From: a virus
DNA length: 30,542 nt
Reading direction: 5' to 3' (one strand)
Virus record (IMG/VR): IMGVR_UViG_3300048927_000085
Location: 1 to 30,542 of that record
The position numbers and the translations under genes were made by a program. The notes beneath the pieces are model-generated. The model worked only from the letters and a program-made list of their open reading frames with translations, did not search any database and was not told the DNA's origin. Below, piece after piece: positions 1 to 30,542 of this stretch (positions are counted from its first letter, which is position 1; each line of letters opens with the position of its first letter).

Positions 1-228
1 AAAACATTGGCTTTATAGCAGGAAGATAACTAGGATTCGTCTGTGATGAATCCCCCTATGCGGCGGGGCGTCTAGACAGGCAGGTGAGTAGCGCGGTTCT
101 GTGGTCTGGCGCAGAGTCACCGGGAGGCACCCGGCATCACACTCACAATGAGCTTCTTTGCGCGGTCTTGAGAGATCGGATACTGTCGTCTTGATGAGTT
201 CTATCAGAGCTTGAAGAGGACGGTAAGT
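1..228. other. Non-coding lead-in to the late region
   Basis: I see no gene here on either strand. The sequence holds a short GC-rich hairpin at 120-134 (CCGGG, loop AGGCA, CCCGG) and a run of C followed by a run of G around 52-68. By position this is probably the spacer after a Q-type antiterminator gene lying left of the window, but that gene is not visible, so this is inference. A 176-codon minus-strand reading frame crosses it and is treated as spurious. Confidence 0.4.
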
Positions 229-417
229 ATGGAAGAAGGTTTCTACTGGATACAGCACAACGGCAGGGTTCAGATTGCCTATTACACCCGCGGCGAAACC
301 GAAGACCTTGAAACCGGCTAAACCATAACTGGCGTCTGGCATCTGACGCAGGGCGATGACATCTGCCACAATGGTGAAGCAGAAGTAATCAGCGGGCCAT
401 TGCCACCACCACTGTGA
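229..417 (+). pseudogene. Small phage ORF interrupted by an ochre stop
   Basis: Starting at ATG 229, with AGAGGA at 215-220 as ribosome binding site, the frame reads MEEGFYWIQHNGRVQIAYYT and continues to residue 30. It then meets TAA at 319-321. The same frame continues without another stop to TGA at 415-417 and reads TITGVWHLTQGDDICHNGEA, ending in PLPPPL. Both halves look like one small soluble phage protein of about 62 residues, rich in Trp and Tyr. A single CAA-to-TAA change would explain the break. The function is unknown. Either the gene is dead, or a 30-residue peptide is still made. A sequencing error is also possible. Confidence 0.6.
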
Positions 418-533
418 GCACTCATAGCTAATTACCGACTTTTTGTTATCTATAACATGCCGCGCCACTGGCCTCGTCGCCAATGGACGGCGGTAAGTTG
501 GAATTATCCGCGAGGTCAGGCTAATCAATTTAA

Positions 534-559
534 GCCTCGGCATTTAGCCGGGGCTTTTT
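534..559 (+). terminator. Intrinsic terminator upstream of the late promoter region
   Basis: An 8-base-pair stem is visible: GCCTCGGC at 534-541 pairs with GCCGGGGC at 547-554 around an ATTTA loop, with one G-T pair. It is followed by TTTTT at 555-559. It would end transcription arriving from the left, for example from an early or Q-gene transcript. Confidence 0.8.
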
Positions 560-563
560 CGTA

Positions 564-592
564 TCTGAAATACCCCTACCTAGGACTATAAG
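564..592 (+). promoter_or_regulatory. Candidate late promoter (pR'-like)
   Basis: A TATAAG hexamer at 587-592 matches five of six bases of a sigma-70 -10 box. The -35 region 17 bases upstream (TCTGAA at 564-569) is weak. Transcription would begin near 599 and meet a strong terminator at 622-645, about 145 bases before the holin. Lambdoid late promoters have this promoter-then-terminator layout and depend on Q to read through. No Q-binding or pause element was positively identified, so this is a positional guess. Confidence 0.35.
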
Positions 593-621
593 AGCTACGG
601 CTCAAGCACTACCCCCATCTT

Positions 622-645
622 GGCGGTCCAGAACCCGCCTTTTTT
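622..645 (+). terminator. Intrinsic terminator, possible tR'
   Basis: GGCGG at 622-626 pairs with CCGCC at 635-639 across an 8-base loop, followed by TTTTTT at 640-645. It lies directly downstream of the candidate late promoter and upstream of the lysis genes, as tR' does in lambda. Confidence 0.75.
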
Positions 646-744
646 ATTCAAGGCCGCAGGCATACACCCCAGATACCACGTAGCTACCGTGCCTGACGGC
701 TTTCCCACCTACTCACAGCACCCCGGAATTATCGGAGGTGAGAG

Positions 745-969
745 ATGTTTCGAATGGACAAAATAACCACCGGCGCAGCTTATGGCGCCTCTGCGGGGAG
801 CGTGTTGAACGGCATTCTTAACGCATACAGCCCTGAGCAGTGGAACGCCATCGGCGTGCTGGTGGGCATAGTAGTTGCTGTTCTTACGTACCTGACAAAT
901 TTGTACTTCAAGATCCGTGAGGATAACCGACGTAACAGGAGCCAGCATGAACCCGACATTGAGGAATAA
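745..969 (+). CDS. S: Class II holin, phage 21 S (pinholin) family
   Basis: This 74-residue inner-membrane protein times lysis by forming small holes that depolarise the membrane and so release the SAR endolysin encoded next. Residues 9-27 (small residues G, A, S) and about 33-52 ([20 protein letters not shown]) form two membrane segments. The C-terminus is charged ([10 protein letters not shown]). The [13 protein letters not shown] stretch is the hallmark of the phage 21 family. GGAGGTGAG at 734-742 is a strong ribosome binding site. The N-terminus MFRMDKI has methionines at 1 and 4, like the dual start of S21 (MKSMDKI), where the longer form is an antiholin. The 3' end overlaps the endolysin start. 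Confidence 0.93.
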
Positions 970-1441
970 GCTGGTGGCCGCGGTCGCTGGCGGTTCGGGA
1001 GCTATCACCATTGCTGCGGTGATGCTGGGAAATGCTGACGGACTGGAAGGGCGACGATATTACGCGTACCAGGATGTCGTTGGCGTCTGGACTGTATGTG
1101 ATGGGCACACAGGAGCTGACGTTCGCCGCGGTCATCGCTACACCGACAAAGAGTGTGACGCTCTGCTGCAGTCAGACCTGCGCAAGGTGGCAGCAGCCAT
1201 CGATCCGCTGATTAAGGTTCGTATCTCTGAGACCACCAGAGCGGCGCTTTACTCGTTCACCTATAACGTGGGCGCTGGCGCATTCGGAAAATCCACGTTG
1301 CTGAAAAAGCTGAACTCCGGTGATGTAGCTGGTGCCTGCAAAGAACTGCAGCGCTGGACGTATGCTGGTGGGCAACAGTGGAAAGGCTTGATCACCCGAC
1401 GCGAGATCGAGCGCTCAGTCTGTGAGTGGAGTCAGAAATGA
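947..1441 (+). CDS. R: SAR endolysin (phage 21 R / P1 Lyz-like, GH24 lysozyme)
   Basis: This is a 164-residue muramidase that cuts the glycan backbone of peptidoglycan. Residues 9-28 ([20 protein letters not shown]) are a weakly hydrophobic, Gly/Ala-rich signal-anchor-release segment. It holds the enzyme inactive in the membrane until the pinholin collapses the proton gradient. The catalytic triad is E34 (in GLEG), D43 (YQDVVG) and T49 (VWTVC), at the spacing of R21. The conserved WTYAGG and QWKGL motifs and a C-terminal ERSVCEW follow. The ATG at 947, with AGGAG at 937-941, is preferred over the upstream in-frame ATG at 917, which lies inside the holin gene. The stop overlaps the Rz start (ATGA). 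Confidence 0.94.
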
Positions 1442-1830
1442 AGATCCGTTACCAGATAATCATCTTCGCGTTCGCAGTAAGTGTGCTGGGCGGCATTGTC
1501 TGGTCTGCCAGCCACTACCACGAAAAATATCAGGCGGAACGGTTACGCGCTGACGCCGCCGAGCAGAACGCCAGCGCCGCTGAGAGTATCACTGCCAATG
1601 TCATTCAGGCCGTGAACATCATCAACGCCATTTCAGAGGCCAATCAGGATGCAAAGAACCAGATCACACTGGAGTCACAGAGAGCCCAGGCAGATATCAA
1701 AGTGGCTGTTGCGAATGATGAGTGCGTTCGTCAGCCTGTGCCTCCTGCAGCTGCTGACCGGCTGCGGCAATTCGCGGACAGTCTACGTACCGGTTCCGGT
1801 AGTACCGCTTCCGGCAAACCTGACAGCTGA
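1438..1830 (+). CDS. Rz: Rz inner-membrane spanin
   Basis: This 130-residue i-spanin spans the periplasm with Rz1 and fuses inner and outer membranes at the last step of lysis. One N-terminal membrane helix lies at about residues 6-25 ([18 protein letters not shown]). It is followed by a long Ala/Gln/Glu-rich periplasmic coiled coil from about 30 to 100, then [20 protein letters not shown], which is typical of lambdoid Rz C-termini. The ATG at 1438 overlaps the endolysin stop. A GTG at 1426 in the same frame is less likely. Rz1 is encoded in the +1 frame from within the 3' half. Confidence 0.9.
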
Positions 1831-1972
1831 GACGCCACAGCCAGTAATTCCCGAACCGCTGACCTACGGAGCCAGTCTGGATCTGAATGTCAGCCTGCTA
1901 TCGGCGCTGGGCCAGTGCAACATCGACAAGGCCAGTATCAGGAAGATAGAGGTAGCACGCGGCTCACAGTAG
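1715..1972 (+). CDS. Rz1: Rz1 outer-membrane spanin lipoprotein
   Basis: This o-spanin is read in the +1 frame. It starts inside Rz (ATG 1715 or 1718) and continues 142 bases past the Rz stop, so the pair is overlapped rather than fully embedded. The first 16 residues form a lipoprotein signal ending in LLTGC, and the mature protein would start at Cys17. It is followed by the proline-rich [10 protein letters not shown] segment usual in Rz1. At 85 residues it is longer than lambda Rz1 (60). It partners Rz at the outer membrane. The choice between the two adjacent methionines is arbitrary. Confidence 0.88.
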   Translation: MMSAFVSLCLLQLLTGCGNSRTVYVPVPVVPLPANLTAETPQPVIPEPLTYGASLDLNVSLLSALGQCNIDKASIRKIEVARGSQ

Positions 1973-2009
1973 CCATTCCAAAGCTCTTCTGCTGGTGGGC
2001 TTGATAATG

Positions 2010-2032
2010 GTAAAAAAATGCCCTCTGATGAG
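2010..2032 (-). terminator. Minus-strand intrinsic terminator with no gene behind it
   Basis: On the plus strand AAAAAAA precedes GCCCTC TGAT GAGGGC. Read on the minus strand this is a GC-rich stem followed by TTTTTTT, a textbook intrinsic terminator. No minus-strand reading frame ends here, so it may terminate an untranslated RNA from the 2030-2170 interval, or block antisense transcription into the lysis genes. Confidence 0.65.
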
Positions 2033-2216
2033 AGGGCAAGACATGCTATTAACAGACTTTTTTGTTGAGTGTGCTCATGTGGGTCATGATACAGCTACTT
2101 GGGTTTCCCTGGTGTAGGTAGGAGCCTCGCAGGGAGTACTAAATATGGTTTATGTATGTGATTTAACAAGCGAAGGCGCACTTAACTAAGAGGATTCCTG
2201 GTATTTGCTGGTGACC

Positions 2217-2244
2217 TTGATTATGGCATTTCATGTGATATAAC
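2217..2244 (+). promoter_or_regulatory. Sigma-70 promoter of the PliG-like moron
   Basis: TTGATT at 2217-2222 is followed, after a 16-base spacer, by TATAAC at 2239-2244. TGA sits directly upstream of the -10 box (extended -10). The predicted start of transcription is near 2251, close before the ribosome binding site. An independent promoter means the gene can be expressed in a lysogen, unlike the late operon around it. Confidence 0.7.
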
Positions 2245-2275
2245 GAAGTGCATATAATTTATGGAAGTTAATATT

Positions 2276-2692
2276 ATGAAGTTAAATAAAAAAGTTGTTT
2301 CCGGGGTGTTATTTTTTCTGAGTGCGTCCATGCCCGTTTTGGCAAATGATGTTTACAAAGCGGATGAAACTCACGCCGTTCAATTCCATAAAGGAAAGAG
2401 CGCAGCGACGGTAAATGGCAAGGTAACTGGAAATAAGGACGTTGATTACACACTGGTTGCGAAAGAAGGCCAGATGATGGAAGTGAAGATGGATAGCGCC
2501 CGACCGCACCCGTTCTTCAACGTCATCTCCCCATCCGGTGATACTTTATTTGTAGGAATGAATGATGGTGACACCTTCAAAGGTGAATTACCCTCTTCCG
2601 GGAAGTATACCGTTCGCGTTTACCAAAAAGGAAATGCAAAGGATGCGGGTGAAACTCACTCATACAAACTGGCGGTCAAAATAACCAATTAA
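2276..2692 (+). CDS. pliG: Secreted PliG-like inhibitor of g-type lysozyme
   Basis: This is a 138-residue periplasmic protein. Residues 1-23 form a Sec signal peptide (KK, hydrophobic core, cleavage after PVLA). The mature part resembles Escherichia coli PliG: VQFHKGKSAATVNGKV matches the PliG pattern VEFRKGHSSAQYSGEI, and SGKYTVRVYQ near the C-terminus matches SGKYELRVLQ. The family blocks goose-type lysozymes of animal hosts and protects cells whose outer membrane is damaged. ATG 2276, with GGAAG at 2263, is chosen over 2261 because it gives a clean signal peptide. It has its own promoter and terminator, so it reads as a moron expressed from the prophage. The family call rests on remembered sequence similarity. 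Confidence 0.75.
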   Translation: MKLNKKVVSGVLFFLSASMPVLANDVYKADETHAVQFHKGKSAATVNGKVTGNKDVDYTLVAKEGQMMEVKMDSARPHPFFNVISPSGDTLFVGMNDGDTFKGELPSSGKYTVRVYQKGNAKDAGETHSYKLAVKITN

Positions 2693-2710
2693 CTCATTGG
2701 TTAGTTATAA

Positions 2711-2732
2711 AGCCGCCTTCGGGCGGTTTTTT
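2711..2732 (+). terminator. Terminator of the PliG-like gene
   Basis: AGCCGCC at 2711-2717 and GGCGGTT at 2722-2728 form a stem closed by a TTCG tetraloop. A run of six T follows at 2727-2732. It lies 18 bases after the stop codon. Confidence 0.85.
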
Positions 2733-2769
2733 ATTGCCATCATCATGGGTAGACCCATCTTAATGGCGT

Positions 2770-2793
2770 AAAAAGGGCGAAATTATCGCCCTT
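2770..2793 (-). terminator. Terminator of the minus-strand gene pair
   Basis: AAGGGCGA at 2773-2780 and TCGCCCTT at 2786-2793 form a perfect 8-base-pair stem with an AATTA loop. The run of A at 2770-2774 on the plus strand becomes a T tail on the minus strand. It follows the stop at 2797-2799 directly. A separate short palindrome (ATGGGT AG ACCCAT) lies at 2745-2758. Confidence 0.8.
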
Positions 2794-2796
2794 ATG

Positions 2797-3036
2797 TTAA
2801 CCGCGAGCCTCGCGACCGTCTTCGTCCTCATGTACACGGTATCGCCAGTATTTGTCTGGTTTGACCCAAACCACATCCTCACCACTATCAATCCGAAAGG
2901 TGTTTATGACCTTGGTTGATAGCGCTAAGTTTCCATCTGCGTTTTCTTTTAGATGTTGCTCGTTGTTTTCCTTAACGAGGTGGTCGACGACCTCTTGCTG
3001 ATAAAGACAGCCTTCCTTCGACAAAACCGACATCAT
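2797..3036 (-). CDS. DUF6953-like small protein, start codon unclear
   Basis: From ATG 3036 the protein has 79 residues. It includes the pattern GNLALSTKVINTFRIDSG followed by VVWVKPDKYWRYR, which I associate with the DUF6953 family of small phage and host proteins of unknown function. The frame stays open upstream and reads SVADVSTW just before the first Met, a segment family members normally keep at their N-terminus. No ATG, GTG or TTG exists upstream, and ATG 3036 has only a poor ribosome binding site. The frame could begin at ATA 3084, inside ATAA, where the YodC-like gene stops. The gene may be shortened, weakly expressed or dead. Confidence 0.6.
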   Translation of the reverse strand: MMSVLSKEGCLYQQEVVDHLVKENNEQHLKENADGNLALSTKVINTFRIDSGEDVVWVKPDKYWRYRVHEDEDGREARG

Positions 3037-3080
3037 CCACGTTGAAACATCAGCGACTGATAGCGCAGGTGCGTTTGGGC

Positions 3081-3290
3081 TTATGGCTTTGGGTTAGTTG
3101 ATGTCAATGACTCTTCGGCAAACCGTCCTTTTTCTAACTTTTTACCTGCAAACCATTGACAGTTATATTCACCTGTAAAGGCTCCGCCCCATTCAATTAA
3201 TTCGTGAACAGACATTTCAGGTCCGCCGGACTTTAAATAAACAGAATCACCTAGTTTGAACTTAGGTGAGTTCGCTGCTGATTTACTCAT
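3081..3290 (-). CDS. YodC-like protein (DUF2158)
   Basis: This is a 69-residue soluble protein. The core FKLGDSVYLKSGGPEMSV followed by CQWFAGKKLEKGRF and EESL is the signature of the YodC/DUF2158 family: a small beta-barrel-like protein, function unknown, common in enterobacterial phages. An insert of about 12 residues (HELIEWGGAFTGEYN) separates the two halves. AAGGAA, 8 bases before ATG 3290, is a good ribosome binding site. It is first in a two-gene minus-strand unit facing away from terminase. No strong promoter was identified in the 25-base gap or the start of terS. Confidence 0.8.
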   Translation of the reverse strand: MSKSAANSPKFKLGDSVYLKSGGPEMSVHELIEWGGAFTGEYNCQWFAGKKLEKGRFAEESLTSTNPKP

Positions 3291-3315
3291 TGTAATTTCC
3301 TTATTGGGTTAACAC

Positions 3316-3888
3316 ATGGCACTCAACACAAAACAGGATATGTTTTGTCGCGAGTACCTCATCGATTTAAACGCCACGCAAGCGGCTATTCGGGCGGGGT
3401 ACAGCGTCAAAACTGCAAACCGCATTGCCGCTCAGCTATTGTCAAAACTTGACATCCAGAACAGGATCGCCGCGCTCAAGAGTAAGCGAAACGAGGATGT
3501 AGGTATTGATGCAGATTATGTATTGCGGCGCTTGGTAGAAATCGACCAGATGGACGTTCTCGACATCTTGAAAGACGACGGAACCTTAAAGCCCATATCA
3601 CAGTGGCCTAAGGTGTGGCGCATCACCCTTCAGGGGATGGATATCTCAACGACCATTCAGGACTTTGACGAAAAGACCACAGAAACGATCCTCAAAAAGA
3701 TTAAGTGGCCTGACAAGGTGAAGAACCTCGAACTGCTCGGCAAGCATGTGCGTGTGCAGGCGTTCAAAGAGCAGGTCGAGCAGAAGGTCACCGCAACCCA
3801 CAGCATTATGCCGGTCCCATCCTGCGATAACGTCGACGACTGGGAAGCGGCAGCGCACAAGCAGCAGAGCGAGGTTCTTGGTGGATGA
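3316..3888 (+). CDS. terS: Terminase small subunit (Terminase_2 family)
   Basis: This is a 190-residue DNA-recognition subunit of the packaging motor. The N-terminal helix-turn-helix domain reads KQDMFCREYLIDLNATQAAI and RAGYSVKTANRIAAQLL, the classic Terminase_2 pattern, through about residue 60. The rest is helical and probably forms the oligomer. It starts the packaging and head block, overlapping terL by ATGA at 3885-3888. No cos or pac site could be recognised in or near it. Confidence 0.88.
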   Translation: MALNTKQDMFCREYLIDLNATQAAIRAGYSVKTANRIAAQLLSKLDIQNRIAALKSKRNEDVGIDADYVLRRLVEIDQMDVLDILKDDGTLKPISQWPKVWRITLQGMDISTTIQDFDEKTTETILKKIKWPDKVKNLELLGKHVRVQAFKEQVEQKVTATHSIMPVPSCDNVDDWEAAAHKQQSEVLGG

Positions 3889-5456
3889 ATTACAAAGCCG
3901 TCTGGAAACCCTTGCCGGGATCGCAATCGCTCTCCCTGAGCTGCCCATGTAACGAAATCCTCTATGAGGGAACGCGCGGGCCGGGCAAAACTGCCGCGCA
4001 GCTGGCGCGCTTTCGTCGCCTCGTTGGCCTGGGCTATGGCTCGTTCTGGCGCGGCGTCATTTTCGATACTGAGTACAAAAACCTCACCGACATCATCACC
4101 CAGTCAAAGCGTATGTACCGCCTGTTTAACGACGGTGCTCGCTATCTGGCGTCAGCATCTGAGCTGCGCTGGGTATGGCCGACTGGCGAAGAACTGCTGT
4201 TCCGCTTCGGTAAGGAAGAGGGAGACTACTGGGACTATCACGGTCAGGAATTCCCCTTCATAGGCTTCAACGAGCTGACCAAGCAGCAGTCTGGAGAGTT
4301 TTACGAGATGATGTTCTCTTGCCGGCGCTCCTCGTTCCGGCCTGAGAACTACCCGCTGGATGATGGCTCGTTACTCAAGCCGATCCCGCTGGAGACGTTC
4401 AGCACGACCAACCCGTTTGGCATCGGCCATACCTGGGTGAAGAAACGCTTCATCGAACCTGCGCCTCGCGGAACCATCATTCGCGAAACGCAGAAAGTGT
4501 TTAACCCGCAGACCGAGCGTGAAGAGGACGTTACGCTGACGCGCGTGGCGATTCACGGCTCGTTCAAAGAGAACCCGTATCTCGACCCGCAGTACATCGC
4601 AACGCTGATGGCCATCAAAGACCCGAACCGCCGCAAAGCTTGGGTTGAGGGCTCATGGGATGTCACAAGCGGCGGGCGCTTTGACCATCTGTGGAATGCT
4701 TCGTATCACGTCATCAAACCGTTCCGCATTCCTGATAGCTGGACAGTTGATCGCTCCCACGACTGGGGGGAATCGAAGCCGTTCTCCAACCTCTGGTGGG
4801 CGCGTGCCGATGGTACCGCTGCAGATTTGCCAGATGGTCGTCAGTTCTGCCCGCCTGCCGGGTCGCTCATCCTGATTGGTGAGTGGTACGGCTGTCCGCC
4901 TGATGAGCTGAACAAAGGCCTGAACATGTCATCTACCAATGTCGCCAAAGGCGTGGCGTGGGTTGATAAACGGCTGGTGGGCGAGGATCTGACGGAACCC
5001 GAGGAGATAAAGCTTAACGGAGTCACGCAGGGGCAGCTGAACATCATGCCCGGCATCTGCAAGAAGGTTCTACCCGGCCCGGCTGACGGGGCTATCTACA
5101 ACACTGGCGATGACGAACTTTCCATTGCTCAGAAGATGGAATCGCAGGGTGTTAAGTGGGTTCCATCCAACAAGAAACCGGGATCGCGCGTGAACGGCGC
5201 GGCCCTGTTTGCTGACATGCTTGAGGCCGTCATTGAAGGTAAGAAGCTGGAATCAGGCATGCCTGAGAAGCCAGCATTCTACGTATTCGACTACTGCCGG
5301 GGCTGGATAAGCCGTGTTCCGGTGCTCGTTCGCGACAGTAAGAACCCTGACGATGTAGACACCCAGCAGGAAGATCACGATTGGGATGGCACGCGCTACG
5401 CCGTCCTGCATTCACCGCCGAAGAAAGTCGGCAAAGTCACCAACCTACGGATCTAA
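3885..5456 (+). CDS. terL: Terminase large subunit (ATPase-nuclease)
   Basis: This 523-residue motor protein pumps and cuts DNA at the portal. Walker A is GTRGPGKT at residues 29-36. Walker B is FPFIGFNE at 123-130, with E130 as the likely catalytic glutamate and Asn in place of the usual Asp before it. The C-terminal nuclease domain begins with SHDWGESKPF (D293), the first metal-binding Asp of an RNase H-like fold. The size and motif spacing are normal for a siphophage TerL. Translation is coupled to terS. The portal follows after 4 bases. Confidence 0.93.
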   Translation: MNYKAVWKPLPGSQSLSLSCPCNEILYEGTRGPGKTAAQLARFRRLVGLGYGSFWRGVIFDTEYKNLTDIITQSKRMYRLFNDGARYLASASELRWVWPTGEELLFRFGKEEGDYWDYHGQEFPFIGFNELTKQQSGEFYEMMFSCRRSSFRPENYPLDDGSLLKPIPLETFSTTNPFGIGHTWVKKRFIEPAPRGTIIRETQKVFNPQTEREEDVTLTRVAIHGSFKENPYLDPQYIATLMAIKDPNRRKAWVEGSWDVTSGGRFDHLWNASYHVIKPFRIPDSWTVDRSHDWGESKPFSNLWWARADGTAADLPDGRQFCPPAGSLILIGEWYGCPPDELNKGLNMSSTNVAKGVAWVDKRLVGEDLTEPEEIKLNGVTQGQLNIMPGICKKVLPGPADGAIYNTGDDELSIAQKMESQGVKWVPSNKKPGSRVNGAALFADMLEAVIEGKKLESGMPEKPAFYVFDYCRGWISRVPVLVRDSKNPDDVDTQQEDHDWDGTRYAVLHSPPKKVGKVTNLRI

Positions 5457-5460
5457 CCCC

Positions 5461-6864
5461 ATGCCTGATATTTCAACCCCCAATCTGGACTATGGGAACA
5501 TGGTCGAGGCGTGGGATATCAACGATGCCCTGATGGGCGGCACGCTGTATATGCGCCAGCTGGGCGAGGCTTATCTCCCGCGCTGGCCCAAGGAAGACAA
5601 AGAGGACTACAAAAAACGCCTCGCCGTGGCCACGCTTCTGCCAGCCTATGAAGAGACCATTAACCAGAACGTTGGGCGCGTATTCGCGGAGCCCATCCAG
5701 TTAGGCGAAAACGTTCCGGATGCATTGCGCGAGTTCGCGAAGAATGTGGATCTGGAAGGCAGTCGCCTCGATGTCTGGGCGCAGGCATTCTTCAGCCTGG
5801 CGATGCAGTATGGCCTGTCACATGCGCTGGTGGACTATCCCCGAGTTGATGCCGAACAGGTGAAGACCAAGGCTGATGAGAAAGCCACCGGCGCGCGCCC
5901 GTACGTCACTATGCTTAACCCACGTCAGGTGATCGGCTGGAGATCGAAGATGACCGGCGGCAAGGTTGCGCTCACCGAGTTGCGCATCAAAGAGGTTGTA
6001 GTTGAAGACGGTGACGACTTCGGTCAGACGAAAGTCGAACAAATTCGCTACCTGACACCCGGGAAAGTGCAGATTTACCGGAAGGCTACTGGGGACAATG
6101 GCCAGGCGAACTGGACGCTGCACGACGAATGGACAACATCCCGCAAGGACATAACGCTGGTCACGCTCTACACCAAGCGCACTGGCTTTATGTGCGGTTC
6201 GCCACCGCTACTCAACATGGCGCTGCTGAACGTCAAGCACTGGCAGAGCCAGAGCGAACAGGACAACATCCTGCATGTCGCCCGGGTGCCGATCCTAACC
6301 GTGTTCGGGCTCGAGGAGGGGCAGGAACTGGTGATTGGTTCCTCTTCTGCGGCAAGTTTTAATAATCGACAGGAGCAGGGCCTCGAGTACGTCGAGCATA
6401 CCGGTTCCTCTATCGGCGCTGGCAAAGAATCGCTGGCTGAGCTGGTGGAGCAGATGCGCCAGGCGGGCGCGAAACTGCTGCGCACCGATAACACCTCGAC
6501 CAAGTCTGTTGACCAGACATCGGAAGAGAAGATGCAGGAGCAGTCGCCGCTCTACACCATGGCAACCAGCCTGGAAGATGCGATCGACAACATCCTGCAA
6601 ATCATGGCTGAGTACATTGGCGAGAAGGACGGCGGCAGCGTCGATGTCCGCACTGAGCTGGATGTCGAGTCGAAAGAGTTCAACCCTCCGGCGGCGCTGG
6701 CTATTCAATCGTTGCGCCAGGGTGGTGATCTCCGCCGTATTGACGCGATTAAGGCGCTGCAGAAGCTCAACCTGATTGACGCTGACGCAGATCCCGATGT
6801 GGTGCTGAGCGAGTTGCTGGCCGAGTCAGCCTCGTTGACCGAAACGTCACCGGGCGAGGTGTGA
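5461..6864 (+). CDS. Portal protein (DUF4055 family)
   Basis: This 467-residue protein would form the dodecameric ring at the unique head vertex through which DNA enters and leaves. The N-terminal part (WDINDALMGGTLYMRQLGEA, then YEETINQNVGRVF) matches the DUF4055 family found next to terminase and MuF genes. The ATG at 5461 is preferred over an upstream in-frame start at 5386 because the longer frame lies wholly inside terL. The position between terL and MuF supports the portal assignment. Residues about 320-360 carry the polar segment before the long C-terminal helices. Confidence 0.83.
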   Translation: MPDISTPNLDYGNMVEAWDINDALMGGTLYMRQLGEAYLPRWPKEDKEDYKKRLAVATLLPAYEETINQNVGRVFAEPIQLGENVPDALREFAKNVDLEGSRLDVWAQAFFSLAMQYGLSHALVDYPRVDAEQVKTKADEKATGARPYVTMLNPRQVIGWRSKMTGGKVALTELRIKEVVVEDGDDFGQTKVEQIRYLTPGKVQIYRKATGDNGQANWTLHDEWTTSRKDITLVTLYTKRTGFMCGSPPLLNMALLNVKHWQSQSEQDNILHVARVPILTVFGLEEGQELVIGSSSAASFNNRQEQGLEYVEHTGSSIGAGKESLAELVEQMRQAGAKLLRTDNTSTKSVDQTSEEKMQEQSPLYTMATSLEDAIDNILQIMAEYIGEKDGGSVDVRTELDVESKEFNPPAALAIQSLRQGGDLRRIDAIKALQKLNLIDADADPDVVLSELLAESASLTETSPGEV

Positions 6865-6865
6865 G

Positions 6866-7969
6866 ATGGGCCGCTCCGTCAATGATCGCCTTCAGGACGA
6901 GACGATAGCGCATGGCCTGTATGTGACCCGCTATGGTAATGGCGTTGCCCGGCGCATGGTGGCGCTGCTGAGCAAGATGGATAATGACCTGGCGGCCAGA
7001 CTGCTGGTGCTGCTGGATGGCAAGCGTGCCGATACCTACAGCGCCCGCCGCCTGGCTTCTCTGCTGGCTGGCGTACGCGACCTGAATCAACAGGCCTACG
7101 AACCGGTCAATGATGCGCTGGCGCGGGAGCTGACCCGCTACGTTGAGTATGAGGCCGGGTATCAGCTGGACCTGTTCAGCAGCATCATTCCGAAGCAGAT
7201 CCTTAAGCATGTGCCTCTGCAGAGTATTGCACCCGAGCAGGTTTACGCCGCAGCAGTGGCGCAGCCTTTCCAGGGGCGCTTGCTGAAAGAGTGGGGCCAG
7301 AAGCTTGAAGCTGACCGGCTGGACAAAATCACAAACGCTGTGCGCTCCGGTTTCCTCCAGGGCGAAACGGTAGAGCAGATTGTCCGGCGCGTTGCCGGCA
7401 CGCCGAAACTCAACCGTGAAGATGGTGTGATCAACGCCTCCCGGCGCGACTTGGCAGTGGTGACACGCACCGCGGTGAATCACATGGCCGCCACGGCGCG
7501 TCAGGAGTTCGCTCAGGCCAACAGCGATATCGTGAAGGCCAAGCAGTGGTCCTCCACGCTGGATACGCATACCAGCCAGTGGTGCATCATCCGCGACCGC
7601 AAGCTTTATACGCTCGATGGCAAGCCGCTGGGGCATGTGGTTCCGTACCTGCGCGGCCCCGGCAAAATCCATTTTTGTTGCCGTTCCGGCGAAATCCTGA
7701 TCACAAAATCGTGGGAGGAACTGCAGATACCCTCTGGAGTACTGAGCAGCGCTACACGCGCCTCAATGGACGGGCAGGTACCTGCGAGCACGAGTTATGC
7801 CGACTGGCTTACCCGTCAGCCATACGCGCGCCATGAGCAGGTGCTGGGCGTCACCCGCGCGATGATGCTACGTGACGGCAAAATTACCGTGCCGGAGATG
7901 TTCAACGATGCCGGGGAGTTCCTGACCCTGAACGAACTGCGCCGCGTGGATGCGTCGGCGTTTGAATAA
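6866..7969 (+). CDS. MuF-like head morphogenesis protein
   Basis: This is a 367-residue minor head protein. The MuF domain sits at about residues 170-285. It includes a helical LDKITNAVRSGFLQGETVEQ region and RRDLAVVTRTAVNHMAATAR, then WSSTLDTHTSQWCIIRDRK. It ends with GKIHFCCRSGEI, where Cys and His residues are typical of the family. MuF proteins bind the portal and are often ejected with the DNA. It starts one base after the portal stop and is followed by an intrinsic terminator-like hairpin. Confidence 0.87.
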   Translation: MGRSVNDRLQDETIAHGLYVTRYGNGVARRMVALLSKMDNDLAARLLVLLDGKRADTYSARRLASLLAGVRDLNQQAYEPVNDALARELTRYVEYEAGYQLDLFSSIIPKQILKHVPLQSIAPEQVYAAAVAQPFQGRLLKEWGQKLEADRLDKITNAVRSGFLQGETVEQIVRRVAGTPKLNREDGVINASRRDLAVVTRTAVNHMAATARQEFAQANSDIVKAKQWSSTLDTHTSQWCIIRDRKLYTLDGKPLGHVVPYLRGPGKIHFCCRSGEILITKSWEELQIPSGVLSSATRASMDGQVPASTSYADWLTRQPYARHEQVLGVTRAMMLRDGKITVPEMFNDAGEFLTLNELRRVDASAFE

Positions 7970-7989
7970 CTCAAACCTCATCAACATCA

Positions 7990-8013
7990 GGCTGCCTTCG
8001 GGCGGCCTTTTTT
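7990..8013 (+). terminator. Intrinsic terminator inside the head operon
   Basis: GGCTGCC at 7990-7996 and GGCGGCC at 8001-8007 pair around a TTCG tetraloop, with TTTTTT at 8008-8013. It sits between MuF and the scaffold gene, so downstream genes need antitermination or partial readthrough. Confidence 0.8.
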
Positions 8014-8093
8014 ATGCCTGCCGCTAAGCGGATGCGACGCGGTGACCGGGTCGGATGACCCATTACCAATGGCCGGAAGGCTGGAGCAAAACA

Positions 8094-8846
8094 ATGAAAC
8101 TCAAACTTGATGCCAACGGCAATGTGGTCGTTGAAAACGGTATGCCTGTGTATGTCCATGATGACGGCAAAGAGATCCCGTTCGATGCGGCCGCAGCGAT
8201 GACCAAAATCACATCTCTGAACGGTGAGGCCAAAACTCACCGTGAGGCGAAGGAGCAGGCAGAAGCCAGTCTCGCGAAATTCGCTGGCATCAGCGACCCG
8301 ACCAAGGCCCTCGAAGCCCTGGAAATGATGACCAAAATCGACCAGAAGAAACTGATCGACGCTGGTGCCGTTGACCAGGTTAAAGCTGAGATCACCAAGG
8401 TTTACCAGCAGCAGCTGGACGAAGCGAACGGCAAAACCAAGCAGCTGGAAACCCAGCTCTACGACGAGATGATCGGTGGCCGCTTCGGTGGTTCGAAGTT
8501 CATCTCCGAGAAGATGGCGATCCCGGCTGAGTTCGTGCGTTCCCACTTCGGGCAGAACTTCAAAATCGAAGATGGCAAGGTCGTGGCTTACGACGGGCAG
8601 GGCAATAAGGTGTTCTCCCGTACCAAACCCGGTGAACTGGCTGGCTTCGATGAAGCGCTGGAATCTCTGGTCGAGTTGCATCCGCAGAAAGACTACATCC
8701 TCAAAGCATCCGGCAACAGCGGCGGTGGTTCCCACCAGTCGCAGCATCAGGCCGGGCAGAAAACCATGAAACGCGGTGCGTTTGACGCTCTTGATGGCGC
8801 AGGCAAGCAGGCTGCGCTTAGCGACGGCATCAGCATCGTCGATTAA
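8094..8846 (+). CDS. Probable scaffolding protein
   Basis: This is a 250-residue, strongly charged and helical protein placed directly before the coat gene, the usual position of a scaffold. The N-terminus MKLKLDANGNVVVENGMPVY is a small beta segment. Residues about 45-135 are Ala/Glu/Lys-rich and helical (EAKTHREAKEQAEASLAKFA). The C-terminus is Gly/Ser/Gln-rich (GNSGGGSHQSQHQAGQ) and ends in a basic segment. ATG 8094, with GGAG at 8083-8086, is preferred over 8055, which lacks a good ribosome binding site. The role is inferred from position and composition, not from a recognised motif. Confidence 0.72.
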   Translation: MKLKLDANGNVVVENGMPVYVHDDGKEIPFDAAAAMTKITSLNGEAKTHREAKEQAEASLAKFAGISDPTKALEALEMMTKIDQKKLIDAGAVDQVKAEITKVYQQQLDEANGKTKQLETQLYDEMIGGRFGGSKFISEKMAIPAEFVRSHFGQNFKIEDGKVVAYDGQGNKVFSRTKPGELAGFDEALESLVELHPQKDYILKASGNSGGGSHQSQHQAGQKTMKRGAFDALDGAGKQAALSDGISIVD

Positions 8847-8865
8847 TCGAAAGGATATTTAGAAT

Positions 8866-10002
8866 ATGAGCAATACGCTTACTGGGTTGATTCCCACTCT
8901 GTACACCGCACTGAACCGCGTATCCCGCGAGCAAGTGGGCTTCATCCCTGCCGTGGCGCGCAACGCGAAAGCGGATGCTGCGGCTAAAGACCAAACCGTC
9001 ACCGCGCCGGTAGCACCAAAAACCACCACCGTCGATATCACCCCTGCAGCGACCGCACCGAACGATGGCGATCAGAACATCGGTACCGTGGATGTCAAAA
9101 TCACCAAATCCAAAATGGCCCCGGTGAAATGGAACGGTGAAGAACAGCTGGCTATCGGGCCGTCAGGTAATTACGACGTCATCCTGGCTGACCAGTTTTC
9201 CCAGGCCTTCCGTGCGCTGAGCAATGAGATGGACGCTGACCTGGCGGCGCTGTACTACAAATCATCCCGCGCAGTGGGCACGCCGAAGGATACCCCGTTC
9301 AGCATCAAAGACGATCTGTCTGATGCGGCGCTGGCCCGCCAGATCTTGGTTGATAACGGTTCTCCAACCACCGATATGCGCATGGTGCTGGGCGGCGAGG
9401 CGATGGCCTCTATTCGTGGTAAGCAGTCCGTACTGTTCAAGGCGAATGAAGCTGGCACCGACCAGCTCCTGCGCGAAGGTATCATCGGTCGCGTGATGGG
9501 CTTCAACCTGCATGAATCGGCCAACATCAAGCGCACGGCGAAAAGCACAGCAGCAGGCTACAAGGTCAACGGTGCGAAGAAAGAGGGCGACATCATTGTG
9601 GCTATCTCTGCGGGTACAGGTGGGATTGCAGTCGGTACCGCAGTGAAATTCGATGGTGATGACAATCAGTATCTGGTCGTTGCCGCCACTTCTTCTAGCA
9701 TCACCATTGGTGCGCCGGGTCTGCGTCAGGATCTGGCAGACCAGGCAGCCGTTACCGTGCTGAGCGAGTTTGCGCCAAACATGGCGTTCGACCGCAACGC
9801 ATTCCTGCTGGCGTGCCGCACCCCGGCAATGCCAAAAGGCGGCGACACCGCCGACGATGTGATGAACGTGACCGACCCGGTATCCGGCATCACCTTCCAG
9901 ATCGCGCTGTATCGCCAGTACCGTCAGGTGCGTTATGAAGTTGGTGTGGCGTGGGGCGTTGCAGCCGTGCAGCCTGAGCATTCCACCATCATCATGGGTT
10001 AA
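8866..10002 (+). CDS. Major capsid protein, P22 coat-like
   Basis: This 378-residue protein should form the icosahedral shell. It shares the layout of the P22 coat protein: an N-terminal arm, the HK97-fold core, and an inserted domain around residues 225-305. There, KSTAAGYKVNGAKKEGDIIV and TAVKFDGDDNQYLVVAATSS parallel the P22 STATGITVSGA and GDKISFAGV segments. FAPNMAFDRNAFLLACRTP near 305-323 is typical of the C-terminal core. The ribosome binding site is AAAGGA at 8850-8855. It is shorter than P22 gp5 (430). Confidence 0.87.
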   Translation: MSNTLTGLIPTLYTALNRVSREQVGFIPAVARNAKADAAAKDQTVTAPVAPKTTTVDITPAATAPNDGDQNIGTVDVKITKSKMAPVKWNGEEQLAIGPSGNYDVILADQFSQAFRALSNEMDADLAALYYKSSRAVGTPKDTPFSIKDDLSDAALARQILVDNGSPTTDMRMVLGGEAMASIRGKQSVLFKANEAGTDQLLREGIIGRVMGFNLHESANIKRTAKSTAAGYKVNGAKKEGDIIVAISAGTGGIAVGTAVKFDGDDNQYLVVAATSSSITIGAPGLRQDLADQAAVTVLSEFAPNMAFDRNAFLLACRTPAMPKGGDTADDVMNVTDPVSGITFQIALYRQYRQVRYEVGVAWGVAAVQPEHSTIIMG

Positions 10003-10007
10003 CCACT

Positions 10008-10028
10008 GGGGCTTCGGCCCCTTTGTTT
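10008..10028 (+). terminator. Intrinsic terminator after the coat gene
   Basis: GGGGC at 10008-10012 and GCCCC at 10017-10021 pair around TTCG. The tail TTTGTTTT follows and is broken by one G. This is moderately strong and lies 6 bases after the coat stop. Confidence 0.65.
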
Positions 10029-10040
10029 TCAGGAGGCCCA

Positions 10041-10322
10041 ATGGCCGGATTAACCAAAGAGCAGCGCGCGCAGCGTGAGGCTGAAAAACTTGCTGCGCAG
10101 AACGGCGGTGAACAAACTCCTGTTCAGCAGGACCAGCAGCAGGACCAGCAGCAGGACCAGCAGCAGGACCAGCAGCAGGACCAGCAGCAGGACCAGCCAG
10201 GTTTTGAACTGGTGGTGATGGTGCGCGACACCCCAGAGTTCCCCGGCGGCCCGCTAAGCGCTGAGGTACACCCTGACGAAGTCGACAACTGGCTGGCGCT
10301 GGACTGGCGACTGGAGGAATAA
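10041..10322 (+). CDS. Small head-region protein with QQQD tandem repeat
   Basis: This 93-residue protein is of unknown function. The first 25 residues are charged and helical (KEQRAQREAEKLAAQN). Residues about 27-53 are almost only Gln and Asp, encoded by five perfect 12-base units. The C-terminal 40 residues are acidic and include AEVHPDEVDNWLALDW, a segment I have seen at the end of other small capsid-region proteins. AGGAGG at 10031-10036 supports ATG 10041 over 10023. By position it could be a decoration or connector accessory, but this is a guess. Confidence 0.7.
   Translation: MAGLTKEQRAQREAEKLAAQNGGEQTPVQQDQQQDQQQDQQQDQQQDQQQDQPGFELVVMVRDTPEFPGGPLSAEVHPDEVDNWLALDWRLEE
10131..10196 (+). 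repeat. 12-base tandem repeat coding QQQD
   Basis: The unit GACCAGCAGCAG occurs five times without a mismatch at 10131-10190, followed by a half unit to 10196. Each unit adds DQQQ in frame. Such pure repeats change length by slippage without breaking the frame, so repeat number may differ between related phages. Confidence 0.93.
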
Positions 10323-10324
10323 CC

Positions 10325-10807
10325 ATGCTGGTTGCCGATCCCAATTCGCCTGACTTCAACAGCTACGCCAGCGTTGTCGACCTACGTGTTTTCGCGGAGC
10401 GGCGCGGATATACCATTCCTGCCGATGACGGCGAGTGCAGCCAGATGCTTATGCAGGCCATGGACTATCTGGAAGGGCAGCAATGGCGTGGCCAGCGCTC
10501 CATCGCAACTCAGCCGCTGTCGTGGCCGCGCGCAGGCGTGCGCTTCGATGGTGTTGACCTGCCGGATGACTCCATCCCGCAGCGCCTGGTTGACGCGCAG
10601 TGCCGCCTGGCTATTGAGTCGCAGGAGATTGACCTCACGCCTTCGGTTGCTGGTGGTGGGGCGGTGGTCATGGAGCGCGTCGAGGGTGCGGTGACAGTGC
10701 AGTACGAACCGGGCACGAACAAGGCTGCGCCGTCGTTCCCCTGGTTTTATTCCTCGCTGCGCGGGCTGGTGGTGGGCGGTAATCAGATCCGCATCGAAAG
10801 GGGGTGA
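10325..10807 (+). CDS. Head-tail connector (DnaT-like ssDNA-binding annotation)
   Basis: This 160-residue protein belongs to the group often labelled DnaT-like in phages. YASVVDLRVFAERRGYTIP near the N-terminus and YLEGQQWRGQR followed by QPLSWPRAG are its conserved features. The fold and position, between coat and neck genes, fit a gp6-like head-tail adaptor that sits under the portal. The DnaT name does not imply a replication role. It begins 2 bases after the QQQD gene and ends just before the next neck gene. Confidence 0.75.
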   Translation: MLVADPNSPDFNSYASVVDLRVFAERRGYTIPADDGECSQMLMQAMDYLEGQQWRGQRSIATQPLSWPRAGVRFDGVDLPDDSIPQRLVDAQCRLAIESQEIDLTPSVAGGGAVVMERVEGAVTVQYEPGTNKAAPSFPWFYSSLRGLVVGGNQIRIERG

Positions 10808-10808
10808 T

Positions 10809-11162
10809 ATGCCAATCGACTACCGACGCATGCGCAACACCGCGACCCGACTGCTTACCGAGAACGGGAAGACTTACCAGCTTACCCGCGGCGGCGGCAC
10901 CGTCCGTGACCAGTTCGGGAAAGAAGTCACCACCCCGGCCATTACCGCGACCGTAACCGGCGTTATCACCGAATACTCCTCCCGCGAAATCGACGGCTCC
11001 CTGATCGCCACCGGCGATAAGAAGCTGGCAGCCACGTTCGAAACGGAAGTGCGCATTGATGACCGCATCGAAATCGACGGCAAGAAATGGCGCGTGGTGC
11101 AGCCGAATCCGGTTAAACCTGCCGATGTGCTGATCTCCTACAACATTCAGCTGAGGGCGTAA
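10809..11162 (+). CDS. Neck / head-closure protein
   Basis: This 117-residue beta-rich protein contains repeated Val/Thr strands (TATVTGVITEYSSREIDGSL, then FETEVRIDDRIEIDGKKWRV), typical of the small barrel head-closure or stopper proteins found at this position in siphophages. It lies one base after the connector gene. The role is by position, composition and size. A specific family could not be fixed from sequence alone. Confidence 0.62.
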   Translation: MPIDYRRMRNTATRLLTENGKTYQLTRGGGTVRDQFGKEVTTPAITATVTGVITEYSSREIDGSLIATGDKKLAATFETEVRIDDRIEIDGKKWRVVQPNPVKPADVLISYNIQLRA

Positions 11163-11164
11163 CT

Positions 11165-11764
11165 ATGGCCGGTTCTGTTAATCAGCCGTTCCTGGCTGCC
11201 ATTCAGTTGTTCGTGGATAGCTCGAAGCAGGAGATGGACGAGGTAGTGCGCCGGACGGGTATTAAAATCCTTGGGCGCCTGGTCGAAATATCCCCGGTGG
11301 GCCAACCGGATATCTGGCAGGTCAACCAGACTGTGACGGCGTACAACACTGCGGTGCGGGAGCATAACGCGACCCTGCGTGATGATCCTGCCAACCTGAC
11401 CAAAGCAGGACGACTGAAGCGCGGCCTGCGCGTCAATGACTCAATGGACATCAAAAAGCCAGACGGCTATGTCGGCGGGCGGTTCAAAAACAACTGGTAT
11501 GTGGGCTTTGACAGCCAGCCGACCCAATCCAACGATACACCGGACGCTTCCGGCCAAGGTTCAAACTCACGCGGCCTGGCGGTGCTCGAGGTGTTCCGGG
11601 TAGGGCAGGTCAGCTCGATTTTCTTCACCAATAACCTGCCGTATGCACAGGCGCTGGAGAACGGGCACTCCGGTCAGGCCCCCGGTGGCATGGTGGGCAT
11701 CACCGCGCTGGACGCCGCGCAGCTGTTCCGCGAGGCAATGAGCGAGGTGCGCAATGTCCGGTGA
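11165..11764 (+). CDS. Tail completion protein (HK97 gp10 / lambda Z-like)
   Basis: This is a 199-residue protein. The C-terminal part FTNNLPYAQALENGHSGQAP followed by GMVGIT is the conserved signature of HK97 gp10-like neck and tail-completion proteins. The N-terminal helix (FLAAIQLFVDSSKQEMDEVV) and a central RLKRGLRVN segment are also usual. It probably joins the tail tube to the head. The 3' end overlaps the next gene by 11 bases. Confidence 0.75.
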   Translation: MAGSVNQPFLAAIQLFVDSSKQEMDEVVRRTGIKILGRLVEISPVGQPDIWQVNQTVTAYNTAVREHNATLRDDPANLTKAGRLKRGLRVNDSMDIKKPDGYVGGRFKNNWYVGFDSQPTQSNDTPDASGQGSNSRGLAVLEVFRVGQVSSIFFTNNLPYAQALENGHSGQAPGGMVGITALDAAQLFREAMSEVRNVR

Positions 11765-12203
11765 CCAGTCAATACGGATCGCTGAACTGCTGGAAGGTCG
11801 TATCGCGGTTATCTGCTCCTCGCTTGGGCTGCCAGTGGCCTGGCCGAACATCGCGTTCACCCCCCCTGATAATTCGCCATACGGGCGTGTTTATGTTCTG
11901 CCGGCGCAAACCGTGGGGCAGGACCTGGAAGGTCAGTTGCGTACGTACCAGGGCATTCTTCAGCTCAACATCATCGCTCCTGCAGGCAGCGGTGTGACCT
12001 TGGCCCGAGGGCTGGCAAAGTCTATTGCCGATGCCTTTCCCGAAGGTCTGCCGCTGGTGGATGGTGACCTGATCGTGTACATCAACGGTCCACCGCAGGT
12101 GCGATCGCCAATACAGGATCGCCCAACGTCAGCTCCAAACGGCAGTAGTGGCTCCATTACCTATACCACCCCCGTCAGCATGCAGTATCGCGCTGATTAC
12201 TGA
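11754..12203 (+). CDS. Tail terminator protein (DUF4128, lambda U-like role)
   Basis: This 149-residue protein caps the tail tube when it reaches full length. The features are an N-terminal helix (IRIAELLEGRIAVICSSLGL), then WPNIAFTPPDNSPYGRVYVL, and a central YQGILQLNII strand with arginine-rich surroundings, as in DUF4128 proteins at this location. Its start lies inside the tail completion gene. A terminator hairpin follows its stop directly. Confidence 0.75.
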   Translation: MSGDQSIRIAELLEGRIAVICSSLGLPVAWPNIAFTPPDNSPYGRVYVLPAQTVGQDLEGQLRTYQGILQLNIIAPAGSGVTLARGLAKSIADAFPEGLPLVDGDLIVYINGPPQVRSPIQDRPTSAPNGSSGSITYTTPVSMQYRADY

Positions 12204-12226
12204 CCCGCCGCCCGGCGGGTTTTTTA
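12203..12226 (+). terminator. Intrinsic terminator before the tail tube gene
   Basis: ACCCGCC at 12203-12209 and GGCGGGT at 12214-12220 form a 7-base-pair stem with a GCCC loop, followed by TTTTTT. It begins at the last base of the tail terminator gene. Confidence 0.82.
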
Positions 12227-12249
12227 TTACCTCAATTCAGGAGAATGCA

Positions 12250-13182
12250 ATGGCATTCGCAATCCCTAACGGGTCACGTGTGAACGTGGCCAAGGCCTAT
12301 CTTGCGCCGATTGTCTTCACTGCAGCCTCCAACGCGACGGAATGCGAACTGACCGTTGCCTCAGCTGCCGGGATCCTCGCGGGTGATGTCGTTCAGGTAA
12401 GCTCTGGCTGGCTGAAGCTCGATAACATGGTGCTGCGCGTTAAGTCCGTGACCAGCAATAAAATTGTGCTGGAAGCCTTCGATACCACCGACACCAAGAA
12501 ATTCCCTGCGGGCACCGGCGCGGGAACGCTGCGCAAAGTCGACTCGTGGATCACCATGCCGCAGGTTATGACGCTGTCCACTGAGGGCGGCGACCAGCAG
12601 ACTACCTCCATCCAGTTCCTGGAGGATGATAAGGCCCGTACCATCCCGACGTTCAAAAACGCGGTGATTCAGGTCTATACCTTTGCTCACGACCCGCTGC
12701 TGGCGATCTACAAGCGTCTGATTGACCTGGATGACTCCAGCGATACCACTGCGGTGTGGTTCCACAACCCGCGCGGCAAAGCGGATCGTTACTATTCCGC
12801 CAAGGTATCCTTCCAGCGCGTCCCGCGTACTGAAATCAACGCCGTGGAAAGCAACGAAGCGCGCATGAACTTCGAATCGGATATGCAGATTTACCCGATC
12901 GCTGATTCCTCGGCTGTGCCGCTGGCGTTCCTGACTGACCTGCCAGCCACCAAAGCCCTGGCGGTTGGCGCTGCGCTGGATCTGGCTGTGGTTATGCAGG
13001 GCGGTTCCGCGCCTTACACGTACGTGTGGAAGAAAGGCGGTACCGCTATCCCGGGCAAAACGGCCTCGACGTTTAATATCCCGACGGTCGCATCCGGCGA
13101 TGCTGGTTCCTACACCTGTGAAGTCACCGATGCCGCAGGCAAGACGCTTACCTCTGCTGCGTGCACCGTCACGATCAGCTAA
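12250..13182 (+). CDS. Major tail tube protein with C-terminal Ig-like domain
   Basis: This is a 310-residue protein. Residues 1-225 form the tube domain (FAIPNGSRVNVAKAYLAPIV at the start; WFHNPRGKADRYYSAKVSF later). Residues about 228-310 form an immunoglobulin-like domain: VGAALDLAVVMQGG, TYVWKKGGTAIPG with the core Trp, then DAGSYTCEVTDAAGKTL, the I-set D-G-Y-C pattern. Such Ig domains decorate the outside of siphophage tails and bind surfaces weakly. ATG 12250, with AGGAG at 12239-12243, is preferred over 12148, which lies inside the previous gene. Confidence 0.88.
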   Translation: MAFAIPNGSRVNVAKAYLAPIVFTAASNATECELTVASAAGILAGDVVQVSSGWLKLDNMVLRVKSVTSNKIVLEAFDTTDTKKFPAGTGAGTLRKVDSWITMPQVMTLSTEGGDQQTTSIQFLEDDKARTIPTFKNAVIQVYTFAHDPLLAIYKRLIDLDDSSDTTAVWFHNPRGKADRYYSAKVSFQRVPRTEINAVESNEARMNFESDMQIYPIADSSAVPLAFLTDLPATKALAVGAALDLAVVMQGGSAPYTYVWKKGGTAIPGKTASTFNIPTVASGDAGSYTCEVTDAAGKTLTSAACTVTIS

Positions 13183-13223
13183 CCAATAATGCCCGGCTCG
13201 CTGGGCCATTCTGAGATGAATCA

Positions 13224-13562
13224 ATGACCCAATTCACCCTGATCCCGAATCCGACTTTTTCCGCTACTGCCAGCATCCCACAAGCCGGGAAAGAAGACGG
13301 CAAACTGACCTTCACCTTCCGCCATAAAACGCTTGAAGAGCTGCGCTCGCTGGACGAACAACTGCAAAAAAAGGCCGATGGCAAAAAAGCCCCTATCGCA
13401 CCGCAGGCCGACTATCTGATGGAAATCGTCGAAGGCTGGGCGCTGCCGGATGAGTTCACCCGCGATAACGTGATCGTCCTCCTGCAGAACTATCCGCGCG
13501 CATTCGACAGCATCGGCCTGGCCTACACCAAAGAGCTGATGGGCATCCGCGAAAAAAACTGA
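13224..13562 (+). CDS. G: Tail assembly chaperone, lambda G-like
   Basis: This 112-residue protein wraps the tape measure protein before tube polymerisation. It ends in GIREKN, encoded over the slippery heptamer A AAA AAC at 13553-13559. Most ribosomes stop at TGA 13560. Some shift back one base and make the G-T fusion. The size, position between tail tube and tape measure, and slippery site all match the G/GT system. Confidence 0.82.
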   Translation: MTQFTLIPNPTFSATASIPQAGKEDGKLTFTFRHKTLEELRSLDEQLQKKADGKKAPIAPQADYLMEIVEGWALPDEFTRDNVIVLLQNYPRAFDSIGLAYTKELMGIREKN

Positions 13563-13867
13563 GGCAGGTCGCCGCAGCGATGTATACACCGGGACCGACG
13601 CTCGCGGAGTTAGCCGCTTTTGGTTTAACGCCTGAGGACGTGGAGGAAGAGGTGGGGATCCTGCCATCCATATGGGAGGCCTTTACCGTCTTCTCCACGC
13701 TGGCGACCCAATGGCGCGTCGGCGCGAGCGGTGCGACCGGTCTTGATTACAACGTTCTCCCCTGGGTGTTTCAGTTGCACGGGGTTGAGGATGCGGCGGC
13801 CTGCATGGCTGATATTCGAATCATGGAAAGCGAGGCTCTCAAAGTGATGCATAAGGAGACGGCCTGA
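13224..13867 (+). CDS. GT: Tail assembly chaperone G-T fusion made by -1 frameshift
   Basis: The slippery heptamer A AAA AAC occupies 13553-13559, with AAA and AAC as the zero-frame codons, and TGA follows at 13560-13562. After a -1 slip the next codons start at 13559 and read LRQVAAAMYTPG. They run into the downstream frame without a stop and give a fusion of about 214 residues. In lambda the GT product links G shells to the tail tube protein and is required at low ratio. The frame relation (-1) and the heptamer are visible directly. Efficiency is unknown. Confidence 0.82.
13580..13867 (+). CDS. T: T-domain reading frame (DUF1799), expressed mainly by frameshift
   Basis: This 95-codon frame includes TLAELAAFGLTPEDVEEEVG and LDYNVLPWVFQLHGVED, the DUF1799 signature of the T part of tail assembly chaperones. 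There is an ATG at 13580 but no convincing ribosome binding site close to it, so the product is probably the C-terminal part of the fusion rather than a free protein. The stop overlaps the tape measure start. Confidence 0.72.
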   Translation: MYTPGPTLAELAAFGLTPEDVEEEVGILPSIWEAFTVFSTLATQWRVGASGATGLDYNVLPWVFQLHGVEDAAACMADIRIMESEALKVMHKETA

Positions 13868-16800
13868 TGAGTGACCAAATCGCTTCGATCACATTGCGTG
13901 CTGACGTATCCGATCTGAAAACGGCCAGCAATGAACTGGATAAACTCGGTGAAGCCGCGGCGGGAGCCGTAGGTAAAGCCGATGACCTTAACAGCGTATT
14001 CCGCGCTGGCGCTGAGTCTGCGAAGCAGGGCAGCGAAGGCCTCAAAGAGCAGCAGACCGCGCTTAAAGGCCTGCTGGAGAACATCGACCCGGTCACCAAG
14101 GCACTGAACCGACTGGATGAACAGCAGGCTGCGCTGCGTAATTTCCAGACTAAGGGCTTTCTGGATACCGATACATTCCAGGCCTATAACAAGATCCTGG
14201 ATGACACCCGACTAAAGCTGACAGATACCGGCGAGGCAGCAGCGCGGGCCCAGGCCGAACTGGCCGCCACCCAGGCTGCCGAAAAGCAATCTGCCGCACT
14301 GAAGAACCTGCTGGGCTCCATCGACCCCACGATCCGCGCGTTCAATTCGCTGGATGAACAGCACGCGCAGCTGGTGGCGCACTTCGAATCAGGACGCATC
14401 AACAGCGCGCAGTTTGATCACTTCAACACCATCCTCAACCAGACGCGTGAGCGGCTCTCTGGCGTGGCTGACGTGCTGCCTGAGGCATTATCTCGTCAGG
14501 AGGCGGCGGCCCGTCGTGCGGGGATCTCCGTGGGCCAGTACAGCGCGGCCATGCGCACGCTGCCGGCTCAGTTCACCGACATCGCCACGCAGCTGGCTGG
14601 TGGGCAGTCTCCGTTCCTGATCCTGCTCCAGCAGGGCGGGCAGATTAAAGACCAGTTTGGCGGCGTCCAGGGGGCGCTGACGGGCGTAGGTGAATACATC
14701 CGCAGCATGGCCGGGATGATTAACCCAACCACGATTGCCCTAGGCGGTCTGGTAGGAATCATCGGCCTGCTGGCTGCAGCCGCGTACAGTTCGTCTGAAC
14801 AGTTCGATCAAGTGGCACGGTCTGTCATCATGATGGGCGGTGCTGGTTTCGCCTCAATGCAGCAGCTCAACCAGGCCGCTGAAGAGGTGGCGGGCAAGAC
14901 GAACACCTCGGTCAGCTCGACGGTCGATACCCTAGTTGCGCTGAATGACACTGGCAAATATACCGTCAGCCAGATGAAGCAGATCGCCACGTCCATCACC
15001 CTGATGGGCAAGGCAGGCAACGATACCAAAACGGCGATGGCCGACTTTGGCAAGATTGTCAGCGACCCGGTGAAAGGGCTGGCCAGCCTGAATGAGCAAT
15101 ATGGCTTTGTCGACGAAGCTATGATGAAGCACATCATCCAGCTGCGTAAGCAAAAGGGTGAAGAGGCTGCGGTGGCTGATGCCATCCAGCTGTATGCCGA
15201 TGTCATGACTAAACGCGCCGAGGAAACCATTAAAGCGACCGACAATATCAACAAAGTGTGGGAAACCCTTAAGAAGAGTGCTTCTGACAACTTCAGTGAT
15301 ATTGGCATTACTGTCCGCGCCTGGGGAAATCAGGTGATCGATATTTTCGATCTGGTTAGAGCCTCGATTAAGGACCTGTTCCTCAATATCACCTCACTGG
15401 ATGCCAAGTTCACTGGGACCATTGCCGGGTGGGCTGAAAAAATACCCGGTGGTGGCGCAGTAACGGAGTTCCTCGGCATGGATGTCGAGGCCATGAAAAA
15501 GGCCGGGGCTGAAGCTGACAAAGAGATCGCGGCGAATAAAAAGCGTTACGACGAACTATGGAAGCGCGTTACTGCCCCCAATGCACAGGCAAGCTATGAA
15601 GCCGAAGCGCGAGGTGTAAACGTTAAAGGAGAGGGTGGATCGAGCCGAGCATTGAGGGATGCGGTATCGAAACTTGCTGAGGACTCTTCCAAAAAGACCC
15701 GAGAAGCAAAGGCCACGCTGGATGCTGGCGATCGCACCCTGGAAAACTACCGCGCCCAGGCCAGAACCTTAACGGAGACCCTGGAAACTCTGCGGCAGAC
15801 CGGTGAAACCCACGCCAAAAATACCGAGTTCAGTAAACAGCAATCCCGCTTTGCTGAGCTGGACGAGGCCGCCAAAAGTCGCGCTCTTACCGCGCAGGAG
15901 AAGTCCCTCCTGTCGAGCCGCGAGGCCATTCTGAACGCCGCTAAGGTGGTGGATCAGAAGAACAAGGAAGTAGAGGCCCAGCAGAAGATTAACGGCCTGG
16001 CACAGCAGGCTAATAAGTACGTCACCCAGATGTCCGAGAAGTCAGAGGCTCTAAGGAGCGGGTCTGGCTTGAGTAGCCGCATGGCCCAGCGAATGACCGA
16101 GGAGGCGCAGTTACGACAGGGGTGGCTGAACGGCGGCGGAAAACTGGAAGACACAGGCTATGAGAAAGAGCTAGCAGCGCTTCGGAATTATTATGCTGAG
16201 GAAGATAAGCTGCGCGGCGACTGGAAGGCTGGCGCATTAAGCGGCTGGAATGAATATCTTGAGGCAGCAACTGACACCTATAGTGCGGTGAAGAACGTTG
16301 CTGGATCTGCGCTCACCGGACTATCCGACATGCTTACCGATCTCATGACGACCGGCAAGGCGTCCATTAAGGCATTCGGTATGTCGATGCTGAAGATGAT
16401 CGCTGAAGTCGTAAACCGTTTGATGGTGGCTTATGCAGTTCAGGCGGCGATGGGGTGGATAAGTGGTGGTTCAGCGTCCTCAGCTGGGGGCGGACAGTCA
16501 TTTGCCGTTCCGTCGTATGCCCCAAATGCTAAAGGCGGTGTGTATGAGTCGTCGGGCCTCAGTAAATATGTGAATGGAGTCTACGACACCCCTCAGTACT
16601 TCGCGTTCCAAGGTGCATCCAAGTTTGCCAAGGGCGGTGTATTTGGCGAGGCGGGGCCTGAGGCGATTATGCCTTTGACGCGCGACTCAGCTGGCCGCTT
16701 GGGTGTCAGGGCGCAGGGTGGGAACGGGGGGCAGTCGCAGGTAAATATTGATATCTACGTCGACAACAAGGGCAATACATCATCAAATACTTCTGGAGAT

Positions 16801-16914
16801 GGTAATGCCGCTGCCAGGGCTTTAGGAAAGGAAATCGAAGCCAAGGTGACTGAGATCCTGGCGAGAGCCGCCCGAAGCGATGGATTACTTGGCAGGCAGT
16901 TCCAGACAAAGTAA
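13867..16914 (+). CDS. H: Tape measure protein, lambda H-like
   Basis: This is a 1015-residue protein that sets tail length and is ejected with the DNA. Residues 1-190 are helical with a duplicated pattern (DPVTKALNRLDEQQAALRNF versus DPTIRAFNSLDEQHAQLVAH). The TMP_2-type domain at about 210-320 includes AARRAGISVGQYSAAMRTLP and a hydrophobic stretch, ALGGLVGIIGLLAAAAY. Long coiled coil follows to about 800. The C-terminus has a hydrophobic helix and KGGVFGEAGPEAIMPLTRD, conserved in lambda H-like proteins. At about 1.5 angstroms per residue the tail would be near 150 nm. AAGGAG lies 8 bases before ATG 13867. Confidence 0.92.
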   Translation: MSDQIASITLRADVSDLKTASNELDKLGEAAAGAVGKADDLNSVFRAGAESAKQGSEGLKEQQTALKGLLENIDPVTKALNRLDEQQAALRNFQTKGFLDTDTFQAYNKILDDTRLKLTDTGEAAARAQAELAATQAAEKQSAALKNLLGSIDPTIRAFNSLDEQHAQLVAHFESGRINSAQFDHFNTILNQTRERLSGVADVLPEALSRQEAAARRAGISVGQYSAAMRTLPAQFTDIATQLAGGQSPFLILLQQGGQIKDQFGGVQGALTGVGEYIRSMAGMINPTTIALGGLVGIIGLLAAAAYSSSEQFDQVARSVIMMGGAGFASMQQLNQAAEEVAGKTNTSVSSTVDTLVALNDTGKYTVSQMKQIATSITLMGKAGNDTKTAMADFGKIVSDPVKGLASLNEQYGFVDEAMMKHIIQLRKQKGEEAAVADAIQLYADVMTKRAEETIKATDNINKVWETLKKSASDNFSDIGITVRAWGNQVIDIFDLVRASIKDLFLNITSLDAKFTGTIAGWAEKIPGGGAVTEFLGMDVEAMKKAGAEADKEIAANKKRYDELWKRVTAPNAQASYEAEARGVNVKGEGGSSRALRDAVSKLAEDSSKKTREAKATLDAGDRTLENYRAQARTLTETLETLRQTGETHAKNTEFSKQQSRFAELDEAAKSRALTAQEKSLLSSREAILNAAKVVDQKNKEVEAQQKINGLAQQANKYVTQMSEKSEALRSGSGLSSRMAQRMTEEAQLRQGWLNGGGKLEDTGYEKELAALRNYYAEEDKLRGDWKAGALSGWNEYLEAATDTYSAVKNVAGSALTGLSDMLTDLMTTGKASIKAFGMSMLKMIAEVVNRLMVAYAVQAAMGWISGGSASSAGGGQSFAVPSYAPNAKGGVYESSGLSKYVNGVYDTPQYFAFQGASKFAKGGVFGEAGPEAIMPLTRDSAGRLGVRAQGGNGGQSQVNIDIYVDNKGNTSSNTSGDGNAAARALGKEIEAKVTEILARAARSDGLLGRQFQTK

Positions 16915-16958
16915 TGGCCTAACTTTGATCCTGAGACAGTAATATCAACCGCACCTGG

Positions 16959-16986
16959 TTACACCACGGCATCCCCTGGTTATTAT
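16959..16986 (+). promoter_or_regulatory. Possible promoter of the lipoprotein gene
   Basis: TATTAT at 16981-16986 matches five of six -10 bases. The -35 region 16 bases upstream (TTACAC at 16959-16964) is poor. A short unit, CCTGGTTA, occurs twice here (16954-16961 and 16975-16982). This is weak evidence, offered because the gene behaves like an independent moron. Confidence 0.35.
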
Positions 16987-17016
16987 GCTCAAAACCATAC
17001 TAATCAGGGGATGATA

Positions 17017-17499
17017 ATGAAAAAGGTCTTTAAGACTATGACGTTAGCGATGGCGCTTTCTGCGTGCGCAGGCACCGGCTCTGTCAGTGATACTCAAAAA
17101 CAAGCCAAGTATGATGAACTGTCAAAATGTGATGTGAATATAGAGTTTCCATCCCAGCAGCCAAAAAACAAAAGCGAGTTTTCTGAGTATCTTTTGACTC
17201 AGGCACGGAACGCATCAGCGGATCAGTTCGTGATTCAAAAGAGGTTGGAGATCCTGCAGTTAGTTGGGTGGAATGATTCTGTAGCCGATGCGATATCGAC
17301 ATGCGGAGCTAAAAGGAAAGATAAACGCAAAGGAAACGCGTCAGGCGTGTTTGAGGCTATGAAGGTAACTACGACAAATGCCGATGAGAAGCATGCGCTT
17401 ATCAATGCCTACAGCTCATGGGAAGCCTATGTGACAAGCCAAACACCTCTTGCAAAACAGGATTTCGATTCGAAGGTCGGATATTACAAAAACATGTGA
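17017..17499 (+). CDS. Small lipoprotein of unknown function (moron)
   Basis: This is a 160-residue protein. MKKVFKTMTLAMALSACAG is a lipoprotein signal with lipobox LSAC, so Cys17 would be lipidated. The mature protein is polar, with three further Cys (C17 aside) and Lys-rich stretches, and ends in a helical segment (DEKHALINAYSSWEAYVTSQ). ATG 17017 is chosen over 17011 because AGGGGA at 17006-17011 is correctly spaced. It lies directly after the tape measure gene, where lambda has gene M. Lipoproteins encoded in lambdoid late regions can alter the host surface or exclude other phages, but no family was recognised here. Confidence 0.72.
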   Translation: MKKVFKTMTLAMALSACAGTGSVSDTQKQAKYDELSKCDVNIEFPSQQPKNKSEFSEYLLTQARNASADQFVIQKRLEILQLVGWNDSVADAISTCGAKRKDKRKGNASGVFEAMKVTTTNADEKHALINAYSSWEAYVTSQTPLAKQDFDSKVGYYKNM

Positions 17500-17520
17500 T
17501 TTAATCGTAACCGAACCATC

Positions 17521-17563
17521 AAGCCCCGAGCGGGCTTATGCTTGGAGCCCACTCAGGTGGGCT
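17521..17563. terminator. Paired hairpins between convergent genes
   Basis: Two stems lie back to back: AAGCCC/GGGCTT at 17521-17537 and AGCCCAC/GTGGGCT at 17546-17563. They separate the plus-strand lipoprotein gene from the minus-strand 35-residue peptide gene. Neither has a clear T tail, so they may be weak or Rho-assisted terminators for both directions. Confidence 0.45.
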
Positions 17564-17595
17564 TACATATTTTGGCAACCATGCCAAGTCACATA

Positions 17596-17703
17596 TTATT
17601 GCCTGATTGTAGTTACTCGCTCCGCTGCTTTTCTACCCATGTAATCCTGCGCCATCCCACCGCAGATGATGATAGCTAAAATTAACAGCCAAATCCGGTT
17701 CAT
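17596..17703 (-). CDS. 35-residue membrane peptide downstream of Mnt-like repressor 1
   Basis: The frame runs from ATG 17703 to TAA 17596. It encodes MNRIWLLILAIIICGGMAQD, then YMGRKAAERVTTIRQ. Residues 3-17 form one strongly hydrophobic helix with a basic C-terminal tail, which suggests an inner-membrane peptide with one transmembrane segment. It lies 55 bases behind the Mnt-like gene on the same strand and is probably co-transcribed with it in the lysogen. The ribosome binding site is weak (GATAGAAAA). I recognise no family. In P22 the genes around mnt include superinfection exclusion functions, so an exclusion role is a possibility only. Confidence 0.5.
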   Translation of the reverse strand: MNRIWLLILAIIICGGMAQDYMGRKAAERVTTIRQ

Positions 17704-17758
17704 TAGATTTTCTATCGCAAGATGCTGCGATGGTGTAGAGCTATCAATTGGCGACTAA

Positions 17759-18181
17759 CTATTTTTTGTTATTTTCGTTAGATGCATCAGCCCACAAAGC
17801 TGATTTAAATTTAAGCATTGATTGGAATCTGCTGGTATCTTCCCTGATTCGATCCATGAACTGTTCGACCAACCAATCAATTTTTTCGTTGTTTTTGTCA
17901 AAATCTTGGGGTGAAAGATTTTCAGGGTCAGAAGAGATTACCTCCCTATAAACCTTTTCAACGTCATCTAATTCGGAAATGGGATTAACGCGACTACCGT
18001 ATTTATGAATGACTTCTTCCAGTTTCTCGAGGCGTCCATCCAGTGCGTCCTGAAGTATCTGCACAATTTCTGAGTTCATAGATCTGCCGTTCTGCTTTGC
18101 TCGCTCAGCGATGGCATCCCGCATCCCGTCTGGGAATCGGAGCATAAACTTGTCGTAATCGCGGACCTGTTTCTCAGTCAT
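17759..18181 (-). CDS. Mnt-like ribbon-helix-helix repressor 1
   Basis: This is a 140-residue DNA-binding protein. Residues 9-47 are an Arc/Mnt domain: strand DKFMLRFP, helix DGMRDAIAERAKQNG, then GRSMNSEIVQILQDAL, nearly identical in pattern to P22 Mnt (NGRSMNSELLQIVQDAL). The C-terminal 90 residues are helical and acidic, longer than in Mnt, and could serve oligomerisation. GGAGG before ATG 18181 is a good ribosome binding site. It is divergent from the Arc-like and antirepressor genes, as mnt is in P22, so it probably keeps the antirepressor promoter silent in the lysogen. Confidence 0.85.
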   Translation of the reverse strand: MTEKQVRDYDKFMLRFPDGMRDAIAERAKQNGRSMNSEIVQILQDALDGRLEKLEEVIHKYGSRVNPISELDDVEKVYREVISSDPENLSPQDFDKNNEKIDWLVEQFMDRIREDTSRFQSMLKFKSALWADASNENNKK

Positions 18182-18200
18182 TAAGCCTCCACAGCAAAGA

Positions 18201-18240
18201 TATAAAGCTATAAAGCTATCAAGCTATAAAGCTATAAACC
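18201..18240. repeat. Five 8-base direct repeats in the leader of Mnt-like gene 1
   Basis: The units are TATAAAGC, TATAAAGC, TATCAAGC, TATAAAGC and TATAAACC, back to back, 20 bases before the Mnt-like start. From the predicted promoter at 18256-18283 they would lie in the 5' untranslated leader. They may arise by slippage and could tune expression; an operator role is also possible. Confidence 0.85.
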
Positions 18241-18255
18241 TAGGAACATAGGGCG

Positions 18256-18283
18256 ATACTATCACGTTGACATCATCAGTAAA
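18256..18283 (-). promoter_or_regulatory. Leftward promoter of Mnt-like gene 1
   Basis: On the minus strand TTTACT (18283-18278) and TAGTAT (18261-18256) are separated by 16 bases, and TGA precedes the -10 box (extended -10). Operator-like repeat 1 (18261-18275) fills the spacer. The same arrangement is seen at the second module, which supports the call. Confidence 0.5.
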
Positions 18284-18318
18284 TTGAGTCACAGTGATAT
18301 CATGTCACGGTGACATCA
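18261..18318. promoter_or_regulatory. Three operator-like 15-base repeats, module 1
   Basis: ATCACGTTGACATCA (18261-18275), GTCACAGTGATATCA (18288-18302) and GTCACGGTGACATCA (18304-18318) share the pattern RTCACNNTGAYATCA. Each has an inner dyad (TCAC/GTGA). Copy 1 lies in the leftward promoter spacer; copies 2 and 3 cover the rightward -10 box. Ribbon-helix-helix repressors bind such short half-site pairs, so these are likely targets of Mnt-like 1 and/or Arc-like 1. Confidence 0.72.
18295..18303 (+). promoter_or_regulatory. Rightward antirepressor promoter 1 (extended -10)
   Basis: TGA TATCAT forms an extended -10 element with a five-of-six -10 hexamer. No good -35 box lies 17 bases upstream. 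TTGACA at 18267-18272 is too far away for this -10 box. Transcription would start near 18310, inside operator copy 3, and read Arc-like 1 and antirepressor 1. Confidence 0.5.
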
Positions 18319-18334
18319 AAAAAAGGGGTTATCT

Positions 18335-18505
18335 ATGGATACATTTTACACGCAGCGCAAAACCCAGAGCTTTCAGCTTCGCCTTCCTGAAGATATGAAA
18401 GATCAGATCCGCAGGATGGCTGAGATGGATGGGATTTCGATTAACTCTGCGATTGTGCAGCGTTTAGCAAAAAGTCTGCGCGAGGATCGTGTCGGTGGGC
18501 AGTAA
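18335..18505 (+). CDS. Arc-like short ribbon-helix-helix repressor 1
   Basis: This is a 56-residue protein, the size of P22 Arc (53). Strand residues are SFQLRLP, followed by EDMKDQIRRMAEMDGISINS and AIVQRLAKSL, the Arc/Mnt fold. Ser/Asn at ISINSAI matches the conserved RSVNSEI turn. AAGGGG at 18323-18328 lies before ATG 18335. It is the first gene of the rightward unit. In P22, Arc represses both mnt and ant promoters late in infection, and the same role is likely here. Confidence 0.83.
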   Translation: MDTFYTQRKTQSFQLRLPEDMKDQIRRMAEMDGISINSAIVQRLAKSLREDRVGGQ

Positions 18506-18512
18506 AAACAGC

Positions 18513-18544
18513 GAAGCCCCAAAGGCGGCAACCTTCGAGGCTTC
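18513..18544 (+). ncRNA. Leader hairpin before antirepressor 1
   Basis: GAAGCC at 18513-18518 pairs with GGCTTC at 18539-18544, and AAGG at 18521-18524 pairs with CCTT at 18532-18535, with two mismatches between. It lies in the transcript between Arc-like 1 and the antirepressor start. A similar GAAGCC...GGCTTC hairpin lies at the same place in module 2, so it may control antirepressor translation. There is no T tail, so it is not an intrinsic terminator. Confidence 0.5.
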
Positions 18545-18575
18545 TAATTTGTCAGCAACTTATGAGAAACCAACT

Positions 18576-19397
18576 ATGAACAGTATAGCAACAGCAGTTT
18601 CGACCATCAACGTGCCTTTTCATGGCTCTGAGCTCTATGTCGTGAACCACAACGGCGAGCCGTTCACCCCGATGCGCCCAATTATTGATGGCATGGGAAT
18701 GGACTGGGCATCGCAGTTCACGAAGCTCAAATCCCGCTTTGCTAAAGGGGTTGTGGAAATCACAATCCCTACCGCTGGGGGCGTTCAGAAGATGCTTTGT
18801 CTCGCGCTCCGCAAACTTGCCGCTTGGCTGAATACCATCAGCCCGAACAAGGTAAAACTGGAGATCCGTGATCGCGTGATCCGCTACCAGGAGGAGTGCG
18901 ATGATGTTCTTTTCGAATACTGGACGAAAGGGCAGGTAACCAATCCGCGTAAAGCGACAAACTCAAAAAACAAGACAACCTCTGACGATCGCACGCCATT
19001 AAGAGATGCGGTCAATATGCTAGTGAGTAAAAAGCACCTGCTTTACCCGGAGGCTTACGCAATGATCCACCAATACTTCAAAGTGGACAGCATCGAAGAC
19101 CTGGCGATGGAGCAGTTACCTCTGGCAGTGGAATATGTCCACAAATTGGCATTGGAAGGAGAGTTGCTGCCGCGTGAGCCGATACTCACCCCAGTTCCAG
19201 TAATAACTCCGCCGCGCAGTCCAAATCGCGTCCTGCTTTATCTAGATGAATTTGGTGCCGTCCAGAGCAGCATGCCATTACAGGATGATCAGGTAGTGAT
19301 GAGCATCAACGGCTTCTTTGATTTTGCTAAAAGCAGAGGAATGGTGGTTATGCATCGCGACGAACTAACCAACCGGCTAGCGGGGTTGCTGGCCTGA
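18576..19397 (+). CDS. ant: P22 Ant-like antirepressor 1 (P22_AR_N)
   Basis: This is a 273-residue protein that should bind and inactivate a CI-type prophage repressor. Residues 1-115 match the P22 Ant N-terminal domain (MNSIATA start; PMRPIIDGMGMDWASQFTKL; KLAAWLNTISPNKVK; VIRYQEECDDVLFEYWTKG). The middle, TPLRDAVNMLVSKKHLLYPE, also follows Ant. Residues 218-273 form a separate domain (RVLLYLDEFGAVQSSMPLQD) that recurs in antirepressor 2. The start at 18576 fits P22 Ant. The frame is open back to a GTG at 18489 inside Arc-like 1, so a longer coupled form is possible; the ribosome binding site at 18576 is weak. Confidence 0.88.
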   Translation: MNSIATAVSTINVPFHGSELYVVNHNGEPFTPMRPIIDGMGMDWASQFTKLKSRFAKGVVEITIPTAGGVQKMLCLALRKLAAWLNTISPNKVKLEIRDRVIRYQEECDDVLFEYWTKGQVTNPRKATNSKNKTTSDDRTPLRDAVNMLVSKKHLLYPEAYAMIHQYFKVDSIEDLAMEQLPLAVEYVHKLALEGELLPREPILTPVPVITPPRSPNRVLLYLDEFGAVQSSMPLQDDQVVMSINGFFDFAKSRGMVVMHRDELTNRLAGLLA

Positions 19398-19419
19398 CAA
19401 TCTATCTCAACCGAACTCG

Positions 19420-19443
19420 GCCTCGCTAACGCGGGGCTTTTTT
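19420..19443 (+). terminator. Terminator of module 1
   Basis: GCCTCGC at 19420-19426 and GCGGGGC at 19431-19437 pair around TAAC, followed by TTTTTT at 19438-19443. It ends the rightward Arc-like/antirepressor unit. Confidence 0.85.
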
Positions 19444-19520
19444 GTCGCCCAACGCCTTATGATCAAATGGGCGGACTGATCACTTGCATCGAGGCAAAGT
19501 AGCAACCTTGCAGTTAACTG

Positions 19521-19997
19521 TTATTTAATAAGCATGGCCAAACCAGCAGTCGTTGCTGTTTGAACTACAGTTTTTAGGGCATCTGTTGAGAGTTCGCCTA
19601 AAACTGATTTCGCTTTTTCCTTGTCTGTATCGTTTAGATTAGATAAGGCAATAAGGTCTTCCAGCACTATGACAGCGTCACGGTGGAACTTGATAGTAGT
19701 TATATTGAGGATGGCCGAAAGACCGCCATCCTGTTGCATAAAATCAATGCCTGTAGCGGTTGCCTTTACAAAATAAAATTCAGGCATTTTCAGGCGGCGA
19801 TACCCGTTTTCATCAAAATGTATTAATTTATGCTCGTGCAAATAATATATATTAACAAGTAAAAAATCGGTTTCTGCACTTTTTATCAGTACATATTTAT
19901 CAGGTATTGTAGAATGTCTATGGCCAATTTGAGCTGGATAAGTATCAATAGCTAAAGATAATATTTCCCTTTGCAAATCACGGTTAAATTTACTCAT
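19521..19997 (-). CDS. 158-residue protein of unknown function downstream of Mnt-like repressor 2
   Basis: I do not recognise this protein with confidence. The first 90 residues could be a winged helix: helix NRDLQREILSLAIDTYPAQI, then FLLVNIYYLHEHKLIHF, a beta wing, and FVKATATGIDFMQQDGG. The remainder is helical, with DAVIVLEDLIALSNLNDTD, a charged stretch, and a mildly hydrophobic C-terminal segment (TTAGLAML). It has no signal peptide. AGGATAAGGA just before ATG 19997 is a strong ribosome binding site. It lies 59 bases behind Mnt-like 2 on the same strand and is markedly AT-rich, both signs of lysogenic cargo from another source. A defence or exclusion role is a hypothesis. Confidence 0.7.
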   Translation of the reverse strand: MSKFNRDLQREILSLAIDTYPAQIGHRHSTIPDKYVLIKSAETDFLLVNIYYLHEHKLIHFDENGYRRLKMPEFYFVKATATGIDFMQQDGGLSAILNITTIKFHRDAVIVLEDLIALSNLNDTDKEKAKSVLGELSTDALKTVVQTATTAGLAMLIK

Positions 19998-20056
19998 TCC
20001 TTATCCTTGTTCTTATTTTGGTGAAAAGGTTTCATTCCTAACAAGTGCTTTAGGTT

Positions 20057-20509
20057 TTAGAGCGATTTTTTAACTTCATTTTCGGGTATGTCAACCAGAA
20101 AACCACTGCCGTCTATGGACTTTTCTGGAACGATGTAGCCTAGTTCATCAAGTTTTTTTAATGTTCTATCAAGCACATGATAAAAATCATCTTCACTTAT
20201 CTCATCTAGTTCAAGATCGTTGAAACTTATGCAAAAATTTCTATGTCCCATGCGGGCTTTTTCATTTATTTCAGCAAATGTTCTTTTGAAAATTATATTG
20301 GATATTTCATCTTTTGCGATGCTTGCTATTTGAAGCGCTTGGCTTGCTGAAATGACCTCGTCTTCAGGAATTTCACCTAAGAAGCTTGCCTCTAGTCGCT
20401 TAACTATTTCAGCATTCATTGAGCGACCATTTGCTTTAGAAAAATCTTCAATCTTTTGTTTTAGTTCAGCGGGAAGTCTAATTCTAAGTTGAGGGTCTTC
20501 TCTGCTCAT
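20057..20509 (-). CDS. Mnt-like ribbon-helix-helix repressor 2
   Basis: This is a 150-residue protein. Residues 2-42 form an Arc/Mnt domain: REDPQLRIRLPAELKQKIED, then FSKANGRSMNAEIVKRLEAS. The C-terminal 105 residues are acidic and unlike the tail of Mnt-like 1 (FCISFNDLELDEISEDDFYH, then LDELGYIVPEKSIDGSGFLV). ATG 20509 is chosen over GTG 20518 because GGAG at 20521-20518 is its ribosome binding site and overlaps the GTG. It is divergent from Arc-like 2 and probably represses the second antirepressor promoter. Confidence 0.84.
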   Translation of the reverse strand: MSREDPQLRIRLPAELKQKIEDFSKANGRSMNAEIVKRLEASFLGEIPEDEVISASQALQIASIAKDEISNIIFKRTFAEINEKARMGHRNFCISFNDLELDEISEDDFYHVLDRTLKKLDELGYIVPEKSIDGSGFLVDIPENEVKKSL

Positions 20510-20546
20510 GTCGGTCACTCCATCTAGAAATATTCACAATATGTAA

Positions 20547-20575
20547 ATTATGCCCCACGGTGGGGTTGACAGCAA
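20547..20575 (-). promoter_or_regulatory. Leftward promoter of Mnt-like gene 2
   Basis: On the minus strand TTGCTG (20575-20570) and CATAAT (20552-20547) are separated by exactly 17 bases. The spacer contains the whole first operator palindrome (20553-20565). Its -35 box overlaps the -35 box of the rightward promoter by two bases. Confidence 0.6.
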
Positions 20576-20616
20576 TGACGCACGGTGTGACACTTTGCAT
20601 ATGCCCCACGGTGGGG
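20553..20616. promoter_or_regulatory. Operator palindromes, module 2
   Basis: The 13-base palindrome CCCCAC G GTGGGG is present twice, at 20553-20565 and 20604-20616, without a mismatch. A degenerate copy keeping CACGGTG lies between them at 20581-20587. Centres are at 20559, 20584 and 20610, about 25 bases apart. The copies cover the leftward spacer, the rightward spacer and the rightward start region, as expected for sites of Mnt-like 2 and Arc-like 2. They share no sequence beyond CACGGTG with the module 1 repeats. Confidence 0.82.
20566..20594 (+). promoter_or_regulatory. Rightward antirepressor promoter 2
   Basis: TTGACA at 20566-20571 is a perfect -35 box. After 17 bases, GACACT at 20589-20594 is a weak -10 box (three of six) preceded by TGT (extended -10 form). 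Transcription would start near 20601, next to the third operator. Confidence 0.5.
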
Positions 20617-20632
20617 CGTATGGAGGTTATCT

Positions 20633-20800
20633 GTGGAAAAAGCAAAAGACATGTATCAGCGTAAGGTTCGCTTTCCAGAGGACGTGCGTAAGGCGATCGA
20701 GAAGAATGGGGAAGACGAATGCCGGCAGTTTAATACTGAGCTGATTTATCAGCTGAGAAAGGTTTACGGATTGGCAGGTGAGAAAAGTGCTCAAGCATAA
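20633..20800 (+). CDS. Arc-like short ribbon-helix-helix repressor 2
   Basis: This 55-residue protein starts at GTG 20633, seven bases after a strong GGAGG. It reads YQRKVRFPEDVRKAIEKNGE, then QFNTELIYQLRKVYGL: strand, helix and helix of the Arc fold. The loop GEDECRQFNTEL keeps the Asn of the RSVNSEI turn but is otherwise divergent. It is the first gene of the rightward unit of module 2 and probably limits antirepressor 2 synthesis. Confidence 0.78.
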   Translation: MEKAKDMYQRKVRFPEDVRKAIEKNGEDECRQFNTELIYQLRKVYGLAGEKSAQA

Positions 20801-20807
20801 AAACATT

Positions 20808-20839
20808 GAAGCCCTGACTGCGCTAACAGTCAGGGCTTC
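20808..20839 (+). ncRNA. Perfect leader hairpin before antirepressor 2
   Basis: GAAGCCCTGACTG at 20808-20820 and CAGTCAGGGCTTC at 20827-20839 form an uninterrupted 13-base-pair stem with loop CGCTAA. It starts 8 bases after the Arc-like 2 stop and ends 35 bases before the antirepressor start. There is no T tail. It could protect or pause the transcript, or gate translation of the antirepressor. Confidence 0.65.
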
Positions 20840-20873
20840 GGTATCGAACAGATCCGGCAAAGGAAATATCGAC

Positions 20874-21434
20874 ATGAACAGTGTACAGAACAACGAATTA
20901 ACTTTCCATACAACAGCATTTCATCCTGTTGAGCATGATGGTGCGCTATGGCTGACATCTTCTGAGTTAGCCGCAGCACTGGGATACAAAAAGTCTGATG
21001 CCGTCACGCAGATTTATAGCCGGTACCATGATGAATTTACCGAAAGTATGTCAACGACCCTCAAAATGAGTGTCGTTAGAAAAACAGGAGTAGTTGAGAT
21101 CCCTGTGCGTGTTTTCTCGCTTCGCGGAGCACATCTTGTAGGCATGTTTGCCTCCACCCCTATGGCTAAAGATTTTCGCCGTTGGGTGTTAGATCTCCTG
21201 GATTGTGAAGTTCATAAGGACTCACAAATTAGCGCAATGCCTGAGTTTCATCAGCGTGTGATGCTGTATATGGATGAACGTGGCCGCGTGATCAGTTCAA
21301 TGCCATTGCCACAAGGAGTTGTTGCAATGACCTTCGAGGGATTTTTAGGACTGGCCCGGCAGAAGGGCTGGATCGTGGCCAGAGAGCAGGAGGTAGCCAA
21401 GAGTTTAATGAGTGTTTTACAGGGCTTGCATTAG
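20874..21434 (+). CDS. BRO-N type antirepressor 2
   Basis: This is a 186-residue protein. Residues about 8-115 form a BRO-N domain: FHTTAFHPVEHDGALWLTSS, then ELAAALGYKKSDAVTQIYSR, VFSLRGAHLVGMFASTPMAK and FRRWVLDLLD. Residues 128-186 (RVMLYMDERGRVISSMPLPQ and onward) repeat the C-terminal domain of antirepressor 1. ATG 20874, with AGGA at 20861-20864, is chosen. An open frame reaches back to GTG 20778 through the leader hairpin. BRO-N proteins of prophages act as antirepressors or regulators, and the Mnt/Arc context supports that here. Confidence 0.83.
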   Translation: MNSVQNNELTFHTTAFHPVEHDGALWLTSSELAAALGYKKSDAVTQIYSRYHDEFTESMSTTLKMSVVRKTGVVEIPVRVFSLRGAHLVGMFASTPMAKDFRRWVLDLLDCEVHKDSQISAMPEFHQRVMLYMDERGRVISSMPLPQGVVAMTFEGFLGLARQKGWIVAREQEVAKSLMSVLQGLH

Positions 21435-21447
21435 TGCAAAAAGAAAA

Positions 21448-21469
21448 ACCGCCAGCTGCAACTGGCGGT
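21448..21469 (+). ncRNA. Hairpin before antirepressor 3
   Basis: ACCGCCAG at 21448-21455 and CTGGCGGT at 21462-21469 form an 8-base-pair stem with loop CTGCAA and no T tail. It lies between antirepressors 2 and 3, 33 bases before the next start, and parallels the hairpins before the other two antirepressors. Confidence 0.5.
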
Positions 21470-21501
21470 CCACTGAAGTCTAATTACGTATAGGAGCGTA
21501 T

Positions 21502-22275
21502 ATGACTGGATTAAATTTAGCAGTTCAGGAACGTAATGTCGATCCCCAGACCTTTCCGGTAATTGAATGGGCTGGTCTGCGAGTCGTTACTACTGAGGCA
21601 CTGGCTTCGGGCTATGGTTGCGAAGAGAAAAATATTCGCATGAATCTTTCGCGAAACTTAGAGCGCTTTGAAGAGGGAAAGCACTACTTCATGGTGACTG
21701 GTGCGGATCTCAAAAATCTGCGGGCCACTGTCAGTGGCTCACAAATCTCCACTAAAGTACGCACTCTAACTTTATGGACGGAGAAAGGCGCGGCACGTAT
21801 GTCCAAGATTGTCGACACTGACGAGGCTTGGTCTTTCTTCGAGCGCTTAGAGGATTCGTATTTCCGACCCGCACCAGTTTCAGCGATCCCGCTTACCTAT
21901 GAAGCTGCTCTGGAGGACCTTCTGGCGAAAGTGAAAGAGAACCGCATCATTGCTGAACAGCGTGATCGTGCCGTCAAAGAGAAGCGCTGGATCTCTGAGA
22001 AGCGTGAAGTCACTGCAATGGCAACAGCCTCTGCCGCTGTTCGCGCCAAAAACAAACTGGCGGAGCGTCTTGGGGAGAGCAAAAGCTATGCTGCCATCAT
22101 CCCTGTGGAGAAGAAGCTTGGCCAGAAATTCAAATGGCAGCCGCTGCGCAAATGGTGCAAAGAGAATGACGCTGAACCGCATGAAGTTGAAGATCCGCGT
22201 TTTGGCACTGTGAAGTCTTGGCCTCGTGCCGCGTGGATTGCAGTATATGGCGTAGACCTCCGCAAGCTGTTCTAA
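21502..22275 (+). CDS. ORF6N-domain antirepressor 3
   Basis: This is a 257-residue protein. Residues about 17-120 match the ORF6N domain: FPVIEWAGLRVVTTEALASG, then NLERFEEGKHYFMVTGADLK and LWTEKGAARMSKIVDTDEAW. Residues 130-190 are a charged helix. The C-terminal 65 residues (IIPVEKKLGQKFKWQPLRKW onward) are a second small domain common in phage antirepressor proteins. AGGAG at 21492-21496 is a good ribosome binding site. It has no repressor genes of its own and is probably transcribed from antirepressor promoter 2. Confidence 0.82.
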   Translation: MTGLNLAVQERNVDPQTFPVIEWAGLRVVTTEALASGYGCEEKNIRMNLSRNLERFEEGKHYFMVTGADLKNLRATVSGSQISTKVRTLTLWTEKGAARMSKIVDTDEAWSFFERLEDSYFRPAPVSAIPLTYEAALEDLLAKVKENRIIAEQRDRAVKEKRWISEKREVTAMATASAAVRAKNKLAERLGESKSYAAIIPVEKKLGQKFKWQPLRKWCKENDAEPHEVEDPRFGTVKSWPRAAWIAVYGVDLRKLF

Positions 22276-22305
22276 CTGATTTCGAATATTTCACAGTTAA
22301 TACTC

Positions 22306-22330
22306 AACCCGCTTAACTGCGGGTTTTTTT
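22306..22330 (+). terminator. Terminator closing the immI-like region
   Basis: AACCCGC at 22306-22312 and GCGGGTT at 22319-22325 pair around TTAACT and run into a T tract to 22330. It separates the antirepressors from tail gene M. Late transcripts must pass it. Confidence 0.85.
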
Positions 22331-22341
22331 ATGGAGCAAAT

Positions 22342-22692
22342 ATGGCAGTTGAAACCTACAACTGGCGTTCGCAGCTCGGTGCCGGGCCTGTCGAGTATGG
22401 TCAGACGGTGCGATCGGCTCAGTTTGGCGATGGTTATGAACAGGTGGCCGAGAACGGCATCAACTCCACGGCCATTCAGGTGCCGATGAAGCACACTGGG
22501 ACTGAGGCGGAAGTAAACGCGATCCGCGACTTCCTGCTGGCCCATACCGTTAAGGCCTTCATTATCACACCACCCGGCGAGGTGAAGGGGCTGTACCGTG
22601 TTGTCGTTAACTCCGTGCGTAAAAACCAACTGAACAGCAAATTCTCTGAGTTGACCTTCACCATCAAACGGGCCTACGGGGTATACGCATAA
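22342..22692 (+). CDS. M: Tail tip protein M
   Basis: This 116-residue protein is the first of the lambda tail-tip set. TYNWRSQLGAG at the start, RSAQFGDGYEQVAENGINST, and FSELTFTIKRAYGVYA at the end follow the lambda M / phage minor tail protein family. It forms the ring joining tube and tip. GGAG at 22333-22336 precedes ATG 22342. The stop overlaps the start of L (22692). Confidence 0.9.
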   Translation: MAVETYNWRSQLGAGPVEYGQTVRSAQFGDGYEQVAENGINSTAIQVPMKHTGTEAEVNAIRDFLLAHTVKAFIITPPGEVKGLYRVVVNSVRKNQLNSKFSELTFTIKRAYGVYA

Positions 22693-23462
22693 TGGCACTT
22701 GTCGATCAGGCGGCGATGCTGGCACCGGGTGGCAGGGTCCGCCTGGTCGAAGTGGACGCATCCGAGTTCAGTGGCGGGATCCACCGCTTTCATTACAGTC
22801 CGTTTCCTCACTCGCCTGACGAGATTGACGCGGCGAAAGGCGACGAGTCGAAGCTGGGACCGAAGCCCATAATCTGGGATGGCAACGCTTATGAGTTCTG
22901 GCCTTTCCAGATGAGCGGGCTATCCCTCTCGACCGATCAGGCTGCAGAGCCTTCATTCAGCACGTCAAACCTTGACGGGCATATCACCGCGCTGTGCCTT
23001 CAGTTCAAAGATATGGTGAATGCAAAGGTGAGCATCATCGACACCTATGCCGTCTATCTCGATGCGGTGAACTTCCCGGGCGGCATAAACCCGACAGCCA
23101 ATCCGACGATGTTCTCTCTGCAGACGTTCTGGCTCGACACCAAAACTGCGGAAGACGACGAAGTCGCATCTTGGGCAATGAGCAGCCCGGCAGACCTACA
23201 GGGACTGGTGATCCCCACCCGGCAAATCACCTCGCTTTGCGAGTGGGCGCTGCGCGGCCAGTACCGCAGCGGCGACGGCTGTACCTACAACGGCACGGCA
23301 TATTTTGATGCGAAGGGTAATGCGGTTGCTGACCCGGCGCTGGACGTGTGCGGCGGCTGCCTCAGTGACTGCCGTAAGCGGTTTGGCGCCGGACTGGCAG
23401 AGCCTAACGCAGCAAACCTCGATTTTGGCGGCTTCCCGGCAACCGTTCTCTTCTCCCGATAA
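22692..23462 (+). CDS. L: Tail tip protein L, iron-sulfur type
   Basis: This is a 256-residue protein. It matches lambda L (GGIHRFHYSPFPHSPDEIDA; VIPTRQITSLCEWALRGQYR). The C-terminal cysteines C183, C197, C220, C223 and C227 (DVCGGCLSDCRKRFG) correspond to the region that binds a 4Fe-4S cluster in lambda L, so the cluster is probably present here. It lies between M and K in the lambda order. Confidence 0.92.
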   Translation: MALVDQAAMLAPGGRVRLVEVDASEFSGGIHRFHYSPFPHSPDEIDAAKGDESKLGPKPIIWDGNAYEFWPFQMSGLSLSTDQAAEPSFSTSNLDGHITALCLQFKDMVNAKVSIIDTYAVYLDAVNFPGGINPTANPTMFSLQTFWLDTKTAEDDEVASWAMSSPADLQGLVIPTRQITSLCEWALRGQYRSGDGCTYNGTAYFDAKGNAVADPALDVCGGCLSDCRKRFGAGLAEPNAANLDFGGFPATVLFSR

Positions 23463-23474
23463 CCGGACATACCA

Positions 23475-24206
23475 ATGAACAAAACCATTATGGCGGCGAT
23501 CCGCGCGCATGCGCTGGAGGAATCCCCGCGCGAGTGCTGCGGCTTCGTCATCCAGTCAGGGCGGCGTCAGCGTTACATCCCGGTACCGAATAGCCACGAA
23601 AACCCCACAGAGCATTTCCGAATCGACGGCGAGCACTGGGCGAATGCTGAGGATGCCGGAACGATTGTCCGCGTTATCCATTCCCACCCGGGCGACGGCG
23701 CACGACCTATACCCTCAGACCTCGATCGCCAGCAGTGCAATAACTCTGGCGTGGTTTGGGGTATCTACGCGCCCGACTGCGATGAGTATGCAGAGGTAAC
23801 ACCGGATGCCATCCCGCTGATTGGCCGCCCGTTCATTCTGGGCTCGCACGACTGCTGGGGGCTGGTCATGGACTGGCACGCCATCCAGGGCGTGACGCTT
23901 AACGATTTCCGCGTGGATTACCCATGGTGGGAAAGCCTGTATCCGGACAACCTGTATTTCGATAACTGGGAGCAGGAAGGGTTTGTCGAATGTGACCCGG
24001 CGTCCGGCTGCATGGTCATCATGCAGGTGGAGTCTGCCAAGTGGAACCACGCGGGGATCATCACCGAAGAAGGCGAGCTGCTGCACCATCTTTACGGTCA
24101 GCCTTCATGCGTCACTCCGTACGCCCGCGGTTACTTCAAAGACCGGACCATGATCTGCGTCCGTCACAAAGACCTGCAGCAGGAGATTCAACCATGGCGC
24201 GTTTAA
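23475..24206 (+). CDS. K: Tail assembly protein K: JAMM plus NlpC/P60
   Basis: This is a 243-residue, two-domain protein. The N-terminal Mov34/JAB metalloprotease domain has E20 (SPRECCG) and the HSHP motif at 69-72, followed by S81 and D84 of the zinc-binding signature. The C-terminal NlpC/P60 peptidase domain has Cys127 (SHDCWGLVMDW) and His192 (WNHAGII). In lambda K both domains are thought to serve tail maturation or local cell-wall cutting during entry. The stop overlaps the I start by 13 bases. Confidence 0.92.
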   Translation: MNKTIMAAIRAHALEESPRECCGFVIQSGRRQRYIPVPNSHENPTEHFRIDGEHWANAEDAGTIVRVIHSHPGDGARPIPSDLDRQQCNNSGVVWGIYAPDCDEYAEVTPDAIPLIGRPFILGSHDCWGLVMDWHAIQGVTLNDFRVDYPWWESLYPDNLYFDNWEQEGFVECDPASGCMVIMQVESAKWNHAGIITEEGELLHHLYGQPSCVTPYARGYFKDRTMICVRHKDLQQEIQPWRV

Positions 24207-24781
24207 CCACTATTCGACTGTATGGCGCCCTGGGGGCCCGGTTTGGCCGCGTTCACAGGCTGGCGGTCCAGACTTCAGCAGAGGCTGTAAAGGCGCTATG
24301 CATCAATCTCGACGGGCTGGAAAGCTATCTCCTGAACGCCAAAAAGAATGGCATGACGTTCGCGGTGTTTCGTGGCAAACGCAACATCGGTGCGGATGAC
24401 TTCAGGGATCTGACCGGGGATAGCGATATTCGAATTGCACCAGTGATGGAGGGGGCAAAAAAAGCGGGTATGTTCCAGACGATCCTTGGGGCAGTCATGG
24501 TGGTTGCTGGAGTGGTTGCCTCGTTCATACCAGGCGGACAGGCATTCGCGCCTTCGTTACTTATCGGTGGTGCCAGCATGATGGCCGGCGGCATTTACCA
24601 GATGCTCTCACCGCAGCCTAAAGGCCTCCAGGGACGCGATGACCCCGATAACAAGCCCAGTTATGCCTTTGGCGGCGCCGTTAATACCCTGGCAATGGGC
24701 AACCCGGTCGCACTGCTGTATGGCGAGCGCGAGATAGGCGGCGCCATTATTTCAGCAGGGATTGTGGCAGAGGACATCTGA
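24194..24781 (+). CDS. I: Tail assembly protein I
   Basis: This is a 195-residue protein of the lambda tail I family. It has an N-terminal ubiquitin-like part (RLYGALGARFGRVHRLAVQT), GDSDIRIAPVMEGAKKAGMF, then a Gly/Ala-rich hydrophobic stretch (ILGAVMVVAGVVASFIPGG and LLIGGASMMAGGIYQML). It is needed for tail tip assembly but absent from the finished lambda tail. ATG 24194, with AGGAG at 24181-24185, is preferred over 24041, which lies in gene K. It is followed by a terminator-like hairpin. Confidence 0.9.
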   Translation: MARLTTIRLYGALGARFGRVHRLAVQTSAEAVKALCINLDGLESYLLNAKKNGMTFAVFRGKRNIGADDFRDLTGDSDIRIAPVMEGAKKAGMFQTILGAVMVVAGVVASFIPGGQAFAPSLLIGGASMMAGGIYQMLSPQPKGLQGRDDPDNKPSYAFGGAVNTLAMGNPVALLYGEREIGGAIISAGIVAEDI

Positions 24782-24801
24782 CAGCTTCTCACTCTTCAAT
24801 T

Positions 24802-24825
24802 AGCACCCACTCGGGTGCTTTTTTT
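24802..24825 (+). terminator. Intrinsic terminator between I and J
   Basis: AGCACCC at 24802-24808 and GGGTGCT at 24813-24819 pair around ACTC, followed by a T run to 24825. It ends 11 bases before the J start codon. Confidence 0.85.
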
Positions 24826-24836
24826 ATGGATGCAAT

Positions 24837-27800
24837 ATGGCAACGATTACTGGTGCAAAGGGTGGCAGCCAGAAGCAGCACACGCCCGTGGAACAGCCTG
24901 ATTCAGCCCAATCTATGGCGCGTTGCCGTATGCTGCTGGCGCTAGGTGAAGGCGAGTTTGCAGGTGGGCTGGATGCGACCCGGATTTTCCTGGACGGCAC
25001 GCCGCTGGGCAACGCCGACGGCTCGATGAACTTTGAGAACGTCTCCTGGGATTTTCGCCCGGGCACGCAGACGCAGACGCCGATCCCCGGCTTTCCTGCT
25101 GTGGAGAACGAGACCAGCATCGGTGTATCGCTGACGAAGGCTACTCCCTGGACCCGAGCTATCAGCAATACTCAGATTGATGCGGTACTGGTGCGCATTG
25201 GCATCACCGGGCTTCAGCAGCAGGAGAAGGACGGCGATATCGTGGGCACCACCGTCACGTATCACATCGACGTTGCGGTTGATGGCGGGGCATACCAGAC
25301 AGTGCTCACCAAAACGGTAACGGAAAAGCTCAGTTCACTGTACGAATTGACGCACCGCATCAATCTGCCCAAAGCCACCACTGGCTGGCAGATCCGTGTG
25401 GTCCGCGATACTGCCGACAGCGCCAGCCAGATGCTGCAGAACAAAACGCAGGTGCAGGCCATCACCGAGGTCATCGACGCCCGCCTGCGCTACCCGCATA
25501 CCGCGCTGCTGTATGTGTCATTCAATGCCAAAGCATTTAGCAATATCCCGAAAATATCCTGTAAGCCGAAAGGCCGGGTGATCCGCATCCCGCAGAACTA
25601 CGATCCTGTTGCGCGGACGTACAGCGGCACATGGGACGGCACCTTCAAATGGGGCTGGACCAACAACCCGGCGTGGATCTGGTTTGATGTCCTGACAGAG
25701 CCACGCTTCGGCCTGGGTCGCCGGGTAACGGTGGATATGCTCGATAAATGGGAGCTCTACCGCATTGCCCAGCGCTGTGACCAGAAAGTACCGGACGGGA
25801 AGGGCGGTACCGGCACAGAGCCGCGATTCATGTTTGACGTCTATATCCAGTCGCAGGCCGACGCCTGGCAGGTTATCAAGGATATCGCTGCTGGCTTCAA
25901 CGGCATGACGTTCTGGGGCAACAACATGTTCAATGTTGTCTCTGATATGCCGGCAGACACCTCGAAGCTGCAGATCCTGACCCGTGCATCGGTCGTCGGC
26001 AAGCCAACATATTCCAGCGGCAGCGAAAAGACGCGATTCTCGAGCGCGCTGATTAACTTCAGCGACCCGGATAACCATTATCAGGACCGCACCACCGCAG
26101 TAATGTTTCCTGAGCTGGTGAAGCAGTTCAAATTCAAGCAGACCCAGCTCACGGCCATCGGCTGTACCCGCGAGAGCGAGGCGCAGCGCCGTGGCGGATG
26201 GGCGGTTTATTCTAACTCACTGGACCGCATCATTACGCTGCAGACCGGGCTGGATGGATTCGCCTATGTGCCAGGCACCGTCTTTGCCTTCGCTGACGAG
26301 CGCGTCTCAGGCCGGGTCTATGGTGGGCGCGTCATTGACTACAACGCTGGGCTTAAGGCGGTAACAACCGATCGCGGTACCAGCGCCGTCGCGGGTGACA
26401 CACTGATGATCCGCACCCATGGCGGCATTGTGGAAAGCCGGGTTATACAGGCGGTCAATGGCACGCAGCTGATCGTGGCCACGCCGTTCACAGCAGCGCC
26501 AGCGCCAAACGCCGTATTCGTTATCGATGCAGGGCAGCTGCGCCTACAGTATTTCCGCGTCACGAACCTGACCTTTAACGATGAGGAGAACACCTATTCC
26601 ATCACCGGCGCGGAATACAACGCATCCAAATATGATGCCGTTGACCATAACGCGCGTCTGGATATCCCGCCGATCAGCCTCATCCCCACGGGGGTTGTCT
26701 CACAGCCCGGCAATGTCGTGGTGTCGAGTTACGAGTCTGTGCGTCAGGGGCAGCGCATAGCGACGCTGACTGCATCCTGGGATGTACCGCTGGATAAAGC
26801 CGGTAAGCCGCAGGCCGATGTGATCGCCTATCAGGCTCAGTGGCGCCGGAATGATAGCGAGTGGGTAAACGTCCCTCAGACTGGCCTTCGCAATATTGAG
26901 GTGCCCGGCATTTTTGAAGGTGATTACCTCGTACGGGTCCGGGCGATAAACTCAGGCGGGGCCTCCAGCCTGTGGGCAACGTCAACGCTGACTCATCTCA
27001 AAGGCCGGGTGGGCGATGTTCCAAAGCCAGTTAATTTCCGTACCACGCCATTGCTGTGGGGCGTGCAGCTGGACTGGGATTTCCCTGCGGGCACTGGCGA
27101 TACGCTGCAGACAGAAATTCAGTATTCCACGGTATCAACCGGTGCGAACCCTATGCTGTTGGCTGGCGTGCCGTATCCCCAGCAAATTTACCAGCAGTTG
27201 GGCCTGAAAGCAGGGGTAGGGTTCTGGTACCGGGCGCGGCTTGTTGATCGCACCGGCAACCAGTCTGCCTGGACTGACTTCATTCAGGGCAGCAGCAGCT
27301 CGGTTGCCGCGGATTACCTGGTTGATATCGATAATCAGATCAAACAGACCGACGCTTATAAGGACCTTGTTTCGGAAATCACGGATCTGGGCGACGATAT
27401 CCAGTCAGCGCGTGACGACATCAAGACAGTGACGACGGAATCGGCGGCAACGAAAGCGGGCCTGGCGCAGGAAGTCACTGACCGTAAGAAAGCCATCACC
27501 AACGAGGCAACGGCCCGCGGGCAGGCGCTGCTGACCGAGAAGAACGAGCGCGTCGCGGATATCAGCAACGTCAACCAGACGATTCAGACCACCTCTGACT
27601 CGCTGGCGCAGCAGATCGCGCAGATTTCCGCGGGTACCGGCTCGCAGTTCGACCCGGCGAAAATCTGGTACTTCGATTCGACGGTAGAGGGGTGGACCGG
27701 GAACGGAACTCCCACAATCGTTGACGGGTGGATTCGCCCGGCGAACCATGCCACCGATCCGTGGGTGGCATCGCCGGGAGCACTGGCTATCAACTCCTCG

Positions 27801-29801
27801 TCCTATCGCTTTATCAAACTCCGCATCAGGAAAGTCGGTGTCCCGGGCTGGACGGGGCAGTTGCGGTGGCGTGGTACGGGTGGTTTCAACGACACCAACA
27901 TGATCACCGTCGCCGAGCCTGCCTATGACGCCAACGGTATCGCCACGGTGGAGTTCGACAACATCCCCTGGCTGACCGAAACCACGATGAATCAGTTCAG
28001 ACTGGATCTGTCCACTAAACAGGACGCGACCAACTATTACCTGATTGACTGGGTAGCGGTCGGGCGGCCAACGCCTGGGGCCGGGATGGCGGCGTTGCAG
28101 CAGGAAGCGACAGCCCGTGTTACCGGCGACCAGGCGGAAGCTACAGCGCGCGAGACGCTGGCGACTCAGATCCGGGGCGGCTATACTGGTGACGATCCGT
28201 CAAAACTGGCATCGGGTCTGCTGTACACCGAACGCCAGGCGCGCATCACGGCGCAGGAAGCGGAGGTGACGGAGCGGAAGAAACTGGAATCGACCGTTAA
28301 TGCTAACCAGGCTTCCGTTACACAGGAGCTGGCGACGCTGACAACTGAGCAGGGGGCTCAGGCCACCACGCTTTCGGGACTGCAGGTTACCGTCGGCAAA
28401 AACACCGCTGATATCACTACGGTCACCAAAGCCGTTGCTGATAATAATAAGGCGCAGACCACCGCACTGGCAGCCGTTAAGGCCACGACCGACAAAAACA
28501 CGGCGGATATCAGCACGGAAACCACGGCCCGTACGGATGGTGACAGCGCGCTCGGCCGCCGTATCGACAGCCTGAAAGTTGACGTGGACGGTAACACGGC
28601 CAGCCGGGACGCCGGTATTGTTGGCAACGTCACCAATGCGCTTGCCAACTTCACGGCGTTCTCGGATCAGCGCGTTACTTTTGCCGTTGGTGAAACGAAA
28701 ACGATGGCCGAGATCACCGATGTCCGTAAAACCACCGCGGATGCGACCAGTGCCCTAGCTGAGCAGATCACCTCGCTTTCGGCGACGGTTGAAACCAACG
28801 GCCAGACCAACGTGGCAGCGATCACCCGGATTGACCGGACGGTTGCGGATTTGTCGATCGCCACGGCGACCAGCATTCAGCAGGTCACAGCGTCAATTGG
28901 GCAAACCAACGCTAATGTTCAGACGACCAGCCAGGCGGTTGCTGATATCAACGGCAAGCTGAGCGCACAGTGGGGAGTTAAAGTCCAGGTGGAGGCCAAC
29001 GGCATCAAACGCATCGCTGGTATTCAGCTGGGCATTGATGCCACTGGATCCTCAAACTTCCTGATATCTGCCGATACGTTCGGAGTGTATAACCCGACAA
29101 CGAAAGGTCAGGAGCTGGTGTTTGCGGCGACCGGCGGCCAGGTATTTCTGCGCTCGGTGTTCATCCAGGATGGGTCCATCGATAACGCCAAGATCGGTTA
29201 CCAGATCAGCTCCAGTGACTGGAATGATATTGGGCCATGGGACCCGAATGGACGCGGGTGGTGTATCCGTAAGGACGGATCTGCATATTTCAATAGCGTG
29301 ACGATCAGAGGAACAGTCTATGCCACTAATGGGGTCTTCTCTGGGCGTATCGAGTCGAATGATGGTTATTTCGGCGGCACTGTGTATGCCAACAAAATTG
29401 TGGGGGACGTTGGTGATTTTCTTATTGGAGCGAGTGAGTCTAAAGGATCGGTGGGTAATGGTGTAAGCAACCCATCAGGCACTTTCGCAACAATACAACA
29501 AAGCCCATATTCTTCCATTAAGGGGGCATTGATTACGTCTACTGCAGCTTTTGCAATTCGTGTCGCTGCAGGTGGCTCAACTGCAACATTTACAGTTTAT
29601 GTGGACAATACCCCTGTTTATCAGGCTGCAGTCGGACCAGCATCCACGTTACAAATAGCCAGCCTGAATTTTTCCGTGCCAGCAGGATCTGGTACCAGTG
29701 TATTGCGATATACGCTATCAACCCCCAACGGTGGTACTGGCTCAGTAAACGCTGATTACCACATATTCCTCCAGAGATCGGCTGGAATAATTTCCCGCTA
29801 A
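24837..29801 (+). CDS. J: Central tail fibre / tip attachment protein J
   Basis: This 1654-residue receptor-binding hub is much longer than lambda J (1132). Residues 1-600 are the conserved tail-hub part (KGGSQKQHTPVEQPDSAQSM start). About 608-820 hold two fibronectin III-like domains. About 832-935 are coiled coil. About 940-1083 are an extra beta-sandwich resembling a carbohydrate-binding module (DSTVEGWTGN to LIDWVAVGRP). About 1083-1378 are more coiled coil, about 1380-1520 are DUF1983-like, and 1521-1654 are the presumed receptor-contacting tip. The last 400 bases are visibly more AT-rich than the rest, as in recombining tip regions. The ribosome binding site is weak. Confidence 0.92.
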   Translation: MATITGAKGGSQKQHTPVEQPDSAQSMARCRMLLALGEGEFAGGLDATRIFLDGTPLGNADGSMNFENVSWDFRPGTQTQTPIPGFPAVENETSIGVSLTKATPWTRAISNTQIDAVLVRIGITGLQQQEKDGDIVGTTVTYHIDVAVDGGAYQTVLTKTVTEKLSSLYELTHRINLPKATTGWQIRVVRDTADSASQMLQNKTQVQAITEVIDARLRYPHTALLYVSFNAKAFSNIPKISCKPKGRVIRIPQNYDPVARTYSGTWDGTFKWGWTNNPAWIWFDVLTEPRFGLGRRVTVDMLDKWELYRIAQRCDQKVPDGKGGTGTEPRFMFDVYIQSQADAWQVIKDIAAGFNGMTFWGNNMFNVVSDMPADTSKLQILTRASVVGKPTYSSGSEKTRFSSALINFSDPDNHYQDRTTAVMFPELVKQFKFKQTQLTAIGCTRESEAQRRGGWAVYSNSLDRIITLQTGLDGFAYVPGTVFAFADERVSGRVYGGRVIDYNAGLKAVTTDRGTSAVAGDTLMIRTHGGIVESRVIQAVNGTQLIVATPFTAAPAPNAVFVIDAGQLRLQYFRVTNLTFNDEENTYSITGAEYNASKYDAVDHNARLDIPPISLIPTGVVSQPGNVVVSSYESVRQGQRIATLTASWDVPLDKAGKPQADVIAYQAQWRRNDSEWVNVPQTGLRNIEVPGIFEGDYLVRVRAINSGGASSLWATSTLTHLKGRVGDVPKPVNFRTTPLLWGVQLDWDFPAGTGDTLQTEIQYSTVSTGANPMLLAGVPYPQQIYQQLGLKAGVGFWYRARLVDRTGNQSAWTDFIQGSSSSVAADYLVDIDNQIKQTDAYKDLVSEITDLGDDIQSARDDIKTVTTESAATKAGLAQEVTDRKKAITNEATARGQALLTEKNERVADISNVNQTIQTTSDSLAQQIAQISAGTGSQFDPAKIWYFDSTVEGWTGNGTPTIVDGWIRPANHATDPWVASPGALAINSSSYRFIKLRIRKVGVPGWTGQLRWRGTGGFNDTNMITVAEPAYDANGIATVEFDNIPWLTETTMNQFRLDLSTKQDATNYYLIDWVAVGRPTPGAGMAALQQEATARVTGDQAEATARETLATQIRGGYTGDDPSKLASGLLYTERQARITAQEAEVTERKKLESTVNANQASVTQELATLTTEQGAQATTLSGLQVTVGKNTADITTVTKAVADNNKAQTTALAAVKATTDKNTADISTETTARTDGDSALGRRIDSLKVDVDGNTASRDAGIVGNVTNALANFTAFSDQRVTFAVGETKTMAEITDVRKTTADATSALAEQITSLSATVETNGQTNVAAITRIDRTVADLSIATATSIQQVTASIGQTNANVQTTSQAVADINGKLSAQWGVKVQVEANGIKRIAGIQLGIDATGSSNFLISADTFGVYNPTTKGQELVFAATGGQVFLRSVFIQDGSIDNAKIGYQISSSDWNDIGPWDPNGRGWCIRKDGSAYFNSVTIRGTVYATNGVFSGRIESNDGYFGGTVYANKIVGDVGDFLIGASESKGSVGNGVSNPSGTFATIQQSPYSSIKGALITSTAAFAIRVAAGGSTATFTVYVDNTPVYQAAVGPASTLQIASLNFSVPAGSGTSVLRYTLSTPNGGTGSVNADYHIFLQRSAGIISR

Positions 29802-29824
29802 TAAAACACCTGTATATCAAATCA

Positions 29825-29847
29825 AACCCAGCTCCGGCTGGGTTTTT
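29825..29847 (+). terminator. Intrinsic terminator between J and the side fibre
   Basis: AACCCAGC at 29825-29832 and GCTGGGTT at 29837-29844 form an 8-base-pair stem with a TCCG tetraloop, followed by TTT. Confidence 0.82.
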
Positions 29848-29865
29848 CATTTTAAGGACATCACG

Positions 29866-30542
29866 ATGGCCACACTTGATGATGATTTAGCCAAAGCCGT
29901 CACGGAAGGTTTTCGCCAGGCGCAAATTGATATCGTCAACCAGGACCTGATTTTATCGGGTGCCGGTGACGTCACCGTAACTCTGGCCGACGGTTCGAAA
30001 AAGACAGGGCCCAGCTGGACGAAGCTGATCGCCGCTGCGAACGCGGCAGGAACCAGCGCTGCGGCAGCTGCAACGTCAGAAAAGAATGCCAAAACTTCAG
30101 AGACGAACGCGAACTCATCAAAGACCGCAGCTGCAACGTCTGAGAAGAACGCAAAAACATCTGAGACGAACGCCAAGACCTCAGAAACCAACGCCAAAAC
30201 GTCTGAGAAGAACGCTAAGACCTCGGAAAACAACGCCGCCAGCAGCGCCAGCAGTGCCGCAGCATCTTTGGCCGCCGCCCAGCTGTTGACGTCTGTACCC
30301 TATGAAACCGCGCCATTCCCTGACGTATGGTTGCCGCTTAATGATGACCTGCGCCTGCTGGCGGGGTTTGCGCCGTATGACACGCTGACTATCTCGGGCC
30401 AGCTGCTGGAGCTGGCAACAAAATCAGCAGGCATTACCCGGTCAACTGCTGGTACGTTTATCGATAAATCGGGTGTTCTACAGACCGCCGCGATTAATGA
30501 ACCACGCTTTGAACGAGAGGGGTTATTAATAGAAGGATCCAG
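29866..30542 (+). CDS. stf: Side tail fibre, N-terminal part (runs off the window)
   Basis: At least 225 residues are encoded. AAGGA at 29853-29857 precedes ATG 29866. Residues 1-65 (LDDDLAKAVTEGFRQAQIDI, then GPSWTKLIAAANAAGTSA) are the tail-attachment domain. Residues 70-139 are ten seven-residue repeats of the TSExNAK type, like the lambda Stf stalk, which forms a trimeric coiled coil. From about 142 a globular part begins (SVPYETAPFPDVWLPLNDDL); INEPRFEREGLLIEGS resembles the lead-in to lectin-like fibre domains. The receptor-binding end lies beyond the window. Confidence 0.83.
   Translation, partial: MATLDDDLAKAVTEGFRQAQIDIVNQDLILSGAGDVTVTLADGSKKTGPSWTKLIAAANAAGTSAAAAATSEKNAKTSETNANSSKTAAATSEKNAKTSETNAKTSETNAKTSEKNAKTSENNAASSASSAAASLAAAQLLTSVPYETAPFPDVWLPLNDDLRLLAGFAPYDTLTISGQLLELATKSAGITRSTAGTFIDKSGVLQTAAINEPRFEREGLLIEGS
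30073..30282 (+). repeat. Ten 21-base heptad repeats in the side fibre stalk
   Basis: Ten consecutive 21-base units encode heptads such as TSEKNAK, TSETNAN, TSETNAK and TSENNAA, drifting to SSASSAA at the end. The small-residue pattern at fixed positions fits a trimeric coiled-coil shaft whose length can change by recombination between units. Confidence 0.85.

Follow-up and report, generated by a model that had tools for sequence, protein, structure and literature searches.

The Mnt and Arc proteins of phage P22 are the classic model of DNA reading by a small repressor, and are known mainly from one operator pair and from laboratory mutants. In P22, Mnt acts as the repressor of Pant and Arc as a repressor of both promoters, and Ant inactivates the prophage repressor. 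The contact assignments available for Mnt concern Arg2 and His6, with Arg2 contacting the central base pairs. Control of the ant gene has been attributed to mnt, arc and sar together (PMC11016777), and the immI gene order inserted in a late operon has been described as an 'ant moron' (PMC2629481). The half-site of the Mnt operator, read from the centre outwards, has been measured as GTGGACC (PMC2726951). Site positions below are counted from the first base of the rightward TTGACA of each locus; in the P22 record, Omnt (GGTCCAC-G-GTGGACC) is located at +43 on this scale, relative to the TTGACA of Pant.

The immI-type module and its surroundings

The window, meaning the whole stretch of DNA analysed, is a complete IMG/VR record of 30.5 kb (30,542 nucleotides) with genes for the head and tail of a tailed phage. 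The tape measure gene (13867-16914) and a minor tail gene (22342-22692) enclose two antirepressor modules. As judged from its genes, module 2 is a P22 immI-type antirepressor module, comprising mnt-like, arc-like, sar and antirepressor components. The Mnt-like 2 repressor (20057-20509, minus strand; Pfam Arc, 46.3 bits; phrog_1388, 2e-59) is a protein of 150 residues which begins MSREDPQLRIRLP, with Mnt (1mnt) as its top PDB sequence match and an N-terminal part that matches Arc/CopG/AmrZ. When aligned on the proline of RxP, its recognition residues at positions 2, 6, 8 and 10 are R2/Q6/R8/R10, which are invariant among 19 aligned relatives. The C-terminus of P22 Mnt is simply short, whereas residues 55-150 of Mnt-like 2 form an alpha-beta domain, predicted fairly confidently, for which (window 20057-20345, minus strand; phrog_1388) no clear structural match was found. 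The divergent arc-like 2 gene (20633-20800, plus strand) also encodes an Arc/Mnt-type RHH protein (Pfam Arc, 20.7 bits against a cut-off of 20.4), beginning VEKAKDMYQRKVRFP and carrying K2/Q6/K8/R10; it has a GTG start, with GGAGG at 20622-20626. A sar antisense RNA (20804-20872, minus strand; Rfam RF00262, 58.1 bits against a gathering score of 43) is located between arc-like 2 and the ant genes, which encode a Bro-N antirepressor (20874-21434, plus strand; PF02498, 4e-7; phrog_5060 anti-repressor Ant, 1e-30) and, as the last gene of the module, an ORF6N-domain antirepressor-type protein (21502-22275, plus strand; PF10543, 1.5e-18; phrog_4936).

Module 2 and P22 immI share gene order and orientation, the sar RNA, an operator over the ant transcript start, a site in the Pant spacer and insertion in a late operon. 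The place of module 2 is different, however, being among the tail genes that follow the tape measure gene, and its Bro-N and ORF6N antirepressors are unlike that of P22 immI; the P22_AR_N-type antirepressor of this virus sits in module 1 instead. The presence of two modules, as in window 17759-22275, was seen in none of 36 related records sampled, some of which may be fragments; since these records show one module each, the pairing looks unusual. Between the two modules lies a phrog_3983 gene of no known function (19521-19997, minus strand).

Three palindromes within divergent promoters

A first-pass annotation of this DNA had described evenly spaced palindromes within overlapping promoters, and the coordinates of palindromes and hexamers bear this out. 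Two identical perfect 13-nt palindromes with an odd centre, CCCCACGGTGGGG, occupy 20553-20565 (centre 20559) and 20604-20616 (centre 20610), and a degenerate central copy, TGACGCAC-G-GTGTGACA, is centred at 20584, giving spacings of 25 and 26. The predicted left operator (CCCCAC-G-GTGGGG, 20553-20565) belongs to the leftward mnt-like 2 promoter, whose 17-bp spacer starts with this palindrome and is bounded on the minus strand by the predicted -35 TTGCTG (20575-20570) and -10 CATAAT (20552-20547). The next base after the palindrome, 20566, begins the predicted -35 of the rightward, Pant-like promoter (TTGACA, 20566-20571, plus strand), a hexamer found as TTGACA or TTGACT in 42/42 dereplicated relatives. 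At a 17-bp spacing follows a weak predicted -10, GACACT (20589-20594, plus strand; 3/6 to consensus), with GACACT, GACAAT and GGCAAT as its variants in relatives. Here the overlap of the two promoters is between their -35 elements, in contrast to P22, where one promoter is superimposed on the other. The predicted central operator (20576-20592) falls within the rightward spacer, at +18 between the -35 and the -10, and overlaps the latter. The predicted right operator (GCCCCAC-G-GTGGGGC, 20603-20617) is a perfect palindrome of 15 nt spanning the point at which transcription of arc-like 2 and the antirepressor genes is predicted to begin, the same place as Omnt in P22. Compared with P22 immI, module 2 has a third site, to the left of the ant -35.

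Finding a lone odd palindrome of 13 nt in 30 kb is unremarkable, with 7 odd palindromes with arms of at least 6 observed in the window against about 7 expected. Two identical ones within the 114-bp intergenic region are a different matter, having appeared in 0/50,000 dinucleotide shuffles. Comparison with viral relatives (8 loci when the 150-residue protein was used alone as query, 4 in a single genome scan and 75 with Arc-like 2 as query) has shown that all three sites recur. Among 86 module-2-type loci, the left site lies at -7 in 85 and the central site at +18 in 85, and the right site lies at +42 to +45 (+44 in the window). The linker between the central and right sites varies in length and sequence, with 39 distinct versions among 42 dereplicated promoters; against linker DNA that is rarely the same in any two relatives, the sites show up as footprints. 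Conservation is highest at the central site, and the two outer sites vary independently of each other. In every half-site counted across these 42 promoters, base 5 is G. Escherichia phage TL-2011b has the same Mnt-like and Arc-like types and three sites at -7, +18 and +42, but its left site is degraded (CCTCAC-C-GTGTGC) and the N-terminus of its mnt-like gene is frameshifted. In this mnt-like gene (locus positions 3005-3470) the frameshift concerns a single base in the N-terminal recognition region, and close copies of the gene are intact in other loci.

Taken together, these observations suggest, with a probability of about 0.85, that Mnt-like 2 uses the three palindromes as its operators, acting as the maintenance repressor of an immI-type module placed in a tail operon. 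We infer from the sequence that the array is the seat of binding, repression, autoregulation and insulation. The left site, within the mnt promoter spacer and abutting the ant -35, would provide both autoregulation and a block to RNA polymerase; the central site would occupy the spacer and -10 of the ant promoter and the right site would cover the transcript start. With these sites filled, arc-like 2 and the antirepressor genes would be silent in the lysogen, the sar RNA would add a second layer of silencing, and Arc-like 2 would hold expression down after the ant promoter has fired. Because mnt, arc and sar control ant in P22, keeping the antirepressor operon silent in lysogens is most likely the role of Mnt-like 2, by analogy.

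The right palindrome could instead work at the RNA level, forming a hairpin near the start of the arc-like 2 mRNA. Its folding energy is -13.9 kcal/mol, and its variants are mostly C-to-T changes on the left arm, with which G-U pairs would persist. The identical left palindrome, however, lies upstream of both predicted start sites, and several right-arm variants break pairs, as expected if either half of a DNA site may vary, making the hairpin a very improbable explanation. The even spacing had also been taken to suggest cooperative binding on one DNA face, a reading that fares equally poorly. The distance between the left and right sites in the window, 51 bp or 4.86 turns, would suit it, but 25 and 26 bp correspond to 2.38 and 2.48 turns at 10.5 bp per turn, which places neighbouring sites 137 and 171 degrees apart. 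Among 48 unique sequences, the left-centre spacing is 25 in every case, a constancy that can be explained by the promoter elements between the sites, whereas the centre-right spacing is 26 in 25 cases, 24 in 17, 25 in three and 27 in three. Helical phasing is not conserved, given this drift between 24 and 27, and helically phased binding on a single face is accordingly most unlikely, although cooperativity may arise by other means.

Half-site specificity and the central site

Read from the centre outwards, the half-sites are GTGGACC in P22, GTGGGGC in module 2 and GTGACAT in module 1. Module 2 shares with the P22 Mnt operator an odd-centred CCAC-N-GTGG core, a 7-base half-site and the distance from the -35, and differs from GTGGACC at bases 5 and 6 (GG vs AC). 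On this comparison the module 2 array represents a naturally occurring variant of the Mnt operator of P22, and the switch is of a known kind. The P22 half-site would have been re-specified, with Arg2 reading base 1 (G) and with Gln6 and Arg8 in place of His6 and Asn8, accompanied by the changes at outer bases 5 and 6.

The first-pass annotation had regarded the module 2 operator as different from that of module 1 and lacking wider similarity to it. The first part holds, with 4/7 half-site bases differing, at positions expected to set specificity. The second does not, since modules 1 and 2 and P22 are alike in GTG, in the odd centre and in position: a CAC-N-GTG core and a site at +42 to +45 are common to all three. 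In module 1 the predicted right operator, ATGTCAC-G-GTGACAT (18302-18316), is a perfect palindrome at +42. It is accompanied by a middle site, GAGTCAC-A-GTGATAT (18287-18301, centre 18294, +26), and a left site, CTATCAC-G-TTGACAT (18259-18273, centre 18266, -1), with halves CAC and TTG. For one virus to carry two modules with different half-sites, insulation would be required, which is plausible here from the sequences compared: Mnt-like 1 (R2/K6/M8/R10, GTGACAT) would be expected to bind module 2 poorly because both recognition residues and outer bases differ. The array suggests a way for two antirepressor switches to coexist in a single virus without crosstalk.

The central site raises the question of which repressor reads it. 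Its halves, GTGTGAC and GTGCGTC, share the GTG core and base 5 with the outer halves, and resemble the Mnt-like operator and not P22 Oarc, which is a distinct operator. Moreover, halves have been exchanged between sites in relatives: the right site ends in GTGTGAC in one locus (L036) and in GTGCGAC in two others (L250 and L252), and the central site of another (L230) carries an outer-type half. As halves swap between the central and right sites, one specificity probably reads all three, unlike the separate Oarc and Omnt of P22. A division of labour as in P22, with Mnt-like 2 on the outer palindromes and Arc-like 2 alone on the central one, is a less likely arrangement. The position of the central site (+18) is near that of the P22 Oarc centre (+15), its conservation exceeds that of the separately varying outer sites, and Arc-like 2 always accompanies this Mnt-like type. 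Nevertheless, the retained core and base 5 and the interchange of halves speak against it, as does the Lys2 of Arc-like 2, G at base 1 going with Arg2 in the Mnt-like proteins.

A further possibility, to be entertained tentatively, is that both repressors read the same class of half-site on a shared array, either competing or binding together. Their recognition strands are similar (R2/Q6/R8/R10 in Mnt-like 2 and K2/Q6/K8/R10 in Arc-like 2), and residues 6 and 8 match within modules above shuffled expectation (21 matches, p 1e-4, uncorrected for kinship). Such sharing may merely reflect recent duplication, however, and the Arc and Mnt operators of P22 are distinct.

Recognition residues and operator bases across relatives

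The interest of the array lies in the residue-base series to which it belongs. The modules constitute a natural series in which recognition residues and operator bases change together, including near-single-residue contrasts, making contact assignments directly testable. At recognition positions 2, 6, 8 and 10, P22 Mnt carries R/H/N/R, Mnt-like 2 R/Q/R/R and Mnt-like 1 R/K/M/R. For a wider comparison, divergent Mnt-like/Arc-like pairs were collected and the best odd palindrome of each was picked without protein information. Among 30 dereplicated Mnt-like proteins, which are related sequences and hence not fully independent, a C-N-G centre (base 1 = G) was found in 11/16 Arg2 clusters and in 1/14 others (p 8e-4). 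A held-back set of 14 new N-terminal sequences from three further scans gave 2/2 for Arg2 and 0/12 for the others (p 0.011). The Arg2 label needs five changes on the tree, of which two or more are required by branches with good support. These data suggest that operator base 1 tends to be G where the repressor has Arg2.

Five of the 16 Arg2 clusters are exceptions under the blind rule: L073 and L098 (one GTG half kept), L116, which has weak palindromes only, and L274 and L276, which are Kapi1/ES2-type loci with GTT-type sites. ES2 and a related ST899 phage carry a GTATAAC-G-GTTATA-type palindrome, with a C-N-G centre. Closely matched contrasts include VRDYDKFMLRFP with GTGACAT against VAAQDKFMLRLP with [AT]TGACAT, and ARNIAPFGLRMP with GTGATAT against ASLIAPFGLRMP with ATGTAGT.

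At position 8, Arg8 is invariant where the module 2 promoters all have G at base 5, and Mnt-like lineages with Met8 or Val8 have C at base 5. The latter agrees with the RHH protein AmrZ of Pseudomonas aeruginosa, in which Val20 packs on cytosines (PMC3325190). In the structure of AmrZ with DNA, K18/V20/R22 correspond to residues 6, 8 and 10, although AmrZ has GGC half-sites and is a host regulator outside phage modules. A strict rule linking residue 8 to base 5 is ruled out by SREYPQFKLRMP, which has Lys8 and occurs with GTGGTTT. A natural code (residue 2 to base 1, residue 8 to base 5), combined with a homotypic three-site array of one specificity that replaces the two operators of P22 and possibly serves both repressors, is put forward as a speculative proposal, more doubtful as a whole than the assignment of the operators to Mnt-like 2.

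Additional features have been observed in module 1. Five tandem 8-bp units of the AAGCTATA type occur at 18197-18242, separating the start of Mnt-like 1 from the operators of module 1, and were not seen among the module 1 relatives examined. Further along, a sub-threshold sar RNA match (18510-18574, minus strand; 34.6 bits against a gathering score of 43) is present, with a terminator-like hairpin at 18544-18513.
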